The notes beneath the pieces were generated by a model that searched no databases, was not told the DNA's origin, and was given only the letters and a program-made list of their open reading frames with translations. The translations under genes were made by a program, and so were the position numbers. From Acetatifactor muris (GTDB lineage: Bacteria; Bacillota; Clostridia; Lachnospirales; Lachnospiraceae), in the NCBI GenBank assembly GCA_023664365.1, contig JAMPFR010000014.1, positions 1 through 64,000 on the forward strand: a stretch of 64,000 bases of DNA, in the 5' to 3' direction. Below are positions 1 through 64,000 of the stretch, piece by piece (position 1 is the first letter of the stretch; every line of letters begins with the position of its first letter).

Positions 1-49
1 ACAAACGGTTTTCAAGACCGCCTCGTTATGACCACTTCGATATCTCTCC
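1..49 (-). tRNA. tRNA-Ser (anticodon UGA), 5' part only
   Basis: Read on the minus strand, the sequence begins GGAGAGATATCGAAGTGGTC and continues into an anticodon arm whose loop reads CTTGAAA, giving anticodon TGA (serine). The first bases form the acceptor strand and the GTGGTC block matches a serine tRNA D-arm. The 3' half, including the long variable arm and T arm, lies outside the window. It sits 34 bp downstream of ispD in the same direction. Confidence 0.85.
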
Positions 50-54
50 AAGCG

Positions 55-75
55 TTGCCGCAAACCATGCGGCAA
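55..75 (-). other. Hairpin between ispD and tRNA-Ser
   Basis: TTGCCGC and GCGGCAA form a perfect 7-bp stem around a 7-nt loop. On the minus strand it follows the ispD stop but lacks a downstream U-tract, so it is not a standard intrinsic terminator. It could be a processing signal ahead of the tRNA. This is inference from symmetry only. Confidence 0.4.
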
Positions 76-83
76 AGGTTATT

Positions 84-845
84 CTAGCAAAAAGAGAACT
101 GTCTGTCAACAGATTTTTTCAAAAACATCTCCGCAATTTTCATGTCCTCCGGCGTGGTTATTTTTATGTTTTCATAGCTGCCCTCCGTCAGCTTTACCGG
201 GCAGTCCGCAAACAGCTCCGCCACACCGGCGTCATCCGTGACGGTAATTGCCTCAACCCCCTCCCTTTCCGCTTTTTCCCACAGTGCGCCATAAGCTTTC
301 ACAATCAGCTCCGTGTCAAACACCTGCGGCGTCTGTACGCTCCATACAAACCTTCTGTCCGGCGTAGACACCGCCAGCCCTTCCTCATCCGCCAGCTTTA
401 CGGTATCCTTGGAGGGCATTGCCGCCACGCAGGCATGATATTTCTGAACCGCCTCATAGGTGCGGCCCAGAATTTCCTCCGTGAGAAAGGGCCTTGCCCC
501 GTCGTGGATAAATACATATCCCTCCCGGTTCGGCGCCGGCCTGTCGGAAGACCCCAGCGCCGCCACGGCGTTTGCCACCGATTCCCAGCGCTCCCGGCCC
601 CCCGGCACAATGGTATCCACCTTGCCAAAGCCGTACTTTTCCACAATTTCCCTTTTCACATAGGGAATTGCTTCCTTTCCCGCAACCAGAATACAGTCGT
701 CAATAATCTCCGACTGTTCCACTGCCCGGAGGGAATACCAGAGCAGGGGCTTATCCCCCAGCAGCATAAACTGCTTTGCAACAGTGCTGTTCATCCGCCT
801 GCCGCCGCCTGCCGCCAGCACAATGGCGGTACAACGCTTTTTCAT
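84..845 (-). CDS. ispD: 2-C-methyl-D-erythritol 4-phosphate cytidylyltransferase
   Basis: Cytosolic enzyme of the MEP isoprenoid pathway; it joins CTP and 2-C-methyl-D-erythritol 4-phosphate to give CDP-ME. The N-terminal nucleotide-binding loop AIVLAAGGGRRMN is typical of the family, as are FIHDGARPF, the SVQTPQVF block and TDDAGVAE near the C terminus. At about 253 residues it is slightly longer than most IspD proteins. I chose the ATG at 845 because AAGGGGGGTG lies 9 nt upstream; an in-frame GTG at 857 is the alternative. It follows the sigma-factor gene by 17 bp in the same direction, so the two are probably co-transcribed. Confidence 0.93.
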   Translation of the reverse strand: MKKRCTAIVLAAGGGRRMNSTVAKQFMLLGDKPLLWYSLRAVEQSEIIDDCILVAGKEAIPYVKREIVEKYGFGKVDTIVPGGRERWESVANAVAALGSSDRPAPNREGYVFIHDGARPFLTEEILGRTYEAVQKYHACVAAMPSKDTVKLADEEGLAVSTPDRRFVWSVQTPQVFDTELIVKAYGALWEKAEREGVEAITVTDDAGVAELFADCPVKLTEGSYENIKITTPEDMKIAEMFLKKSVDRQFSFC

Positions 846-862
846 AATGTCATGCACCCCCC

Positions 863-2800
863 TTACCAGAAATACCAGATTTCCTCACCATCGTCATACC
901 CCAGCACATAGGTATGTCCCGTAACGGTATCGTCCTCCGGAAGGAATCCCTCTCCGTTTATCACAAAGGGACCTATGAGCAGCGTAGCGTCCGTAAGCAC
1001 CTCCACCTCCACCTGGCTCAGATCTATGCTGTATGCAGTGCGATTGGCGTCCACATCCACGGCAATATCGCCCGGATTCCCGCCGCCGTAGGATATATAC
1101 CCAAGCTTCATATGAGATTCAAATTCCTCCAGAAGATGCTCCGCGGTATCACCGGTCATAGACTGCACCTGATAGTATCTTTCCAGCCTGTTCATCTCAT
1201 CCACGGAATATTCGGAAAGTTCGTTAAGCCACCAGATATTTCCGTCCGGCAGAAAAGCAAAGGGGGTATGGTTGGCGTCAATCTTCTCAAGCACATCCGC
1301 GATCGTCCCCTCAGGTCTGTAACCCCAGACAAAATTGGCGATTTCTGTTTCTTCCTTTAAATTAGTATGTGCTTGATCCGGAGCAAACATCATCTCCGCT
1401 ATAACAATATTTTCCGGGTCATAAGCCTCATTCTCTCTGTCAACTAATACGCGGAACCAATTCTTCCCATTCGTACGCGTAGGCAGGATCCATGTTCTTG
1501 AGTCCACCGCCCAGCTTCCGCTCTCATGTATGTAATAGTTTACCAGCCTTTCTCCGGTGTCCCCGTTGTACAGTATAAATCTTGTCCTGGAGTCTGCCAC
1601 CGGCGTTCCGCTCATATCATTTCCAAGGTACACAATATAGCTGTCTTCATTCTCGCCGGTCACACCGGTATATACAAAGAGAAAATCATCTGTGGCCATC
1701 ATCGGCACATCGTCAGGCCCTAACCAGGGATAGAGATCGGACAGACCCAAATATTCCAGCAGGGAGACGTCATAGGAGGGGGCCTCCTCCGCTGCCGGAA
1801 CATCCTCCCGATTCCCGTCGCCGCCTTCCTGCCCCACAAACCCGCCGCTCTCCGAAGCCGAAAGTCCTCCGCCGCTCTCCGAAGCCGAAAGTCCTCCTCC
1901 GCCTTCCTGTCCCACAGACCCGCCGCTCTCCGAAACCGGATGTCCCTCTCCGCTTTCCTGCCCCATAAGCCCGTCGCCGCTCTCCTGTCCGGACAGGCTC
2001 TCCGGGGCGGAATCCTCCTGGGACTCCTTTCCTGCCTGCCGATACAGCGCAGCCCCGGCTGCCACGCACACAACAGCCGCAAGAGCCGCCACTCCCACTC
2101 TTCCTGCGTAAGATAACCCCCCGGCTCTTCCTCCGGACAACTTCCGAGGCAGCTCCGGCACTTCGCACGCCTCTGCCTCCATGCCAAGCAACAGCAGGAA
2201 GAAAGGCGCCATGGCATAAAGTCTGGTTCCCTTCCGCTCCTCCAGCTCCAGAACTGCCGCCTTTATCTCCTTTCTTCCCCTGCTTAAATGAGATTTTACC
2301 GTATTCGGAGAAAGCTCCATTTCCTCCGCAATCTGCTGCACGGTAAGCCCGTAATAGTAAAACGCCGCAATACACGCCTTCCTTACGGGCGGCAGCGCGT
2401 CAATCATCTCCTGCAGCAGGCGCTGCTTCTCCTTGTTCTGCAGGATTGTCTCCGGCAGGAATTCTTCCGCATCCGCCACTTCCTCCAGATAGTCCTGCGC
2501 CTGTTCTCCCTCCGCCACGGGCAGGCGCTGCTCCTTTTTCAGCCACGCCAGACACTTTCTGTATGCAATCCTTGCCGCCCAGGCCAAAAAGCGCTCCGGC
2601 CGGTTCAACTGCCCCAGGCTTTTGCTGATTTCAAAATAAGTCTCCTGCAGCATGTCGCACACTGTGTTCTTATCGCTGATGAGACGGTTTACGCAGACAA
2701 ACAAATACCCGTAGGACAATTTGTAAATCTCATCAAATGCCTTTCTTTCTCCCTTTTGAAATCGACAGACCGCTTCCTTTAATTCTGATGGTGTATCCAT
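863..2800 (-). CDS. ECF sigma factor fused to a transmembrane and extracellular C-terminal domain
   Basis: About 645 residues, more than three times a normal ECF sigma factor. Sigma region 2 lies at about residues 20-85 (DMLQETYFEISKSL, FLAWAARIAYRKCLAWL). Region 4 lies at about 135-185, with the helix-turn-helix GLTVQQIAEEMELSPNTVKS. A single membrane helix follows at about 233-254. Next comes a Gly/Ser/Glu repeat linker (about 255-345) and a roughly 300-residue domain, presumably outside the cell, that I do not recognise. An ECF factor would normally be held by a separate anti-sigma protein, and none is encoded next door. The fused domain may do that job, with release by proteolysis; this is inference. 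Start: ATG at 2800 with AAAGGGAG upstream, which removes a 33-residue unconserved extension. Confidence 0.8.
   Translation of the reverse strand: MDTPSELKEAVCRFQKGERKAFDEIYKLSYGYLFVCVNRLISDKNTVCDMLQETYFEISKSLGQLNRPERFLAWAARIAYRKCLAWLKKEQRLPVAEGEQAQDYLEEVADAEEFLPETILQNKEKQRLLQEMIDALPPVRKACIAAFYYYGLTVQQIAEEMELSPNTVKSHLSRGRKEIKAAVLELEERKGTRLYAMAPFFLLLLGMEAEACEVPELPRKLSGGRAGGLSYAGRVGVAALAAVVCVAAGAALYRQAGKESQEDSAPESLSGQESGDGLMGQESGEGHPVSESGGSVGQEGGGGLSASESGGGLSASESGGFVGQEGGDGNREDVPAAEEAPSYDVSLLEYLGLSDLYPWLGPDDVPMMATDDFLFVYTGVTGENEDSYIVYLGNDMSGTPVADSRTRFILYNGDTGERLVNYYIHESGSWAVDSRTWILPTRTNGKNWFRVLVDRENEAYDPENIVIAEMMFAPDQAHTNLKEETEIANFVWGYRPEGTIADVLEKIDANHTPFAFLPDGNIWWLNELSEYSVDEMNRLERYYQVQSMTGDTAEHLLEEFESHMKLGYISYGGGNPGDIAVDVDANRTAYSIDLSQVEVEVLTDATLLIGPFVINGEGFLPEDDTVTGHTYVLGYDDGEEIWYFW
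1815..1999 (-). repeat. In-frame Ser/Glu/Gly repeat in the sigma-factor fusion
   Basis: Imperfect repeats encode units such as SASESGG, GQEGGDG and GQESGDG in the linker between the membrane helix and the presumed outer domain. Two adjacent copies encoding GLSASESGG are nearly identical at DNA level, which suggests slippage or unequal recombination. The likely role is a flexible, probably wall-crossing spacer. Confidence 0.75.
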
Positions 2801-2920
2801 TTTCCCTGTACTCCCTTTCTGTACGCCTCCGGTGTTGTCCGGGGCCGTACGCTCTTTTCCGTTTCGTGTTACACTATAAAGGAGAACTCTTTTTTCCAAA
2901 AGGTTGCACTTTTATAAAAT

Positions 2921-3946
2921 TTACAGCTTCAGGTTCGGCACTGCATTTAAATCATAACCATGCCTCACACCCTTCACATACTCATAATATCCTGCAGCGC
3001 CAATCATAGCCGCATTATCCGTACAGAAAACCGGCGACGGATAAAAAAAGTCAATCCCCCGCTCTGCGCACTCCCGCTCAAATGCAGCCCGCAGGGAAGA
3101 GTTTGAGGCAACGCCTCCGGCAATGGCAAACTTATCATATCCGAAGGCCTTTACCGCATGAAGGGAATGCTCCACAAGCACGTCGATCACCGCTTTCTGG
3201 AAGGAAGCCGCCACATCCGCCTGATTGACTTCCTCCCCCTTCATCCTGCAGGAATTCAGGTAATTCAGCACTGCGGACTTTAAGCCGCTGAAGCTGAAGT
3301 CATACTCATTTTCGGCCACCTTTGCTCTGGGGAAGGGAATTGCATCCGGATTGCCCTCCCTGGAAAGCCGATCTATCTTAGGGCCGCCGGGATACCCCAG
3401 GCCTATGGCCCTGGCAACCTTGTCGAAGGCTTCCCCCGCAGCGTCGTCTCTGGTTCTGCCGATTATCTCATACTTACCGTAATCCTGCACCACTACCAGA
3501 TGGGAATGTCCGCCTGAGGCCACAAGGCACACAAAGGGCGGCTCCAGCTCCTTATGCTCGATATAGTTGGCGCTGATATGGCCGCTGATGTGATGCACTC
3601 CCACCAGGGGAAGCCCGGTGGCAAAGCTGATTGCCTTGGCCTCCGCCACCCCCACCAGCAGCGCCCCTACCAGCCCGGGGCCATAGGTCACCGCGATGGC
3701 GGACAGCTCCGAAAGGGTGACCCCCGCCTCCTCCAGCGCCTGCTCTATCACCTGATTTATCTTCTCAATATGCTTTCTGGAGGCAATCTCCGGCACTACG
3801 CCGCCGAATGGGGTGTGCAGGGCAATCTGCGTATAAATAACATTTGACAGCACCTCTCTGCCGTTTTTCACCACAGATGCTGCTGTCTCATCACAGGAGG
3901 TCTCAATCGCAAGAATCAAGACCTCCGATTTATTCAGCTGTTCCAA
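2921..3946 (-). CDS. tsaD: tRNA N6-adenosine threonylcarbamoyltransferase TsaD
   Basis: Transfers threonylcarbamoyl from threonylcarbamoyl-AMP to A37 of ANN-decoding tRNAs, in complex with TsaB and TsaE, both of which are also in this window. The family signatures are clear: [13 protein letters not shown] at the N terminus and the metal-binding HHISGH segment. SGGHSHL follows, and a glycine-rich nucleotide site, [13 protein letters not shown], lies near the C terminus. Its 341 residues are the usual length. The start codon is TTG, with a strong AAGGAGG 9 nt upstream; no ATG fits better. It lies between a membrane-anchored unknown (69 bp upstream) and the sigma-factor fusion. Confidence 0.96.
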
Positions 3947-4015
3947 GACTGTTCCTCCTTAACCTTATGCCGCCCAACAGCATACATCCTCAAAGCATCA
4001 GCACTTCTTCTCACA

Positions 4016-4597
4016 TTATCCGCCGACATTCACATTATCGTCAGTTTCCCAGCCGTATATTTTCCAGTGTCTGTCCGCGTCCTTGCGCAGCAGATATATC
4101 CTGCCCTCTCCAAGGTTCTGCCCGTTGTTTTCCTTTACGGTATATCCGCAGTACAGCCTCGCAAACTCGTAGCCGTCCTCCGAAAAATAGTCAACATTTG
4201 CACTGGACGCCACCACAATGGAAATAAGCCGCCTTTTGGCGTCTTTAAAGCCCTTTACCTCTGCCTTCAGCTTTGTTATGTAATCTGCCACTTCATTATT
4301 ATCAAGCAGCTCCTGGTCATACAGCATCCTCGCCTGCATACCCAGCGCTTCGATTTCCGCGTCGGTACACTCCTCGTTGTAAAAGCACTTTTCTATTTCC
4401 GTGTAATACTTGATGACTTCCTTCACCGTGGCAGGGTAGTTCTTTGTTAAATCCCGGCTGAGCGCAGACTGCACAGGGGTCATTTTCGTCACGCCCGCAT
4501 CGCTCTTCATTTTGCTCAGCAAAATACAATAGAGCGCCACCAGGCCCGCAATCACCACAATTAAAATTACTGTCACTCTCACTGTGGATTTTTTCAT
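4016..4597 (-). CDS. Membrane-anchored protein of unknown function
   Basis: A 193-residue protein with one N-terminal membrane helix (VTVILIVVIAGLVALYCILL) preceded by basic residues, then a soluble domain probably outside the membrane. The C-terminal half (EFARLYCGYTVKENNG followed by YLLRKDADRHWKIYGWE) has the look of an NTF2-like or DUF6715-type fold, but I cannot assign it firmly. The ATG at 4597 is chosen over one 15 bp upstream because GAGGTGG sits at good spacing before it. It lies 49 bp after rnz and 69 bp before tsaD, so it may belong to that operon. Confidence 0.7.
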   Translation of the reverse strand: MKKSTVRVTVILIVVIAGLVALYCILLSKMKSDAGVTKMTPVQSALSRDLTKNYPATVKEVIKYYTEIEKCFYNEECTDAEIEALGMQARMLYDQELLDNNEVADYITKLKAEVKGFKDAKRRLISIVVASSANVDYFSEDGYEFARLYCGYTVKENNGQNLGEGRIYLLRKDADRHWKIYGWETDDNVNVGG

Positions 4598-4646
4598 ATG
4601 CCACCTCGCCATTCCGCCATGACTTCACTACGTTCACGGCATTTAA

Positions 4647-5558
4647 TCATTCTTCCGTAAAGTTAAGCTCTTTGGTTCTTCCGTCCTTTGCCGCCACAGT
4701 CCCCGGAAAAATCTTCCGCACCTCGCCCAGGTACTCCTCAGGGTGCATCAGGGACGGGCTGTAGTGGGTCAGCCACAACTCCGGCACACGGGCCTCCTTT
4801 GCGATTCGGGCCGCCTCATACATAGTCATATGCCTGTTTTCCTTTGCCTTAACCAGCTTTTCCGGCTCTCCGTACATTCCCTCCAGAATCAGTATATCCG
4901 AATTCCTGGCATTGTCCGCAATGGAGTCCGTAGGCCGGGTATCGGTACAGTAGGTAACCTTCAGCCCCTTTCTGACCGCTCCCAGCACCATATCCGGCGT
5001 ATAGACCCGTCCGTCCTCTTCGATGACTTCCCCCTTCTGCAATCTGCTCCAGAGCTTCATGGGGATCTGCTGTTCCAGGGCCCGTTCCCTGTCAAAACGC
5101 CCCGCCCTGTCAATCGTCATACTATATCCATAGCATACCACACTATGGTTCACCTTGAAAGCCTTTATGCGAAAACCTTCAAAAAAAAATTCCTGCTCAG
5201 GCTCCGTAATCTCCATACAATGAATTTCAAAAGGCAGCTCCGGCGCAATGGTCCGAAGGGCGTTTACCGTTCGGGTCAACCCCTTCGGGCCAATCAGCAG
5301 CAGCGGCTCCGTCCTCTCGGCATTCCCCATGGTAAGCAGCATGCCGGGCAGACCGCTGATATGATCCGCATGATAATGGGTAAAGCAGATAATATCCACC
5401 GGCTTGGGGCTCCAGCCCTTTTCCCTGAGTGCAATCTGCGTCCCCTCGCCGCAGTCGATCAAAATACTTTTCCCGTTATACCGAAGCATCAGCGCCGTAA
5501 GCCACCGATACGGCAGCGGCATCATCCCCCCTGTTCCCAGCAGACAAACATCTAACAT
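4647..5558 (-). CDS. rnz: Ribonuclease Z
   Basis: Endonuclease that cuts the 3' trailer from tRNA precursors, especially those without encoded CCA. The metallo-beta-lactamase zinc site is visible as FTHYHADHISGLPG, with the later metal ligands in TYCTDTRPT and the LTHYS segment. At 303 residues it is the short bacterial form. ATG with AGGAG 5 nt upstream. It sits among tRNA modification genes (tsaD, tsaB, tsaE), so the neighbourhood has a tRNA maturation theme. Confidence 0.93.
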   Translation of the reverse strand: MLDVCLLGTGGMMPLPYRWLTALMLRYNGKSILIDCGEGTQIALREKGWSPKPVDIICFTHYHADHISGLPGMLLTMGNAERTEPLLLIGPKGLTRTVNALRTIAPELPFEIHCMEITEPEQEFFFEGFRIKAFKVNHSVVCYGYSMTIDRAGRFDRERALEQQIPMKLWSRLQKGEVIEEDGRVYTPDMVLGAVRKGLKVTYCTDTRPTDSIADNARNSDILILEGMYGEPEKLVKAKENRHMTMYEAARIAKEARVPELWLTHYSPSLMHPEEYLGEVRKIFPGTVAAKDGRTKELNFTEE

Positions 5559-5615
5559 CTTGCTCCTATCTGCGCGCCCCGGCGCACACCTGCATTAATC
5601 TGTAAAACCGAACCT

Positions 5616-5864
5616 TCAGAGCAGCTCCGCGCCCTCCTTTTCCTCGACAGGCACCTGAAACTGCGAAATCATATCATCATAGCAGTCCTCACACAAATCA
5701 AACCTGTGGACGGTTCCGTCCTTCCGGCTGAAATACCCGAAAACAGCCTCCGCCGAAAAGCATCCCTCCTTCAGGTATCCGTCCTCTACCTTCAAAACCC
5801 TGCCGCACCTGTTGCACACGGCGTGAACCAGCTTTTTGTCCTGTCCGTCTTCGTACTTCCGCAT
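5616..5864 (-). CDS. Small zinc-ribbon-like protein
   Basis: An 82-residue protein with two Cys pairs, CNRCG and CEDCYDD, about 40 residues apart; a further Cys lies between them. This fits a treble-clef or zinc-ribbon structure. The first 25 residues are charged. Start ATG has GGGAGAG upstream. It lies between tsaB-rimI and rnz with short gaps and is probably co-transcribed. I do not recognise a named family; nucleic-acid binding is plausible but not shown. Confidence 0.7.
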   Translation of the reverse strand: MRKYEDGQDKKLVHAVCNRCGRVLKVEDGYLKEGCFSAEAVFGYFSRKDGTVHRFDLCEDCYDDMISQFQVPVEEKEGAELL

Positions 5865-5953
5865 TTTAATCTCTCCCTTTTTGTAATGGACAATTTATCA
5901 TGTGCCAGCTCTATTTTATCAAAAAGGCAAAGCTTTTGCCGTGGAAATTGTTG

Positions 5954-7096
5954 TTAACTTTTTTTCAGCCTTTTCCACATAATAGTTGCATCTTCAACAG
6001 GTTTTTCATAAAATTTCGGCCGAATTCCCTCGGACACAAAACCTAATTTTTCATAAATATGAATCGCCGCCCCATTGCTGACCCGCACCTCCAGAGTAAA
6101 GGCTTCCACCTGCTGCGCCTCTCCCGCCGCAAGCAGCCGTTCCAGCATTTTCCGGGCAATTCCCCGCCCTCTGAAATCCGGCGCCACCACTACATTGTCA
6201 ATATTCGCAACGCCGCCTGCGTTGGAATATCCGCAGCAGCCCGCCACCTGACCGTCCGCCACCGCCACCACATACTGACAGTAGGAACGGGACAACAGAT
6301 CTTTAAAATCCTGTGCCGACCAGGGCATGGAAAAGGACGCCGCCTCAATCTCCGCAAGCCGGGGTATATCTTCTTCAAGCAGCTCCCTGACGGTAATCTC
6401 CGCCTCCCGCTCCGCCTGGCTCTTTCTGAGGTATTCCGGGCGATGCTCCGCCGGATCTACCGTCTTTCCCCTGGAATAATAAACTGCTCCCAGAGCCGCC
6501 ACGCTGCCTGCCCGCTGTCTGTTGTTTCCTGCAGGCGCAATACTGTACGCCACTTTGATTTTTTCCCGGATAAGCTCCAGATACACAGGCACTCCGTCCC
6601 CCAGGAAAATCACCGGCCTGCCCAGTTTATTCAGGTTTTCCAGCATCACTCCTATGTCCATGGGACTCTGGGGTATCAGGCTTTTAAGTTCAAAACCCTC
6701 CCCTGATGGCACAAACTCATAGGCTGCCGTATAGACCTGGTTCCGCCTGGCGTCCATCAGGGGGCATACCACCCGATCCGTCCCCCAGAGGTTCCAGGCA
6801 AGTCCTTCCAGCGTAGGCACCTCCACCAGGGGCTTTTTCAGTGCAAGCCCCAGACCCTTGGCCGTGGCGGAACCGATGCGCAGTCCCGTGAAGGATCCGG
6901 GCCCCGACGCCACCGCAATGGCGTCCACCGTATCCATATCCAGTTCAATCATATTTTTAAGCTCGTCCAGCATGGGAAGCAGTGTCTGGGAATGGGTCTT
7001 CTTATAATCGGTGGTGTATTCCGCCAGCAAAACCCCATCCTCCAGGATTGCCACTCCGGCCACAAGCCCGGAACTGTCCAGCCCAAGTATTTTCAT
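5954..7096 (-). CDS. tsaB-rimI: Fused TsaB and RimI (t6A protease-like partner plus S18 N-acetyltransferase)
   Basis: Two usually separate proteins in one 380-residue chain. Residues 1 to about 225 are TsaB: an ASKHA start (MKILGLDSSGLVAGVAIL) and the ASGPGSFTGLRIG motif. About 235 to 375 is a GNAT acetyltransferase of the RimI type, with acetyl-CoA binding residues in VVAPDFRGRGIARKML and the NGAAIHIYEKLGF signature. RimI acetylates the N terminus of ribosomal protein S18. TsaB pairs with TsaD in t6A synthesis. Start ATG at 7096 has AGAGGA upstream inside the tsaE 3' end; the genes are 4 bp apart. In many Bacillota these are adjacent genes, so fusion is a small step. No stop or frameshift is seen between the halves. 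Confidence 0.93.
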   Translation of the reverse strand: MKILGLDSSGLVAGVAILEDGVLLAEYTTDYKKTHSQTLLPMLDELKNMIELDMDTVDAIAVASGPGSFTGLRIGSATAKGLGLALKKPLVEVPTLEGLAWNLWGTDRVVCPLMDARRNQVYTAAYEFVPSGEGFELKSLIPQSPMDIGVMLENLNKLGRPVIFLGDGVPVYLELIREKIKVAYSIAPAGNNRQRAGSVAALGAVYYSRGKTVDPAEHRPEYLRKSQAEREAEITVRELLEEDIPRLAEIEAASFSMPWSAQDFKDLLSRSYCQYVVAVADGQVAGCCGYSNAGGVANIDNVVVAPDFRGRGIARKMLERLLAAGEAQQVEAFTLEVRVSNGAAIHIYEKLGFVSEGIRPKFYEKPVEDATIMWKRLKKS

Positions 7097-7100
7097 AACA

Positions 7101-7583
7101 TCATCCAATCCTCTGCAGTGTAATCCTGCGGTAATCAAAACCCTGCTCCAAATCTTTTTCCAGCGTAATGCGAAGATACTGCTCCGGCAGAATCTCCTCT
7201 ATCATGTCCGCCCATTCTATCAGCGAAACACCATCCCCGTAAAAGCATTCCTCATAACCGATTTCTTCCATTTCTTCCACGTCGGCTATTCGGTATACGT
7301 CAAAGTGGTAAAAGGGCAGGCGTCCCCCCTCATATATCTGCAAAATAGTAAAGGTGGGGCTGTTCACCGGTTCCTCAACGCCAAGTCCCGCCCCGAACCC
7401 CTTCGTAAACACCGTCTTTCCCGCTCCGAGATCGCCAATCAGGGTACAGACCTGGCCTTCATGGGCCGCTTCTCCCAGACATTTTCCCAAGGCATAGGTG
7501 TCCTCCGGCTTCCTTGTCTCCAAAACGGCTTTCCCCGTCTGCTCCAGCTGCTCCAGTACATTCTCCCCGCAAAAATTTTCCAT
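7101..7583 (-). CDS. tsaE: tRNA threonylcarbamoyladenosine biosynthesis ATPase TsaE
   Basis: P-loop ATPase needed for turnover of the TsaBD complex in t6A synthesis. Walker A is GDLGAGKT; other family marks are VNSPTFTI, FYHFDVYR and LIEWADMIEEILP. Its 160 residues include about 20 more than usual at the N terminus. The annotated ATG has AAAGG directly against it, which is poor spacing, so translation may begin at a downstream codon. The stop is 4 bp before the tsaB start, indicating a tsaE-tsaB-rimI transcription unit. Confidence 0.93.
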   Translation of the reverse strand: MENFCGENVLEQLEQTGKAVLETRKPEDTYALGKCLGEAAHEGQVCTLIGDLGAGKTVFTKGFGAGLGVEEPVNSPTFTILQIYEGGRLPFYHFDVYRIADVEEMEEIGYEECFYGDGVSLIEWADMIEEILPEQYLRITLEKDLEQGFDYRRITLQRIG

Positions 7584-7658
7584 CCTTTATACCCTGCCCC
7601 TGCCTCAACACACATATCGGTCAAAATTCGGTACTATCCTTCCGATTTTACCGCCGCC

Positions 7659-8135
7659 TCAATTCCGGATCTTTACTTTTGCAGGCGGCATATGGGTGGA
7701 AATCATTTCAATCACGGCAGCCTTTCTGTCCTCCAGCTGCGCCTTGGGGAAAATCGTGGCGTTCATGGGCGAAGTATAGAGAATAATGCTTCTCCCGGTA
7801 GACACTGCCTTGTGCATCTCCTCCCAGAGGTACTGCACCGACTCCTCTCCCTGAGAAATGGTAAGCCCCTGTTCGTCCAGCAGATAGTGCAGCGGCTTCT
7901 GGAAACTGGGATTGCTCAGCACCTGCCGCTTGCTTCTGAAAAACAGAGTCCAGGGCAGATACAGAAGGATAATCAGCCCGAATATCAGGTAAATCCACTG
8001 CTTCGTCATCACAGCCAGCACAATCACCATAGCCCCGAAGCAGCTTCCGATAATACCCACCGCACTGTTATAGGAATGTCTCAGCATATAATCATACAAA
8101 TCCTTCGATTCAATTTTTACGTCCAGTTCTATCAT
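7659..8135 (-). CDS. YcxB-like membrane protein
   Basis: A 158-residue protein with two adjacent membrane helices (AVGIIGSCFGAMVIVLAVM and IYLIFGLIILLYLPWTLFF), followed by a cytosolic beta-rich domain. The tail region SIILYTSPMNATIFPKAQL resembles the YcxB-like C-terminal domain (PH-like fold). No enzymatic residues are evident. I chose the ATG at 8135 because GGAGGG lies 6 nt upstream; the upstream ATG at 8162 has no such site. It lies 75 bp before tsaE in the same direction. Confidence 0.7.
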   Translation of the reverse strand: MIELDVKIESKDLYDYMLRHSYNSAVGIIGSCFGAMVIVLAVMTKQWIYLIFGLIILLYLPWTLFFRSKRQVLSNPSFQKPLHYLLDEQGLTISQGEESVQYLWEEMHKAVSTGRSIILYTSPMNATIFPKAQLEDRKAAVIEMISTHMPPAKVKIRN

Positions 8136-8220
8136 CTGTGCCCTCCGATTTAGAAACAGCATTCAGCAAAAAAATTTTACCTTAAACAGGCCGAAAATGC
8201 AAGGGGAACTTGACGCCGCC

Positions 8221-8952
8221 TCAACGCCGCCCTTTGATAATGGGACTTAAAGGCTTGTAAATCAGCATGGTTACCAGGGACACACCGGCGCCCTTAATCA
8301 GATTCATGGGCGCCACGCAGGCTGCCACGAAGCTGACGATGCTGCCCTCCTTCACCAGGCTGTTCACATCCGCCCCAAGAGCCAGCAGATTCTCCAGGGG
8401 TATACCGTAGAGCCTGGAAAAGGCGGGCAGCAGGTAGACCGCGTTAAATGCCGTACCGAAAACGGTGATGCACAGCGTTCCCACCACACAGGCAAGTATG
8501 GCTCCCTTTTTGTTTTTTCGGAAGCTGTAAACCACAGAGGCCGGAAGAATCAGACTGCAGCCCACCGCAAAGTTAGCCAGGTCTCCCACAAAAGCAGTGG
8601 AGGTTCCCTTAAAGAGCAGCTTCAGCAGAATCTTCACAAACTCCATCATCACGCCCGCCGCCGGGCCGAAGGCGAAGGTACCCACCAGAATAGGCAGCTC
8701 ACTGAAATCCAGCTCATAGAAAGCCGGTGCAAAGGGCAGCGGAAACTCAAACAGCATAAGAATGGCTGCAATGGCGGAAAACATACCGATTACGGCGATT
8801 TTCCGGGTACTGAAAACCTTCTCTCTGACGCCGCTCTTTTTCTGCGCCGCCTTTTCCAAAAGCAGCGCCGCCGCGAACAGAGCGGCAATCACCAGCAGAA
8901 ACCCCAGCACATAAAGCAGATTGTCGGCAACACTTTGAAACAGATTGTTCAT
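8221..8952 (-). CDS. ribU: Riboflavin ECF transporter substrate-binding component
   Basis: Integral membrane S component that binds riboflavin and works with a shared energizing module (EcfA, EcfA', EcfT), not encoded in this window. About 243 residues with around six membrane helices. The segment IGMFSAIAAILMLFEFPLPF and the FYELDFSELPILVGTFAFGP loop are typical of RibU. An FMN riboswitch upstream confirms the flavin link. Start ATG at 8952 has GGAGG at good spacing; an upstream in-frame extension runs through the riboswitch terminator and is not coding. Confidence 0.93.
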   Translation of the reverse strand: MNNLFQSVADNLLYVLGFLLVIAALFAAALLLEKAAQKKSGVREKVFSTRKIAVIGMFSAIAAILMLFEFPLPFAPAFYELDFSELPILVGTFAFGPAAGVMMEFVKILLKLLFKGTSTAFVGDLANFAVGCSLILPASVVYSFRKNKKGAILACVVGTLCITVFGTAFNAVYLLPAFSRLYGIPLENLLALGADVNSLVKEGSIVSFVAACVAPMNLIKGAGVSLVTMLIYKPLSPIIKGRR

Positions 8953-9040
8953 CTTCTTTTCCTCCATTTTACGTTTGTCGGAAAATTCTTCGCCTGCGCG
9001 GTGTCGGCCGGACAAACGGGGTTTCCCCTTGCATCCCGAC

Positions 9041-9073
9041 AAAAAGCCCCGAACCATAAAGATTCGGGGCTTT
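9041..9073 (-). terminator. Intrinsic terminator in the ribU leader (riboswitch expression platform)
   Basis: On the minus strand AAAGCCCCGAA pairs with TTCGGGGCTTT across a 9-nt loop, followed by a run of T (9041-9045). It lies between the FMN aptamer and the ribU start, so it is the likely off-switch when FMN binds. Formation of a competing antiterminator was not traced base by base. Confidence 0.85.
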
Positions 9074-9120
9074 ACACACACTGCAGCGGCTTCCGGTTTG
9101 AAAAACAAAACCACAGCCGA

Positions 9121-9304
9121 TACCTTCTTCTCTCATCCAGACTTTACTGTTGGTCCCGGACTTTCACCGAGTCAACCGGGTAAGACCTCCTGTTCCCGCC
9201 GCCTGCGGCGATACGAACAATCGGTGAGACGCACTGCTCCTCACGCTTACCCGGGTCGCGGACTTTACCGCCAGTAGGGAATTGCACCCGACCCCGAAGA
9301 ATTT
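9121..9304 (-). ncRNA. FMN riboswitch (RFN element)
   Basis: Minus-strand sequence carries the conserved RFN blocks in order: TCTTCGGGGTCGGGTGCAAT, CCCTACTGGCGGTAAAGTCC, GCGACCCGGG, a variable stem, GACTCGGTGAAAGTCCGGGA and AGTAAAGTCTGGATGAGAGA. It precedes ribU and is followed by a strong terminator hairpin, which suggests control by premature transcription termination when FMN is abundant. Confidence 0.95.
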
Positions 9305-9326
9305 TCATTCACTTTTTCCAATACAA

Positions 9327-9355
9327 AGACTACCACAACGCTCCCTGAAATGCAA
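9327..9355 (-). promoter_or_regulatory. Promoter of the FMN riboswitch-ribU unit
   Basis: Minus strand -35 TTGCAT and -10 TAGTCT are separated by 17 nt. The predicted start of transcription is about 15 nt upstream of the aptamer, which is the expected arrangement. Confidence 0.6.
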
Positions 9356-9404
9356 GCAGAAACGATTATCCGCCCGAAACCGGTTACCGACATGAAAAGT
9401 TACA

Positions 9405-9542
9405 GGCGCAGCTGACAATCGTTCTCATGCAGGCTGTGCAAGACGTCGGTACTTAGCAGGCGTATTCTGCCTGCTTAGGTATCGCTACGTCGCGCCTCCA
9501 AGCGAAAGCGGGCCTGCATGAAAATGACTGTCAGCTGCCGCC
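9405..9542. repeat. Long nested palindrome (about 138 bp)
   Basis: The outer arms pair as CAGCTGACA...CATGCAGGC with GCCTGCATG...TGTCAGCTG. Inner arms pair as GACGTCGGTACTTAGCAGGC with GCCTGCTTAGGTATCGCTACGTC, around a 7-nt loop. The whole folds as one extended hairpin starting 6 bp after the ABC exporter stop codon. There is no long U-tract on either side. It could be an RNA 3'-end stabiliser, a weak terminator, or a non-autonomous repeat element. Nothing else is visible in this gap before the ribU promoter. Confidence 0.75.
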
Positions 9543-9548
9543 GTCACT

Positions 9549-11528
9549 TTACACGCTTTTACCCGTATAAAGCTGATAATACTTCCCTTTCTGCTCAATC
9601 AGCTGGTCATGGGTGCCTCGCTCGATAATGCGTCCCTGCTCCAGCACAATGATGCAGTCGCTGTTTCTGACCGTGGAAAGCCTGTGGGCAATGACGAAGT
9701 TGGTACGCCCCTTCATCAGCGCGTCCATGCCCTGCTGCACCAGCTTCTCCGTTCTGGTATCGATGGAGCTGGTGGCTTCATCCAGAATCAGCACCGGCGG
9801 GTCTGCAATGGCCGCCCTGGCAATGGCAAGCAGCTGCCTCTGGCCCTGGCTTAAATTCGCGCCGTCCCCGTGGAGCATGGTGTTATAGCCCTCCGGCAGC
9901 CTGCGGATAAACCCGTCCGCATTTGCCAGCTTCGCGGCCTTCACCACCTCCTCGTCGGTGGCGTCCAGCTTCCCGTAGCGGATATTTTCCATAACGGTTC
10001 CCGTAAACAAATGGGTATCCTGCAATACAATTCCCAGAGACCTTCGCAGGTCATCCAGTTTAATCTTGTTGACATTGATGCCGTCGTAACGGATTTTGCC
10101 GTCCTGAATACTGTAAAAGCGGTTAATCAGATTGGTAATGGTGGTTTTCCCCGCGCCGGTAGCGCCCACAAAGGCAATTTTCTGTCCCGGCTTGGCAAAC
10201 AGCTCAATGTCATGGAGAATCATCTTCTCGTCATTATAGCCGAAGTCCACACGGTCAAATACCACATCCCCCTCCAGCTGCTGGTAGGTGGTAGTATCGC
10301 TGTCCTTATGGTAATGCTTCCAGGCCCAGAGCCCGGTTCTCTCGCTGCTCTCCGTCAATTCTCCCCGGTCGTTCCTTACAGCGTTCACAAGCTCCACATA
10401 GCCCTGATCCGTTTCGGGCGTCTCATCCATCAGCTTAAAGATCCGGTCCGCACCGGCAAGGGCCATGATAATGCTGTTAAACTGCATACTGATCTGGTTG
10501 ATGGGCATACTGAAGGACTTGTTCAGATTCAGGAAGCTGGCAAGGGATCCCAAGGTCAGCCCGGACACCCCCGTAATAGCCAGGACGCCGCCCGCCACGG
10601 AGCACACCACATAGCTTAAGTTGCCCAGCTGTGCGTTGACAGGCCCCATGATATTTGCAAACTTATTTGCGGAATAGGCGCTTTCGCAAAGTCTGTCGTT
10701 CAGCTCATTGAACCGATCCAGGCTCTCCTGCTCATGGCAGAATACCTTTACCACCTTCTGGCCCGTCATGGTTTCCTCGATGCAGCCGTTCAGACTGCCC
10801 AGGTTGCGCTGCTGCGCCAGAAAGTAGCTGCTGCTCCGGGAACCGATTTTCTTGGCCGCCACCATCATAACCACTACCATCAGAAGCGTCACCAGCGTCA
10901 GCGGAATATCCAGCACCAGCATGGAAACAAGGGTTCCTATCACGGTGATCAGGCTGTTTACCAGCTGGGGAATACTCTGGCTGATAAGCTGGCGCATAGT
11001 GTCAATATCGTTGGTGTAGATGGACATAATGTCGCCGTGGGCATGGGTATCAAAGTATTTGATAGGCAGCTTCTCCATCTTTTCAAATAAGTCGTTCCTG
11101 AGGTTCCTCTGGGTTCCCTGGGTGATATAAATCATCAGCCTGGACTGTGTGAAGGACGCCAGGACTCCCAGGCCGTAAAAGCAGGCCACTCTGCCGATTG
11201 CCTGTGCCAACTCCCCAAAGTCGGGATTCTGCTGCTTCATCAGGGGAACAATATAATCGTCAATCAGCGTCCGCATGAACAGCGTTCCCTGAAGGGATGC
11301 AAACACTGACGCAAAGATACAGACAATCACAATCACCCACTGTATCCCGTAATCCTTAAAGGTATAGCCCAGCACTCTTTTCAGCAGCTTGCCCGGATTC
11401 TCAAGCTTGGGTCTGGGGCCTCTTGGACCCCTGCCCGGCCCGCCAGGGCCGTGACCGCCAGGGCCGTGACCGCCAGGGCCGTGACCGCCGGAACCGTTAT
11501 TCACATCCGGTTTTCTCTCCTCTGCCAT
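9549..11528 (-). CDS. ABC exporter half-transporter, catalytically competent subunit
   Basis: Type IV ABC exporter subunit of about 659 residues: six membrane helices (about 40-340) then a nucleotide-binding domain. Walker A is GATGAGKTT; the signature is LSQGQ and Walker B ends LILDEATS, so the catalytic Glu is present. The N terminus carries an extra tail of GGHGP repeats. It overlaps or abuts its partner gene, and both lie behind a MarR regulator, as in LmrCD- or BmrCD-like multidrug pairs. The start is ambiguous: ATG at 11528 (AAGGGAG 10 nt upstream) or GTG at 11534, which would overlap the partner stop. Substrate unknown; drug or lipid efflux is inferred from family and regulator. Confidence 0.9.
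   Translation of the reverse strand: MAEERKPDVNNGSGGHGPGGHGPGGHGPGGPGRGPRGPRPKLENPGKLLKRVLGYTFKDYGIQWVIVIVCIFASVFASLQGTLFMRTLIDDYIVPLMKQQNPDFGELAQAIGRVACFYGLGVLASFTQSRLMIYITQGTQRNLRNDLFEKMEKLPIKYFDTHAHGDIMSIYTNDIDTMRQLISQSIPQLVNSLITVIGTLVSMLVLDIPLTLVTLLMVVVMMVAAKKIGSRSSSYFLAQQRNLGSLNGCIEETMTGQKVVKVFCHEQESLDRFNELNDRLCESAYSANKFANIMGPVNAQLGNLSYVVCSVAGGVLAITGVSGLTLGSLASFLNLNKSFSMPINQISMQFNSIIMALAGADRIFKLMDETPETDQGYVELVNAVRNDRGELTESSERTGLWAWKHYHKDSDTTTYQQLEGDVVFDRVDFGYNDEKMILHDIELFAKPGQKIAFVGATGAGKTTITNLINRFYSIQDGKIRYDGINVNKIKLDDLRRSLGIVLQDTHLFTGTVMENIRYGKLDATDEEVVKAAKLANADGFIRRLPEGYNTMLHGDGANLSQGQRQLLAIARAAIADPPVLILDEATSSIDTRTEKLVQQGMDALMKGRTNFVIAHRLSTVRNSDCIIVLEQGRIIERGTHDQLIEQKGKYYQLYTGKSV
11439..11490 (-). 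repeat. 15-bp tandem repeat encoding GGHGP
   Basis: At least three near-identical 15-bp units with consensus CGCCAGGGCCGTGAC on the plus strand encode repeated GGHGP near the N terminus of the ABC exporter. The unit keeps reading frame, so copy number can change without breaking the gene. The His-Gly-rich tail may bind metal, but that is speculation. Confidence 0.8.
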
Positions 11529-11530
11529 AA

Positions 11531-13300
11531 TCACATCTCTCCCTTCTCGTCAAAATCGCCGCTGCCTCCGGTCTGTGACTCATAGACGTCGCGGTAAATC
11601 TCATTGCTCTTCAGAAGCTCCTCATGAGTTCCAAAGCCGTCAATCTGGCCCTCGTTCAGAACGATGATCCTGTCCGCATGTTCCACGCTTGACACTCTCT
11701 GGGCAATAATCAGCTTTGTGGTTCCGGGAATCTCCTCAGCGAAGGCTTTCCTGATTTTTGCGTCGGTAGCCGTATCCACGGCGCTGGTGGAATCGTCCAG
11801 AATCAGTATTTTAGGCTTTTTCAAAAGGGCTCTGGCAATACAAAGCCTCTGCTTCTGGCCGCCGGACACATTTGTACCGCCCTGCTCGATATAAGTGTTA
11901 TAGCCCTCCGGCATTTTCTGAATGAATTCATCGGCGCAGGCCAGCTCACAGGCATGCCTGCACTCTTCCTCCGTAGCCTCCTTATCGCCCCAACGCAGAT
12001 TTTCCAGTATGGTTCCGGAAAACAGGACATTGTTCTGCAATACTACCGCCACCTGGTTCCGCAGGGCCTCCATATCATAATCTCTCACGTCCACGCCGCC
12101 CACCAGCAGCCGCCCGTCCGTCACGTCATACAGGCGGCTCACCAGGTTCACCAGGCTGGACTTGGCGCTTCCCGTGCCGCCGATGATGCCGATGGTCTCT
12201 CCCGCCTTAATGTCAAGATTGATATTCTTCAGCACCGGCGTCTCCGCATCCTTTCTGTATGCAAAGGAAACGTTGTCAAACCGTATGCTGCCGTCCGCCA
12301 CCTGATAGATCGGGTTCTCCGGATTCGCCAGATCAGGCTTCTCCGTCAGCACTTCGCAGATACGCTTTGCGCTTGCCACGGACATGGTTACCATCACAAA
12401 GATCATTGACAGCATCATCAAATTCATCAGGATAGTCATACAATAGGTCAGCAGGCTCATAAGGTGTCCCGTAGTCAACTCGCTCTGCACCACCATATGG
12501 GCTCCGATCCAGCTGATGAGAATGATACAGGTGTATACCGTAAGGTTCATCACCGGGCCGTTCCAGGCCACGATACCTTCCGCCTTGCAGAATATTTTGT
12601 AAATATTCTCGCTTGCCTTCCTGAACTTTTTATTTTCATGCTCCTCCCGGACATAGGCCTTTACCACCCGGATAGCCGACACGTTTTCCTGTACGCTTTC
12701 GTTTAAGTCATCATACTTAGGGAACGCCTGGGTAAAATGCCTTGTGGCGTTGGTGACGATCACCCCCAGGACACAGGCCAGGATAAGCACCGCCACCAGA
12801 TAGATGCTTGCCAGCCTGGGACTTATGCGGAAGGACATCACCATGGCGATGATCAGGCTGAAGGGGGCCCGCATAGCCATCCTCAGCATCATCTGATATG
12901 CGTTCTGCATATTAGTCACATCCGTTGTCAGCCTTGTTACCAGTCCCGATGTACTGAACTTGTCAATGTTGGAAAAGCTGAAGGTCTGTATATTTTCATA
13001 CATGGCCTTTCTTAAGTTTCTGGCAAAGCCCGTGGAGGCCTTCGCCCCAAACACGCCTCCTCCGATACCGAAGGTCAGGCTTAAGAGGGCCGTCAGAATC
13101 ATCAGCCCTCCAATCAGGTAAATATGCTGCATATTTCCCTGACTTCCGTCCGCATTGACTGCGTTGATGCCGTCGTCTATAATAGACGCCATCAGCAGGG
13201 GAATTATCATTTCCATGATGACCTCGCCTATCATAAAAAGCGGCGTTACAATAGAAGCCTTTTTAAATTCCTTGATTTGAGCTCCAAGTGTCTTCAGCAT
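11531..13300 (-). CDS. ABC exporter half-transporter, degenerate-site subunit
   Basis: Partner of the following ABC gene, about 589 residues with six membrane helices and a nucleotide-binding domain. Walker A GGTGSAKSS and signature VSGGQ are intact, but Walker B ends ILILDDSTS: Asp replaces the catalytic Glu. This is the usual sign of a heterodimeric exporter with one weak ATP site. The ATG at 13300 is preferred over a GTG at 13309, which sits too close to the AAAGGAT ribosome site. It begins 5 bp after the marR stop, so regulator and transporter form one operon. Confidence 0.9.
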   Translation of the reverse strand: MLKTLGAQIKEFKKASIVTPLFMIGEVIMEMIIPLLMASIIDDGINAVNADGSQGNMQHIYLIGGLMILTALLSLTFGIGGGVFGAKASTGFARNLRKAMYENIQTFSFSNIDKFSTSGLVTRLTTDVTNMQNAYQMMLRMAMRAPFSLIIAMVMSFRISPRLASIYLVAVLILACVLGVIVTNATRHFTQAFPKYDDLNESVQENVSAIRVVKAYVREEHENKKFRKASENIYKIFCKAEGIVAWNGPVMNLTVYTCIILISWIGAHMVVQSELTTGHLMSLLTYCMTILMNLMMLSMIFVMVTMSVASAKRICEVLTEKPDLANPENPIYQVADGSIRFDNVSFAYRKDAETPVLKNINLDIKAGETIGIIGGTGSAKSSLVNLVSRLYDVTDGRLLVGGVDVRDYDMEALRNQVAVVLQNNVLFSGTILENLRWGDKEATEEECRHACELACADEFIQKMPEGYNTYIEQGGTNVSGGQKQRLCIARALLKKPKILILDDSTSAVDTATDAKIRKAFAEEIPGTTKLIIAQRVSSVEHADRIIVLNEGQIDGFGTHEELLKSNEIYRDVYESQTGGSGDFDEKGEM

Positions 13301-13305
13301 ATACT

Positions 13306-13830
13306 TCACATCCTTTCTTTTTTATCCTCACAACATTTTTCGCCCTTTTCCCGTTCCTCCTCAGGCTCCGCCACCCCTGTTTCACGGCGCCATTCCTCCA
13401 GATTCCGGAATACCTTCTCCAGCATCCGGTGCAGCTCCGCGATTTCCTCCTCGCTTAAGTCCCGGATCATGCGCTGTTCCATCATCTCCATATGTTCTTC
13501 TACCTGGCGGTAGCCCTGCATGGCCTCTTCCGTCATCAGAATTCGCTTCAGCCTGGCGTCCTTATCCAGTGCTTTCCGCACAATCAGCCCGTTTTTCTCC
13601 ATCACCTGAAGGGTGTTGGTGGCCGTTGCCCCGGAGATGCGGAATTCCTTCTCGATATCCCTCTGGTACACCGGCTGCTCCTGATGATGATAAAGATACC
13701 CCAGGATACCTCCCTGGAGCTGAGAATGGGGCGCCGTCGAAGAACAGGGCACCGTATTGCGGATAATCGCCTTGATCTGATTGTGGATCACTCGCAGCGT
13801 AAACGCAAGCCTCCTGTGGTTCTGTTCCAT
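13306..13830 (-). CDS. MarR-family transcriptional regulator of the ABC exporter operon
   Basis: A 174-residue winged-helix protein; the DNA-binding region reads QRDIEKEFRISGATATNTLQ followed by the wing DKDARLKRILMTEE. The C terminus is charged and coiled-coil-like (EEEIAELHRMLEKVFRNLEEW). First gene of the operon, followed by both exporter subunits. Two 14-bp palindromes overlap its own promoter, so it very probably represses the operon until a ligand, perhaps a transported drug, binds. ATG has GAGGTG upstream. Confidence 0.9.
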   Translation of the reverse strand: MEQNHRRLAFTLRVIHNQIKAIIRNTVPCSSTAPHSQLQGGILGYLYHHQEQPVYQRDIEKEFRISGATATNTLQVMEKNGLIVRKALDKDARLKRILMTEEAMQGYRQVEEHMEMMEQRMIRDLSEEEIAELHRMLEKVFRNLEEWRRETGVAEPEEEREKGEKCCEDKKERM

Positions 13831-13900
13831 AACTCACCTCTTTTACCGTGCAGGCGCGCTGACATCCTTCGTGCGTATAATCAGATATAAACGCAAAAAT

Positions 13901-13961
13901 GTTAGCGCGCTAACCTTGTTGTTAGCACACTAACATTATCACCGCAGGATATATTTGTCAA
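13901..13961 (-). promoter_or_regulatory. marR operon promoter with twin palindromic operators
   Basis: Minus strand -35 TTGACA (13956-13961) and -10 TAATGT (13933-13938) are 17 nt apart. Two related palindromes follow: 13921-13934 (core TTAGNNNNCTAA, touching the -10) and 13901-13914 (GTTAGCGCGCTAAC, perfect). Their starts are 20 bp apart, about two helix turns, which suits two MarR dimers on one face of the DNA. Confidence 0.85.
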
Positions 13962-14022
13962 TACCGAATTTTCAGCAAACTGTCAGACCGATATAACAGC
14001 CCGGCAAAGGCGGCGGCAGCTG

Positions 14023-15222
14023 TCAGTTCCACACAGGCTCAAAGCAGATGTTCAGATCCACGTCGGTGCCGATGCCCTGTATCCTGCCCTTATCGGAATA
14101 CTGCCAGATCTTATACTCATAGGGATAAAACATCTGGTCGCTGTAAGAGGCATACCACTTGTCATAGTCCTCCAGCGCCGCAATATCTATCATCAGCGCC
14201 CCCATCTGGGTGTTGTGGTAAATCATAGGGGTATAGCCCGCGTTTTCTATGGTCTGGCAGAAAAGCAGGGTCAGATGGGTTCGCTCCTCCACAGAAATAT
14301 TGTTCATACGTCCGTCCGCGCTGGTTCTCTCCACGTCATACACCACAGGGCAGTCCAGCTCATAGGGCGCAATTTTGTTCAAAACAAGCTGCGCCTCCGC
14401 CAGCACCTCGTCGTCATTGATTGCCTGGCTGAAAATATAAACTCCCACCTTGATTCCGGCGGCCTTGGCCCCCTGGATATTGGCGTCAAACTGCGCATCC
14501 TCCATAAGGTTTCCTTCCTTGCCGTAGCCCCGGTATCCCAGGCGGATAATTGCAAATTCCACCCCGTCCTGGGCCACCAGATTCCAGTCAATCTTCCCCT
14601 GATGGCTGGACACGTCGATTCCCTTGTGGGAGGTCACCTGGCCGTCCGTAAGATACTGATATTCTCCGTTTTCCAATATCTGCAGATTTGCCGCATCCAG
14701 TTGGTTTAATTTCAAATCCCTGTTGATGGGCACAAAATGAAACCGGCCGTCACTGACTACCACAATGTCATTCGGGTAGTAGGGACGCAGCGTTTCAACA
14801 GTGGTGGTGCCTGACGAAAGAGATTCCTTAATCCCGTTCAGCACCCGTTCCGCTTCCTCATTTTGGGCGGACGCCACCGCCTCCTCCACTTTTCTGTCCA
14901 GCTCCGCCTGAGAGTAAACCACGGCGCCGGACAACACGTCAACCGTATCGCCTGTCTCCCCGCCTTCCTGCCGGGACTCTCCCGGATCCCCGGACGCATC
15001 CCCGTCTCCGGCTTCCGTCTGCTTATCGGCGTCTTCTCCGCCGGAGAACTTATCATACAGCGTCATGCCGCCGTACATAGCCGCCACCAGCACCACCATG
15101 CAGCCGAGCATACCCAGAATCCCCCTGATAGTAGAATTCCGCCGCCTGGCCTTCCGCGCCTTTCTCAACTTTTCTTCTCTTTCTTCTCTGGTCTCGCTCT
15201 CGTCTATATTCCTATTATTCAT
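14023..15222 (-). CDS. Membrane-anchored GH25 lysozyme-like muramidase
   Basis: About 399 residues. The first 35 are charged and cytosolic, followed by one membrane helix (ILGMLGCMVVLVAAMYGGM) and an Asp/Glu/Gly-rich linker. The C-terminal GH25 domain covers about residues 200-399. Its marks are GIDVSSHQGKIDW at the start and the acidic pair in CPVVYDVE, where GH25 active-site residues lie. The predicted topology puts the enzyme outside the cell, acting on peptidoglycan. It follows sigF by about 100 bp; a role in cell-wall remodelling, possibly in sporulation, is inference. ATG with AGGAG upstream. Confidence 0.87.
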   Translation of the reverse strand: MNNRNIDESETREEREEKLRKARKARRRNSTIRGILGMLGCMVVLVAAMYGGMTLYDKFSGGEDADKQTEAGDGDASGDPGESRQEGGETGDTVDVLSGAVVYSQAELDRKVEEAVASAQNEEAERVLNGIKESLSSGTTTVETLRPYYPNDIVVVSDGRFHFVPINRDLKLNQLDAANLQILENGEYQYLTDGQVTSHKGIDVSSHQGKIDWNLVAQDGVEFAIIRLGYRGYGKEGNLMEDAQFDANIQGAKAAGIKVGVYIFSQAINDDEVLAEAQLVLNKIAPYELDCPVVYDVERTSADGRMNNISVEERTHLTLLFCQTIENAGYTPMIYHNTQMGALMIDIAALEDYDKWYASYSDQMFYPYEYKIWQYSDKGRIQGIGTDVDLNICFEPVWN

Positions 15223-15323
15223 GGGTATCTCCTATGACATTTTTTCTCTTGTATCTATTATATTAACCGATACAGCCCGATAGGAAAAGCGGAAATAATT
15301 ACATTTTATAAAAATTTAAAGAA

Positions 15324-16091
15324 TCAGCCTTTTGCCCGCTCCCGAAGCCGCAGCAATATTTTTTTCTCCAGCCTGCTGACCTGGACCTGGCTGATGCCCA
15401 GCGCCGCGGCCACCTCCATCTGGGTCTTTTCCTGAAAGTACCGCATGGAAATCAGCTTCTTTTCAAAAGGCTCCAGGGTATTCAACAGCTGGACCAGCAG
15501 CATATGGTTCAGCAGTTCTTCCTTTTCCGCGTCCTCGCTGCCGAAGGTTCCCGCCATGCTGCTTCCCACACTGCCGTTGTTCCCCCGGACCACCTTGTCC
15601 ACCAGATAAACCTCGCTGCCGTCATCCTGATACACGGCGCTGTATATGGACTCCACCTCTATGGACGCCTCCATGGCGATTACCACATCCTCCATGGAAA
15701 GGCCCGTGGCCTCCATAATCTCCTGCAGGGTAGGCTCCCGGTTTATCCCGGCCTGCAGCTTCTGTCTTGCCAGCTTTACCTTCAGTCCGTTTTCCTTGAT
15801 GGTCCTGGATACCTTCACCGGGCCGTCGTCCCGCAAAAAGCGCTTGATTTCCCCGGTGATCATAGGCACGGCATAGGTTGAAAACTGCAGTCCCAGCTTC
15901 AAATCAAATTTGTCGATGGCTTTCATCAGGCCGATGGTGCCGATTTGGAACAAATCCTCCATATCATAGCCCCGTCCCGCAAAACGCCGCACAATATGGT
16001 GAACCAAACCCAGATTTTTTTCTATCAGTACCTCTCTTGCATCCTTTTCTCCTGCCTGTGATCTTGCAATCAGTACTGACGTTTCTTCCAT
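15324..16091 (-). CDS. sigF: Sporulation sigma factor SigF
   Basis: First forespore-specific sigma factor; held inactive by SpoIIAB until asymmetric division. Its 255 residues contain region 2 (YDMEDLFQIGTIGLMKAIDKFD and LQFSTYAVPMITGEIKRFLR), a region 3 segment and region 4 with the helix-turn-helix TQMEVAAALGISQVQVSRLE. Last gene of the spoIIAA-spoIIAB-sigF operon, 3 bp after spoIIAB. Presence of the intact operon indicates a spore-forming organism. Confidence 0.96.
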   Translation of the reverse strand: MEETSVLIARSQAGEKDAREVLIEKNLGLVHHIVRRFAGRGYDMEDLFQIGTIGLMKAIDKFDLKLGLQFSTYAVPMITGEIKRFLRDDGPVKVSRTIKENGLKVKLARQKLQAGINREPTLQEIMEATGLSMEDVVIAMEASIEVESIYSAVYQDDGSEVYLVDKVVRGNNGSVGSSMAGTFGSEDAEKEELLNHMLLVQLLNTLEPFEKKLISMRYFQEKTQMEVAAALGISQVQVSRLEKKILLRLRERAKG

Positions 16092-16094
16092 ACT

Positions 16095-16589
16095 TCAGTC
16101 CTCTCTGTCTATCCAGTCACCCACGCCGATTTTTTTCTTCATGCGCACTGTGGTTCCTTTCCCCGGCAGGCTTTCCACCTCAAGATCGTCCATAAAGGCT
16201 TCCATAAAGGCAAACCCCATGCCGGAACGTTCCAGCTCGGGCTTCGTGGTAAACAGGGGTTCCATGGCCTGATCCAGATTCTCAATGCCTCTGCCGTTAT
16301 CCGTGACCTGAATATGTAACATATCATTCTCCAGGAGACAATGTACCCTCACCTTGCCGGGATTGATACGGGCTTTGTCCGCAGGCTGCCCCTTGGCGCC
16401 GCCGTACCCGTAGAGATTCTCATATCCGTGAATAATGGAATTTGTCACCGCCTCGGAAACCGCCGTTTTGATATCCGCCAGCTCCTCCAGCGTCGGGTTC
16501 GCATTAGCCACAAACGCCGAAACCGCCACCCTGGCAAATCCCTCGTTGTCAGAAACCGCATCAAACAAAAGCTCCATCTCATTTTTCAT
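16095..16589 (-). CDS. spoIIAB: Anti-sigma F factor SpoIIAB
   Basis: Serine kinase and anti-sigma factor of the GHKL ATPase family; it binds SigF and phosphorylates SpoIIAA. The start [20 protein letters not shown] and [14 protein letters not shown] (ATP-binding N box) are close to the B. subtilis protein; VTDNGRGI is the G1 box. It is about 164 residues, with a roughly 14-residue insertion after the N box ([17 protein letters not shown] region) compared with the usual 146-residue form. ATG overlaps the spoIIAA stop as ATGA, with GGAGG upstream. Confidence 0.95.
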
Positions 16590-16909
16590 GATTCCAGTAC
16601 CTCCACAATTTTTTCCAGTCCGGATACAGTCAGGATTCTTCTGATCTGCCTGTCTGCATGAATACAAAAGACCCGCCCGCCGAAGCAGGATATTTTCCTG
16701 TGTCTTCCCATAATGATTCCCACGCCGGAGGAATCCATGAACCGTGTGTTTTCAAAATCAAAGACCACGTTGCACACATTCTCCCTGCATAACAGCCTGT
16801 CCGCGTTCTCACAGATAAAGCCTGCCCTGTGGTGATCCACCTCCTCCGGCAGCCTTATCATCAGACAGTTGTCTATCACCTGAAAATCTTCCGCTGCAAT
16901 CTGCTCCAT
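16586..16909 (-). CDS. spoIIAA: Anti-sigma F factor antagonist SpoIIAA
   Basis: STAS-domain protein of 107 residues. When dephosphorylated it displaces SpoIIAB from SigF. The phosphorylation site is visible in [14 protein letters not shown]. First gene of the spoIIA operon and translationally coupled to spoIIAB. In known spore formers this operon has a SigH promoter; I could not identify a convincing one in the short, hairpin-filled upstream gap. Confidence 0.95.
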
Positions 16910-16957
16910 ATGCCCTCTCCCTTCCGCCTTTCTTTACTTTCACGCACGTTTTTGCAC

Positions 16958-16997
16958 AAAGAAAAGAACCCGCAGCATCCCGCAGGTTCTTTTCTTT
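16958..16997 (-). terminator. Intrinsic terminator between the TPR gene and spoIIAA
   Basis: Arms AAAGAAAAGAACCCGC and GCAGGTTCTTTTCTTT form a 16-bp stem with one mismatch around an 8-nt loop, A-rich on one side and T-rich on the other. It could terminate in either direction, but the flanking genes make minus-strand read-through from the TPR gene the natural target. Confidence 0.75.
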
Positions 16998-17043
16998 TGT
17001 ATCTTTTACATTCTTCTCACACTTCCAGTCATGCCGCCAAACC

Positions 17044-17129
17044 GGAAGAATCCGCTTGCGGATTCTTCCCGGAATGACTTAGATTTTCTTAGGTCAGGTC
17101 CTTTCTGACCTTAGAAAATCTTCATTCCG
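17044..17129. repeat. Two adjacent long hairpins downstream of the TPR gene
   Basis: First hairpin: GGAAGAATCCGC / GCGGATTCTTCC, a perfect 12-bp stem with a 2-nt loop. Second: AGATTTTCTTAGGTCAG / CTGACCTTAGAAAATCT with one mismatch, extended outward by GGAATGA / TCATTCC, giving about 60 bp of palindrome. They lie between the TPR gene stop and the terminator before spoIIAA. No reading frame or known RNA family is evident. Confidence 0.7.
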
Positions 17130-17137
17130 TTCACACT

Positions 17138-18553
17138 TTATTCCACCGTAACCCCAAGCTCCCGCAGACGGTTCCTGGTGTCGCTGACCCGGTTTGAATC
17201 CGGGAACAGCTCCAGCACCTTCCGGTAAGTCTCTGCCGCCTCTTCCTCATTTCCGTTTGCATGGTAGGCCCTTGCCAGGTAATAGAGCGCATCCGTGTGG
17301 GTTTCGTCATAATATACGGCTCTTTCAAAGGACTCAATGGCCGCAGGATATTCCTCATGCCGGAAATACTCATAAGCCTCATCATAATATGTCACCGCCA
17401 GCTCCGGCCCGATCACCTTCCGCAGCGTCTGGTACAGATTCTGAAAGCCATCGGAGGTTCCCTCCACATCGATGATTCCGGCAATATTTTCCAAATCTGC
17501 CGCCGTTGCCATATTGTCCCGGTTCGTCAGATAATCCGCCGCCACCGTCAGCAGGCTGTCATAGGTCTCCACGGTGCCCCCGGCTCCCGTAAAGTCCTCC
17601 ACTTCCCCCTGAAGCTCTTCAATCCGGCTGTTCAGCTTCTCCACCTCGCTCTCCAGCTCCTGGATGCGGACAGCCCTGGCGTCGGACTCATTGCTGATTT
17701 TCCTGGTCTCCTCCTGCATCTGGGTCTTGGTATTGGACTGGGCCGCAGGCACCAGAAGGAAATAAGTGACCGCAAGTCCAATCACCAGCCCTAAGCCTAT
17801 GTTAATCAGCGTGGACACACCGCCGCTTTTTGGCTCCTTCACATTCAGCGGCTGAATAATCATCTCATTGTCGCTGACATAGCGCACGGTTTCATCCTTC
17901 CTGCGCTTTCCGCCGGACTGCTTCACCGTCTCGTCCGGCACCAGCATCAGCTCCACTTCCCTTAAATAACGCAGGGTTTTGGTGTTGTTCCTGTCAATAT
18001 CAATACACTTGCGAAGCTCCCGCTCCGCCCGCTCCCACTGCTCGCTGTCCATATACAGCAGCGCCAGCAGCTGGTGCGCCCGAATAAAACGGGGATTCAG
18101 CGAAAGAACCTTCTTCAACTGAATCACAGCCAGATCTCTGCTGTCCTGTTGGCAGTACACCAGCGCCTGGTTATATTTCTTAATGGTCTGATTGATGGAA
18201 TCCAGTCTGCCGGAGTTGGACTGCAGACGATTGATATAATCATCCGCAATGTTTTTCTCCGGGCGCAGGTTCTTACTGATGACCCACTCGCTGAGCGCCG
18301 CCACCACCTCGCCTGTCTCGAAATACACAAGTCCCAGCAGATTCCGGGCGTCAATGTTGTTTTTATTAAATTTCAGACTTTGCCGCAAGCTGGTAATTGC
18401 ACCGGTCAGGTCTCTGACTTCCGCCTTTTCCAGACCGTCGTTGTAATACATATTGGAAACGAACATAATCCTTTTGTAAAGAGACACATCCGCTCCGCAG
18501 GCAGTGCAAAAATCATGCTCCGACAGCTGACAACCGCAGTTATAACAAAACAT
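17138..18553 (-). CDS. Membrane TPR protein with N-terminal zinc ribbon
   Basis: A 471-residue protein. Residues 1-25 hold two Cys pairs (CYNCGC and CTACGAD) typical of a zinc ribbon. TPR-like helices follow over about 35-190 (DARNLLGLVYFETGEVVAAL; AHQLLALLYMDSEQWERAER). A membrane helix at about 245-268 (STLINIGLGLVIGLAVTYFLL) precedes a coiled coil (IQELESEVEKLNSRIEELQ). A second TPR set ends the chain (ALYYLARAYHANGNEEEAAE). The order suggests a protein with repeats on both sides of the membrane acting as a scaffold. Last gene of the valS-folC operon; 1 bp after the small ORF stop. Confidence 0.8.
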   Translation of the reverse strand: MFCYNCGCQLSEHDFCTACGADVSLYKRIMFVSNMYYNDGLEKAEVRDLTGAITSLRQSLKFNKNNIDARNLLGLVYFETGEVVAALSEWVISKNLRPEKNIADDYINRLQSNSGRLDSINQTIKKYNQALVYCQQDSRDLAVIQLKKVLSLNPRFIRAHQLLALLYMDSEQWERAERELRKCIDIDRNNTKTLRYLREVELMLVPDETVKQSGGKRRKDETVRYVSDNEMIIQPLNVKEPKSGGVSTLINIGLGLVIGLAVTYFLLVPAAQSNTKTQMQEETRKISNESDARAVRIQELESEVEKLNSRIEELQGEVEDFTGAGGTVETYDSLLTVAADYLTNRDNMATAADLENIAGIIDVEGTSDGFQNLYQTLRKVIGPELAVTYYDEAYEYFRHEEYPAAIESFERAVYYDETHTDALYYLARAYHANGNEEEAAETYRKVLELFPDSNRVSDTRNRLRELGVTVE

Positions 18554-18554
18554 G

Positions 18555-18707
18555 CTACACCTCTTCCGACTCTTCCTCGGACTCTTTTATCATTTTTACA
18601 AGTAAATCGGCCATATCTGTCAGATCCTGGTTGTAAATGGCATCCTCCGCATCTTCCACTTCAAGACTGGGATGAAACTTTTTCAGCTCTTCCTCAAAAT
18701 TTATCAT
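18555..18707 (-). CDS. Small acidic 50-residue protein between folC and the TPR gene
   Basis: Reads MINFEEELKKFHPSLEVEDA through a Glu-rich C terminus ending SEEESEEV. It starts inside the last codons of folC (14-bp overlap) with GGAG about 10 nt upstream. It stops 1 bp before the TPR gene ATG, so it exactly fills the gap. Strong acidity and amphipathic helical pattern suggest a small adaptor. No family is recognised. The tight fit between two genes is the main evidence that it is real. Confidence 0.65.
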   Translation of the reverse strand: MINFEEELKKFHPSLEVEDAEDAIYNQDLTDMADLLVKMIKESEEESEEV

Positions 18708-20043
18708 CTCTCAAAAGCTCCTTTATCTCACCTGCCAGATACAGGCTGCCCGCTATGTATACACGTTCGTCCTGCCTCCGGCTATGTAACAGCTCATGAA
18801 AAGCTGCAGATACGCTGTTATACAGCCGATATCCGCATTCTGGATACCGTTCAAAAAGCTCCCTGAAGGCGTCACCGGAAACGCCTCGCTCCGTCTGCAT
18901 ACGAGCCGCAAAAACCCGCTGAAACAAACCTGACTGCACCAGCTCTTCCACCATGCGCCTGCAATCCTTTTCCTTCACCGCACTGAACAGCAGCGTCCGT
19001 GGGCCGTTATGCCCATCTGCCGCAACGGTCTCCAGAAAGGCCCGGATTCCGTCCTCATTGTGGGCTCCGTCCACATAAACCTCCGGCAGCACTTCCTCCA
19101 TACGCCCCGCCCAGAAGCAGCGGCTCACGCCCTGCCGTATCTGCGCCTCGGAAACAGTCCTGCCTCCGTCCAGCACCTCAACCGCCCGCACCGCCAACGC
19201 GGCATTTTCCATCTGATAAGCGGCAATGGTGTGCAAAATAAGGCTAATATAACTATAATACTCAGTGTGCACGGAAAAATCAATGCTTTTATTTTGAAAA
19301 CCCAGAAAGCGATAGTCTTTTTTCGACACAGGATATGTCCTTACGCCAAGTTCCGCCGCCTTTCTTTCAAATACCTCACTGACCGTCCCGCTTGTATCCC
19401 AATATACTGCAGGCGCCCCCTGCTGCATGATACACGCCTTTTCCCAGGCGATTTTCTCCACGGTATCTCCCAGATATTCCACATGATCCAGGCTGATATG
19501 GGTTATCACCGCCAATTCCTTCTCAGACACGGAATTGGTGGCGTCCAGTCTCCCCCCCAGCCCCGTCTCCAGGATGCAGAAGTCCGGCTCTTTCTCCGCA
19601 AACAGCACCATGGCCATAAAAAACAGATACTCGAAATAGGAGGGATGATAGAAGCCCGGCCGCTCCTGCCGCTCCTGTTCCTCCCCTTTCTGCTCTTTCT
19701 CCCACTCCAGCCTGTCATAGACCTGTAAAAATCCCCGCAGGAAATCCTCTCCGGAAATCATTTTTCCGTCCACCACAAACCGCTCCCGTATATCCGCCAG
19801 ATGGGGGGAGGTAAAGAGCGCCACCCTGTACCCGGCAGCCTCCAGAATGGAACGCATGTAGGCACAGACAGAGCCTTTGCCGTTTGTGCCTGCAACATGA
19901 ATGATCCGCATCCGCCTGTCCGGACTGCCCAGCCGGCGCAGAAAGGCTTTCGTGTCCTCCATGGTGTTCTTGGAGGTAAAGCGCGGAATCGCGTTAATAT
20001 AATTTTCCGCCTCCTCAAAGGAGGTTATGGGGCGCTTCTGCAT
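18694..20043 (-). CDS. folC: Folylpolyglutamate synthase / dihydrofolate synthase
   Basis: Adds glutamates to folates, and usually also joins dihydropteroate to glutamate. The Mur-ligase-type P-loop is VAGTNGKGSVCAYM; ALFTSPHLADIRERF and ETGLGGRLDATN are diagnostic. Other family blocks are ISLDHVEYLGDTVEKIAWEK and YVDGAHN. 449 residues is the normal length. ATG with AGAGG upstream, 13 bp after valS, so it shares the T-box controlled transcript. This valS-folC order is common in Bacillota. Confidence 0.95.
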   Translation of the reverse strand: MQKRPITSFEEAENYINAIPRFTSKNTMEDTKAFLRRLGSPDRRMRIIHVAGTNGKGSVCAYMRSILEAAGYRVALFTSPHLADIRERFVVDGKMISGEDFLRGFLQVYDRLEWEKEQKGEEQERQERPGFYHPSYFEYLFFMAMVLFAEKEPDFCILETGLGGRLDATNSVSEKELAVITHISLDHVEYLGDTVEKIAWEKACIMQQGAPAVYWDTSGTVSEVFERKAAELGVRTYPVSKKDYRFLGFQNKSIDFSVHTEYYSYISLILHTIAAYQMENAALAVRAVEVLDGGRTVSEAQIRQGVSRCFWAGRMEEVLPEVYVDGAHNEDGIRAFLETVAADGHNGPRTLLFSAVKEKDCRRMVEELVQSGLFQRVFAARMQTERGVSGDAFRELFERYPECGYRLYNSVSAAFHELLHSRRQDERVYIAGSLYLAGEIKELLRDDKF

Positions 20044-20056
20044 ACCGTACCTCTGT

Positions 20057-22786
20057 TCATCCCTTATTAAGCTGCTCCAGCCGGGTGTCCACCTGCTCCA
20101 TCATCCGGGTATACTTTGCCAGCTTTTCCCTCTCCTCCGCAATCTTGGCCTGGGGAGCCCTGGAGATAAATTTCTCATTGGAAAGCATACCGTTGACCCG
20201 GGCAAGCTCCCCCTCCAGACGCTTTTTCTCTTTTTTCAGCCGCTCTGTCTCCTGGGCAATGTCCACCAGTTCCGCAAAGGGAATGTACAGGGTTGCGCCG
20301 GGAATCACCACGCTCACCGCATCCCGGGCGATTCCGGTCTTGTCCTTCTGTATCATAACCTCGCTGGCAGAGGCCAGAGACGCAAAGAACAATTTCCCCT
20401 CGTGAAAGGTGGTAAGAATTTTATCATCTCCGCTGACAACGTACACCGCCGCCTTGCGGGCAGGAGCCACGTTCATCTCGCTTCTCACGTTGCGGACGCC
20501 TCTGACAGCCTCCTTGATGATTTCAATGTCCTTCTCTTCTTTTGCAAAGGCGCGCTCCTGCCGGTATACGGGCCAGGGGCTTATCATGATGGACTCCCGG
20601 TCAGCGGCGCCGGCCTCCGGCGGGTTATCCTTCGACAAAGCGTCCTCCGGTGAAGCATCCCCCAGGCTCCGCAGAGTGCAGTATATCTCTTCTGTAATAA
20701 AGGGCATATACGGATGCAGCAGCTTCAGCGCGTCAATCAGCACGGTCCTTAAGGTCCACAGGGCCGCGTTCCGGCTTACCCCGTCGTCGGAATTGTACAG
20801 GCGGGGCTTTACCATCTCGATATACCAGTCGCAGAATTCATCCCATATAAAGTCATAGACCTTCTGAACCGCAATGCCCAGTTCAAAGCTCTCCATATTG
20901 TCCGTGACCTCTTTCACCAGGGTATTGAGCCTGGAAAGGATCCACCGGTCCACCGGCTGCAGCTCCTCCTCACCCGGTTCCGTCACTTCCCTGCCGTCCA
21001 TATTCATCATAATGAATCTGGAAGCGTTCCACACCTTATTTGCAAAGTTCCGGCTGTTCTCCACTCGCTCATAATAAAAGCGCATATCATTTCCGGGGGC
21101 GTTGCCGGTAATCAAAGTAAGCCGCAAAGCGTCCGCACCGTACTGCTCGATAATATCCAACGGGTCAATGCCGTTGCCCAGGGACTTGGACATTTTGCGC
21201 CCCTGGCTGTCCCGCACCAGACCGTGGAAAAACACAGTTTTAAAGGGCTTTTCACCCATATGCTCGTAGCCCGAAAAAATCATCCTGATGACCCAGAAGA
21301 AAATAATGTCATAGCCTGTAACCAGCACATCCGTAGGATAAAAATACTTCAGATCCTCCGTCTGCTCCGGCCACCCAAGCGTCTCAAAGGGCCACAGGGC
21401 GGAGGAAAACCAGGTATCCAGAGTATCGGAATCCTGGGCCAGATGCTCACAGCCGCACTTGGGACATTTTCCGGGCATTTCCTTTGCCACGATTATTTCC
21501 CCGCACTTGTCGCAGTAATAAGCGGGGATCCTGTGCCCCCACCAGAGCTGTCTGCTGATGCACCAGTCCCGGATATTGTCCGTCCAGTTAAAATAGGTCT
21601 TCTCCATGCGCTTGGGAACCAGCCTGATTTCTCCGCTTTTCACCGCTTCCACCGCAGGCTTGATCAGATCGTCCATCTTTACGAACCACTGCAGCTTAAT
21701 CAGGGGCTCCACTGTGCTGTGACAGCGGTAGCAGGTGCCCACATTATGGCTGTAATCCTCTATTTTCACCAGAAGTCCCTGTCTGTCCAGCTCCTCCACA
21801 ATGGCCTTTCTGGCCTCATAGCGATCCATGCCTTCAAATCTGCCGCCGTTTGCGTTAATGGTGGCGTCGTCATTCATAATGTTAATTTCCGGCAGATTGT
21901 GGCGTTTTCCCACCTCAAAGTCGTTGGGGTCATGGGCCGGTGTGATTTTCACCACGCCGGTGCCGAACTCCCTGTCCACATAGGTGTCTGTGACGACGGG
22001 AATCACTCTGTTCACAATGGGCAGCAGCACACTTTTGCCAATGAGATGGGCATAGCGCTCATCCTCCGGATGAATGGCCACGGCGGTATCCCCCAGCATG
22101 GTCTCCGGGCGGGTGGTGGCAAAGGTGAGGAACTCCGTGGCACTGGGGGTTCCGTCCTCTTCCATCACGGGATACTTAATGTGCCAGAGATGTCCGGCCT
22201 GCTCTTCATATTCCACCTCAGCGTCAGAGATGGAGGTATTGCAGACAGGGCACCAGTTGACAATACGGGAGCCTTTATAGATATAACCTTTTTCGTGCAT
22301 CTTCACAAAGACCTCGGTAACTGCCCTGTTGCAGCCCTCGTCCATGGTGAACCGCTCCCTGTCCCAGTCGCAGGAGGAACCCATCTTCTTCAGCTGGGAG
22401 ATAATACGGCCGCCATACTCCTTTTTCCAGGCCCAGGCACGCTCCAGGAATTTCTCCCTGCCCAGCTCTTCCTTGCCGGTGCCTTCCTCCTTCAGCTTCT
22501 CCACAATCTTTGCCTCCGTGGCAATGGAAGCGTGATCGGTTCCCGGCTGCCAGAGAGCATTATAGCCCTGCATCCGCTTGAAGCGGATCAGTATGTCCTG
22601 CATGGTGTTGTCAAGGGCGTGGCCCATGTGCAGCTGCCCCGTGATATTCGGGGGCGGGATTACGATGGTAAAAGGCGTTTTGGAAGGATCCGCCTCTGCG
22701 TGAAAATACTTTTTGTCCAGCCATTTCTGATACAGTCTGTCCTCAATTCCCTTTGGATCATAGGTTTTTGCAAGCTCCCGGCTCAT
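20057..22786 (-). CDS. valS: Valyl-tRNA synthetase
   Basis: Class I aminoacyl-tRNA synthetase that charges tRNA-Val; 909 residues. The HIGH motif appears as HMGH in [17 protein letters not shown], and KMSKS is exact in [14 protein letters not shown]. The editing domain lies between ([14 protein letters not shown]). A C-terminal coiled coil ([20 protein letters not shown]) is typical of ValRS. The gene follows a T-box leader, so expression should rise when uncharged tRNA-Val accumulates. Start ATG with GGAG upstream. Confidence 0.97.
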
Positions 22787-22920
22787 GTTTTATCCGCTCC
22801 TTTCATAATGCCTGCCGCCTGTGCTTTCTTCTCCTGCATAAGCAGACTCGAAACAATTTGGTTCCCCGGTGTAAGATTTAGAATTTCTTCGCCGGGTCAG
22901 CAGTCTTTCTCTTATATGCG

Positions 22921-23250
22921 CAAACAACGCCCTCTGCCGACTCTCGTCAGCAAAGGGCGTGTCAACGCGATACCACCTTTGTTCACAACGGCTTCACAGC
23001 CATTGCCTCAGTGACTTCTATCCAAAGTCCTATCCGGTAACGGGGATAAGTCGTGAGAACCTACTCCTGTCCGGTTTTCCGGCATTCAGTCCTCCGGCTC
23101 GGAAGCTACCTTCCGCACTCTTTCCTTCAAGCAGCCTTTCAGCGCCGGGCTTCAAACACTGTATCACTGGCGCATTCCGCGCCCCCGGCAGCCGCTCTCT
23201 CTTTTAAGGAGTGGTGCGTACTCCTCTTCGTCACAGCCTTTTATGATTTA
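22921..23250 (-). ncRNA. T-box riboswitch of valS with terminator
   Basis: On the minus strand the leader opens with GACGAAGAGGAGTACGCACC (stem I base and AGTA motif) and later has the T-box core AAAGGTGGTATCGCG (about 22965-22980). A terminator hairpin follows at 22928-22959, with CGCCCT...AGGGCG arms and then TTGTTTG. The specifier codon was not resolved by eye; a valine GUN codon is expected from the downstream gene. The 130 bp between the terminator and valS hold nothing else that I can identify. Confidence 0.93.
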
Positions 23251-23256
23251 TAGGAA

Positions 23257-23285
23257 ACTATAATCTATTCCACGGCGTTTGTCAA
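23257..23285 (-). promoter_or_regulatory. Promoter of the T-box-valS operon
   Basis: Minus strand -35 TTGACA (perfect) and -10 TATAGT are separated by 17 nt. The predicted start lies just upstream of the T-box stem I. Confidence 0.85.
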
Positions 23286-23405
23286 GAGTGGAGATTTTTG
23301 TTTTTGAGCATTTTGGCTATATTCATTTTCCCGCCTCGGTGGTATGATGATATCCGATGCGGTATATAGCTGCAGCTATGATTTACAGTGGCGGAGGAAC
23401 AGAAA

Positions 23406-24599
23406 ATGGAGAGCAAAAAGAAATACGGAAGAACATTGGCGGCCTGCTATCTGGGTTTCGTTACCCAGGCTGTCTGCGCAAATTTTGTCCCGTTATTGTA
23501 TTTAACATTTTATCATACCTACGGAATCCCTTTCAGTCAGTTGGCCCTGATATCCACCTGCTTCTTTTTTACACAGCTGATAACGGATCTTTTCTGCGCA
23601 AAGGCAGTGGACAAAATCGGCTACAGGCCCTGTATTGTAACCGCGGAAATCGCTTCCGCCGCAGGACTGGCCGCTCTCGCGGTACTGCCTGACCTGACGC
23701 CTTCTCCGTTCTGGGGCATCCTGATATGTGTTATAATATATGCCGTGGGCAGCGGACTAACGGAAGTCTTAGGCAGCCCTATTATCGAGGCATGTCCCTT
23801 TGAAAATAAGGAAAGCAGGATGAGTCTGCTCCACTCCTTTTACTGCTGGGGTTCCGCAGGGGTCATCTTGGGCTCCACCCTGTTTTTCTCCCTGTTCGGC
23901 GTAGAGCACTGGCGTATACTGGCGGTTATATGGGCAGTCATCCCTCTGTATAATATCTATAACTTTGTCACCTGCCCCATCGAGACGCCGGTTGAAGAAG
24001 GCAGGGGCATGACTATGGGACAGCTGTTTAAGACAAAGGTATTCTGGCTTTTCCTTCTGCTGATGATATGCGCCGGTTCCTCTGAGCTTGCCATGGCCCA
24101 ATGGGCGTCTGCCTTTGCAGAGTCCGCGCTGCATGTTTCCAAAACTGTGGGAGACCTTGCCGGGCCATGCGGATTTGCCGTATTTATGGCAATCAGCCGC
24201 ACACTGTACGGAAAATTCGGTGAAAAGATGAACCTAACCGTATTTATGACCGTATCGGGAATCCTCTGTCTGTGCTGTTATCTGTTGGCCGGCTTGTCCC
24301 ACATTCCGCTCATGGGTCTGATAGGCTGCGCCCTCTGCGGCTTTTCGGTGGGTATTATGTGGCCCGGTTCCATCAGCATCTCCTCAAAAATTCTTCCCAC
24401 CGGCGGTACGGCCATGTTCGCGCTGCTTGCCCTGGCAGGCGATCTGGGCGGGACCTTGGGGCCTGCCATTATCGGAAGCGTATCGCAAAAAGCGGGAGAA
24501 AATCTGCAGGCTGGAGTGTTTGCGGGAATCGGCTTCCCGCTTGTGCTGGTAATCTGTGTATTGGCCCTGCGGAAAAGTCACAATACATCTGTCAAATAA
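23406..24599 (+). CDS. Major facilitator superfamily transporter
   Basis: About 397 residues with roughly 12 membrane helices. The MFS layout is evident: helix 1 (RTLAACYLGFVTQAVCANFVPLL), the loop FCAKAVDKIGYRPC after helix 2, and symmetric C-terminal helices. The overall look is that of the FucP/BypA-like sugar or peptide transporters, but the substrate cannot be read from sequence. ATG at 23406 is preferred over GTG at 23388 because GGAGG sits 8 nt before it. It is divergent from the valS leader and followed by a terminator. Confidence 0.85.
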   Translation: MESKKKYGRTLAACYLGFVTQAVCANFVPLLYLTFYHTYGIPFSQLALISTCFFFTQLITDLFCAKAVDKIGYRPCIVTAEIASAAGLAALAVLPDLTPSPFWGILICVIIYAVGSGLTEVLGSPIIEACPFENKESRMSLLHSFYCWGSAGVILGSTLFFSLFGVEHWRILAVIWAVIPLYNIYNFVTCPIETPVEEGRGMTMGQLFKTKVFWLFLLLMICAGSSELAMAQWASAFAESALHVSKTVGDLAGPCGFAVFMAISRTLYGKFGEKMNLTVFMTVSGILCLCCYLLAGLSHIPLMGLIGCALCGFSVGIMWPGSISISSKILPTGGTAMFALLALAGDLGGTLGPAIIGSVSQKAGENLQAGVFAGIGFPLVLVICVLALRKSHNTSVK

Positions 24600-24648
24600 C
24601 TGGCCTGATAAAAAAGTTGCGATCTGGCACTTTTTATCAAGCCAGTTT
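24598..24648 (+). terminator. Hairpin terminator after the MFS gene
   Basis: Arms AACTGGCCTGATAAAAAAGT and ACTTTTTATCAAGCCAGTTT form an almost perfect stem that begins at the MFS stop codon, with TTTTG following. It separates the MFS gene from the ECF S component gene, which starts 55 bp later. Confidence 0.75.
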
Positions 24649-24703
24649 TGCAGTACACTTGCAGCAACCTAAATACAATTCACTATCGGGAGGAGCTAAG
24701 ATT

Positions 24704-25549
24704 ATGGAAAAAAACACAGAGAAGAAAAACCCGGAAAAGAAAAAAAGCCCGGGGCTGCTGATTGCAGGAGCCGTCCTGCTGATTGCAGGCATTATCCTTG
24801 CAGTGTACACCTACAATACCAGTTATCAGGAATCCTTGACTGCCACAGAAGAGCAGCTTCGGCTGCAGCGCCCTTACTCCTATTCACTGACTCTTGTATT
24901 TCTGGCTTTGCCCCTGACAGTCAGAGGCGTCCTCAATGCTGTACGGGGCGTTGACCGCAACCCCAAGGCAGATGTGAAGCGGCTGGCTATGGCAGGTCTG
25001 ATGGCTGCCCTTTGCTACATCGGCTTTGCCTTTTTCAAAATTGACCTTACCGTCGGGCCGGAAAGGGCTTCTTTCCACTTCGGAAATGTGTTCTGTGTAC
25101 TGGGGGCGCTGCTGCTGGGCGGCTATTGGGGCGGTCTGGCCGGAGCCGTGGGCATGACTATCGGCGACTTTACCACCTCCTATGTCACCAGCGCTCCGAA
25201 AACCTTTCTTCTGAAGCTGTGCATCGGCCTGATTACAGGCTTTGTAGCCCACAAAATTTTTAAGCTGGACAAAGAACACTCCGCAAAATATGTGACGGGC
25301 GTCACCATCCTGTCCTGTGCCTGCGGCATGGCTTTTAACGTGGTTGCCGACCCTCTTGTAGGCTATTTCTACAAAACCTACCTGTTGGGCGTTCCCCAGG
25401 ATATTACGAAGGCTCTTGTAAAAATCGCAGCGCTGACTACTGCAGTCAACGCCCTGGTGGCTGTTGCCGCCGCTTCCTTATTCTATCTTGCGCTCCGGCC
25501 TGCCCTTAAGAAAGCAGGACTGTTTATTCAGGTAACGCCGGCGCAGTGA
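24704..25549 (+). CDS. ECF transporter substrate-binding component, substrate unknown
   Basis: A 281-residue membrane protein. Two N-terminal helices (about residues 17-40 and 60-80) precede a core typical of ECF S components: LAMAGLMAALCYIGFAFFKI then FHFGNVFCVLGALLLGGYWGGLAGAVGMTIGDF. The latter resembles the region that contacts the EcfT scaffold in S proteins. No riboswitch precedes it, so the ligand (a vitamin or related small molecule) cannot be inferred. ATG at 24704 has GGGAGGAG 8 nt upstream. A longer open frame to 24272 overlaps the MFS gene and is not coding. Confidence 0.85.
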   Translation: MEKNTEKKNPEKKKSPGLLIAGAVLLIAGIILAVYTYNTSYQESLTATEEQLRLQRPYSYSLTLVFLALPLTVRGVLNAVRGVDRNPKADVKRLAMAGLMAALCYIGFAFFKIDLTVGPERASFHFGNVFCVLGALLLGGYWGGLAGAVGMTIGDFTTSYVTSAPKTFLLKLCIGLITGFVAHKIFKLDKEHSAKYVTGVTILSCACGMAFNVVADPLVGYFYKTYLLGVPQDITKALVKIAALTTAVNALVAVAAASLFYLALRPALKKAGLFIQVTPAQ

Positions 25550-25567
25550 TTCTGCAGGAGGCAAATA

Positions 25568-25642
25568 ATAGAATTCACGCTTCGCGAGAATTCTATTGTC
25601 ATGAATACAAAAAAGGCCGCCCGCAACCGGAGCGGCCTTTTT
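25568..25642. terminator. Bidirectional terminator between convergent genes
   Basis: AAAAAGGCCGC (from 25610) pairs with GCGGCCTTTTT (to 25642) to give a GC-rich stem with A-run before and T-run after, effective on both strands. A smaller perfect hairpin, ATAGAATTC / GAATTCTAT, lies just before it at 25568-25596. The genes on either side converge here. Confidence 0.85.
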
Positions 25643-25664
25643 GCAAAAAGCTGCAAGTACCTGA

Positions 25665-26636
25665 TTAATCCGTAAACCCTATTGTAATATTGCCTGCATT
25701 ACATTCAATTTCCATATCCTTCCCGGCTCCGTTGTCAACGGTCTTCGACACCCCAAGCCCGCTGTAGCTCTCCGAACCCAGAGCTATATTCCCCAACGCT
25801 CCGTTCAATCTGTAATTAAAATCCCGCTGACTGCCGGTAAGCTTCATTTCCACGTTTCCCATGGCGCAGACCACATCCGCGCTGCTTTCGACATTTCCCC
25901 ACAGCAGCAGCTTGCCCATGCCAATCTCCACCTTTACTTCCTTTACATCTATGTCTCTCATGTCAATCCGGCCCGCGCCCACTTCCATCTCCAGGACTTC
26001 CGCTTTCAGGCCCTCGACTGTAATCTGTCCGGCCCCCACTCCCAGGGAAACCTTATCTGCGTCCAGCCCCTGAAACTCCAGGTCACCTGCTCCCAGTTCG
26101 ATGTCCGTCTCCAGGTAATGATACCCTTCCGGCACATAAAGCCTGACCACACAGTTTTCCCAGCTGCCCCAGTTCAGTCGTCCGGAGGTGGGCGTCGATC
26201 TGACATAAAGGGTTCCGTTTTCCAGATAGGCCTGGAACTTTCCGGCATCCGACACTTCCACATAAAAGGAATCATCACCGGAGACCTGTGTCAGAAGCTG
26301 ACAGCCTCCCGCCTCAATTTCCAGCCTCTCCACCGCCTCACCCAGGCAGAACCTCTCCACATCTCCGCCCCAAATATCATGATTGGAATCAAAGCTGGTG
26401 GCATCGTCAATGTCATAATCCAGATCCGGCAGGCTATCCGCCACGTTGTCCCGCACCCGGAGCCCCCATCTGAACAAACCGTCAAAATCCACGGATACTC
26501 TGCCGCCCGTAACGTTTTCAACCACCTGTGCAATCACCGTCCTTCCCCGCACGGTTCCTGCCGCTATGGCAAGCACTATCCCCAGAGCCAGAAAAATCAA
26601 TGCCGTAACGGCGCAGCCCTTCATAAACTTTTTCAT
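25665..26636 (-). CDS. DUF4097-type membrane-anchored beta-repeat protein
   Basis: A 323-residue protein with an N-terminal membrane helix (VTALIFLALGIVLAIAAGTV), then an external domain of short repeats ending in strands such as LELGAGDLEF, VSLGVGAGQITVEGL and LEMEVGAGRIDM. This pattern is typical of DUF4097, thought to form a right-handed beta-helix. ATG at 26636 overlaps the DUF1700 gene stop (ATGA), so the two are translationally coupled. With its PadR and DUF1700 neighbours it forms a known but functionally unclear envelope module. The upstream in-frame extension lies inside the neighbour and is excluded. Confidence 0.82.
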   Translation of the reverse strand: MKKFMKGCAVTALIFLALGIVLAIAAGTVRGRTVIAQVVENVTGGRVSVDFDGLFRWGLRVRDNVADSLPDLDYDIDDATSFDSNHDIWGGDVERFCLGEAVERLEIEAGGCQLLTQVSGDDSFYVEVSDAGKFQAYLENGTLYVRSTPTSGRLNWGSWENCVVRLYVPEGYHYLETDIELGAGDLEFQGLDADKVSLGVGAGQITVEGLKAEVLEMEVGAGRIDMRDIDVKEVKVEIGMGKLLLWGNVESSADVVCAMGNVEMKLTGSQRDFNYRLNGALGNIALGSESYSGLGVSKTVDNGAGKDMEIECNAGNITIGFTD

Positions 26637-27709
26637 GCCGCAGCCTCCTTTCTCCCGAAACGAAACAAATGCCCTATCCCTTTGAAAATAGCAGGGGTAA
26701 CGATTCCCGCCATGGCTACCGTCAGCATCAGGAACAAGATGCCCACACCGCCGCACACAAAACCGCCGCCTATCAGCGCTATTCCCACCAGCGGGTCAGC
26801 CGGAATACACATGCCTCCCACAATCAGCAGTACGAAAAACACAATAAACATAGAAAGAACCACAACGCCGAAGCTTAAAATCAGTGCAAACCACATCACC
26901 AGAAGCCCAAACAATATACTCAGCAGACCTATAATAAAGGGTGAAGCAAACACAAGCAAAATTGTAATCAACACAATCATTCCCCCGGACATGCCCTGCT
27001 TTCCCGGTGATCCCGGCCTGCCGCCCGCAGCCGAAGCCCCTCCAAAGCCTCCGCCTCCGGAATTCCCGCTGCCGCCAGCACCCGAAGCCCCGCCAAAGCC
27101 TCCGCCTCCGAAATTCCCGCTGCCGCCCGCAGCCGAAGCCCCGCCAAAGCCTCCGCCTCCGAAACTCCCGCTGCCGCCCGCAGCCGAAGCCCCTCCAAAG
27201 CCTCCGCCTCCGGAATTCCCGCCGCCGGCACCCGAAGCCCCGCCAAAGCCTCCGCCTCCGGAATTCCCGCTACCGGCACCCGAAGCCCCGCCAAAGCCTC
27301 CGCCTCCGGAATTCCCGCTACCGCCCGCACCTTGACTTCCCCGTATTCCGCCAGCAAATGCAGCCCGCTGCAGCTCACCGTTCCCGCAGCCTGCGAGGTT
27401 TCTGCTTTCTCCGATCTCCAATACCGCCGGCGCTTCCCCGATTTCCTCCCGGGCATCCGCTTTTCCGTATTCCACCACTGCCCGATCCGCCGCAGTGGAG
27501 CTTACCGCTGTCTGATTTTCCAAAAGCTCCCGTCGGATGTTCTCCGCCACCCTGGCAGGATTGCCCAGGGCCTCGATGACACTCTGCTCGTTTTCGGCTC
27601 CCGCATCATCAAAATAATCATTATAATATTGCAGCGCCTCTTCTCTTTCCGCATCAGAAATATTCTGAAACAGAGTTTCCAGCTGATTCATAAATTCTGT
27701 TCTGTTCAT
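26633..27709 (-). CDS. DUF1700 (HAAS-like) membrane protein with Gly-rich repeat
   Basis: 358 residues. The first 60 form the DUF1700/HAAS helical domain (MNRTEFMNQLETLFQNISDA; EEALQYYNDYFDDAGAENEQ; IEALGNPARVAENIRREL). A Gly/Ser/Phe-rich stretch of about 110 residues follows. The C terminus has several membrane helices (MIVLITILLVFASPFIIGLL; MWFALILSFGVVVLSMFIVF). HAAS domains are thought to link PadR regulators to membrane sensors, which fits the PadR gene just upstream (4-bp overlap). ATG with GGGGAGG upstream. Confidence 0.85.
   Translation of the reverse strand: MNRTEFMNQLETLFQNISDAEREEALQYYNDYFDDAGAENEQSVIEALGNPARVAENIRRELLENQTAVSSTAADRAVVEYGKADAREEIGEAPAVLEIGESRNLAGCGNGELQRAAFAGGIRGSQGAGGSGNSGGGGFGGASGAGSGNSGGGGFGGASGAGGGNSGGGGFGGASAAGGSGSFGGGGFGGASAAGGSGNFGGGGFGGASGAGGSGNSGGGGFGGASAAGGRPGSPGKQGMSGGMIVLITILLVFASPFIIGLLSILFGLLVMWFALILSFGVVVLSMFIVFFVLLIVGGMCIPADPLVGIALIGGGFVCGGVGILFLMLTVAMAGIVTPAIFKGIGHLFRFGRKEAAA
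27020..27330 (-). repeat. Tandem repeat encoding GGGGFGGASGAG units
   Basis: About seven imperfect 42-51-bp units encode GGSGNSGGGGFGGASGAG-like blocks within the DUF1700 protein. Plus-strand units share AAGCCTCCGCCTCCGAAATT or close variants. All units keep frame. The tract is likely to vary in length between strains. Confidence 0.85.
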
Positions 27710-28029
27710 AGCCCGGTCCTCCCCTCAAACAGACCTGTAATTTTTTCCGAATATTGACGCCACTCGCTCTCATACAGCTGCAGCTGGGCCCAGCCCCTGG
27801 CCGTAACCTTATAATAACGCCTGTTCCTGCCTCCGCACTCCATATCATAAACCTCCAGGCAGTCATCCTTCTGCAGTCTGCGCAAAACCGGATATAAAGT
27901 AGACTCCGACAGCTCTATCACCTGGCGGACGTCCTGGGTAATCTTGTACCCGTAAGTTCCTTCCGGTTCCTTGGAGACAACGGCGAGCACTATGGCATCC
28001 AGCAGAGCCGCCCCTGCGCTAAATATCAT
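27706..28029 (-). CDS. PadR-family transcriptional regulator (system 1)
   Basis: A 107-residue winged-helix protein: LLDAIVLAVVSKEPEGTYGY, LSESTLYPVLRRLQKDDCLE and GGRNRRYYKVTARGWAQLQL are the PadR hallmarks. It heads a coupled operon with the DUF1700 and DUF4097 genes. A 23-bp inverted repeat overlaps its promoter, so autoregulation is likely. ATG at 28029 with AAGGAG upstream; a longer in-frame extension runs into the promoter and is excluded. Confidence 0.9.
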   Translation of the reverse strand: MIFSAGAALLDAIVLAVVSKEPEGTYGYKITQDVRQVIELSESTLYPVLRRLQKDDCLEVYDMECGGRNRRYYKVTARGWAQLQLYESEWRQYSEKITGLFEGRTGL

Positions 28030-28059
28030 ATTATCGCTCCTTACCTTCCATGTGATTCT

Positions 28060-28127
28060 ATATAATATTATACGGTGTATAGCATCCTTTCTGTGGACAC
28101 TATACACCGTATAATATTATATGTCAA
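28060..28127 (-). promoter_or_regulatory. PadR operon promoter with 23-bp perfect inverted repeat
   Basis: Arms at 28060-28082 and 28100-28122 are exact reverse complements over 23 bp with a 17-nt spacer. Each arm contains TATACACCGTATA, itself a palindrome around a 3-bp centre. On the minus strand, -35 TTGACA (28122-28127) and -10 TATAGT (28099-28104) are 17 nt apart, so one arm fills the promoter spacer and the other lies at about +10 to +32. Binding of PadR dimers to both arms would block transcription. Confidence 0.85.
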
Positions 28128-28186
28128 GCACAAATTCCTAAACACTGCTGTTATTGCCGTTTCCCCCGGCCATTTATCCCGGCAGC

Positions 28187-29500
28187 TTATACCTCACATT
28201 TCCAGAAATAGGCGCTGTACCCCTTCAGCACCGAACCTCCTCCGAAGTCATGCTCCTCTCCGGTAATCAAATCCACCGCTCTTCCGCAGCCGGCGTCAAA
28301 GTGCGCCGTAAAATCATTTTCATCCGCATTGACTGCCACCAGGATCCTCTCATGCTCCGACTTTCTCTCGAAGATGCACTGACGGTTCGTAAGGAGCACG
28401 GAGCGGAACCCGCCATAATTCAGCCCTTCCGAATGTTTCTTTGCCTCGCTGAGCCTGCTGACCCAGTCAGTCAAATCATTCCAGACCGGCTCCTCAAATG
28501 CGGGGCGCAGCGCCGGATCTCCCTGGGATTTCTCAGCTTTCTCCCCCCACTCGCTTCCGTAATATACGCAGGGTATCCCGGGCATTCCAAAGGAAAGGGC
28601 ATAAATCAGAGGCAGATGGTTCTTATTGGTCAAAATGCTCGCCACTCTGGTCACATCATGATTATCCACAAAAGATAACAGATGCTTCCCCTTATACAAA
28701 GTCCAGTTCTCCGGCCCGAACTGCCGAAGCAGGGAATGGTTAATCTCAAAAAGGTTCATGCTGTTGAAGCTGCTGTAAAGTCCCTTATAGCACTCATAAT
28801 TGGTGGCGGAATGCAGCATCTGTTCATTCATCAGCCTGTTGTAATCGCCGTGCAGCATCTCGCCCACCAGGAAGAAATCCTCCTTCAGCCCGTCGCAGTA
28901 AGAGCGCAGCCTGCGCACAAAGTTCTCATCCAGGCTGTATGCCACATCCAGTCGAAGCCCGTCTATGCCGAACTCCTCCACCCAGAATTTTACGCTTTCC
29001 AGAAGATAATTCACCAGATCTCCGTTCTGCAGATTCAGCTTTACCAGATCATAATTTCCTTCCCAGCCCTCATACCACAGGCCGTCATTGTAATTGGAGT
29101 TGCCGTCAAAGGCAATGCGGTAGAACCAGCTTACATAAGGAGAATTCTCCCGCTTTTGCAGAACGTCCCGAAAAGGGCCGAAGCCTCTTCCCACATGGTT
29201 GAACACCCCGTCCAACACTACCTTGATCCCGTTCTCATGAAGCGCGTCGCAGATCTCCCTGAAATCCCCGTTGGTGCCCAGCCGTACATCCACCTTCCGA
29301 TAATCCCTTGTATTGTAGCCATGGGTATCCGACTCAAACAGGGGTGAAAAGTAAACCGCATTCACTCCAAGCCTTTTCATATGCGGTATCCAGTCAAGCA
29401 CCTTCCTGATGCGGTGCTCCTGCACCCCGTCATTCTCAAAAGGTGCCCCGCAGAACCCCAGCGGATAAATCTGATAAAAAACACTTTCGTACGCCCACAT
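28187..29500 (-). CDS. Cytoplasmic GH13 alpha-amylase-family enzyme
   Basis: 437 residues, no signal peptide, so it acts on imported oligosaccharides. The (beta/alpha)8 catalytic motifs are in order: DGVFNHVG, GLRLDVA (nucleophile Asp), VGEMLHGDY (acid/base Glu) and FVDNHD. The N terminus begins directly with the barrel strand VFYQIYPLGFCG, so there is no CBM34 domain, unlike many neopullulanases. Maltodextrin or cyclodextrin hydrolysis is a fair guess. ATG with AAAGGAG upstream; a weak promoter-like TTGCAG/TAAATT pair lies at 29536-29564. About 210 bp of AT-rich DNA separates it from the helicase gene. Confidence 0.9.
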   Translation of the reverse strand: MWAYESVFYQIYPLGFCGAPFENDGVQEHRIRKVLDWIPHMKRLGVNAVYFSPLFESDTHGYNTRDYRKVDVRLGTNGDFREICDALHENGIKVVLDGVFNHVGRGFGPFRDVLQKRENSPYVSWFYRIAFDGNSNYNDGLWYEGWEGNYDLVKLNLQNGDLVNYLLESVKFWVEEFGIDGLRLDVAYSLDENFVRRLRSYCDGLKEDFFLVGEMLHGDYNRLMNEQMLHSATNYECYKGLYSSFNSMNLFEINHSLLRQFGPENWTLYKGKHLLSFVDNHDVTRVASILTNKNHLPLIYALSFGMPGIPCVYYGSEWGEKAEKSQGDPALRPAFEEPVWNDLTDWVSRLSEAKKHSEGLNYGGFRSVLLTNRQCIFERKSEHERILVAVNADENDFTAHFDAGCGRAVDLITGEEHDFGGGSVLKGYSAYFWKCEV

Positions 29501-29710
29501 AACTTTCTCTCCTTTTCATTGACTGATTTGGTACTAATTTATATATCTTGCAAAATTCCTGCAATTATATATTCGGCTTACTCTGTCACATTTTTCGTGT
29601 TATTTTTTCAAAAAGCGGCTAAATCCACAGAGTTATCCACTTATACACATGTGTCATAACGACTTTTTTCGATGTCATTCGCCAAAAAAACGGCGTCGTT
29701 TCATGCAAAC

Positions 29711-32350
29711 CTACAACCATTCATTCCAAAAACGTTCCACCTGTTTTGCAACGGTGTCTACCGTCACAACGTCAAAGCGCTCCCACTCCCTTGGAAACAT
29801 ACGCCTGTAAGAAAACTGCAGAAACCGTTCGTCCAGCAGCGCCACAATTCCCACATCCTCCACGGTCCGTATCACCCGGCCCGCAGCCTGCAGCACCTTG
29901 TTCATGCCGGGATAGCGGTAGGAATAGTCGAACCCGTCCTCTCCCCCTTCATGGAAAAAGTCCTTCAGCAGTTCCCTCTCAAAGCACACCTGTGGCAGAC
30001 CGGTGCCGACAATAACAGCCCCTATCAAATCATCGTTTTTCAGGTCGATTCCCTCGCTGAAAATTCCTCCCAGCACACAGAAGCCTATGAGAATGCGATC
30101 ATCGTCCTCATCATCCTCTTCCTCCTCTATCTCCATGGAAACGGAGGTGCGCATGGCGGCTTCCGCCTTCAAATCAGCCTCACCGTTTCTTTGGAACCGT
30201 GCCAGAAAGCTCTCCCTGTCCGCTTCTTTCATATATTCACTCTGAATCATGCATTCCCGGCCCTCTCCGCCGAAATTCTCCACATACTTCTCATAAACCG
30301 CCTGAAGAAAGGCATAGGAGGGGCAGAAAACCATGTAATTTCCATGGCGGTTCTTCACAATCTCTTCAATGTATCTGGCAATATTAAGATACTCTTCCTC
30401 CGATCGCCTTGTGTACTTGCTGGTCACATCCCCCGCAATAAATAACGCCCGCTTCTCCGGATTGAACACCGACCGGGCATATACCTCATAATCCTCCGCT
30501 TCCCCGCCAAGCAGCTTCTTATAATATTGTATCGGCAGAAACGTGGCGGAAAACAGGATACTGCTCCGCCCCCGCTCCATACACCGACGAAGATTTTCAG
30601 CGGGATTCATGCAGAAAAGCTTCAGCAGGAAGCTGCCGTCATCGCACAGCCGGGTATACTTCACATAATTTTCATCCAGCAGCTCATAAATCTCCAGGAA
30701 ATGGCTGATTTCAAAATAGAAATCCAACAGCAGCTCCCTTACTGCCGGCGGTTCTTCCTCCTGCTCCGCCAGATAGTCGTCCAGCACCGCCTGAAGCCGC
30801 ATCAGCGGCTGCACAAAGCCGTCAATCTCCTGCACAATGCGGCATTGCTCGCATTCCCGCTTCATAGCCAGCATTTCCTGATTACACTTTTCCAACTGAT
30901 AGAGTATCTTATCTGCATATCCCTGACGGACAAGGGTACTGCGGGCGCCCGCGGCGCCCCTGCCCCCTTTTTTATGCTGCGCCGCCTGTACAACCGTCAG
31001 ATGATTCAAACGATCCTCCGGCCTCTCTTCTGACTCATCTGTCATATCTTCCGTCATATCTAACGTCATCTGACCTGAAACCTGATGTTTCCTGCTTTTT
31101 GCGGTGATTTCTGACATTACTGTCTGTTTTAACTCTCTGCGCAGTTCCAGAAACTGTTCCTTTAGCAAAACAGCGCTGTACATTTCTCTCCCCCGCTCCA
31201 GAAGGTTATGAGCCTCGTCAATCAGAAAGATGTAGTCTCCGCCTGCGCTGTCTGCAAAAAAGCGTTTCAGATATACATGCGGGTCAAACAGATAATTATA
31301 ATCGCAGATAACCCCATCCGCAAACAGGCTCATATCCAGACACAATTCAAAGGGGCAGACCCTGTGTTTCTCCGCATATTCTTCTATCCCTTCCCTGCTG
31401 AAGCTCTCCCGGGAGGTCAACATGTCGTAAACCGCATCGTTAATCCTGTCATAATGCCCTTTGGCATAAGGGCAGTAATCAGGATTGCATTCCGCCTCCT
31501 CCATAAAACAGATTTTTTCCTTTGCAGTCAGTATGACGCTTTTAAAATGCAGCCCCTTCCCCCGAAGCTGCTGCAGGGTATCCTCTGCCACGGTTCTGGT
31601 AATCGTCTTTGCCGTCAGATAAAAAATCTTATTCCCTCTGCCCTGTCCCACAGACTGTACGGCGGGATAGATTGTGGAAATGGTCTTTCCCACCCCGGTA
31701 GGCGCCTCCAGAAACAGCTTTTTCTTATGATAAATCGTCTTATACACATTGGTTACAAGCTCCTTCTGACCCTCCCGGTAATCAAAAGGAAACTCCAGAC
31801 CCTGAATGGACGCCTGGCGGAGCTTTCTCCAATTCCAGTCATAATCCGCCCATTTGCGGTAAGAATCCATCAATTGGCCAAACCACTGCTCCAACTCCGC
31901 AAGGGTATAATCCATATGGAAATAACGCAGTTCCTCCGTGGGAATATGGCAGTAAGTCATCCGCACCTGTATTTCCCGAAGCCCCTGCTGCAATCCGTAA
32001 ATATAGGCATAGCATTTTGCCTGGGCCAGATGCAGGGGCATGGGCGCCTTCCATCTTGCCGGATCCCGGTAAACGCCTTTGATTTCATCTATGACAACCA
32101 GTCCTTCATGATGAATGACGCCATCGGCGCGTCCCTCCACCGTCAACAGGTATCCTTCCTCCTCAAAGGAAATTTTCAGCGGCACTTCCGCCTGGTACTC
32201 CGATCCCATCCGTCTCTGAATCATGCGGTGAATTCTGCTGCCTTCCTGCATGGCATTATCGGGAGAAGCCTGACGCCTGTTATCTATATCCCCGTATCGG
32301 AGTACAAACTCTACCAGATTCCGAACGGAGATCTGAATCTCTTCCTTCAT
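29711..32350 (-). CDS. PD-(D/E)XK nuclease fused to XPD/DinG-type helicase
   Basis: About 879 residues. The N-terminal domain (about 30-170) has RecB/Cas4-like nuclease marks: GRADGVIHHEGLVVIDEIKG and, further on, AQAKCYAYIYGLQ. The helicase follows, with Walker A EAPTGVGKT and DEAH box FLIDEAHN. Four cysteines (CFMEEAEC, CPYAKG and the CPFELC region) lie where XPD-family helicases carry a 4Fe-4S cluster. The last motifs are VFCPSYAFLQAVYEKY and QAAGRVIRTVED. It is probably a DNA repair or recombination enzyme. The ATG at 32350 has GGGAGGTG upstream and removes a 28-residue unconserved extension. Confidence 0.88.
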   Translation of the reverse strand: MKEEIQISVRNLVEFVLRYGDIDNRRQASPDNAMQEGSRIHRMIQRRMGSEYQAEVPLKISFEEEGYLLTVEGRADGVIHHEGLVVIDEIKGVYRDPARWKAPMPLHLAQAKCYAYIYGLQQGLREIQVRMTYCHIPTEELRYFHMDYTLAELEQWFGQLMDSYRKWADYDWNWRKLRQASIQGLEFPFDYREGQKELVTNVYKTIYHKKKLFLEAPTGVGKTISTIYPAVQSVGQGRGNKIFYLTAKTITRTVAEDTLQQLRGKGLHFKSVILTAKEKICFMEEAECNPDYCPYAKGHYDRINDAVYDMLTSRESFSREGIEEYAEKHRVCPFELCLDMSLFADGVICDYNYLFDPHVYLKRFFADSAGGDYIFLIDEAHNLLERGREMYSAVLLKEQFLELRRELKQTVMSEITAKSRKHQVSGQMTLDMTEDMTDESEERPEDRLNHLTVVQAAQHKKGGRGAAGARSTLVRQGYADKILYQLEKCNQEMLAMKRECEQCRIVQEIDGFVQPLMRLQAVLDDYLAEQEEEPPAVRELLLDFYFEISHFLEIYELLDENYVKYTRLCDDGSFLLKLFCMNPAENLRRCMERGRSSILFSATFLPIQYYKKLLGGEAEDYEVYARSVFNPEKRALFIAGDVTSKYTRRSEEEYLNIARYIEEIVKNRHGNYMVFCPSYAFLQAVYEKYVENFGGEGRECMIQSEYMKEADRESFLARFQRNGEADLKAEAAMRTSVSMEIEEEEDDEDDDRILIGFCVLGGIFSEGIDLKNDDLIGAVIVGTGLPQVCFERELLKDFFHEGGEDGFDYSYRYPGMNKVLQAAGRVIRTVEDVGIVALLDERFLQFSYRRMFPREWERFDVVTVDTVAKQVERFWNEWL

Positions 32351-32469
32351 GACGCACCGCACCTCCCTTCCCTCCAAAAAAAGGAAATCTCTCCCGTGTA
32401 TCCGTAAAACCTGAAGCAGCCCCTGCCCAAACAACAGATTTCACGCTTTGCATTTCCTGTAAGATACAG

Positions 32470-32512
32470 AAAAACTCCCCATGAAGATAGTACGCTATCC
32501 TTCACAGGGAGT
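32470..32512 (-). terminator. Intrinsic terminator after the HPr-like gene
   Basis: Minus strand ACTCCCTGTGAAGGATAG pairs with CTATCTTCATGGGGAGT around a 4-nt loop, followed by TTTTC. It begins about 17 bp after the HPr-like stop and separates it from the helicase gene. Confidence 0.85.
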
Positions 32513-32528
32513 AAGCTTTTTTAATGTA

Positions 32529-32753
32529 TCAGCAGGCTATTGCATATTTTTCAAGAAGCTCTTCCAGCTGGGCATTATAGCCCTCGTAAGACACTTTCAG
32601 AGGCACTCTGAAATCCAACCCGTAAACTCCTAAAAATGATTTGGCATCCACTACATATCTGTTGTAAGAAATGTCGATGTCAAAATCACATCTGGAGGTT
32701 ACGTCGACGAAATGCTGAACATCGTTCTGGGTCATACGAATCGTTTTGACCAT
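32529..32753 (-). CDS. HPr-fold protein lacking the phosphorylatable histidine
   Basis: 74 residues matching HPr across most of the fold: FDIDISYNRYVVDAKSFLGV corresponds to the strand-helix region around Ser46, and YNAQLEELLEKY to the last helix. The GLHARPA loop with His15 is absent; the region reads QNDVQHFVDVTSR. The Ser46-equivalent in DAKSFLGV is kept. It therefore resembles Crh, a regulatory paralogue, rather than a PTS phosphocarrier. ATG at 32753 with GAGGATGG upstream; own promoter and terminator make it monocistronic. Confidence 0.8.
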   Translation of the reverse strand: MVKTIRMTQNDVQHFVDVTSRCDFDIDISYNRYVVDAKSFLGVYGLDFRVPLKVSYEGYNAQLEELLEKYAIAC

Positions 32754-32813
32754 CTCTAACCATCCTCTCTCACATAACAACAAACACCAGTTACTATACC
32801 TTTATGATTTACC

Positions 32814-32842
32814 ATTATATGCAAAAGAATTCAGGATGTAAA
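32814..32842 (-). promoter_or_regulatory. Promoter of the HPr-like gene
   Basis: Minus strand -35 TTTACA (32837-32842) and -10 TATAAT (32814-32819, perfect) are separated by 17 nt, about 60 bp upstream of the start codon. The remaining roughly 190 bp back to the DUF4130-type gene is AT-rich, and I see nothing in it. Confidence 0.85.
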
Positions 32843-33029
32843 GCGTTTTCCGTGAGCAGATTTTTCGTTCTCTTTCGCTGATTTTCTTCTCTTTTATCAC
32901 TTTTGCCGATCGTCTCCCCGCTCCGATATTTTCTTTTGTCTATTTTATCCATTTTTTGCTTCAACGCGACACAGTAATGAAATACAGTTTTATTCTTACG
33001 GACTAAATTATGATGCGTAATTTCGGCAG

Positions 33030-33779
33030 TTAAAACTCTATCATATACTCCCGGAACCTCAGCGGCAGCAGATTCCTCTGCAGCTTCAGGTTCTCCCTTT
33101 CCTTTATGGAAACGGTTCTGCAAAAATGGCGGAACAGCTCCTGATACTCCTTTTCCTCTTCCGAGAACCGCAGCTCCGGCTCTGTCTCCTCCCCTGAAAG
33201 CAGATACCATTGCTGCCTTGCGGGATGAATACCGAAAAGATTCCTTGTATTGTCGTATATAACAAAGTTTTCAACAGGCAGCCTGTCCGCAAAATGAGGC
33301 ATCAGAAAGGTAAGGGCATTGCACCCGGGTCCGATTTTAGCATACAGAATACCGTTCTCCAGCTCCTGAAACCGTAAAAATTCTCTGAGATGGTTAATCT
33401 CCCGGTCGGCCTTCCTGGCCATGGAAAAGGTCTGCATCACATAGCAGTCCGTCAGATTGTCAAAGAGGTGTCCTCTGGCGCATCTCTCATCCAGTCCCTT
33501 CACTACCGTCCGGTACACAGCCTGGGCTTTTTCATTGTCCGTGGAGGCAAGGGCCGTGCAGACCCTGAGGTAATCCTCCTCTCCAAACCGCCGCTCCAGA
33601 GTACGCATCACCTTCACCGCCCTGGCCGAATCCGGCTGTATCCGCACATCCTCCGCAAAAAGCATGGGATTGTCATCCAAAGCCAGATAAGTGTCCTCCG
33701 CATCTCTGTTCTCCTCATAAGAAAGATAGATAGCCGTAAAGATACTTTCCAGCGAATCCTCACATCTGTAAACCGTCAT
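33030..33779 (-). CDS. DNA metabolism protein, DUF4130/TIGR03915-type
   Basis: 249 residues. The start MTVYRCEDSLESIFTAIYLS and the later FLRFQELENGILYAKIGPGC match the family described as a putative DNA metabolism protein, which is distantly related to uracil-DNA glycosylases. The family nearly always sits beside the radical SAM gene found here 34 bp upstream. Start ATG at 33779 has AAGGAGAG upstream. Biochemical activity is unknown to me. The SOS boxes before the partner gene support a role in DNA repair. Confidence 0.85.
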   Translation of the reverse strand: MTVYRCEDSLESIFTAIYLSYEENRDAEDTYLALDDNPMLFAEDVRIQPDSARAVKVMRTLERRFGEEDYLRVCTALASTDNEKAQAVYRTVVKGLDERCARGHLFDNLTDCYVMQTFSMARKADREINHLREFLRFQELENGILYAKIGPGCNALTFLMPHFADRLPVENFVIYDNTRNLFGIHPARQQWYLLSGEETEPELRFSEEEKEYQELFRHFCRTVSIKERENLKLQRNLLPLRFREYMIEF

Positions 33780-33813
33780 TTCAGTCTCTCCTTCCGCCAC
33801 AGCGGCCCGCCCC

Positions 33814-35178
33814 TTATAACTGCCCCACTGCAGCCTGCAAAACCTCCTGCCCGGAGGGCGTCCCCACGGACATTCCCCCGAAGCTGCCGTCGTCAAACAG
33901 CGACATCTGCCGATACGTCATTCCGTCGGCGCCAAACCGTATCCTCTCGTTCCTGTCCGTAAGATTCCTGACAATATAATCCTCCTCCAGCTTAACCGGG
34001 TACATCATCCTACCGCTGCAGGTGATAAAGAAAACCGCCCGCTTTAAGACTACGCCCAGCTTCTTTAAATCTCCGAAGGTCAGGCTTGCGCACCGCCTGG
34101 CTGCAGTTATCCGCCTGGCGCTTTTCACTCCGATGCCCGGAACCCGGAGCAGGATTTCCGTGGGAGCGGTATTGATCTCCACCGGGAACTGCTCCAGATG
34201 CCGCACTGCCCAGTCTTCCTTGGGATCCAGCAGCACATTGAAAAACGGACGCTTTTCATCCAGCAGTTCCTCCGCCTTAAAACCGTAAAACCGAAGCAGC
34301 CAGTCCGCCTGGTACAGCCTGTGCTCCCTAAGCAACGGCGGCCCGCTGGGAAGCGCCGGGAGCGCCTTATCCTGTGTCACATTTACAAAGGCCGAATAAA
34401 ATACTCTCTTTAAATCAAACCTTTGATACAGGCTCTCAGCCACGTTAATAATATGGAAATCACTTTCCGGCGTGGCCCCGATAATCATTTGCGTAGACTG
34501 TCCCCCCGCCACAAACTTCGGTGCGCTGCGGTAGAGCGCCAAATCATTTTTGTTCTCCTGAATCCCGTTCTGAATCTGCCGCATGGGAGCCAGTATGGTC
34601 TTCCTGCTCTTGTTGGGCGCCAGGGCCTGAAGCCCCTCCGCCGTAGGCAGCTCCAGATTTACGCTCATCCTGTCCGCCAGAAAACCGGTCTGCTGAATCA
34701 GCCGGGGGTCTGCTCCCGGTATGGCCTTCACATGGATATAACCGTTAAAGCGGTATTTATTCCGCAAAAGCCATATTGTATGCAAAATCAGTTCCATGGT
34801 AAAGGAAGGATTCCGCATGACGCCGGAGCTTAGGAACAGGCCTTCAATATAATTCCTGCGGTAAAACTCCATAGTCAGGGTACATATTTCCTCCGGTGTA
34901 AACGCCGCCCGGGGAATGTCATTGGAACAGCGGTTCTGGCAGTATTTACAGTCATAAATGCACTGGTTGGTAAGTAAAATCTTAAGCAGGGAAATACAAC
35001 GGCCGTCGCTGCTGAAGCTGTGGCAGATCCCGGCCGCCACGCAGCTGCCGATGCCGCTGCCGGTGCCCTTCCGCTCCACGCCGCTTGAGGTGCAGGCCAC
35101 GTCATATTTGGCCGCATCCGCAAGAATACCCAGCTTATCCATAATTGAAGCCTTGTTTTCCCTGACAGCATACTCCAT
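33814..35178 (-). CDS. Putative DNA modification/repair radical SAM protein (TIGR03916-type)
   Basis: 454 residues. The radical SAM cluster motif is CIYDCKYC, placed after a long N-terminal part that has extra cysteines (CVAAGICHSF and GRCISLL). The C-terminal third has a helix-hairpin-helix DNA-binding motif (LLRVPGIGVKSARRITAARR). This architecture matches the family paired with DUF4130-type proteins. Substrate unknown; DNA photoproduct or base repair has been suggested by analogy. ATG with GGAGGAACGGGGA upstream. The promoter is covered by two LexA-type boxes, so it should be DNA-damage induced. Confidence 0.9.
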   Translation of the reverse strand: MEYAVRENKASIMDKLGILADAAKYDVACTSSGVERKGTGSGIGSCVAAGICHSFSSDGRCISLLKILLTNQCIYDCKYCQNRCSNDIPRAAFTPEEICTLTMEFYRRNYIEGLFLSSGVMRNPSFTMELILHTIWLLRNKYRFNGYIHVKAIPGADPRLIQQTGFLADRMSVNLELPTAEGLQALAPNKSRKTILAPMRQIQNGIQENKNDLALYRSAPKFVAGGQSTQMIIGATPESDFHIINVAESLYQRFDLKRVFYSAFVNVTQDKALPALPSGPPLLREHRLYQADWLLRFYGFKAEELLDEKRPFFNVLLDPKEDWAVRHLEQFPVEINTAPTEILLRVPGIGVKSARRITAARRCASLTFGDLKKLGVVLKRAVFFITCSGRMMYPVKLEEDYIVRNLTDRNERIRFGADGMTYRQMSLFDDGSFGGMSVGTPSGQEVLQAAVGQL

Positions 35179-35195
35179 TCCCCGTTCCTCCGTTC

Positions 35196-35243
35196 AGAAC
35201 ATTTGTTCTATATAAGGATAGCACATATGTTCTGGTATTGCAA
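35196..35243 (-). promoter_or_regulatory. SOS promoter with two LexA boxes
   Basis: Minus strand -35 TTGCAA (35238-35243) and -10 TATCCT (35215-35220) are 17 nt apart. A full Gram-positive LexA box, AGAACATTTGTTCT (35196-35209, GAAC-N4-GTTC), covers the expected transcription start. A second site, GCACATATGTTC (35221-35232), with one mismatch in the first half, fills the spacer. Confidence 0.85.
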
Positions 35244-35255
35244 GTAAAAAAAGTG

Positions 35256-35285
35256 TTGCAAAACAGACTGCAAAGTATGTATACT
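35256..35285 (+). promoter_or_regulatory. asnA promoter
   Basis: Plus strand -35 TTGCAA (35256-35261) and -10 TATACT (35280-35285) are separated by 18 nt, about 27 bp before the asnA start. It is divergent from, and within 15 bp of, the SOS promoter. Confidence 0.7.
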
Positions 35286-35311
35286 ACAGTAGGAATATTA
35301 CATATAGAAAG

Positions 35312-36334
35312 ATGGTTAAAGTCATGAAAAATTTTTCACTGCCCAAAAATTACAAGTCCGAGCTGAATCTGTATGACACTCAGATTGCCATAAAAACAGT
35401 AAAGGACTTCTTTCAGACCCTGCTGGCGGAACGGCTTCATCTGCTGCGGGTATCCGCTCCTCTTTTTGTAGCGCCGGAGTCGGGTTTAAACGACAACTTA
35501 AACGGCGTGGAACGTCCCGTCACCTTCGACATCAGGTGTCAGGACGGCAGGGAGGGAGAGATTGTACAGTCCCTCGCAAAGTGGAAGCGCTACGCCCTGA
35601 AAAAATACGGCTTTAAGCCGGGAGAGGGGCTCTATACGGATATGAGCGCCATCCGCAGGGATGAGGAAACCGATGCTATCCACTCCGTCTATGTGGATCA
35701 GTGGGACTGGGAAAAAATCATCTCCAAAGAAGAGCGCTGCCTTGAAACGCTGCAGGATACCGTGCGCACCGTGTACAAGGTGCTGCGCAAAACCGAGAAA
35801 TATATGTCCATCCACTATGATTACATAGAAGAAATCCTCCCCCACGACATCTTCTTTATCACCACCTCCGATCTGGAGGAAATGTTCCCCGACTATACGC
35901 CGAAGGAGCGGGAATATTACATTGCAAAGGCAAAGGGTGCCGTCTGCATCATGCAGATCGGAGATGTGCTGGAAAACGGCGAGCCCCACGACGGACGGGC
36001 GCCGGACTATGATGACTGGTCGCTGAATGCGGATATTATCGTCTATTATCCCGTTCTGGACATTGCCCTGGAGCTTTCCAGCATGGGCATCCGGGTAGAC
36101 GAAAAAGCTTTAAAAGAGCAGCTGCAGAAGGCAGGCTGTCCGGAACGTGCAGACCTGCCCTTCCACAAGGCTGTTTTGAACGGCGATCTGCCCTATACCA
36201 TCGGCGGCGGCATCGGCCAGTCCCGCATCTGCATGTTCTTCCTGAGAAAGGCTCATATCGGAGAGGTGCAATGCTCCCTGTGGCCTGAGGAAACCATGAA
36301 GGAAGCCGAAAAAAGAGGCCTGCAGCTTTTATAG
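35312..36334 (+). CDS. asnA: Aspartate-ammonia ligase (asparagine synthetase A)
   Basis: Makes asparagine from aspartate, ammonia and ATP with release of AMP; a class II aminoacyl-tRNA-synthetase-like fold. Family blocks: SAPLFVAPESGLNDNLNGVE, RPVTFDI, WKRYALKKYGF, DMSAIRRDE, VDQWDWEKII and GGGIGQSRICM. About 340 residues is normal. Two starts compete: ATG at 35312 and ATG at 35324; neither has a strong ribosome site. Monocistronic, with its own promoter and terminator. Confidence 0.95.
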   Translation: MVKVMKNFSLPKNYKSELNLYDTQIAIKTVKDFFQTLLAERLHLLRVSAPLFVAPESGLNDNLNGVERPVTFDIRCQDGREGEIVQSLAKWKRYALKKYGFKPGEGLYTDMSAIRRDEETDAIHSVYVDQWDWEKIISKEERCLETLQDTVRTVYKVLRKTEKYMSIHYDYIEEILPHDIFFITTSDLEEMFPDYTPKEREYYIAKAKGAVCIMQIGDVLENGEPHDGRAPDYDDWSLNADIIVYYPVLDIALELSSMGIRVDEKALKEQLQKAGCPERADLPFHKAVLNGDLPYTIGGGIGQSRICMFFLRKAHIGEVQCSLWPEETMKEAEKRGLQLL

Positions 36335-36352
36335 CTGCAGGCCCTTTCCTTT
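36317..36352 (+). terminator. asnA intrinsic terminator
   Basis: GGCCTGCAGC pairs with GCTGCAGGCC around a 7-nt loop that contains the stop codon, followed by CTTTCCTTT. The stem thus overlaps the last codons of asnA. Confidence 0.9.
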
Positions 36353-36362
36353 CACCCTTTAT

Positions 36363-36947
36363 TTACTTCTCATTTAAGAGCTCCTGTACAGACGCCCATT
36401 CGATCACCGGCAGCCCCCGCTGCATACCTGAGGAAGTCTTTTTCAGCTTTGACTGAATCTTTATGATATTCCACAGAAGGCAAATCAGACCAATCCCTGC
36501 GCCTGCAGCCGCTATCCCGATTACAATGGGAATGGTTATATAGTCCACATCCCCCCAATAGTAACCGCCAAGACCTATCAGGCTGAAAAAGACGCCCACG
36601 GCAAGACAGGTAATCGGAGTCTCAAACATCTTCTTTTTCATGCCTGACACTGCCCAGGACTGAGGCTGGTGGCAATGGGGACACTCATCCGGAAAATCTG
36701 TGGGAATAACCTGTTTCTCCGTAACGTTTTTGTAGACTTCCTGCACCCGCTGCACCAGGCTCACATGGGCCTTCTGCCGCAGCTTATCCTCCTCCACGTC
36801 ATTCAGCTGCCTGCGGTAGTTGTTCATCTCCGCCTCACCCGTTATTGTCACACTCCGAGGCCCGCTCTCCTGCCCGCACTGCTCACACCGAAAAGAATAC
36901 GTCAACCCTACGCTCTCCGTTCTCGTATGCCTGTAATAACTGCCCAT
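36363..36947 (-). CDS. Zinc-ribbon membrane protein of unknown function
   Basis: 194 residues. A first Cys pair (CEQCGQ) near residue 20 and a second (CPHCHQ) near 90 suggest one split zinc ribbon. Two membrane helices follow (TCLAVGVFFSLIGLGGYYWG and ITIPIVIGIAAAGAGIGLICLLW), and the C terminus is basic and cytosolic. No family recognised. It converges on asnA and stands alone, with GGAGG before its ATG. Confidence 0.65.
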   Translation of the reverse strand: MGSYYRHTRTESVGLTYSFRCEQCGQESGPRSVTITGEAEMNNYRRQLNDVEEDKLRQKAHVSLVQRVQEVYKNVTEKQVIPTDFPDECPHCHQPQSWAVSGMKKKMFETPITCLAVGVFFSLIGLGGYYWGDVDYITIPIVIGIAAAGAGIGLICLLWNIIKIQSKLKKTSSGMQRGLPVIEWASVQELLNEK

Positions 36948-37087
36948 TATGTATCATCCTCCGTGTAAATTATATGATTTATACCACCAATTCTATTTTA
37001 ACCTTTCCGTAATATCTGTCAATCCGTTTATAACGTTAAAACCGCACAAAAATTACAGAAGATTCCCTATATGCAGTCCTTCTTGCG

Positions 37088-37867
37088 TCATACCTTCATG
37101 AGAACAATACTTCCGCCCTGATCCGGCAGGGGAACCTTGGGTATGACGCCGAATTCCGCTTCGCATTCCGCGACAGCCCCCTTAATTCCCTGAAATTCCC
37201 GGTGGTTATAGTCATGGATCATCATGTACCCACCCCGATTGAGCAGCGGATAAAAAAATTTGATGCCGTTTAAGATCGGCTGATACAGATCCATATCCAA
37301 TGAGACAAAGGCAAACACTTTATCTGCCTCTTCTTTTGCCGTCTCCGGGAAATAGCCTTTTCTGAAAATAGCGTTTTCCGGATGTTTTAAGCGCTGCCGG
37401 ACATACTCTGCCTGATCGTCGGAGGTTTTAAAATTGCTGCGTTTAAAATAATTAGCGCTTTCAAAAAATTCGTCGGATGTATATTCATTCTGTTGTTCTA
37501 TATCCACATCTCTCTTGTCAAAGCCGGAAAAGGTATCATACAAATAGAACTTCCTGTCAGAGAAAGCCCTGTTGATAATCCATGAACAGTCTCCATAATC
37601 CACGCCGGCCTCGGCAACGTCGCCGGCAATGTTATTCCTTCTGATTTCTTCCGCAATCAGCTCAATGGTCCGGTATCTGACATAATCCATTTGATTTTTA
37701 TATTCCGACTGCATACTTTCAGACACCATGTCGTATGCCATCGGCTGGGTAACGATATTTTTCTTCAAATATCCGGCAGGGACAAAGACGAGTTCGCCGC
37801 CGAAATGTCTGGCAAGCCTTTGATGCAGGAACAGGGAACCATAGAATAACTTGTTTTTCAGGCCCAT
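37088..37867 (-). CDS. TylF/macrocin O-methyltransferase-family protein
   Basis: 259 residues. The SAM-dependent methyltransferase motif is seen in AGDVAEAGVDYGDCSWIINR, followed by FYLYDTFSGFD and FAFVSLDMDLYQPILNGIKF with DYNH metal-site residues (MMIHDYNHREFQGI). TylF-family enzymes methylate sugar hydroxyls. Downstream of a membrane protein and an acyltransferase, so decoration of a surface glycan is likely. ATG at 37867 is chosen for AAGGAGG 9 nt upstream. Confidence 0.85.
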   Translation of the reverse strand: MGLKNKLFYGSLFLHQRLARHFGGELVFVPAGYLKKNIVTQPMAYDMVSESMQSEYKNQMDYVRYRTIELIAEEIRRNNIAGDVAEAGVDYGDCSWIINRAFSDRKFYLYDTFSGFDKRDVDIEQQNEYTSDEFFESANYFKRSNFKTSDDQAEYVRQRLKHPENAIFRKGYFPETAKEEADKVFAFVSLDMDLYQPILNGIKFFYPLLNRGGYMMIHDYNHREFQGIKGAVAECEAEFGVIPKVPLPDQGGSIVLMKV

Positions 37868-38016
37868 ACCACAATCCTCCTTTTTGTTAACCATAGATAC
37901 ACAACTTGTAAAATAATAACATAAAAGCCTATATGATTCAACTGTATTTTAATTGCGTCAGCATACGTTTTCCCATCATGTCCCGCACTTACAGCCGGGC
38001 TTCCTGCAAATGCGTG

Positions 38017-39936
38017 CTACCGGCTCTCTGCACAGCGATACACCCCGAATTTCTCATTTCGGAAGGTCTGCACATAACCGCTCTGTTCCATGAAATTTAA
38101 TATAGCCTGAAGCTTTTCATCTGAGGCCACATACTCTATGGTTGCTTCGCTGATGCCTGCCCGGGTCAGCGCTCCTTCGCCCCCCTCCTCATACAGCGCC
38201 GCCGCATCTTCCAGTATCACCACCGGCGTCTTTCCTTCCAGTTCCCGCATATCCTCCTCAAAAACCGCGTAACTGTATGAGCCCAGATTTATCCAGGGAT
38301 TAAATGCCGACGGCATCTGCAGATAAAAGGACAAAGCGGGAATCGACCGGGAAAGGGGCGTCCCGTACAATATGACCTCCTGTCCCTGCAGCCCGCTTTC
38401 ATTGACATACGCGCTGAGAGAACTCATCCACTCCGCCTTTTCCCCTGACAGCTTCACATTCTTCAGTACCTCATTGTTATCCACCTTCCCGCTGATGTCC
38501 CGCACTCCCCCGGCCTCTGCAAAGACAAACTTCATCCCGAAGCCTGCAAACTGAAAACAGCACAGCAGCAAAAAGACGGAGAGCGCGCACTTTACGGGAA
38601 ACGGAGAAATCGTAACGCGTGCTATTTTTTTATCCCCGGCTTCCTTTAAAAAGCTCCGGCAGGCCTGCAGGGTATAGGGCGCCGCGATAAACAGGTTATT
38701 GATGCTGGGATACGTCCTGTTATTGCTGCCGATAGCGGTCAGGAAAATAACCAGAATCAGCATCCCCCCCACCAGCCTGTCCTCCTTCCTGCTTTTGGGA
38801 TGAAACACCCGCACCGCCGCTATGAACAGCGTCAGCATCAGAAACAGGAGCGCGGGCCGCCACATTGAGGCATATTCACAGAAATCCAGAGTGCAGAAGG
38901 GCGTTTTCTGCCCGTCCGCCCCCCTGTAATAAAGCCATCCCGCCATAGCCACACTCAAGATGACACACACCGCCTGAACGCCGCGCCGCACAAGGACGGC
39001 TGCTTTCCCTTTTATAAGCCCTGCAGCCGCGGACAGCGCCACTCCCACAGCCGGGAAGAAAACTATGCGGATCACCCAGTACAGGTTCTGGGTATAATCC
39101 TTCAGTATGTTGATTATCATGGAAACCGCTTTATAGTCCGAAGCAACATCGGTCATGCCAAAAAGCCGGGAAATTCCCTTCACATATTCTCCCATGCCAT
39201 ACTTCATGTCAATACAGCCAAACAGTACCACCAGCGCCGCCAGATACCCCAGCAGGCACCAGCCCGTATGCCGCAGGATTTTCCTCGGCAGGCCTTCCCG
39301 CTGCGCTGCGCCGCTTTGCTTCTCCTCCCGGGCGCACAGGAAGTCATAGACCCAAACTGCCAGTATCATGGCCGCCTCGGGAAGATTGGAGAATCTTACC
39401 AGAACATTGGCGCCAAGGCAGACTCCCGCCCCGATTAAAAATTCCTTCCTATCCTTTGTCAAACCAAGATATAACAAAATAAAGCACCCCAGAAACAGCA
39501 CATAGGTCATATAATTGTACAGAAGAGCCGTGGGACACCAACACAGGCTGACCGCCGCCATCTCTCCCAGAAACGCAATCCAGGGCCGAATCCTCAGCTT
39601 CCGGGTGCAGAACCAGTATCCGGCCAGAGCCAGAAGGCTCACAAACAGCCCCGTATAAATGTTCATCCCCACGAGCTGCCCGCCCCCCGGCAGCCTGGTC
39701 AGCCAGTGCCCCACTGCGTTGGAAAGCCAGACGGAAAAAAGCCACATGGGATCCATATGCTCCGTTCCCATATAGGTATAATTTGCATAATTGTAGCCTG
39801 TATCCATGAGATCCAGGCCCCAGTACACATGCCGCAGGGGATAAAACGCCAGAATGATAATAAAAAGGTTCTCCGTCATCCCCTTAAACATTTTGAAACG
39901 GCCGCCTCCGGCCTTTCCTGCAAGCTGCTCTCCCAT
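38017..39936 (-). CDS. Polytopic membrane protein, glycosyltransferase-like
   Basis: 639 residues with about eleven hydrophobic helices over the first 470, then a soluble C-terminal domain of about 160. An acidic residue in the first loop after helix 1 (YWGLDLMDTGYNYANY) is reminiscent of GT-C glycosyltransferases, which use a first-loop Asp. I cannot name the family. It begins 4 bp after the acyltransferase stop, so both are co-expressed and probably act on lipid-linked sugars at the membrane. Confidence 0.7.
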   Translation of the reverse strand: MGEQLAGKAGGGRFKMFKGMTENLFIIILAFYPLRHVYWGLDLMDTGYNYANYTYMGTEHMDPMWLFSVWLSNAVGHWLTRLPGGGQLVGMNIYTGLFVSLLALAGYWFCTRKLRIRPWIAFLGEMAAVSLCWCPTALLYNYMTYVLFLGCFILLYLGLTKDRKEFLIGAGVCLGANVLVRFSNLPEAAMILAVWVYDFLCAREEKQSGAAQREGLPRKILRHTGWCLLGYLAALVVLFGCIDMKYGMGEYVKGISRLFGMTDVASDYKAVSMIINILKDYTQNLYWVIRIVFFPAVGVALSAAAGLIKGKAAVLVRRGVQAVCVILSVAMAGWLYYRGADGQKTPFCTLDFCEYASMWRPALLFLMLTLFIAAVRVFHPKSRKEDRLVGGMLILVIFLTAIGSNNRTYPSINNLFIAAPYTLQACRSFLKEAGDKKIARVTISPFPVKCALSVFLLLCCFQFAGFGMKFVFAEAGGVRDISGKVDNNEVLKNVKLSGEKAEWMSSLSAYVNESGLQGQEVILYGTPLSRSIPALSFYLQMPSAFNPWINLGSYSYAVFEEDMRELEGKTPVVILEDAAALYEEGGEGALTRAGISEATIEYVASDEKLQAILNFMEQSGYVQTFRNEKFGVYRCAESR

Positions 39937-39940
39937 AGCG

Positions 39941-41065
39941 TTATGACGCCTCCCTGAATATACTGTCTGCCTTCTCTATCCTTTCAACCAGCTTCCTGTA
40001 TGCCTTCACTCTGCACAACAAGCTGTGAAGCCCCTTCATCAGCCCTGCCCGCAGCATATCTGCCAGGATACCGCACACAAATACAACGGACACTGCCAGA
40101 AGCGTCCCAAGCAAAAGCCCGCCCACATTGGAAATTCTGTCCGCCCCGAGCCAGTTCTGCCAGGAATGGCACAACCCCAGATTCTGATGAAGCAGATACA
40201 CTCCCAGCGTATAAGGCCCAACTTTATTAATAACATGTGCAATTTTCCCTTTTATCTCTGTCTTCGCAAAGAAACCAAACAGGCCCACCGCCGCCAGAAG
40301 CACCAGGACATGATTATATTCTATGAACATTCCGATCCTTCTGCCCAGCCTTCCGGTGCGGAGAAAGACAAACTGCAGCGCCATGGTTCCTGCAAATGCC
40401 AGCAGACAGCAGGCAATATACAGCGCCGCCGCCCTCCGCCGCTTTTCCAGAAAAGGAACTCCAAACCTTCGTATGTATGCCGCCGTTACAAACACACAGA
40501 GATACCACAGGCAGTCATAGCCCATTACATCCTTTTCAAACTGCACGGGCAGCAGGCTTTTCAGGCCGCAGAAGGTAATGAGCAGAAGCATCAGAGCAAG
40601 CTGCATCTGCCGCTTTGTCATCCGCTTTATCCCGGCGCCTGCAAAGGGCAGCAGCAGATACAGGAAAACATAGGCTGTCATAAACCAGTAATGCTCCATG
40701 GAAATCGGGAAAAGCAGGGTCAGGAAGTAATGGGTGTCCACAGGAGTCTCCGCTATCACTCCTGTGGCCGCTCCCAGAATTCCAAACGTAACGGAATACA
40801 GCCAGACCTGCAGCAGAAGCTGCAGCAGGCGGCTCAGTTTAAAGGAGGAGGTGCATAAAAAATAACCGCTGATAAGCATGTATACGTTGACCGCCACAAT
40901 GCAGAACGACTCCAGAAGCCAGGCCGCCGCGCCCACCGCATCAAGCTCCCCCTCGGTCAGCTTCGGCAGCAGATTACCTTTTCCCAGATAATGCAGCACA
41001 ATCACCATCATCATCGCCACACAGCGCAGCAGTTCCAGGCCTGCCATACGTTTTTTCCCGGACAT
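39941..41065 (-). CDS. Acyltransferase family 3 membrane protein
   Basis: 374 residues with about ten membrane helices. The family start GLELLRCVAMMMVIVLHYLG carries the conserved Arg and His. Such proteins transfer acetyl or other acyl groups to extracytoplasmic sugars (OatA, WecH, LPS O-acetyltransferases). There is no C-terminal SGNH domain here. ATG with GGAGGG upstream, 26 bp after fbp. Confidence 0.88.
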   Translation of the reverse strand: MSGKKRMAGLELLRCVAMMMVIVLHYLGKGNLLPKLTEGELDAVGAAAWLLESFCIVAVNVYMLISGYFLCTSSFKLSRLLQLLLQVWLYSVTFGILGAATGVIAETPVDTHYFLTLLFPISMEHYWFMTAYVFLYLLLPFAGAGIKRMTKRQMQLALMLLLITFCGLKSLLPVQFEKDVMGYDCLWYLCVFVTAAYIRRFGVPFLEKRRRAAALYIACCLLAFAGTMALQFVFLRTGRLGRRIGMFIEYNHVLVLLAAVGLFGFFAKTEIKGKIAHVINKVGPYTLGVYLLHQNLGLCHSWQNWLGADRISNVGGLLLGTLLAVSVVFVCGILADMLRAGLMKGLHSLLCRVKAYRKLVERIEKADSIFREAS

Positions 41066-41091
41066 AAAATTTCCCTCCTGACAGATTTGAT

Positions 41092-43023
41092 CTATCCCTG
41101 TAATATATTGTTCTTTTCCTTGATGCTGCCATCCAGATAAGCGTTTAACAGCTGCCGCAGATCGGAAATCTGCTCCAGCAGCTCCTCCCCCTTGTCCGTG
41201 TCGGAGATGTCCGCCCTGGCAGGCAGCTTCTCCACCACCCGGATTTCCGGCGTCTGCTGGAAATTTCCGCTCTTAAAGGGCTTATGCTCCGCCAGAATCA
41301 GGCTGTGGGAATCATAAATCAGCGTATAGCCCGCAATTCCCGTGGTTCGCTGATAGGCCTTGGAAATCCCCCCGTCGATGACATACAGCTTGCCGTCCGC
41401 TTTCACCGGGCTTTCGCCGTCTTTGATTTTCACGGGAATATGGCCGTTGATAATATGCCCGCTGTCTTCTCCGATGGAAAACATCCGCAGAATGCTCCGG
41501 CACACGTCCTCCCTTTCCGAAAACCTGTAATAGCTGTTGTAATTCTCCTCCTGCAGAGCCTTATCGTCGATAAAGTACCGCTCAAAAAGCGCCATCTTAT
41601 CCTTGCCGTAAAGAGGAGATTTTGCACCGCACCAGAGATACCACAAAAAGTCCGTGGCATACTCCTCTCTGGAGAAATATGCCGCGTTCACCAGCAGATT
41701 GATTTCATCCAGAAGCGCCTTCCCGCTGTAGCTTCTGCCGTTGATTTCAATGCTCTGCAGCCCTGCGTTTTCATCCATGGGGATACAGCCGTGGAACATC
41801 AGGTTCCCGTTGCAGACCTTGTACATGGCGCCGTGGGACAGCAGGAACCGGATATGCCTCTGCAGCTTTTCGCTGTGGAGGAAGGAGTTTTTGAGAACCT
41901 CCATCAGCCGGGCTTCCTCCGGGGAAAGCGCAGCGGGCTGCCGGGCGTCTACCGTGGGAAAGGCGCCGTCCTTCAGGGAATAGCTTCTGCCGTTTACCGT
42001 AACCCTTCCCGACGCAAAATCCACGCCGGAAAATAAGTCCCGTTCCCCCATCTCCCATTCCCGGTGAGCCGAAATCAGCCGGGACTCCAGCTTCAGTTGA
42101 ATGACGGTTATGGCCTTGTGCATCTGGGCCGCCAGCTTTTCGTCAACAGGGTCATAAATATTATCGTCGTAGGTATGGGGATAATAACCGGCACAGTCGT
42201 CCCCGCCGTAAATTTCCCGGGCAAATACAGCCAGCGCCCGCAGATTCAGCCCGTAGCCATCCTCCAGCAGATCAAAATTATTATATTTGATGGAAATCCG
42301 AATCACATTGGCAATCAGCGCCAGATTCCCGCAGGCCGCCCCAATCCAGGAAATATCATGATTTCCCCACTGAATATCCACGTCGTGACAGTTCATCAGC
42401 TCATCCAGAATAATGTCCGGCCTGGGACCCCGGTCAAAAATATCGCCGATGATATGCAGCCTGTCAATGGCAAGAGACTGAATCAGCCGGCAGAGCGTGG
42501 TAATGAAGCTTCCGGTGATTCCCGTCTCCATAATGGAGCGGATGATTCTGTCAAAATAAACATCCTTATTCACATCATCCGTTACATTCAAAAGCTCATC
42601 CACAATATATCTGAATTTCTCCGGAACACTTTTGCGGACCCTGGAGCGCGTGTACTTTGCAGAAATAGCCTCGCATACCAGAATCAGCCTGTAAATCGTA
42701 AGCTTCTGCCATTCCTCCGTACATTCTCCGTTATCGGAAAGCCGCTTCAGCTCACGCTCCGGATAATAAATCAGATTCACAAGCTCTGTCCGCTCCGCGC
42801 TTGAAACCGTTTTTCCGAACACCTTGTCTATCTTAATTTTAATCATTCCGGACGCACTTTTCAGCATATACAGAAACGCCTCGTATTCGCCGTGCAGATC
42901 GCTGAAAAAATACTCCGTGCCCTTGGGCAGGCTGCGGATTGCCGAAAGATTGATTATTTCGCTTGCAGCGCTTTCAATTGTGGGAAACTTTTCGGAAAGC
43001 AGCTCCAGATACTTCTTATCCAT
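41092..43023 (-). CDS. fbp: Class III fructose-1,6-bisphosphatase
   Basis: 643 residues, as in the Bacillota-specific class III enzymes (B. subtilis YydE/Fbp type). The metallophosphoesterase core is visible: FFSDLHGEYEAF, GDIFDRGPRPD and WGNHDISW. It converts fructose 1,6-bisphosphate to fructose 6-phosphate in gluconeogenesis. It follows the PtsI-like gene by 18 bp, at the end of the sulfo-sugar operon, so it may be co-transcribed with it. ATG with GGAGG upstream. Confidence 0.94.
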   Translation of the reverse strand: MDKKYLELLSEKFPTIESAASEIINLSAIRSLPKGTEYFFSDLHGEYEAFLYMLKSASGMIKIKIDKVFGKTVSSAERTELVNLIYYPERELKRLSDNGECTEEWQKLTIYRLILVCEAISAKYTRSRVRKSVPEKFRYIVDELLNVTDDVNKDVYFDRIIRSIMETGITGSFITTLCRLIQSLAIDRLHIIGDIFDRGPRPDIILDELMNCHDVDIQWGNHDISWIGAACGNLALIANVIRISIKYNNFDLLEDGYGLNLRALAVFAREIYGGDDCAGYYPHTYDDNIYDPVDEKLAAQMHKAITVIQLKLESRLISAHREWEMGERDLFSGVDFASGRVTVNGRSYSLKDGAFPTVDARQPAALSPEEARLMEVLKNSFLHSEKLQRHIRFLLSHGAMYKVCNGNLMFHGCIPMDENAGLQSIEINGRSYSGKALLDEINLLVNAAYFSREEYATDFLWYLWCGAKSPLYGKDKMALFERYFIDDKALQEENYNSYYRFSEREDVCRSILRMFSIGEDSGHIINGHIPVKIKDGESPVKADGKLYVIDGGISKAYQRTTGIAGYTLIYDSHSLILAEHKPFKSGNFQQTPEIRVVEKLPARADISDTDKGEELLEQISDLRQLLNAYLDGSIKEKNNILQG

Positions 43024-43041
43024 ATACCTCCTCCATTTTCG

Positions 43042-44802
43042 TCAGCCGGGATTACCGTTCTCGGCAGAACGTCCCGACAGGTCAAGCTTTCTCACTGCAT
43101 CCCGAACCTTCAGCACAAGCCGGGGAGAAACAGACAACTCGTCAATTCCCATCCGCAGAAAGGTTTCCGTAAGGGTAGTATCCGCCGCCAGTTCGCCGCA
43201 GATTCCGATAGGGATGCCGTTTCCGTGGGCATTCTCCGCACTCATCTCAATCAGGCGCAGAACGGCCTCATGATGAGTGTCCACAAACTGCTCCACGTCA
43301 GGATTCTGCCTGTCGCAGGCCAGGGTGTACTGGGTCAGGTCATTGGTTCCCACGCTGAAAAAGTCAACCAAGGGAGCCAGCCTGTGGCTGATAAGGGCGG
43401 CGGCAGGCGTCTCAATCATAACGCCAAGCTTCACGTTTTCAGAGTATGCAATGCCTTTCTCATTCAGCTCTCGCCTGACTTCAGCACATAGCTTCAGAAT
43501 CCTTTCAAGTTCAATAACACTTGTAATCATAGGGAACAGGATACTCAGGTTTCCATATACGGAAGCCCGATAAAGCGCCCGCAGCTGGGTTTTGAAAATT
43601 TCCGGCCGGGTCAGGCAGATGCGGATTGCCCGAAGGCCCAGCGCCGGATTCTCCTCTTCCTTCAGGTGAAAATAATCAGCCTTCTTATCCGCGCCTATGT
43701 CCAGCGTACGGATGATTACCCGCCTGCCGCCCATAGCCTCCAGCACCCTCCTGTACGCGGCAAGCTGCTGTTCCTCCGTGGGATAATCACTGCTTTCCAT
43801 ATACAGAAATTCACTGCGGAAAAGCCCTATGCCGCCTGCGTCGTTTTCCAGCGCCAGGCTCACGTCACCCACCCCTCCGATATTTGCATATACCTCTGTT
43901 TTCCGCCCGTCAACGGTTCTGTTTTCCCTGCCCTTCAGCTTCTCAAGCAGGCGGCTCTCCTGCCGATACGCCCGCTGCCTTTCCAGAAGCCTTGTGCGAG
44001 TTTCCTCATCAGGATTTACAAAGATTTCACCGGTGCCTCCATCCACAATGGCCTCGTCGCCCTCCCTGATTTTCTCCTGAAACCCGCTGCCCACGGCTAC
44101 CACTGCCGGGATATTCATCTCCCGGGCCAGAATGGCCGTATGAGAACTGACAGACCCCCGCTCCGTCACAATAGCCAGAATCCTGTCCCTGTCAAGAGAC
44201 GCCGTCTCACTGGGCGTCAGGTCGGAGGCGCAGAGGATCCTCTCCCCACGGGAATCCATTCCCGGGGAGTCCGTTCCACCGGAGTCCGTTCCGGGGGAGT
44301 CCGTTCCACCGGAATCCGTTCCAGCGGAATCCGTTCCAGCGGAGTCCATTCCGGGAGAATCCATTCCACGGAGATTACCCGCCAAGCGTTCGGAAATATC
44401 CCTGACATCCGCCGCCCGATCCCTCATATACGCATCCTCCATGGCCGAAAACATCTCCGCAAAATGATCCGCCGCAGCCGAAACCGCGTACTCCGCATTG
44501 ACCTGCCGGCTTTCGATGATATGATACACCGAAGCATTGTAGTCCTCATCCTCCAGCATCATCTGCTGCGCCCGGAAAATCGCCCCGCTGCCTTCACCGG
44601 CTTCCCTGCAGGTCTTCCGATACAGCTCCTCCAGCTGCCGGGCCGCCTGTGCTTCCGCCTGCCGGAAACGCGCCTTTTCCCTCTCTGTTTCCGTTGTATG
44701 AACACACTGCACCGCCGGACTCTTTTTGCGGAACAGCGTAATTCTGCCCACAGCCACCCCGGCATATACCCCTTTGCCCTGAAATATCTGTATTACTCTC
44801 AC
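43042..44802 (-). CDS. PtsI-like phosphoenolpyruvate-protein phosphotransferase with repeat insertion
   Basis: 586 residues with full PtsI architecture. The N-terminal HPr-binding helical region comes first. The phosphohistidine motif GSVSSHTAILARE (His about 221) follows, then the PEP-binding barrel with TNDLTQYTLACDRQNPDV and GICGELA (active Cys). A 40-residue insertion of eight TDSGG/MDSPG-type units lies at about 147-186, between the helical part and the swivelling His domain. The start appears to be GTG with a weak ribosome site. No HPr or EII genes are adjacent; a degenerate HPr is 11 kb away. It may be the general enzyme I or a paralogue serving this operon. Confidence 0.85.
   Translation of the reverse strand: MRVIQIFQGKGVYAGVAVGRITLFRKKSPAVQCVHTTETEREKARFRQAEAQAARQLEELYRKTCREAGEGSGAIFRAQQMMLEDEDYNASVYHIIESRQVNAEYAVSAAADHFAEMFSAMEDAYMRDRAADVRDISERLAGNLRGMDSPGMDSAGTDSAGTDSGGTDSPGTDSGGTDSPGMDSRGERILCASDLTPSETASLDRDRILAIVTERGSVSSHTAILAREMNIPAVVAVGSGFQEKIREGDEAIVDGGTGEIFVNPDEETRTRLLERQRAYRQESRLLEKLKGRENRTVDGRKTEVYANIGGVGDVSLALENDAGGIGLFRSEFLYMESSDYPTEEQQLAAYRRVLEAMGGRRVIIRTLDIGADKKADYFHLKEEENPALGLRAIRICLTRPEIFKTQLRALYRASVYGNLSILFPMITSVIELERILKLCAEVRRELNEKGIAYSENVKLGVMIETPAAALISHRLAPLVDFFSVGTNDLTQYTLACDRQNPDVEQFVDTHHEAVLRLIEMSAENAHGNGIPIGICGELAADTTLTETFLRMGIDELSVSPRLVLKVRDAVRKLDLSGRSAENGNPG
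44251..44370 (-). repeat. Eight-copy 15-bp minisatellite in the PtsI-like gene
   Basis: Eight head-to-tail 15-bp units with plus-strand consensus GGARTCCRTTCCRSS, each encoding five residues (Met/Thr-Asp-Ser-Xaa-Gly). Some units are identical. Unit length keeps the frame, so copy number can vary freely. Confidence 0.93.
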
Positions 44803-44833
44803 CTCTCATCATGAAAATTGCCTCAAATCGGCT

Positions 44834-45733
44834 TCACAGCTGTTTCAAAAGTTCAAAAATCTTATCCTTTTTTGCCAGTCCCCGGGAAAACGCCGTGGCG
44901 CCTCCCGCTGCAGTCCCCAGCTTCAGGGCGTATTCCCGGCCGCCTCTGTCAAAGCCGGCAATAAACCCCGCCACCATGGAGTCACCCGCTCCCACCGAGT
45001 TTTTCACCTCACCCATACAGGCGCCGCACCTGTGGATCCCTCCCCGCTCATCCAACAGCAGGGCGCCGTCGCCCGCCATGGAAATCAGCACATTCCCGGC
45101 CCCCAGCTCACGAAGCTGCTTCCCGTAAAAAATGATTTCTTCCTCTGTATGCAGGCTTACGCCAAACAGATCGCCCAGCTCCTGCCTGTTGGGCTTAACC
45201 AGAAAAGGCCTGTACTTCAGCACCTTCAGCAGCAGCTCCCCCGTGGCGTCAACCGCCGTCCTCACGTTCCTGTGGCACAGGCGCGCGAGAATCCTTTCAT
45301 AAATATCATCCGGCAGGGTATCGGGAATGCTGCCCGCCAGCACCAGGGTATCCCCCGCCTGCAGCGCATCCAGCTTTTCGTACAGCCTGTTTACGGCCTC
45401 CGCAGGAATTCCGGGCCCCTGACCGTTGATTTCCGTCTCCACGCCGGAGCTGATTTTCACGTTGATGCGGGAACAGCCCTCCTCCAGCTCCACAAAATCC
45501 GTTTCAATGCCCATGGCGCTGACGCCGTCCCTGATAGCTCTGCCCGTAAAGCCTGCCACAAAGCCCAGAGCCCTCGAGGGAACACCCAGCTCCGCCAGCA
45601 CCACGGAAACGTTGATTCCCTTGCCGCCGAAAAAAAGTTCCTCAGATTGGGAACGGTTTATGCTGCCTGCCTTTAATTCTTCAATCCGGACAAAATAATC
45701 AATGGCAGGATTGAACGTCACCGTATAAACCAT
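44834..45733 (-). CDS. PfkB-family sugar-phosphate kinase (1-phosphofructokinase-like)
   Basis: 299 residues of the ribokinase/PfkB fold. It starts MVYTVTFNPAIDYFVRIEEL, has GGKGINVSVVLAELG and the anion-hole signature NSVGAGDSMVAGFIAG with catalytic Asp. Overall it is closest to FruK, but FruK, LacC and PfkB 6-phosphofructokinase are hard to separate by eye. No fructose PTS permease is nearby. In this operon it could phosphorylate fructose 6-phosphate made by the transaldolase. ATG with GGAGG upstream. Confidence 0.88.
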   Translation of the reverse strand: MVYTVTFNPAIDYFVRIEELKAGSINRSQSEELFFGGKGINVSVVLAELGVPSRALGFVAGFTGRAIRDGVSAMGIETDFVELEEGCSRINVKISSGVETEINGQGPGIPAEAVNRLYEKLDALQAGDTLVLAGSIPDTLPDDIYERILARLCHRNVRTAVDATGELLLKVLKYRPFLVKPNRQELGDLFGVSLHTEEEIIFYGKQLRELGAGNVLISMAGDGALLLDERGGIHRCGACMGEVKNSVGAGDSMVAGFIAGFDRGGREYALKLGTAAGGATAFSRGLAKKDKIFELLKQL

Positions 45734-45756
45734 TCCGGTACCTCCCTCACATCCGT

Positions 45757-46878
45757 CTATAACACGGAGCTTACAAACGCCGCCACGGCGCCGATGTAAT
45801 TTTCCTTTTCCGCCAGGGCAGAATAGAGAATCCTCCCTCCGTCATACCTGGCGTCATACTTCCGGCAATCGGCAATCAGCTTTTCCCGGATGTCTCTGTC
45901 CCGAAACAGACTTCCGAACAGAAGTACCCGGTTGGGCGCAAGAATTGTCATGGAATTGACGATCACTCTGGCAAACAGGTCGATGGCCTCCTCAAAAACC
46001 TGCCCCCGGCCTTCCGCGGCAGCCCGTCGATAAACGTCCCCAAAGGCCTCCGCTGCAAAAGGGATCTCCCCGGACAGAGCCTGATAGGACACCTTGGTCT
46101 CCAGACAGCCCCGTCTCCCGCAGCTGCAAAGCTTTCCATCCCTTTCAACGATATAATGTCCCAGCTCCGCCGCCTTTCCATGACGTCCCTCATACAGCTG
46201 GTTGTCGATGACGATGGTGCTTCCCACGCCGGGACCCCATTTGATAATCAAAAGATTATCATATTCCCTCCCCATGCCGTACAGCAGCTCCGCCCTGGCA
46301 AACGCATTCACGTTATTCTCCAGCCACACAGGCAGCCCCAGTCTGCCCTTCAGCACATCGCAGACCCCAACCTCTCTATTCCACACATTGTATGCCCGGA
46401 CGCTGACGCCCCTTTCCCTGTCCACCACACCGGGCACGGCAACACTGACGCCTGCCAGCTTCGGAACCACCTGCTTCTGCCGCTCTTCCATTTCATTGCA
46501 CAAATCTGCAAGCTGAGCCAGAAACACCTCCGGCTCAACCTGCAGATTTGTAGCGACAGTCTGCTGCTCCAGGCACTGGCCCCGCATATTGGAGACGGAA
46601 AGAAAGGTGTCCTTAGATTCGATATTGATTGTAATTATATAATAACAATCATAATTTATATCTACAAGTACTTTTTTTCTTCCCGCCCCCGTAGACCGGG
46701 TATCAATGCCCAGCTCCAGCAGCAGCCTCTTTTCCAGAAGCTCACTGCACAGCAGCGTCACCGCCGCCGGAGTAAGCCCCGTTATATCCGCAATATCCTT
46801 TCTGGACATAGCGCCCCGCTGGGCAAGACAATTCAATATAGAAGAGAGATTTCTCTTTTTCACCTGAACCATGTTCAT
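45757..46878 (-). CDS. ROK-family transcriptional regulator of the sulfo-sugar operon
   Basis: About 373 residues: an N-terminal winged helix (GAMSRKDIADITGLTPAAVT) and a ROK sugar-kinase-like domain. The latter has the zinc-type cluster CSCGRRGCLE, so it is a NagC/XylR-type repressor rather than a kinase. It overlaps or abuts the isomerase gene. Three starts are possible (46893, 46878, 46872); the first sits too close to GAGG, so one of the later two is favoured. An AT-rich inverted repeat over the operon promoter is its likely target, and a pathway sugar its likely inducer. Confidence 0.85.
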   Translation of the reverse strand: MNMVQVKKRNLSSILNCLAQRGAMSRKDIADITGLTPAAVTLLCSELLEKRLLLELGIDTRSTGAGRKKVLVDINYDCYYIITINIESKDTFLSVSNMRGQCLEQQTVATNLQVEPEVFLAQLADLCNEMEERQKQVVPKLAGVSVAVPGVVDRERGVSVRAYNVWNREVGVCDVLKGRLGLPVWLENNVNAFARAELLYGMGREYDNLLIIKWGPGVGSTIVIDNQLYEGRHGKAAELGHYIVERDGKLCSCGRRGCLETKVSYQALSGEIPFAAEAFGDVYRRAAAEGRGQVFEEAIDLFARVIVNSMTILAPNRVLLFGSLFRDRDIREKLIADCRKYDARYDGGRILYSALAEKENYIGAVAAFVSSVL

Positions 46879-46880
46879 TC

Positions 46881-48221
46881 CTAATATCTGCATACCTCTA
46901 TATTAAGCATATTTCCCAAAATTTCAAGTTCTTTTTCCACATCGCCGTAAATTACAACAAAGTGAGGCTCCCAGCCGTCCAGTACGCTCCGCTTCACAAT
47001 GCCCGCCGCATTGCGCGCTGTCTTTACCACTACGGACGTCCCCTCAAACTGCTTGGGTTTATCCAGGGCTTCTCCGCCTGTCAGAAAGAAGCGGAAGGAA
47101 CCGTCAGCCTTTCGCCCGATCCGAAACACCGTCACTGCCTCGGCAGCCCTGCAGCCGAAATCCAAAGTGGGTCCGATTTTCCGGTTGCAATGAACCCCCA
47201 CCTCCGCTCCGGTGTCCTCCCTTGCTAGGGAACAGGCGGCTGTTCCGCAGTGCCAGAAGGTAATGGTATTTTCCCTTTCGTCCATAGATACCGGATCTCC
47301 GAAAAACACAGGACTTCCTGTCAGTTCCATGCCCAGATACATGGACAGGGCGCCGTAGGCGTCCGCCTCACAGCTTGCCGCAACCCCCAGATCATTGAGC
47401 ATAGCCAGCACCGCGCATACGGGGGTTCCGAAGGCTGTAAAGAAATCCGGCCAACACCTGGAAGCCAGAGCGCCGATATGATTCTCCGACACATACTCCC
47501 TGTACGCCCTGTACAGTCTGGCAAAGTCCACACGATTCCGCTCCGGCATCCTTTCCAGGCCCCGCATACGCTCCGCCCCGTCCTTCAGATAATCAGCCAC
47601 GTCCTCTTCGGTGTAGCTCCCGGCCCTGTCAATCAGTTCCCTGGCCTCCACAGATTCCAGTCTCACACCAAAGACCTTCAGCATATCGGCATCCAGCCCC
47701 CGCCCAAACCCAAAGCCCTGGGGCGTATGCCCTACCGCCGCCAGCTTCAGCCCCTGCATGGAAAGCTTAAGCTTTGCTGCCCGCACTGCCGCAGTTACTC
47801 CGGCAATGACTGCTTCCTCCTCCGGGCCGCCGAACACATAGGTAAAGGGCTCCTCTCGAAAGGCCCTGATGACATTGGCTGCGGAATAGGCTCCTGTCAG
47901 AGAGTTCAGCCGCAGTCTCCCTCCGTCAATCACCGGCTCCCGCAAAGTCCATAGAAGAATGGGACAATCGAATTTGGCAAGCACCTCGGAGGCATAAGCG
48001 GCATTTGCAAAGGTGACATTCTGCAATACAATCAAATCCGGATCCAGTCCCGCCGTAAATTTCTCCAGCAGCTCCAGAGACAGCAGCATCTCCTCCGGCA
48101 CTGCCGTATTCTCCTCCAGGGAGCGCAGCAGCGCCGCTGACTTTTCAAACTCCTTCTGCGCACTTTCCAGGTGAAAGGTAGGCACCCCAATAGGTATATA
48201 TGCAACCTGAAACTTCTTCAT
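46881..48221 (-). CDS. L-fucose/arabinose-isomerase-like protein, probable sulfoquinovose isomerase
   Basis: About 446 residues with the two-domain fold of L-fucose and L-arabinose isomerases; the N-terminal half ends near NVTFANAAYASEVLAKFDCP and the C-terminal half holds RCWPDFFTAFGTPVCAVLAM, CEADAYGALSMYLGM and VGVHCNRKIGP. Glu and Asp residues for metal binding are present in these blocks. In the operon it is the best candidate to turn sulfoquinovose into 6-deoxy-6-sulfofructose. The DUF4867 protein is the other candidate. ATG at 48221 has GGAGG upstream. Confidence 0.8.
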   Translation of the reverse strand: MKKFQVAYIPIGVPTFHLESAQKEFEKSAALLRSLEENTAVPEEMLLSLELLEKFTAGLDPDLIVLQNVTFANAAYASEVLAKFDCPILLWTLREPVIDGGRLRLNSLTGAYSAANVIRAFREEPFTYVFGGPEEEAVIAGVTAAVRAAKLKLSMQGLKLAAVGHTPQGFGFGRGLDADMLKVFGVRLESVEARELIDRAGSYTEEDVADYLKDGAERMRGLERMPERNRVDFARLYRAYREYVSENHIGALASRCWPDFFTAFGTPVCAVLAMLNDLGVAASCEADAYGALSMYLGMELTGSPVFFGDPVSMDERENTITFWHCGTAACSLAREDTGAEVGVHCNRKIGPTLDFGCRAAEAVTVFRIGRKADGSFRFFLTGGEALDKPKQFEGTSVVVKTARNAAGIVKRSVLDGWEPHFVVIYGDVEKELEILGNMLNIEVCRY

Positions 48222-48258
48222 AAGCTTTGATTCCTCCAAATAGTTTGTTTATGATTTG

Positions 48259-49065
48259 TCACTTGACCAGCAGAGAAACGCCGGAGATAAAAAGCAGTAT
48301 GTAGGTCAGGATCAGAAATACCTTCCGGCTCATGACCCTGTAAAGCTTTCCGCCCGTAAACATTCCTCCCAGAAAAAAGGGGAGCGCAATGCCCAGTGTC
48401 TTAAGATTGCTTCCCGTCCACAGCCCCGCCCGGATATCTCCCGCCAGGATAATAGAATTCAACAGGATCCAGACCGTGGAAATAGTAGCCCGAAATCTGG
48501 TCTTATCGTCGATCCTTCCGGCCAGATAGCTGATAAGCAGCGGCCCGCCGGATACAAAAATGCCGTGGACGATACCCGCAGCTCCCAGCAGGGCATAATT
48601 TAAAGCCTCCCGGAGTCCCTTCCTTCCAGGCTCCGGCCCGGCGGCAGCCTGCCCTTCCTCCTGTCCGGGCTTTTGCGCACACCCCGGAGCGGACGCCTGC
48701 TTCCGCTCCGCCGCTATCTTCTGATAAAATCCCTGGAGGGCACACAGCAGGACAAAGACCCCCAGCGCTTTATAAAGCGCTGCCTCCCTGCCTGACAACA
48801 GCAGCCTGATCCCCATGCCGGCCAGAATACCCGGCGTCATGACCAGCACGATCTTCTTAAGCTCCTTCCGGTCTACCGCCCTGAAATTTCCCAGGAACAC
48901 ATAGATCCCCGATAAGAGTCCCAGTACATTCAGCACAGGCTTTGCCGTATCGTAGCCCACCAGCATGATACTGAAGGGCATAGCCAGAATCGTCCCGGCA
49001 AAGCCGGTGATCCCCTGTATGATATTGGCGAGAAGAATCACAATATAGAACAGCAGCTCCTTCAT
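48259..49065 (-). CDS. TauE/SafE-family exporter, probable sulfonate efflux
   Basis: 268 residues with about eight membrane helices in two repeats. The first repeat has GITGFAGTILAMPFSIMLVG and the second AAGIVHGIFVSGGPLLISYL, the paired glycine-rich motifs of TauE/SafE proteins. This family exports small organosulfonates, so here it likely releases 2,3-dihydroxypropane-1-sulfonate (DHPS), the end product of fermentative sulfoglycolysis. A cytosolic Ala/Gly/Pro-rich loop of about 35 residues lies between the repeats. ATG with AGGAG upstream. Confidence 0.85.
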   Translation of the reverse strand: MKELLFYIVILLANIIQGITGFAGTILAMPFSIMLVGYDTAKPVLNVLGLLSGIYVFLGNFRAVDRKELKKIVLVMTPGILAGMGIRLLLSGREAALYKALGVFVLLCALQGFYQKIAAERKQASAPGCAQKPGQEEGQAAAGPEPGRKGLREALNYALLGAAGIVHGIFVSGGPLLISYLAGRIDDKTRFRATISTVWILLNSIILAGDIRAGLWTGSNLKTLGIALPFFLGGMFTGGKLYRVMSRKVFLILTYILLFISGVSLLVK

Positions 49066-49077
49066 TTTCCCATGCTC

Positions 49078-49761
49078 CTAAAAATACAATTCCTTATTCT
49101 CGCCCAGAATGCCCGGAAAAGCCCCCTGCCGAATCAGGGGCTCCCGCTCCGGGTGGGCGATTACCCACTTATTCCGCCCAAGCAGCAGCGCGCCCTCCCT
49201 GTCTTCCTTGTTTTCCGCCGTTCTCTCCTCCGGACTGAAAGGCCCGTTGGTCCCCCGGGGAAGAATGACGATTCCTTTAAAACCTTCCTCCCGCACCCTT
49301 AGGGGCGAAAGGTGCAGAGTGGTCTGGTACATTTCCACGGCAGTTCCCCGCTTTAGAAAGAAAACCCTGGCATCCCGGTTGTCATAGTGGTTATCCTGTA
49401 TCTCCCAGGTATGTCCCAGCACCAGCATAAAGTCTGTCACCGCCACGTTTATCTCACTGCCCTTATGGTATTCAAAGCCGTTGTAGGTACTGTTTCTTCC
49501 GTTGCAGTACCCGGCCTGTATGGGCATTCCCCCATAGAGCTGTTTTTGTATCGCGCCTGTTACTTTAAGGCTTTCCAGTCCGGCCTCCGAAGCCACATAC
49601 ATGTTCCCTGTCTCCGGGATCTCCGTATGCTCCTCCATATACCGAAGGGCTTCCTCAAAGTCATAGCCTGCAAGGACACGCCCATAGGAAGCAAACTCCT
49701 CCGCTTCCACAGGATATATCTTTACATCGTTCACCTGATTCAAATGTTCCAGTAATTCCAC
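49078..49761 (-). CDS. DUF4867 (cupin-like) protein of the sulfo-sugar operon
   Basis: 227 residues, starting at GTG with GGGAGGTG 9 nt upstream. The middle has cupin-like strands with candidate metal ligands: NGFEYHKGSEINVAV, LGHTWEIQDNHYDN and VFFLKRGTAVEMYQTTLHLS. DUF4867 genes recur in reported Bacillota sulfo-TAL clusters (as sftX), with no settled function in my memory. It could be an isomerase, a mutarotase-like helper, or a sensor. It begins 4 bp after the reductase stop. Confidence 0.8.
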   Translation of the reverse strand: MELLEHLNQVNDVKIYPVEAEEFASYGRVLAGYDFEEALRYMEEHTEIPETGNMYVASEAGLESLKVTGAIQKQLYGGMPIQAGYCNGRNSTYNGFEYHKGSEINVAVTDFMLVLGHTWEIQDNHYDNRDARVFFLKRGTAVEMYQTTLHLSPLRVREEGFKGIVILPRGTNGPFSPEERTAENKEDREGALLLGRNKWVIAHPEREPLIRQGAFPGILGENKELYF

Positions 49762-49764
49762 TTG

Positions 49765-50625
49765 TCAGCACCTCCCGCGAACCACCTTGACTGTTGCGCA
49801 GAAATCCTCTTTTGCATAGCCTGCCTCCATGGCCTCATCGTAAACCCGCTTTGCGTTAGCTTCTCCGGGCATTGCAACGCCGCACTCCTCTGCCAGCTTC
49901 ATACAGATATTCACGTCCTTGGACATATTCTCCACGGAGAAAGCCGTGGTATAGTCCTCTCTGAAAATAGGATCCTTCTTGGAATCCAGATAGAAATTCT
50001 GCCCGCCGCCGTAGGAAATCGCCTGAGCAAAGGTCAGGATATCGATCCCGTTGGCCGCCGCCAGAACAGAAGTCTCGTTCACCCCGTTCTGAATCTGGGA
50101 GACCAGGGCGTTATGGCAGATTTTCATAACCAGTCCTTTCCCGTTATCTCCCATGCGGATCACATTTTCTCCCATGTACAGCAGGATGAACCTTATTTTC
50201 TCATAAACAGCCTCATCGCCGCCCACATAAATGCCAAGCTTCCCCGCTATGGCCGCCGGCTTGCTCTTCACCACCGGCGCATCCAGGAACTGCGCCCCCG
50301 TCTGCTTTACCTCTCTGGAAATTTCCACGGAAACCCCCGGGTCAATGGTACTCATATCGATACAGATCTTTGTGCTGTCCAGAACGGGCAGCACCTCCCT
50401 GTATACGCTTCTGGAATGCTCCGACTTTGGCACCATGGAAATAATCACATCCGCATTCTCAGCCACCTCTCTTGAACTGCCGCAGGCAATCCCGCCCTTG
50501 GCTTCCAGCAGCTTCACCTTCTCCTCCACAAAGTCAAAGACATAAACCTTATCGTCATGCTTGTTGATAATATTTTCGCACATGGATTCCCCCATGATGC
50601 CCAGACCGATAAATCCGATTTTCAT
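49765..50625 (-). CDS. sftF: 3-sulfolactaldehyde reductase, YihU-like
   Basis: 286 residues of the beta-hydroxyacid dehydrogenase family. The NAD-binding site is MKIGFIGLGIMGESM; the substrate motif DAPVVKSKPAAIAGKLGIYV and the catalytic Lys in GNGKGLVMKICHNALVSQ are in place. E. coli YihU, which reduces 3-sulfolactaldehyde to DHPS with NADH, belongs to the same family. In this operon the reaction would re-oxidise NADH in anaerobic growth. 3-Hydroxyisobutyrate dehydrogenase is the generic alternative, but context argues against it. ATG at 50625 has GGAGG upstream. Confidence 0.85.
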   Translation of the reverse strand: MKIGFIGLGIMGESMCENIINKHDDKVYVFDFVEEKVKLLEAKGGIACGSSREVAENADVIISMVPKSEHSRSVYREVLPVLDSTKICIDMSTIDPGVSVEISREVKQTGAQFLDAPVVKSKPAAIAGKLGIYVGGDEAVYEKIRFILLYMGENVIRMGDNGKGLVMKICHNALVSQIQNGVNETSVLAAANGIDILTFAQAISYGGGQNFYLDSKKDPIFREDYTTAFSVENMSKDVNICMKLAEECGVAMPGEANAKRVYDEAMEAGYAKEDFCATVKVVRGRC

Positions 50626-50652
50626 GCTTCTGCTTCCTCCCATTCGTTTTAG

Positions 50653-51339
50653 TCATTCCACAGCAGTATGATCCCATGCGTCAATAAATGTCCCGATGCC
50701 CTGGGTGGTATAGGCATGTTTCATACTGTCTCTGTATACGTCAAGCCCCGCGGTGACAATGTCCGCTCCCGCCAGGGCGCAGTCTACAAACTGCTTCGGG
50801 GTGCGCACCGCCGCGCAGATGATCTCTGTCCTTCCGTAAAACCCGTAGTTTTTGTAGATCTCCACAATATTTCTGATATACTCTCGGCAGTCCTCGCCGT
50901 TGGCCTCCTTCCAGCCGATGAAGGGAGATACGAATTTAGAGCCGTTCTTTGCAGGCAGAATTGCCTGTGCAGGCGAGAAAATCAGCGTTACATTGGTACG
51001 GATCCCTTTGCCTTCCAGCTTCCTCGCCGCAGTGACGCCCGCCTCCGTAGCGGGAATCTTGATGACAAAATTGGAGCTGAGCGCCGCAATCTTCTCCGCC
51101 TCTGCAATCATGTCCTCCGCCTTGTCCAGGTGGGGATTGATTTCCACAGATACAGGGAATTTCTCACTGCCCTCCAGGCCTTCCGCCTTCACCCAGTCTG
51201 CAATATCCGTAACCGCCTTCAAAAAAGGCTTTCCGCTCAGCATGATATGCTTGGGGTTCGTGGTGACGCCGTCGATACCGAAGGTCTCGTAGGCGTATCT
51301 GATCTCATCCATTTTTGCACTGTCCAGAAAATATTTCAT
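50653..51339 (-). CDS. sftT: 6-deoxy-6-sulfofructose transaldolase
   Basis: 228 residues of the short FSA/TalC-type transaldolase family. The Schiff-base Lys is at position 94 in FVIKIPATEAG; GVTTNPKHIMLSG marks the N-terminal strand and NVTLIFSPAQAI the next conserved block. In the sulfo-TAL route it moves the three-carbon ketol unit from sulfofructose to glyceraldehyde 3-phosphate, giving fructose 6-phosphate and 3-sulfolactaldehyde. Specificity is inferred from the operon, since plain fructose-6-phosphate aldolases look alike. ATG with AAAGGAG upstream. Confidence 0.85.
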   Translation of the reverse strand: MKYFLDSAKMDEIRYAYETFGIDGVTTNPKHIMLSGKPFLKAVTDIADWVKAEGLEGSEKFPVSVEINPHLDKAEDMIAEAEKIAALSSNFVIKIPATEAGVTAARKLEGKGIRTNVTLIFSPAQAILPAKNGSKFVSPFIGWKEANGEDCREYIRNIVEIYKNYGFYGRTEIICAAVRTPKQFVDCALAGADIVTAGLDVYRDSMKHAYTTQGIGTFIDAWDHTAVE

Positions 51340-51415
51340 GTTGTTTCTCCTTTTCTCCCGATATTTATTTCCTTATTTCTTTATCTGTTTCTTTATTTCT
51401 TCAGATTTCTGTTAT

Positions 51416-52900
51416 TTATTTCACTTTCATTTTCAGGGCATTTTCCCTTTTCCACAGACTGTCGTAGGAATAGCCTGTAACCTTCTCGCAGACTGCTATT
51501 TCCTCCGCTGTGGCCTCGCTGGTATCCTCGCCCTTCCTGCGGGCGATCTCTTTTCTGATGATTTCAAACTCCGGCTTATTCATGGGAAACAGCTTTGCAA
51601 ATACAAGGGTCGCCGCCATCAGTACCACCGGCGCAAACACATAGATCCCGGCGATTCCCCTCTGGGTGGCTGCCGTCTGCCTGCCGCCCGCCGCCGCAAC
51701 CGCCTCGTCATAGCCTGCCAGCGCAAGCATGACGCCGATAACCGCGCTGGAAAGGCCGGTGGCGATCTTACGCACAAAGGTAGCCATGGCGGAACAGGTG
51801 CCCGGGCGGTTGATGGAGGTGATCAGTTCATCCACATCCGCCATATCTGCAAGGATGGCGTAAATACTGGTGGAGGAGCCTGCCATCCCTAAGCCGATGA
51901 CAAAGGACAGCGCCAGGATAACTGCAAAGCTGGCTCCCTCATGGGAAAAGAACAGCATGAGAAGGGTAGCTGCCATACGCACCGGGAATCCCAGCAAAAT
52001 AGGGAACTTTTTGGAGGTCTTAGCCATAATGGGCGTAAACAGAATCGTCCCCACGAACTGAGACAGCAGGATAACAGCCATCAGGTAGGTAAAACGCCCG
52101 CCCCCGTAGGCATTCAGCACATCATCCACATAATATACCGCCAGACCCGTAACAAAGTCCGCCGCCCCCTGCCCACAGAGGAAAATGGCGATAAACAGCC
52201 TGAAGGACCTGCTCTTATAGACTGTCAGCGACTGTACAAAGCTCTCCTTAAACCCGATTTTTACAGGCTCCTTCTGTCTCTCCCAGGTGCCGAAAAAGGT
52301 TACAAGGATCACAATCAGAAAGATAACGCCGAAGATCACCGCCACTGTCAGGTAGGCTGACGCATCCGTATTGTCCTTGATGAGCAGCGTGGGGATCAGC
52401 CCCGCCAGAATAGCGCCGAATGTGGAAAACATCATGCGGACGCCTGAAAATTTGCTCCGCACCGTGTAGTCCTCCACCATGTCGGGCAGCAGCGCGTTGT
52501 AGGGCACCATGACAATGGTAAAACCTGTGGAAAACAGCATATACATCAACATATAGAAGAAATACTGGCCGCCCGCGGCATTCCCCGGGAAGGTGATCCA
52601 CATCAGCACAAAGGTAACCGCGGAAACAACGCTCCCTATCAATATGTACAGACGCTTGGGCCCGAGCCCGGATCTGGTGCGGTCACAGATGTTGCCCATC
52701 AGCGGATCTGTAACCGCGTCCCATATTTTTCCGATGAGCGGTATGGTTCCTGCCAGCGCCGTAGACATCCCTAAGGATTTTGTCAGAAACACCGTGAAAA
52801 AGGTGCTGATAATGACAAACGCGCCGCCCCCGTAAATATCCGCAAAGCCATAGGCGCATTTAGACCACAGACTCTGCTCTCTCTTTCCCTTCTCTTTCAT
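51416..52900 (-). CDS. GPH-family sugar transporter, probable sulfoquinovose/glycoside uptake
   Basis: 494 residues, about 12 membrane helices. The glycoside-pentoside-hexuronide family is shown by KCAYGFADIYGGGAFVIIST, IGKIWDAVTDPLMGNICDRT and RSGLGPKRLYILIG. GPH carriers are cation symporters for sugars and glycosides, and they appear in other sulfoquinovose clusters. It lies between the GH31 gene (13 bp upstream) and the transaldolase. ATG with AAAGGG upstream. Confidence 0.87.
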   Translation of the reverse strand: MKEKGKREQSLWSKCAYGFADIYGGGAFVIISTFFTVFLTKSLGMSTALAGTIPLIGKIWDAVTDPLMGNICDRTRSGLGPKRLYILIGSVVSAVTFVLMWITFPGNAAGGQYFFYMLMYMLFSTGFTIVMVPYNALLPDMVEDYTVRSKFSGVRMMFSTFGAILAGLIPTLLIKDNTDASAYLTVAVIFGVIFLIVILVTFFGTWERQKEPVKIGFKESFVQSLTVYKSRSFRLFIAIFLCGQGAADFVTGLAVYYVDDVLNAYGGGRFTYLMAVILLSQFVGTILFTPIMAKTSKKFPILLGFPVRMAATLLMLFFSHEGASFAVILALSFVIGLGMAGSSTSIYAILADMADVDELITSINRPGTCSAMATFVRKIATGLSSAVIGVMLALAGYDEAVAAAGGRQTAATQRGIAGIYVFAPVVLMAATLVFAKLFPMNKPEFEIIRKEIARRKGEDTSEATAEEIAVCEKVTGYSYDSLWKRENALKMKVK

Positions 52901-52913
52901 ACATTCACCCTTT

Positions 52914-54878
52914 CTACACTATTTTTATCAGTTCCTCGAACCGCCTGCTGTCCCTGCGGACAAACACCGGCGGCTGTCCTATGGGCGCGGATACCGTGAC
53001 GGAGCCGCCCCCGTACTCCTCCTTTGTAAACAGGTGTACCCACCTGTCCCGGGGCAGATAACATTCTCTCTGCTTTGCCCCTTCCTGCAGCACCGGCGCC
53101 ACCAGAATATCTCTGCCCAGAAGGTATGCGCTTTTGTCTGTGTACAGCGGCTCCTCGTCATAGTGGTAAAACAGCGGACGCATCACAGGAATCCCCCGCT
53201 TTACCGCTTCTTCCACGCATTCCTGCAGATAGCCCTTCAGCCTCCGGTGCAGCTCCGTACACTCGGCAAGGTGCTTTAACAGCTCCCCGTCGTCAGCAAA
53301 CTGTACATTGTTCACCGGCTGGTTGCCCTCATGGCTGCGGAACAGAGGTGAAAAAGCATTCATCTCCTCCCAGCGCATCAGAAGCTCCCTGCTGCGGCGC
53401 ATATGCATAATGGTAGTATATCCCCCCACATCGGAATGCGTGATGCCATATCCGCTCATGGCAAGGGAAAGGGTGGCGGGAATCACAGAGGGCAGTCCGT
53501 CGTCCACGGACCAGTCCACATGCTGATCTCCCGTCCACATCATGTCCGAATTGGCAATGGTTCCCGTGTGCCCGGCCCGGGTAAAGAAAAATATCTCCCC
53601 CTCCATGCCGCACTCACGGATGGCCTCCCGGTTCAGCTGCGCCCAGATGGCCGGCCAGGTATTATGTACCACCGCAGGATCCGCCCCGTTATGCAGCACA
53701 CAGTCCACCGGAAGATACTCTCCGAAATCCGCCATCCAACCGCTCATGCCGATACCGATCATATTTTCCCGGATCAGCTTCTTATACCAGCGGTATGCGT
53801 CAGGATTTGTGAAATCCACCATAGCTGCGGGAAAGGTGGTGATGGTCACCAGATAATCTTTTCCCTCCCTGTCCTTGACACAATATCCCTTCCCGGCGGC
53901 CTCCCGGTAAATGTCCTTCTCAATAGCCAGGAACGGATTAATGTAGCCCAGAAAGCGGACTCCCTGCTCCCGCCATTTTTTAATTTTCTCCGGCAATTCC
54001 GGATATAACTCCCCGTCAAACCGCCAGTTCCACATCACCTGATAGCCGAAGCCGGTGCGCCTGCACCCGGACCAGTCCTGACACCAGACGCCGTTGACCT
54101 TTACACCTGCATCAAAGGCTTTTTGAAGCTTTCCCTCCACCGCCTCCGGCCCCTCCTGAACCGCCAGGATGCCGCCGTCATATATCCAGTCGGGCAGGCT
54201 TCGCTGCCGTCCAAGCAAATCCGACAGTTCTTCGGACACCTCCTCAAAGCTGCTCCCCCAGCCCACCGTAAACCTGGGCGGCTCCTGGAGCCGCAGGGTA
54301 ATCTTTGAAGGATTCCGGAAATCAAATTCGGCGTAGGCGCTGGTATCTGCGTGCAGAAAATACTTTCGACTGGATACAAACGTGGGCTGCGCATAATAGG
54401 ATTCATACTTTTGAAAGGGCAAAATCCTTTCCGGATGCTTTCCTGTCAGCTTCTCCCGAATGATTTTCCCGGAGATCCGTCTGCTGTTCTGATGCTCCGC
54501 CACCCAGATACGCACCAGCTCACCCTTCAGATCCAGCTTGGAATATGTCTCCCCACAGCCGTAAATGTGCTCCCGGCCGGTGGGAAAGGTGACCCGAAAG
54601 CGGTTTATCCCGTCAGGCACGGCGCCCTTCCAGCTTACCCTCAGCCGGTTTTCCTTCTGAACCAGGCACAGCCGGACTTCCTGCCCTGTAATGGGATCAT
54701 GATAAACCAAATCACAGCCATCCGCCGTCTCCGCCGTTTCCTGCAGCTCCAGCCGCCTGAACCCGCTGTTCTTCTGCTTATATTCAAAGCTGCCCCGCTT
54801 CATGGAAAAACGGTTCTCTCCAAAGCCCACTTCCAGCTCCGTGTGCCTGAAGCACCCCGGGTCAAATATCTCACCCAT
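52914..54878 (-). CDS. sftG: GH31 sulfoquinovosidase (YihQ-like)
   Basis: 654 residues with no signal peptide, so it acts on imported sulfoquinovosyl glycerol or similar glycosides. The nucleophile Asp384 lies in WMADFGEYLP and acid/base Asp451 in WTGDQHVDW. Long stretches resemble E. coli YihQ (QDWSG, FGYQVMWNW, NPDAYRWYKKLI, HSDVGGYTT). As I recall the YihQ residue numbers, a constant offset of 21 maps its sulfonate-site residues Q262, Q288, W304 and Y508 to Q241, Q267, W283 and Y487 here. R301 maps to Gln280, a substitution. First gene of the operon; ATG with GGGGGG upstream. Confidence 0.88.
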   Translation of the reverse strand: MGEIFDPGCFRHTELEVGFGENRFSMKRGSFEYKQKNSGFRRLELQETAETADGCDLVYHDPITGQEVRLCLVQKENRLRVSWKGAVPDGINRFRVTFPTGREHIYGCGETYSKLDLKGELVRIWVAEHQNSRRISGKIIREKLTGKHPERILPFQKYESYYAQPTFVSSRKYFLHADTSAYAEFDFRNPSKITLRLQEPPRFTVGWGSSFEEVSEELSDLLGRQRSLPDWIYDGGILAVQEGPEAVEGKLQKAFDAGVKVNGVWCQDWSGCRRTGFGYQVMWNWRFDGELYPELPEKIKKWREQGVRFLGYINPFLAIEKDIYREAAGKGYCVKDREGKDYLVTITTFPAAMVDFTNPDAYRWYKKLIRENMIGIGMSGWMADFGEYLPVDCVLHNGADPAVVHNTWPAIWAQLNREAIRECGMEGEIFFFTRAGHTGTIANSDMMWTGDQHVDWSVDDGLPSVIPATLSLAMSGYGITHSDVGGYTTIMHMRRSRELLMRWEEMNAFSPLFRSHEGNQPVNNVQFADDGELLKHLAECTELHRRLKGYLQECVEEAVKRGIPVMRPLFYHYDEEPLYTDKSAYLLGRDILVAPVLQEGAKQRECYLPRDRWVHLFTKEEYGGGSVTVSAPIGQPPVFVRRDSRRFEELIKIV

Positions 54879-54914
54879 TCACATCCCCCCTCTCTTGCAT
54901 AGATTATGTCTGAT

Positions 54915-54962
54915 TAATTAATTGTTTTAATTAATTATATACTATAGGCCTGCCTATTGCAA
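54915..54962 (-). promoter_or_regulatory. Sulfo-sugar operon promoter and probable ROK operator
   Basis: Minus strand -35 TTGCAA (54957-54962) and -10 TATAAT (54934-54939) are separated by 17 nt. A perfect inverted repeat, TAATTAATT / AATTAATTA with a 5-nt centre (54915-54937), overlaps the -10 and the start region. ROK repressors favour AT-rich inverted repeats, and the only regulator in the operon is ROK-type. Confidence 0.8.
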
Positions 54963-54971
54963 GTAAAAAGT

Positions 54972-55007
54972 AAAAAAGGGGAACTGCACCTCATCGTACA
55001 ATTCCCC
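54972..55007 (-). terminator. Intrinsic terminator after the DUF1700-DUF4097 gene
   Basis: Minus strand GGGGAATTG pairs with CAGTTCCCC across a 12-nt loop, followed by TTTTTTAC. It lies between the stop of the upstream gene and the sulfo-sugar promoter, isolating the two units. Confidence 0.85.
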
Positions 55008-55024
55008 AAGGAGTGGCCGGACTC

Positions 55025-56317
55025 TTATTTTTTTCGTATTTCCGCATCCCCGCTGCCGGTACTCACATAAACCTTACAGTCGCCGCTCCCCACGGTGGTA
55101 GTGCCCATGGTTACCTGATGCCTTACTCCGCCGCTGCCGTAAATGGCCGCATCGCCGCTTCCCGTACTCACGGTTATCTCCGTGCTTTCCAGGGCCGTCA
55201 GATCCAGATCCACGTCGCCGCTTCCCGTTCCCACCCGGATTTCCGCTGCGCCGGGCTCCGCCCTCAGATCCACGTCGCCGCTTCCCGTTCTGACATTGTA
55301 CCGTTCAAAGCAGCCGTTAAAATCCGCATCGCCGCTGCCCGTTACCACAGCTATACTGTTTCCCCTCATACGTTCCCCCGAAAAGTCACCGCTGGCTGTC
55401 TGCAAACGAAGCATTCCCATCTCCCCGCCATTCAGCTCCACGTCACCGCTGGCCGTATGCATATCCATATCGCCGCTGTATATCTGATCCCCCGTAACGT
55501 CGCCGCTGGTAGTATTCAGCTTCAGTCGGTCGGTTGTCACATGGCGAATTTCAATGTCACCGCTGGTACTGTTCAGGCTCAGCTGCTCCGGATTTACATC
55601 CGACACCCTGACGTCGCCGCTCAATGTCTTTATCTCCAGTCTCGGCACTCCTGCGGGGATCCTGATATTCAGCGAAATTTCGTCGCTGCTGCTCCATGAA
55701 AAGCTCTTTCCGAAGCTGAAACAATTATCCATATCCACATTCAGCGTCTTCCCGAACAGCATAATCTTCACCGCACGCTTTGCCTCTCTGGCGCTGGCTT
55801 CTTTATCCTGCCTTACCCCGGTATAGAAAACCCCGTCTTCCTCATGCTGATAAAAACGATATCCCTTACCGCCCTTATTTTGATACTCTACATGAATCTG
55901 CCCGTCGTCGGAGTGTTCCACCTTCACATCTGCAACTGCCCCGTCAATTATAATCCCCTTGTATTCGCCCGGATAAGTCTTTCGCAGACAGGTCTCCTCC
56001 GGGCAGGCGTCGTCTTTTCTATCTTCTTTGCCCCGGGCCGTCTCCGGCTGTCCGGCGCCTGTGCCGCCTGATATACGAACCTCCGGGCCTCCCGGCACGC
56101 GAACCGTTATATCATCCCGGCTGAGATCCTCCTCCGGAAGCTCCTGGATCATATCCTCGATGCTGCCCAGCTCCGCAACAAGCTCCTCCTCCGTTTTTCC
56201 CGCCGCAATGCCTTCCGCAAAATGCTGCTCGTAATCCTCTACAATCTCCTGCTGCAGTTCTCTGTTAAAGCACTCCAGCTTTTTCTGCAAAGCCTCCATA
56301 TATTCTGCCTTTGTCAT
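55025..56317 (-). CDS. DUF1700-DUF4097 fusion protein
   Basis: 430 residues. The first 60 are a HAAS/DUF1700 domain (TKAEYMEALQKKLECFNREL; EDYEQHFAEGIAAGKTEEEL). From about residue 120 the chain is a DUF4097 domain with about ten repeats built on SGDV/SGDA turns, such as TGSGDVDLDL and TASGDVELNG. There is no obvious membrane helix, unlike the two-protein version at 25.7-27.7 kb. It follows its PadR gene by 21 bp. The regular repeats suggest a beta-helix; its role is unknown. Confidence 0.85.
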   Translation of the reverse strand: MTKAEYMEALQKKLECFNRELQQEIVEDYEQHFAEGIAAGKTEEELVAELGSIEDMIQELPEEDLSRDDITVRVPGGPEVRISGGTGAGQPETARGKEDRKDDACPEETCLRKTYPGEYKGIIIDGAVADVKVEHSDDGQIHVEYQNKGGKGYRFYQHEEDGVFYTGVRQDKEASAREAKRAVKIMLFGKTLNVDMDNCFSFGKSFSWSSSDEISLNIRIPAGVPRLEIKTLSGDVRVSDVNPEQLSLNSTSGDIEIRHVTTDRLKLNTTSGDVTGDQIYSGDMDMHTASGDVELNGGEMGMLRLQTASGDFSGERMRGNSIAVVTGSGDADFNGCFERYNVRTGSGDVDLRAEPGAAEIRVGTGSGDVDLDLTALESTEITVSTGSGDAAIYGSGGVRHQVTMGTTTVGSGDCKVYVSTGSGDAEIRKK

Positions 56318-56338
56318 GATTTCCTCCTTTTCTCCGAA

Positions 56339-56647
56339 TCAGTTCCGAATCAGCTCGTTTACCGCCTTTATAAATTCTTCCCACTCCTGCTGCACATTCC
56401 TCTGATACTGCCGTCCCTTGTCCGTCAGCCTGTAATACTTCCTGGCGGGCCCCGACTCCGACTCTACCAGATAGGTGGTTACATAATCGTCCTCCTTCAG
56501 CTTCCGCAAAATCGGATACAAGGTGCCTCCGGCAATGGACATTTCCACGGAAATGCGCTCTGTCAGCTCATAGCCGTACTTGTCTCCCCTAGTGAGCTGA
56601 GACAATACGCATAGCTCCAATGCTCCCTTTTTGAACTGTGTGTTCAT
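56339..56647 (-). CDS. PadR-family transcriptional regulator (system 2)
   Basis: 102 residues: FKKGALELCVLSQLTRGDKY, GYELTERISVEMSIAGGTLY, PILRKLKEDDYV and GPARKYYRLTDKG are diagnostic PadR segments. ATG has GGAGGAG upstream. Its start lies inside a small upstream ORF in another frame. The operon promoter bears a 14-bp palindrome that could be its operator. It is a paralogue of the regulator at 27.7-28.0 kb. Confidence 0.92.
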   Translation of the reverse strand: MNTQFKKGALELCVLSQLTRGDKYGYELTERISVEMSIAGGTLYPILRKLKEDDYVTTYLVESESGPARKYYRLTDKGRQYQRNVQQEWEEFIKAVNELIRN

Positions 56648-56897
56648 CCTGCTCCTCCTTTCCTTTCATAATATCCGTACGTCTCTTTCTCAAAATATCC
56701 ATCCCCCTTTTCCAAAGCGCCGCAATCCTGCCCTCTGTCACCATGCCTGATGAAATTTTCTGCCCCCAGCACTTTACCGCCTCTTTCCGGATTTCCGCCA
56801 TACGCCTGCTCTGCTCTATCCTGTTACACATTTCTTTCTGCCTCCGCACTGCCTCTTCTATCCTGTGGACAGAACCGCTGCTTATTTCCATATTCAT
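56589..56897 (-). CDS. Small basic ORF overlapping the PadR start
   Basis: 102 residues beginning MNMEISSGSVHRIEEAVRRQ, rich in Arg, Lys and Glu with a helical, coiled-coil-like pattern, and ending in the PadR gene in another frame (59-bp overlap). It is first in the transcript and has an excellent AAGGAGGAG ribosome site. That argues for translation, as a real protein or as a leader whose translation affects PadR. No family recognised. The long overlap with a conserved gene is the main reason for caution. Confidence 0.5.
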   Translation of the reverse strand: MNMEISSGSVHRIEEAVRRQKEMCNRIEQSRRMAEIRKEAVKCWGQKISSGMVTEGRIAALWKRGMDILRKRRTDIMKGKEEQDEHTVQKGSIGAMRIVSAH

Positions 56898-56920
56898 AAT
56901 TCTCCTCCTTTTGCTAATAC

Positions 56921-56966
56921 CTTGTCTTGACAAGAACATCATATCACAAGCTATTACATAATGCAA
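56921..56966 (-). promoter_or_regulatory. PadR system 2 promoter with palindromic operator
   Basis: Minus strand -35 TTGCAT (56961-56966) and -10 TATGAT (56938-56943), 17 nt apart. Just downstream is the perfect palindrome CTTGTCAAGACAAG (56921-56934), placed over the expected transcription start. Confidence 0.75.
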
Positions 56967-56977
56967 TATACTATTTC

Positions 56978-57007
56978 AAAAAAATTACCTGCCCGTCACC
57001 GGGCAGG
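56978..57007 (-). terminator. gltD intrinsic terminator
   Basis: Minus strand CCTGCCCGG / CGGGCAGG hairpin followed by TAATTTTTTT, 46 bp after the gltD stop. It ends the gltB-gltD transcript just before the PadR promoter. Confidence 0.88.
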
Positions 57008-57052
57008 CAGTAAATCATTTCAAACTGCAAACACACTTTTCGGCACAGGCAA

Positions 57053-58549
57053 TTAATGAACCGCCGCAAGACCGGAGTACCCCATCAGGCTCTCGTCCAC
57101 CGCCCTGGCCGCCTCCCGGCCCTCCCGAATGGCCCATACCACCAGGGACTGCCCCCTGTGCATGTCACCCGTTACAAACACTTTGTCCCTGCTGGTCTGA
57201 TACATGCCGGCCTCTGTTTTCACATTGGTGCGCTCGTTCAGCTCCACCCCGAAGGCTTCCGCAATATAGCTCTGGGCGCCCAGGAAGCCCGCCGCAATCA
57301 GCACAATGTCCGCCGGCAGCTCCTGCTCGCTGCCGGGCACCTCCTTCATGCTCATGCGCCCGGCGGCTTCATCCTTCTCCCAGGCAAGCTTTACGATTTT
57401 CACAGCCTTCAGGCTGCCGTTCTTATCCTTGATAAACTCCTTCACCGTTGCTTCATAGATGCGGGGATCCTGCCCATAGACGGCAATAGCTTCCTCCTGA
57501 CCGTAGTCCGTCTTGCACACCTTGGGCCATTCCGGCCAGGGGTTGTTCTCCGCCCGCTTATCGGGGGCTTTGGGCATCATCTCGATCTGGGTCACACTCC
57601 CTGCTCCATGGCGGATGGCCGTTCCCACACAGTCGTTTCCCGTGTCTCCGCCTCCGATGATGATTACATGCTTATCCTTCGTCTCCACATACTGCTTGTC
57701 CTCAAAGCCGGAATCCAGCAGGCTCTTTGTGTTTGCCTTAAGAAAATCCACTGCAAAATAAATTCCCTTTGCGTCCCTGCCCGGCGCCTTAATGTCTCTG
57801 GGATTGGAGGCTCCGCAGGCTAAGATGACCCTGTCAAACTCCCGCAGCAGCTTGTCTGCCTTCATGTCCTTTCCCACATCCACGCCCGTGACAAAGGTAA
57901 CCCCCTCCTCCTCCATAATCTTACGCTTTCTCTCCACAATCTGCTTTTCCAGCTTCATATTGGGAATACCGTACATCAGCAGTCCGCCGATGCGGTCTGC
58001 CCGCTCAAAGACCGTGACGGAATGTCCTCTCCTGTTCAGCTGGTCCGCCGCCGCAAGACCGGAGGGGCCGCTGCCCACAATGGCAATGGTCTTACCTGTG
58101 CGCACCTTAGGGGGATTTGCCGCCGCATAGCCCTCTTTATAGGCATTCTCAATAATAGCATATTCATTTTCCTTTGTGGCCACCGGGTCGCCGTTTAAGC
58201 CGCAGGTACAGGCCGCCTCACAGAGTGCGGGGCACACTCTGGATGTGAACTCCGGAAAATTATTGGTCTTCTTCAGACGGTTGTATGCCTGCTGCCAGTT
58301 GCCGGTGTACACCAGATCGTTCCATTCGGGAATCAGATTGTGCAGGGGACAGCCGCTTGCCATGCCGCAAAGCATCATGCCCGACTGGCAGAAGGGCACG
58401 CCGCACTCCATGCACCTTGCCCCCTGGAGCTGCTGCTGTTCTTTTGTCAGGTGCTCATGAAATTCCTGAAAGTGCTTTATACGCTTCTTCGGATCCTGCG
58501 CCTTGCTGACCTCTCTTTTATATTCCATAAAACCGGTTGGTTTTCCCAT
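57053..58549 (-). CDS. gltD: Glutamate synthase small subunit
   Basis: 498 residues. It feeds electrons from NADPH through FAD and iron-sulfur clusters to the large subunit. N-terminal cluster cysteines are in CMECGVPFCQSG and CPALCEAACTCGLN. FAD binding is at GSGPSGLAAADQL and NADPH binding at GGGDTGNDCVG. The C-terminal VFVTGDMHRGQSLVVWAI is typical. ATG at 58549 with GGAGG upstream, excluding an upstream extension. Downstream of gltB by 69 bp, same transcript. Confidence 0.95.
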   Translation of the reverse strand: MGKPTGFMEYKREVSKAQDPKKRIKHFQEFHEHLTKEQQQLQGARCMECGVPFCQSGMMLCGMASGCPLHNLIPEWNDLVYTGNWQQAYNRLKKTNNFPEFTSRVCPALCEAACTCGLNGDPVATKENEYAIIENAYKEGYAAANPPKVRTGKTIAIVGSGPSGLAAADQLNRRGHSVTVFERADRIGGLLMYGIPNMKLEKQIVERKRKIMEEEGVTFVTGVDVGKDMKADKLLREFDRVILACGASNPRDIKAPGRDAKGIYFAVDFLKANTKSLLDSGFEDKQYVETKDKHVIIIGGGDTGNDCVGTAIRHGAGSVTQIEMMPKAPDKRAENNPWPEWPKVCKTDYGQEEAIAVYGQDPRIYEATVKEFIKDKNGSLKAVKIVKLAWEKDEAAGRMSMKEVPGSEQELPADIVLIAAGFLGAQSYIAEAFGVELNERTNVKTEAGMYQTSRDKVFVTGDMHRGQSLVVWAIREGREAARAVDESLMGYSGLAAVH

Positions 58550-58618
58550 CTGTCTTATCCTCCATTCCGCCGCCTGCGCGGCACCTGTCACTCCTACGGA
58601 GTCTGCGACTCACGGAGC

Positions 58619-61600
58619 CTAACGGCTCACATTTGCATAAAAGGCCTCTATCTGGGCCTGTTCCGCGCTTAAGCCCTTCTCCTCCATCTGTACGATGGTC
58701 TTCAGCACCCTTTCGTAATCATGGGGAATAATCTTCTTGAACTTCGGCAGATACTCCTCAAAATTGTCCAGAATCTTCTTTCCCTTCTCCGAGTTTGTCA
58801 GCGCCACATGCTCCTGTATCATGTTTTTCAGCTCCAGCACATCATACTTGGAGGTAATCTCACCGGAGGAAACCATCTCCTTGTTCAGACGCCTGTAAAG
58901 ATCGTTATTTTCGTCCAGCACATAGGCGATGCCGCCGCTCATTCCCGCGGCGAAATTCTTGCCCGTGGGGCCCAGCACCACCACACGCCCGCCGGTCATG
59001 TACTCGCAGCCGTGGTCTCCCACGCCCTCCACCACCGCACTGGCGCCGGAATTGCGGACACAGAACCTCTCTCCCGCCACTCCCGCAATAAAGGCCTTGC
59101 CGCTGGTAGCCCCGTAGAGCGCCACGTTGCCGATAATAATATTCTCAGAGGCTTCAAAGCTGCTTCCCGCCGGAGGATAGACAATCAGCTTGCCGCCGGA
59201 AAGTCCCTTTCCGAAATAATCATTGGATTCTCCCACCAGCTCCAGAGTCAGGCCCTTAGGGATAAACGCCCCGAAGGACTGCCCGCCTGCGCCGCTGCAC
59301 AGCACACGATAGGTATCCTCCTCCACGTCGTCCCCCAGCCTTCTGGTAATCTCGCTGCCGAAGATGGTGCCGAAGGCCCTGTCCGTGTTGGACACATCCA
59401 CCTCTATGCTCTTTTTCTGCCCATTCTCAACCGCCTTGCCCAGATGCTTTAACAGCACCTTCTCGTCCAGGGTTTTCTCCAGTTCAAAGTCATAGACCTG
59501 TTTGGGGTCAAAGGTACATTTCTGTCCGGATGTCTGATAGGGGTTCGCCAGGATCCGGGTCAAATCTACCTGTGCATACTTCTCCGTCAGATTTTCCTTC
59601 CGTTTCAGCAAATCCGTACGGCCCACCAGCTCGTCCACCGTCTTCACGCCCAGAGCCGCCATATACTCCCTAAGCTCCCTGGCAATAAACCGCATAAAAT
59701 TCTCCACATATTCCGGCTTTCCCTTAAAATTCTTCCGCAGCTCCGGATTCTGGGTGGCAACCCCCACAGGACAGGTGTCCAGATTGCAGACCCGCATCAT
59801 AACACAGCCCATGGTCACCAGGGGCGCTGTGGCAAAGCCGAATTCCTCCGCCCCCAGAATCGCCGCGATGGCTACATCCCGGCCGCTCATAAGCTTGCCG
59901 TCCGTCTCGATGCGCACCTTATTTCTCAGCCCGTTCATAATCAGGGTCTGGTGTGTCTCCGCCAGCCCCAGCTCCCAGGGCAGCCCTGCATTGTGGATGG
60001 AGCTTCTGGGCGCCGCTCCGGTACCCCCGTCATACCCTGACACCAGAATGACCTGGGCTCCCGCCTTGGCAACCCCTGCGGCCACGGTTCCCACGCCTGC
60101 CTCGGATACCAGCTTAACGGAAATCCTGGCCTCCCTGTTAGCGTTTTTCAAATCATAAATCAGCTGAGCCAAATCCTCAATGGAATAAATGTCATGGTGG
60201 GGAGGCGGTGAAATCAGCGCCACCCCCGGAGTGGAGTGCCTGGTTTTGGCAATCCAGGGGTACACCTTTCCGCCCGGCAGATGCCCGCCCTCGCCCGGTT
60301 TCGCCCCCTGGGCCATCTTAATCTGAATTTCCCGTGCGCTGACCAGATAACGGCTGGTAACGCCAAATCTGCCGCTGGCCACCTGCTTGATGGCGGAGCA
60401 CCGATCCAGCCCGTCCGGCCCCACCGTCAGCCTTTCCAAATCCTCTCCGCCCTCGCCGGAATTGCTCTTTCCGTGAAGCCTGTTCATGGCGATTGCCATG
60501 GTTTCATGAGCCTCCTTGGAAATAGAACCGTAGGACATGGCGCCTGTCTTGAACCGGGTCACAATGGATTCCACCGGCTCCACCTGCTCCAGGGGAATTC
60601 CCTTTTTCGGATAGTTGAAATCCATCAGTCCCCGCAGATTTCTGACCTTTGTTTCATCATTCACCATGGCGGTATACTGCTTAAACATCTCATAATCTCC
60701 CCGCCTGGTGGATTCCTGAAGCATATGTATGGTGGCGGGATTATAGAGATGCTCCTCCCCGCCGCTGCGCATCTTGTGATGTCCCGGACTGTCCAGGGTC
60801 AGGTCGCTTCCCAGCCCCAGAGGGTCAAACGCCATGGAGTGCAGCAGGTCCACCTGCTTCTCAATATCCTTCAGGGTAATCCCGCCCACACGGCATACCG
60901 TATTGCTGAAATATTTGCTGATTACCTCTCCGTCTATGCCGATGGCCTCAAAAATCCGGGAACCCTGATAGGACTGTATGGTGCTGATGCCCATCTTGGA
61001 CGCAATCTTCACAATACCGTGGAGCACCGCATTATTATAATCGTTCACCGCCGCATAGTAATCCTTATCCAGCATGTGGCTGTCAATCAGTTCCCGGATG
61101 GAATCCTGGGCCAGATAAGGGTTGATGGCACAGGCGCCGTAGCCTAAGAGCGTCGCAAAGTGATGCACCTCCCGGGGCTCCCCGGACTCTAAAATCAGCG
61201 CCACCCTGGTTCTCTTTTTCGTATGTACCAGATACTGGTTCAGAGCGGACACGGCCAGCAGGGAGGGAATGGCCACATGGTTCTCATCCACGCCCCTGTC
61301 GGAGAGAATCAGTATGTTTACCCCCTCCCGATAGGCCCGGTCAGCCTCCACAAACAGCCTGTCAATGGCGCGCTCCAGGCTGGTATTTTTATAATAGGTG
61401 ATGGGAATCACCTCCACATGAAAGCCCTCCGCCTTCATGCTCTTGATTTTCAGCAAATCCGTGTTTGTCAGAATGGGGTTGTTTACCCTGAGCACATTAC
61501 AGTTTTTCGGCGTCTCCTGCAAAATATTGCCCTCCGGCCCGATGTACACTGTGGTGGAGGTGACAATCTCCTCCCGGATAGCGTCGATGGGCGGGTTTGT

Positions 61601-63166
61601 CACCTGGGCAAACATCTGCTTGAAATAATGAAACAGGGGATGGTAAGTCCTGCTGAGCACAGGCAGGGGGGTGTCCACTCCCATGGCCGCGATGGCCTCG
61701 CCGCCGTTCTTCGCCATGGGCAGAATGCTTGTCTTCAGCTCGTCATAGGTATAGCCAAAGGCCTTCTGCATCCGCTGGCGTTCCTCGCTGGTGTACTCCG
61801 GCACACGCTGGTTCGGAATGATCAGATCCTTTAAAAACACCAGATTGCTGTCCAGCCATTCGCCGTAGGGCTGGCGGGAGGCATAGGCTTCCTTCAGCTC
61901 CTCGTCAGAGACCACCTTGCCCTGCACTGTGTCCACCAGCAGCATCTTGCCGGGACGCAGCCGCTCCTTTGTCTTAATCCTGGCCGGGTCGATTTCCAGC
62001 ACCCCCACCTCTGAGGAAAGAATCAGGGTATCGTCATCGGTAATCAGATAGCGGGAAGGGCGCAGCCCGTTCCTGTCCAGTACCGCCCCCATGATGTCCC
62101 CGTCAGAAAACAGGATGGAAGCAGGCCCGTCCCAGGGCTCCATCATAGTAGCATAATACTGATAGAAATCCTTTTTCGTCTGAGACATGGCCTTATCATT
62201 GGCCCAGGGCTCAGGAATGGCAATCATCACCGCCAGAGGCAGATCCATACCGCTCATCACCAGGAATTCCAAAGTATTGTCCAACATGGCGGAATCGGAG
62301 CCGGTCTTACTGATGGCAGGCAGTACCTTGTGCATCTGGCCCTTCAGGTACTCGGACTCCATGTTTTCCTCCCTGGCAAGCATTTTATCCGCATTGCCCC
62401 GGATGGTATTAATCTCTCCGTTATGTACCATAAAGCGGTTGGGATGCGCCCGCTCCCAACTGGGGTTTGTGTTGGTGGAAAAGCGGGAATGCACCATGGC
62501 GATGGCGGACACATAATCCCCGCTCTGCAAATCCGCAAAAAAAGTGCGCAGCTGTCCCACCAGGAACATACCCTTGTACACAATGGTACGGCTGGAGAAG
62601 GATACCACATAGGTGTCCTCCGAGGACTGCTCAAAAAGACGTCTGGCAATGTAGAGCCTGCGGTCAAACTCCAGCCCCTTCTTCACATTGGCAGGCTTCT
62701 TTACAAAGCCCTGCATAATGTGGGGCATACACTCCACCGCTTTGTGGCCCAGCACGTTGGGAAAGGTAGGCACTTCCCGCCAGCCCAGGAACTCCAGTCC
62801 TTCCTTCTCCACAATAATTTCAAACATTTTCTTCGCCTGGTTCCGGCGCAGCTCTTCCTGGGGAAAGAAGAACATGCCCACGCCGTACTCTCTCTCCCTG
62901 CCAAGCTCTATCCCCAGGGGCTTTGTCACCCTGGCGAAAAATTTGTGAGGAATCTGGGTCAGGATGCCCACGCCGTCGCCGGTCTTTCCCTCTGCGTCCT
63001 TTCCTGCCCTGTGCTCCAGGTTCTCCACAATCTTCAGCGCGTTTTCAACAGTCTCCCTGCTCTTTTCGCCTTTAATATTCACACAGGCGCCGATACCGCA
63101 GTTATCATGCTCAAACGCCTCACGGTAAAGGGGCGCTTCCGGAACCTCCCTCTTCACATCAAACAT
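58619..63166 (-). CDS. gltB: Glutamate synthase large subunit
   Basis: 1515 residues, the normal size. It makes two glutamates from glutamine and 2-oxoglutarate. The order is: class II glutaminase domain with nucleophile Cys in FEHDNCGIGACV (about residue 23, exposed after removal of a short propeptide); central domain; FMN-binding barrel (SGYDGGTGAAPRSSIHNAGL); 3Fe-4S cysteines in CVMMRVCNLDTCPVG; and the C-terminal GXGXG beta-helix (SGGKLIVYPPAG). ATG at 63166 has AGGAGGAG upstream. The open frame continues to 63310 through a terminator hairpin and promoter, which rules out an earlier start. Confidence 0.97.
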   Translation of the reverse strand: MFDVKREVPEAPLYREAFEHDNCGIGACVNIKGEKSRETVENALKIVENLEHRAGKDAEGKTGDGVGILTQIPHKFFARVTKPLGIELGREREYGVGMFFFPQEELRRNQAKKMFEIIVEKEGLEFLGWREVPTFPNVLGHKAVECMPHIMQGFVKKPANVKKGLEFDRRLYIARRLFEQSSEDTYVVSFSSRTIVYKGMFLVGQLRTFFADLQSGDYVSAIAMVHSRFSTNTNPSWERAHPNRFMVHNGEINTIRGNADKMLAREENMESEYLKGQMHKVLPAISKTGSDSAMLDNTLEFLVMSGMDLPLAVMIAIPEPWANDKAMSQTKKDFYQYYATMMEPWDGPASILFSDGDIMGAVLDRNGLRPSRYLITDDDTLILSSEVGVLEIDPARIKTKERLRPGKMLLVDTVQGKVVSDEELKEAYASRQPYGEWLDSNLVFLKDLIIPNQRVPEYTSEERQRMQKAFGYTYDELKTSILPMAKNGGEAIAAMGVDTPLPVLSRTYHPLFHYFKQMFAQVTNPPIDAIREEIVTSTTVYIGPEGNILQETPKNCNVLRVNNPILTNTDLLKIKSMKAEGFHVEVIPITYYKNTSLERAIDRLFVEADRAYREGVNILILSDRGVDENHVAIPSLLAVSALNQYLVHTKKRTRVALILESGEPREVHHFATLLGYGACAINPYLAQDSIRELIDSHMLDKDYYAAVNDYNNAVLHGIVKIASKMGISTIQSYQGSRIFEAIGIDGEVISKYFSNTVCRVGGITLKDIEKQVDLLHSMAFDPLGLGSDLTLDSPGHHKMRSGGEEHLYNPATIHMLQESTRRGDYEMFKQYTAMVNDETKVRNLRGLMDFNYPKKGIPLEQVEPVESIVTRFKTGAMSYGSISKEAHETMAIAMNRLHGKSNSGEGGEDLERLTVGPDGLDRCSAIKQVASGRFGVTSRYLVSAREIQIKMAQGAKPGEGGHLPGGKVYPWIAKTRHSTPGVALISPPPHHDIYSIEDLAQLIYDLKNANREARISVKLVSEAGVGTVAAGVAKAGAQVILVSGYDGGTGAAPRSSIHNAGLPWELGLAETHQTLIMNGLRNKVRIETDGKLMSGRDVAIAAILGAEEFGFATAPLVTMGCVMMRVCNLDTCPVGVATQNPELRKNFKGKPEYVENFMRFIARELREYMAALGVKTVDELVGRTDLLKRKENLTEKYAQVDLTRILANPYQTSGQKCTFDPKQVYDFELEKTLDEKVLLKHLGKAVENGQKKSIEVDVSNTDRAFGTIFGSEITRRLGDDVEEDTYRVLCSGAGGQSFGAFIPKGLTLELVGESNDYFGKGLSGGKLIVYPPAGSSFEASENIIIGNVALYGATSGKAFIAGVAGERFCVRNSGASAVVEGVGDHGCEYMTGGRVVVLGPTGKNFAAGMSGGIAYVLDENNDLYRRLNKEMVSSGEITSKYDVLELKNMIQEHVALTNSEKGKKILDNFEEYLPKFKKIIPHDYERVLKTIVQMEEKGLSAEQAQIEAFYANVSR

Positions 63167-63190
63167 ACCATTCTCCTCCTTCTTGTCAGG

Positions 63191-63234
63191 ACAAAAAGAG
63201 CGCAGGGAAGCCATACCACGCTCCCTTGCGCTCT
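63191..63234 (-). terminator. Intrinsic terminator in the gltB leader
   Basis: Minus strand AGAGCGCAAGGGA pairs with TCCCTGCGCTCT across a 13-nt loop, followed by TTTTTGT. It starts only a few nucleotides after the predicted transcription start and ends 25 bp before the gltB start codon. It could be an attenuator or a 5' stabilising hairpin. No known riboswitch class was recognised. Confidence 0.75.
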
Positions 63235-63244
63235 CGTCTAAAAC

Positions 63245-63273
63245 ACTATACAATACTTTCGGCCGTTTGTAAA
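63245..63273 (-). promoter_or_regulatory. gltB-gltD promoter
   Basis: Minus strand -35 TTTACA (63268-63273) and -10 TATAGT (63245-63250) with 17-nt spacing. A further TTGACA lies at 63293-63298 but lacks a matching -10. The AT-rich gap to the divergent lipoprotein gene (63299-63480) shows no other clear signal. Confidence 0.75.
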
Positions 63274-63480
63274 TAACTACTTTTTCTTGAATTGTCAAAT
63301 AATTTAACAATTATTGTCATCTAGGCTTTGTTTTCAGAATATAATATGCTGTAAAATATTTCCAAAAATCCCTTTACTTTCTTCCTGTTTTATATTATTA
63401 TTTTATTGTCAACTACGATTTAAAAATATTCTATTTCTGCGGCATATTATCAACTGACTTATATTATATGAGGAAACTGA

Positions 63481-64000
63481 ATGAAAAAACATTATTTTAT
63501 TTTAATTACTGTATTTTATATTATTGCAGCATCCGGCTGCGGCAGGGAGAATTCAGGCAAGTCCGACTCTCTAAACGTGGTCGAAACGCCTTCGCCCTCT
63601 CCGGAGGCCGCTGCCCCCTCACCGGAAACACTGTCCCTTACACCCCTTACAATAGGGAACAATACGCCTGCAAATTCTGATCTTACCGCAGAAGCATCGC
63701 CCCCGCCAAACACCGTCGCCGCCTATTTCAATATGGCGGAGACACTCTGGCGAAACGACCGGGAACACGTCGATTACAGGCTTGCCTGTGGCGTTCTGGA
63801 TCAACGCCGGGAGGTAAATCTTGAAGAAGATTATGGCTGTGAAATTGTCCTGCCGGAAGACTTTGCCGAGACAGGAAATTTTACTCTTTCCCTCTCTGTA
63901 GATGGAACAGACGACGGCTTATATGTGCTGGAGGGCAGCAAAGATGACGTCTCCATCGTATTTGGCGAAGCATATTTGCTTGGAAATAACCTGTACCTGG
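63481..64000 (+). CDS. Lipoprotein of unknown function, 5' part
   Basis: Begins MKKHYFILITVFYIIAASGC: a signal peptide with lipobox AASGC, so the mature protein is lipid-anchored outside the membrane. A Pro/Ser/Thr/Glu-rich linker of about 60 residues (TPSPSPEAAAPSPETLSL) follows. A folded domain then starts near TVAAYFNMAETLWRNDREHV. At least 173 residues are in the window, with no stop before its end. ATG has GAGGAA upstream. Divergent from gltB. Family not recognised. Confidence 0.8.
   Translation, partial: MKKHYFILITVFYIIAASGCGRENSGKSDSLNVVETPSPSPEAAAPSPETLSLTPLTIGNNTPANSDLTAEASPPPNTVAAYFNMAETLWRNDREHVDYRLACGVLDQRREVNLEEDYGCEIVLPEDFAETGNFTLSLSVDGTDDGLYVLEGSKDDVSIVFGEAYLLGNNLYL

Follow-up and report, generated by a model that had tools for sequence, protein, structure and literature searches.

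The plant sulfosugar sulfoquinovose (SQ) is very abundant. Its conversion to DHPS by fermentation is described as feeding gut bacteria that respire sulfite and produce H2S (PMC8397734). The sulfo-TAL (sulfo-SFT) pathway is already known and published for Bacillota. In Eubacterium rectale and Clostridium symbiosum (our locus L063), the cluster is described as comprising SftT, SftI, SftR, the DUF4867 protein SftX, the exporter SftE and a GH31 glycosidase (PMC11968277, PMC8397734). C. symbiosum is reported to reduce SLA to DHPS, whereas SLA is oxidised to sulfolactate by SlaB in Bacilli (PMC11489063). Bifurcated TK/TAL clusters (Faecalicatena) and an HpfG-extended sulfo-TAL pathway (Enterococcus gilvus) are described as variants with the same SF-TAL core (PMC11659671, PMC11489063).

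The window analysed here, a 64,000-nucleotide stretch from Acetatifactor muris, harbors a cluster of this kind (Table 1). Eight intact genes run in the same direction on the minus strand between positions 45757 and 54878 in the order GH31, GPH symporter, transaldolase, reductase, DUF4867 protein, TauE/SafE protein, isomerase and ROK regulator, and carry the domains named in a first-pass annotation. The gaps of 3-76 bp given there apply to six of the seven junctions (13, 76, 9, 3, 12, and 19 bp), but at the seventh the isomerase gene shares 13 bp with the ROK gene. The range 46872-54878 encloses seven genes but leaves the ROK gene almost entirely outside. Two Spo0A C-terminal domain matches in the genome are the sole basis here for calling the organism spore-forming. 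The eight genes very probably constitute a sulfo-TAL (sulfo-SFT) operon controlled by a dedicated ROK repressor, with a GH31 pocket presumably rebuilt around Gln280 and a palindrome as candidate operator. The earlier assignment to this pathway is supported by the residues and tree of the transaldolase, the isomerase, the reductase and the shared cluster. A chance gathering of domains is ruled out because the gene set recurs among 80 genome_contigs loci retrieved with the DUF4867 protein and both order and residues are conserved. Gene order is identical in loci L005-L008, L011, L032, and L080, and the same genes are present in C. symbiosum and many Lachnospiraceae.

Identities to C. symbiosum L063 are 80% for the transaldolase, 75% for the reductase (ATCC 14940) and 68% for the isomerase, and the TauE/SafE protein is 57% identical to its C. 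symbiosum counterpart. However, gene order differs from the C. symbiosum/E. rectale cluster, the C. symbiosum GH31 is 41% identical and belongs to another clade, and C. symbiosum carries TctABC-like genes (TctC match below cut-off) where the present operon has a GPH symporter. The E. rectale cluster is said to include a glycerol kinase, which the present operon lacks. Compared with the Bacillus megaterium/aryabhattai pathway, the transaldolase is 63% identical to SF-TAL and the DUF4867 protein 51% (B. megaterium 9gyy), but the operon encodes a reductase for SLA. An extended or bifurcated pathway was rejected, as no transketolase or Hpf genes lie among the genes scanned between 35312 and 63310; furthermore, no HpfG was recognised in the genome. 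Base composition gives no signal of recent transfer (GC 0.539 for the cluster, 0.527 for the window), and no exact empty site could be shown in congeners because the upstream neighbours vary between them.

Table 1. Features of the sulfo-TAL locus and its surroundings.
Feature	Position	Strand	Evidence
GH31 of the 'QQQWY' clade (YihQ Arg301 -> Gln)	52914..54878	-	NF007746 775 bits (cut-off 553); closest PDB relative YihQ 5aed, E 2.6e-190
GPH/MFS_2 sugar-cation symporter	51416..52900	-	PF13347 226 bits; TIGR00792 217 bits, below cut-off 231
SF-transaldolase (SF-TAL/SftT)	50653..51339	-	Best PDB match 8bc3 BmSF-TAL, E 6e-87; key residues; tree
3-sulfolactaldehyde reductase, SftR type	49765..50643	-	75% to C. 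symbiosum; VKS(K/R)P loop
DUF4867 metal cupin SftX/SqvB	49078..49761	-	PF16161 243 bits
TauE/SafE exporter (SftE)	48259..49065	-	PF01925 75 bits
Sulfoquinovose isomerase SftI/SqvD, TTG start	46881..48239	-	NF048012 SftI 396 bits, below cut-off 700
ROK-family regulator	45757..46893	-	PF00480 129 bits; HTH_24 21.0 bits, just under cut-off 21.9
23-bp palindrome, candidate ROK operator, ATTAATTAA-N5-TTAATTAAT	54913..54935	.	Genome scan; recurrence
Promoter-like TTGCAA-17-TATAAT	54934..54962	-	Consensus match only
Terminator-like stem (12 pairs, T run)	54978..55007	-	Consensus match only
fruK-ptsI-fbp	41092..45733	-	Directly downstream; gaps 23, 31, 18 bp

The SLA reductase or dehydrogenase belonging to the pathway is represented by an enzyme of the SftR type. 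Its VKS(K/R)P loop is found in 68 of 68 cluster reductases examined and is missing in YihU and GarR. The description 'YihU-like' is appropriate for the family (PF03446/PF14833) and the presumed reaction but not at the level of orthology: identity to YihU is 29%, no nearer than the 31% to GarR, VVKSKP replaces the VGRTSA of YihU (with Arg123), and the match to the SLA-reductase model lies below the curated cut-off (NF012005, score 157, cut-off 348). A hydroxyisobutyrate-dehydrogenase reading was rejected on identity and loop alone. The reductase is the only PF14833 match in the genome, and no DHPS-processing radical enzyme was recognised there: the two PF02901 matches are a pyruvate formate-lyase (775 bits, below the cut-off of 994) and an N-terminal fragment, for which the frame scanned gave no match. 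This indirectly supports the predicted secretion product, and DHPS is the likely end product of the pathway.

The isomerase is of the PF02952 (SftI/SqvD) type, with an SftI score below cut-off. Its residues E291, D315, and H426 are invariant in 24 sequences and align to E337, D361, and H528 of FucI in a weak alignment (hhalign probability 8%). The DUF4867 protein may be the proposed sugar ring opener or mutarotase. Its metal ligands E97, H99, E103, and H150 are present in 82 of 82 sequences and correspond to the 2His-2Glu site described for SftX (PMC11968277). Its gene is missing from the cluster in, e.g., L164, L166, L203, and L204; as all nine genomes searched carry a DUF4867 gene somewhere, absence from the cluster says nothing about indispensability. 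The TauE/SafE protein presumably exports DHPS.

The ROK protein is the presumed repressor of the operon and the palindrome upstream of the GH31 gene its likely operator. The palindrome occurs once in the 3.86-Mb genome (up to two mismatches), and the -10 element of the promoter-like sequence overlaps its end by 2 bases. With the same tolerance and anywhere in the locus, it is present in 58 of the 64 related loci that carry a ROK gene (six lack it) vs. five of the 26 that do not; as the loci are related, the Fisher value is no clean probability. Moreover, 63 of 96 isomerase-bearing loci contain it vs. none of 39 control loci (262,653 bases), while for 15 of 88 sites no listed gene start lies within 200 bases. 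The conserved palindrome is thus tied to ROK-bearing operons. The terminator-like stem probably ends the upstream unit.

The GH31 enzyme, a presumed sulfoquinovoside hydrolase, matches NF007746 (PRK10426, named alpha-glucosidase), which we take to be the YihQ model. It retains Q241, Q267, W283, and Y487 at the positions of Gln262, Gln288, Trp304, and Tyr508 of YihQ/SftG; Trp304 and Tyr508 are presumably functional residues of the sulfoquinovosidase. The catalytic Asp pair is also retained (D384/D451 at YihQ D405/D472), and we take D472 to belong to this nucleophile/acid-base pair. YihQ D405 is named as catalytic in PMC11968277, which also reports a kcat/KM of 1.65e5 per M per s for SftG. Hence, 'YihQ-like' is justified by family, Asp pair, Trp and Tyr but not by the position of YihQ Arg301, where the enzyme has Gln280. 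We assume Arg301 to be the Arg of the sulfonate pocket, and work by Speciale in 2016 and Abayakoon in 2018 reportedly dealt with its role there. Arg occupies this position in all five solved relatives displayed (four enzymes) of six matched. Gln is common to a deep GH31 clade without a solved structure that is tied to SQ operons. The GH31 of the cultured Pseudobutyrivibrio ruminis DSM 9787 (L049) is 62% identical to the enzyme of the present operon. One GH31 (L178) has Gln yet falls on the Arg side of the GH31 tree, and the root of this tree is unsure because L179, rejected as outgroup, is a degenerate long branch.

An ordinary sugar-phosphate set of FSA-, hydroxyisobutyrate-dehydrogenase- and fucose-isomerase-like enzymes would turn the sulfosugar reading into a domain-level illusion. 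Pfam and NCBIfam alone indeed return TAL_FSA, HIBADH (189 bits, below cut-off) and a weak Fucose_iso_C match below cut-off, but the isomerase matches no NCBIfam model other than SftI, and the cluster is shared with C. symbiosum. In addition, the aligned transaldolase has D6, E66, K94, N116, S138, W143, A177, and R179, including the catalytic D/E/K triad and the sulfonate W-A-R motif named for SF-TAL (PMC11659671). The W, A, and R columns, assigned by our own reading of the alignment, agree in 63 of 63 cluster transaldolases chosen by similarity to that of the operon, whereas FsaA and FsaB have R/S/K and the second transaldolase of the genome has a partial R/S/R. A phylogenetic check against fructose-6-phosphate aldolase, set beforehand, groups the enzyme with the SF-TALs of B. 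megaterium (BmSF-TAL) and C. symbiosum, away from FsaA/FsaB and the housekeeping FSA-like enzyme of the genus. An FSA reading of the transaldolase was rejected on residues and tree, and an ordinary-sugar set for the whole cluster is extremely improbable. A single operon that extends into fruK-ptsI-fbp and couples SQ use to the PTS is improbable: while the gaps are short (Table 1), the genome has no PF05524 match besides ptsI and fruK-ptsI lies behind ROK also in L003 and L004, fruK-ptsI occurs together without sulfo genes in three of nine congener stretches (L117, L119, L123), and sulfo genes occur without fruK-ptsI in the stretches examined of L005-L008, L032, and L080. As each set stands alone elsewhere, fruK-ptsI-fbp was rejected as part of the pathway and is probably an older neighbour, although transcription may still read through into it.

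A more serious alternative to the sulfo-TAL operon with an SQ-releasing GH31 is that the Gln-type enzyme cleaves another glycoside, either an SQ conjugate with a different aglycone or a sulfonate-free sugar, and that the operon lives on a mixture. Arg301->Gln and 21 further sequence positions, including runs 126-138 and 346-353 and His453, separate the clades (22 in total), and locus L038 carries both types. Furthermore, relatives of the GPH symporter, counted at a score of at least 500 bits, were seen only with the Gln type (19 of 39 and 5 of 16 loci in two samples vs. 0 of 29 and 0 of 16 with the Arg type). On the other hand, the Trp304 and Tyr508 equivalents are retained in 57 of 57 Gln-bearing sequences, and 14 of the 16 Gln-type genes in an order-level sample adjoin transaldolase, isomerase or reductase genes. 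The two types also interchange on the transaldolase tree (six changes, three forced by starred branches), as expected of equivalents. We therefore consider a different glycoside substrate unlikely, albeit not negligibly so. The GPH protein is presumed to import SQ or its glycoside.

In the sulfo-TAL operon proposed here, the GPH symporter would take up SQ or a sulfoquinovoside such as SQ-glycerol, and GH31 would release SQ through a sulfonate pocket rebuilt around Gln280 with the catalytic acids, Trp and Tyr retained. The DUF4867 protein may open the sugar ring. By homology to the published pathway, SftI would convert SQ to 6-deoxy-6-sulfofructose, SF-transaldolase would transfer three carbons to glyceraldehyde-3-phosphate to give fructose-6-phosphate and sulfolactaldehyde, SftR would reduce the latter to DHPS and regenerate NAD+, and TauE would export DHPS. 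The ROK protein might keep the promoter shut at the palindrome until a sulfosugar or derivative binds.

As far as the literature was searched, the GH31 variant at the gateway enzyme is what is new beyond the known pathway: titles and abstract openings revealed neither a GH31 clade without the pocket Arg nor a ROK site for SQ genes, which does not establish absence from print. The nearest published idea found is a GH188 subset described with an altered sulfonate residue (PMC11465081). Surveys are reported to take the GH31 gene yihQ as marker; in one assay, the majority of yihQ amplicons from the rumen fell on a long branch of YihQ, and genomes carrying two yihQ copies are described as well (PMC13219744). 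This branch may be the Gln-type clade. Since 16 of 33 yihQ-like genes in the order-level sample encode a residue other than Arg in what is presumed to be the sulfonate pocket, yihQ annotation and primer-based ecology would rest partly on an uncharacterised enzyme. The conserved palindrome, in turn, allows the regulon to be searched for: across 61 genomes of the genus, including this one, five sites pointed to four sulfo-TAL operons (the present one included), just before the GH31 gene, and one other place. We see about an even chance that the GH31 clade represents second, mechanistically distinct sulfoquinovoside hydrolases with a sulfonate pocket without Arg, swapped among otherwise similar operons of the sulfo-TAL type, often along with a GPH symporter, and that operons of Clostridia and of a genome bin labelled as spirochaete share the ROK operator. 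If so, two enzyme types would share out the SQ conjugates used by rumen and gut Clostridia.

The window's sulfofructose transaldolase (sulfo-TAL) operon for sulfoquinovose (SQ) comprises eight intact minus-strand genes running from 54878 down to 45757, with gaps of 13, 76, 9, 3, 12, and 19 bp in operon order and a 13-bp overlap at the last junction. The first-pass annotation had bounded it at 46872, which omits nearly the whole ROK gene. The terminator-like stem probably marks the end of the upstream unit. The window is contig C55 of a 3.86-Mb assembly that is 98% complete.

Features of the sulfo-TAL operon and its upstream region
Feature	Position	Strand	Length	Remark
GH31	gene 1	minus	654 aa	
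GPH symporter	gene 2	minus	494 aa	
Transaldolase	gene 3	minus	228 aa	
NAD-type reductase	gene 4	minus	292 aa	
DUF4867	gene 5	minus	227 aa	
TauE/SafE	gene 6	minus	268 aa	
Isomerase	gene 7	minus	452 aa	TTG start
ROK	gene 8	minus	378 aa	
Terminator-like stem	55007-54978			consensus match only
Promoter-like TTGCAA-17-TATAAT	54962-54934			5' of GH31 gene; consensus match only
Perfect palindrome ATTAATTAA-N5-TTAATTAAT	54913-54935			candidate ROK operator

The operon is a good member of an already known pathway. Its transaldolase has its best solved relative in the Bacillus megaterium sulfofructose transaldolase BmSF-TAL (8bc3; E 6e-87, 63% identity across 221 residues), for which PMC11659671 names the catalytic triad and, for the sulfonate, a W-A-R motif. 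By alignment, the window enzyme carries D6, E66, K94, N116, and S138 together with W143, A177, and R179, and the same residues occur in all 63 cluster transaldolases, a set that includes the window and was selected for similarity to its enzyme. The sulfonate positions read R, S, K in E. coli FsaA and FsaB and R, S, R in the second transaldolase of this genome. In a 42-row tree built by a quick method, with weak inner resolution and a long-branch warning at the FsaA/FsaB side, the window groups with BmSF-TAL and the cluster enzymes, and the housekeeping enzyme of the genus stands apart. The single NCBIfam match of the isomerase is SQ isomerase SftI, at 396 bits under a cut-off of 700; sequence and profile searches against PDB sequences gave no match. 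Three residues that are invariant in 24/24 sequences, E291, D315, and H426, fall opposite E. coli FucI E337, D361, and H528 in an hhalign alignment with E 0.0044 but a probability of just 8%; we take these FucI residues to be its metal ligands. The DUF4867 protein is 51% identical to B. megaterium 9gyy, whose 2His-2Glu metal site is kept in 82/82 sequences; its function is still an open question in PMC11968277. A second DUF4867 gene of this genome lies outside the operon near a contig end (C11:76-696). Four genomes (G130, G257, G436, and G439) have a cluster without DUF4867, yet a DUF4867 gene elsewhere, and such a copy outside the cluster might substitute for SftX, the DUF4867 protein of the pathway.

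The reductase had been called YihU-like; it is no YihU orthologue, with 29% identity and a VVKSKP loop where YihU has VGRTSA around Arg123. DAPVVKS is found in 68/68 cluster reductases, and the window protein, the sole PF14833 match in the genome, is 75% identical to that of Clostridium symbiosum ATCC 14940. C. symbiosum and E. rectale reduce sulfolactaldehyde to DHPS according to PMC11489063, and intestinal strains of both, not necessarily ATCC 14940, express the pathway on SQ according to PMC8397734. DHPS is the likely end product here because neither HpfG nor HpsG was recognised among the two glycyl-radical-enzyme matches of the genome, one a pyruvate formate-lyase and the other a short unclassified fragment.

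The GH31 protein, likewise described as YihQ-like, exceeds the NF007746 cut-off (775 against 553 bits) and keeps the equivalents of YihQ D405, D472, Q262, Q288, W304, and Y508, but Gln280 replaces Arg301. YihQ R301, W304, and Y508 are presumably the sulfonate binders. The alignment is gapless here (FGYQVMWNW against FGKRVMWNW), and Arg occupies the position in all five solved relatives displayed (YihQ twice, 8r56, SftG 6pnr, and 5ohs) among six matched, the sixth, 5ohy, scoring as 5ohs. Across 105 GH31 sequences (the window, YihQ, and two overlapping locus sets that contain some duplicate entries), the residue is Gln in 57, Arg in 47, and His in one. In a 55-row tree with this column left out, the Arg sequences are set off together by one branch (26 rows, with support of 100), and a second group is made up of 27 Gln sequences (support 94); one Gln sequence, L178, on a long branch and near a contig start, groups with the Arg side. 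With L178 omitted, 22 positions split 56 Gln-clade from 47 Arg sequences (≥93% vs. ≤6%). They include runs at 126-138 (with Lys138 and an inserted Asn131), 155-161, and 346-353; His453 lies two residues past Asp451, the aligned acid/base. As far as these searches show, the Gln clade would be a new form of a known enzyme type.

In an order-level scan of 392 genomes, 34 matched the GH31 protein at E ≤ 1e-100. Flanks were taken for 33 of 35 places (the window and one fragment left out), giving 16 Gln, 16 Arg, and one degenerate gene. Transaldolase, isomerase, or reductase genes adjoin 14/16 Gln and 14/16 Arg genes; the Gln exceptions are L178 and L174 (a contig of 5.7 kb that carries part of an isomerase gene), and none adjoin the degenerate gene, where the Trp and Tyr are missing as well. 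Between the window and C. symbiosum, identity is 80% for the transaldolase, whereas it is 41% for the GH31 protein. Mapped on trees of the transaldolase (84 rows) and the isomerase (88 rows), GH31 type switches six and four times, respectively, three on each being forced by starred branches alone. The two types thus seem to be exchangeable modules serving a single pathway. A GPH symporter (≥500 bits) occurs in 19/39 and 5/16 Gln loci and in 0/29 and 0/16 Arg loci; the C. symbiosum locus, the sole annotated Arg locus, encodes TctA and TctB plus a weakly matching TctC. We read the Gln-clade protein as a putative sulfoquinovosidase, whose pocket may have been rebuilt or which may act on another SQ conjugate. 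A Pseudobutyrivibrio ruminis bin carries both types within a single sulfoglycolytic locus (L038, 566-2542 and 8567-10573). A clade relative in G213 (L179:9526-11487) has a degenerate pocket (QRHCQ) and an altered acid/base region (GYHH); no SQ genes were found around it, and it is perhaps decaying or repurposed.

The operon is an accessory trait in the genus because SF-TAL is found in few of its genomes: 2/49 (the window's own and G036, several genomes being incomplete), plus G436 and G439 outside that sample. The closest DUF4867 relatives in the named genome collection are from two Lachnospiraceae-type bins (87 and 86%), one labelled Acetatifactor. Clusters or parts in L011, L019, and L020, from bins labelled Spirochaetia and Treponemataceae, have DUF4867 proteins 63-67% identical to the window's and may reflect cross-phylum transfer or mis-binned contigs. 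Downstream, fruK-ptsI-fbp follow at gaps of 23, 31, and 18 bp and are probably older neighbours, since fruK-ptsI occur without sulfo genes in 3/9 congener stretches (L117, L119, and L123). The minus-strand ptsI (43042-44802), the sole EI match in the genome, contains a 15-bp tandem array (8.2 copies, 44246-44373) encoding a TDSxG-like pentapeptide repeat in the EI linker between domain matches at residues 8-129 and 188-258. The repeat is shorter or differs in L003 and L004, and nine congener EI frames (L117-L125) have no repeat in the part compared.

The palindrome shares two bases with the -10 box and ends 34 bp 5' of the GH31 start. At ≤2 mismatches it occurs once genome-wide; a reversed control pattern also matches once, as expected for such repeat-like sequence. 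It is present in 63/96 isomerase-bearing loci (88 sites, 20 exact) and absent from 39 control loci (262,653 bases) and from five rounds of Markov copies. Seventy-three of the 88 sites lie ≤200 b from a listed gene start (38 upstream of transaldolase, 32 of GH31, and 3 of ROK). Among the 90 loci for which ≥200 b of upstream sequence is available, it occurs anywhere in 58/64 ROK-bearing vs. 5/26 ROK-lacking loci at ≤2 mismatches (34/64 vs. 2/26 at one, 62/64 vs. 11/26 at three), with p 7e-11, indicative only since the loci are related. A scan of 61 genus genomes (≤1 mismatch) gave five sites, four of them 17-34 b 5' of a GH31 reading frame in a sulfo-TAL operon (own, G036, G436, and G439); the G436 and G439 operons were newly found this way. 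The fifth, with one mismatch (L202:8612, G443:C8:20611), is flanked by genes for an AraC regulator and a GlcNAc-2-epimerase family protein; a solute-binding-protein gene follows further along, and the 18 kb examined contain no sulfo-TAL genes. This site may have arisen by chance or belong to a related regulon. We infer that the palindrome is the probable ROK operator, and this candidate makes its regulon open to testing.
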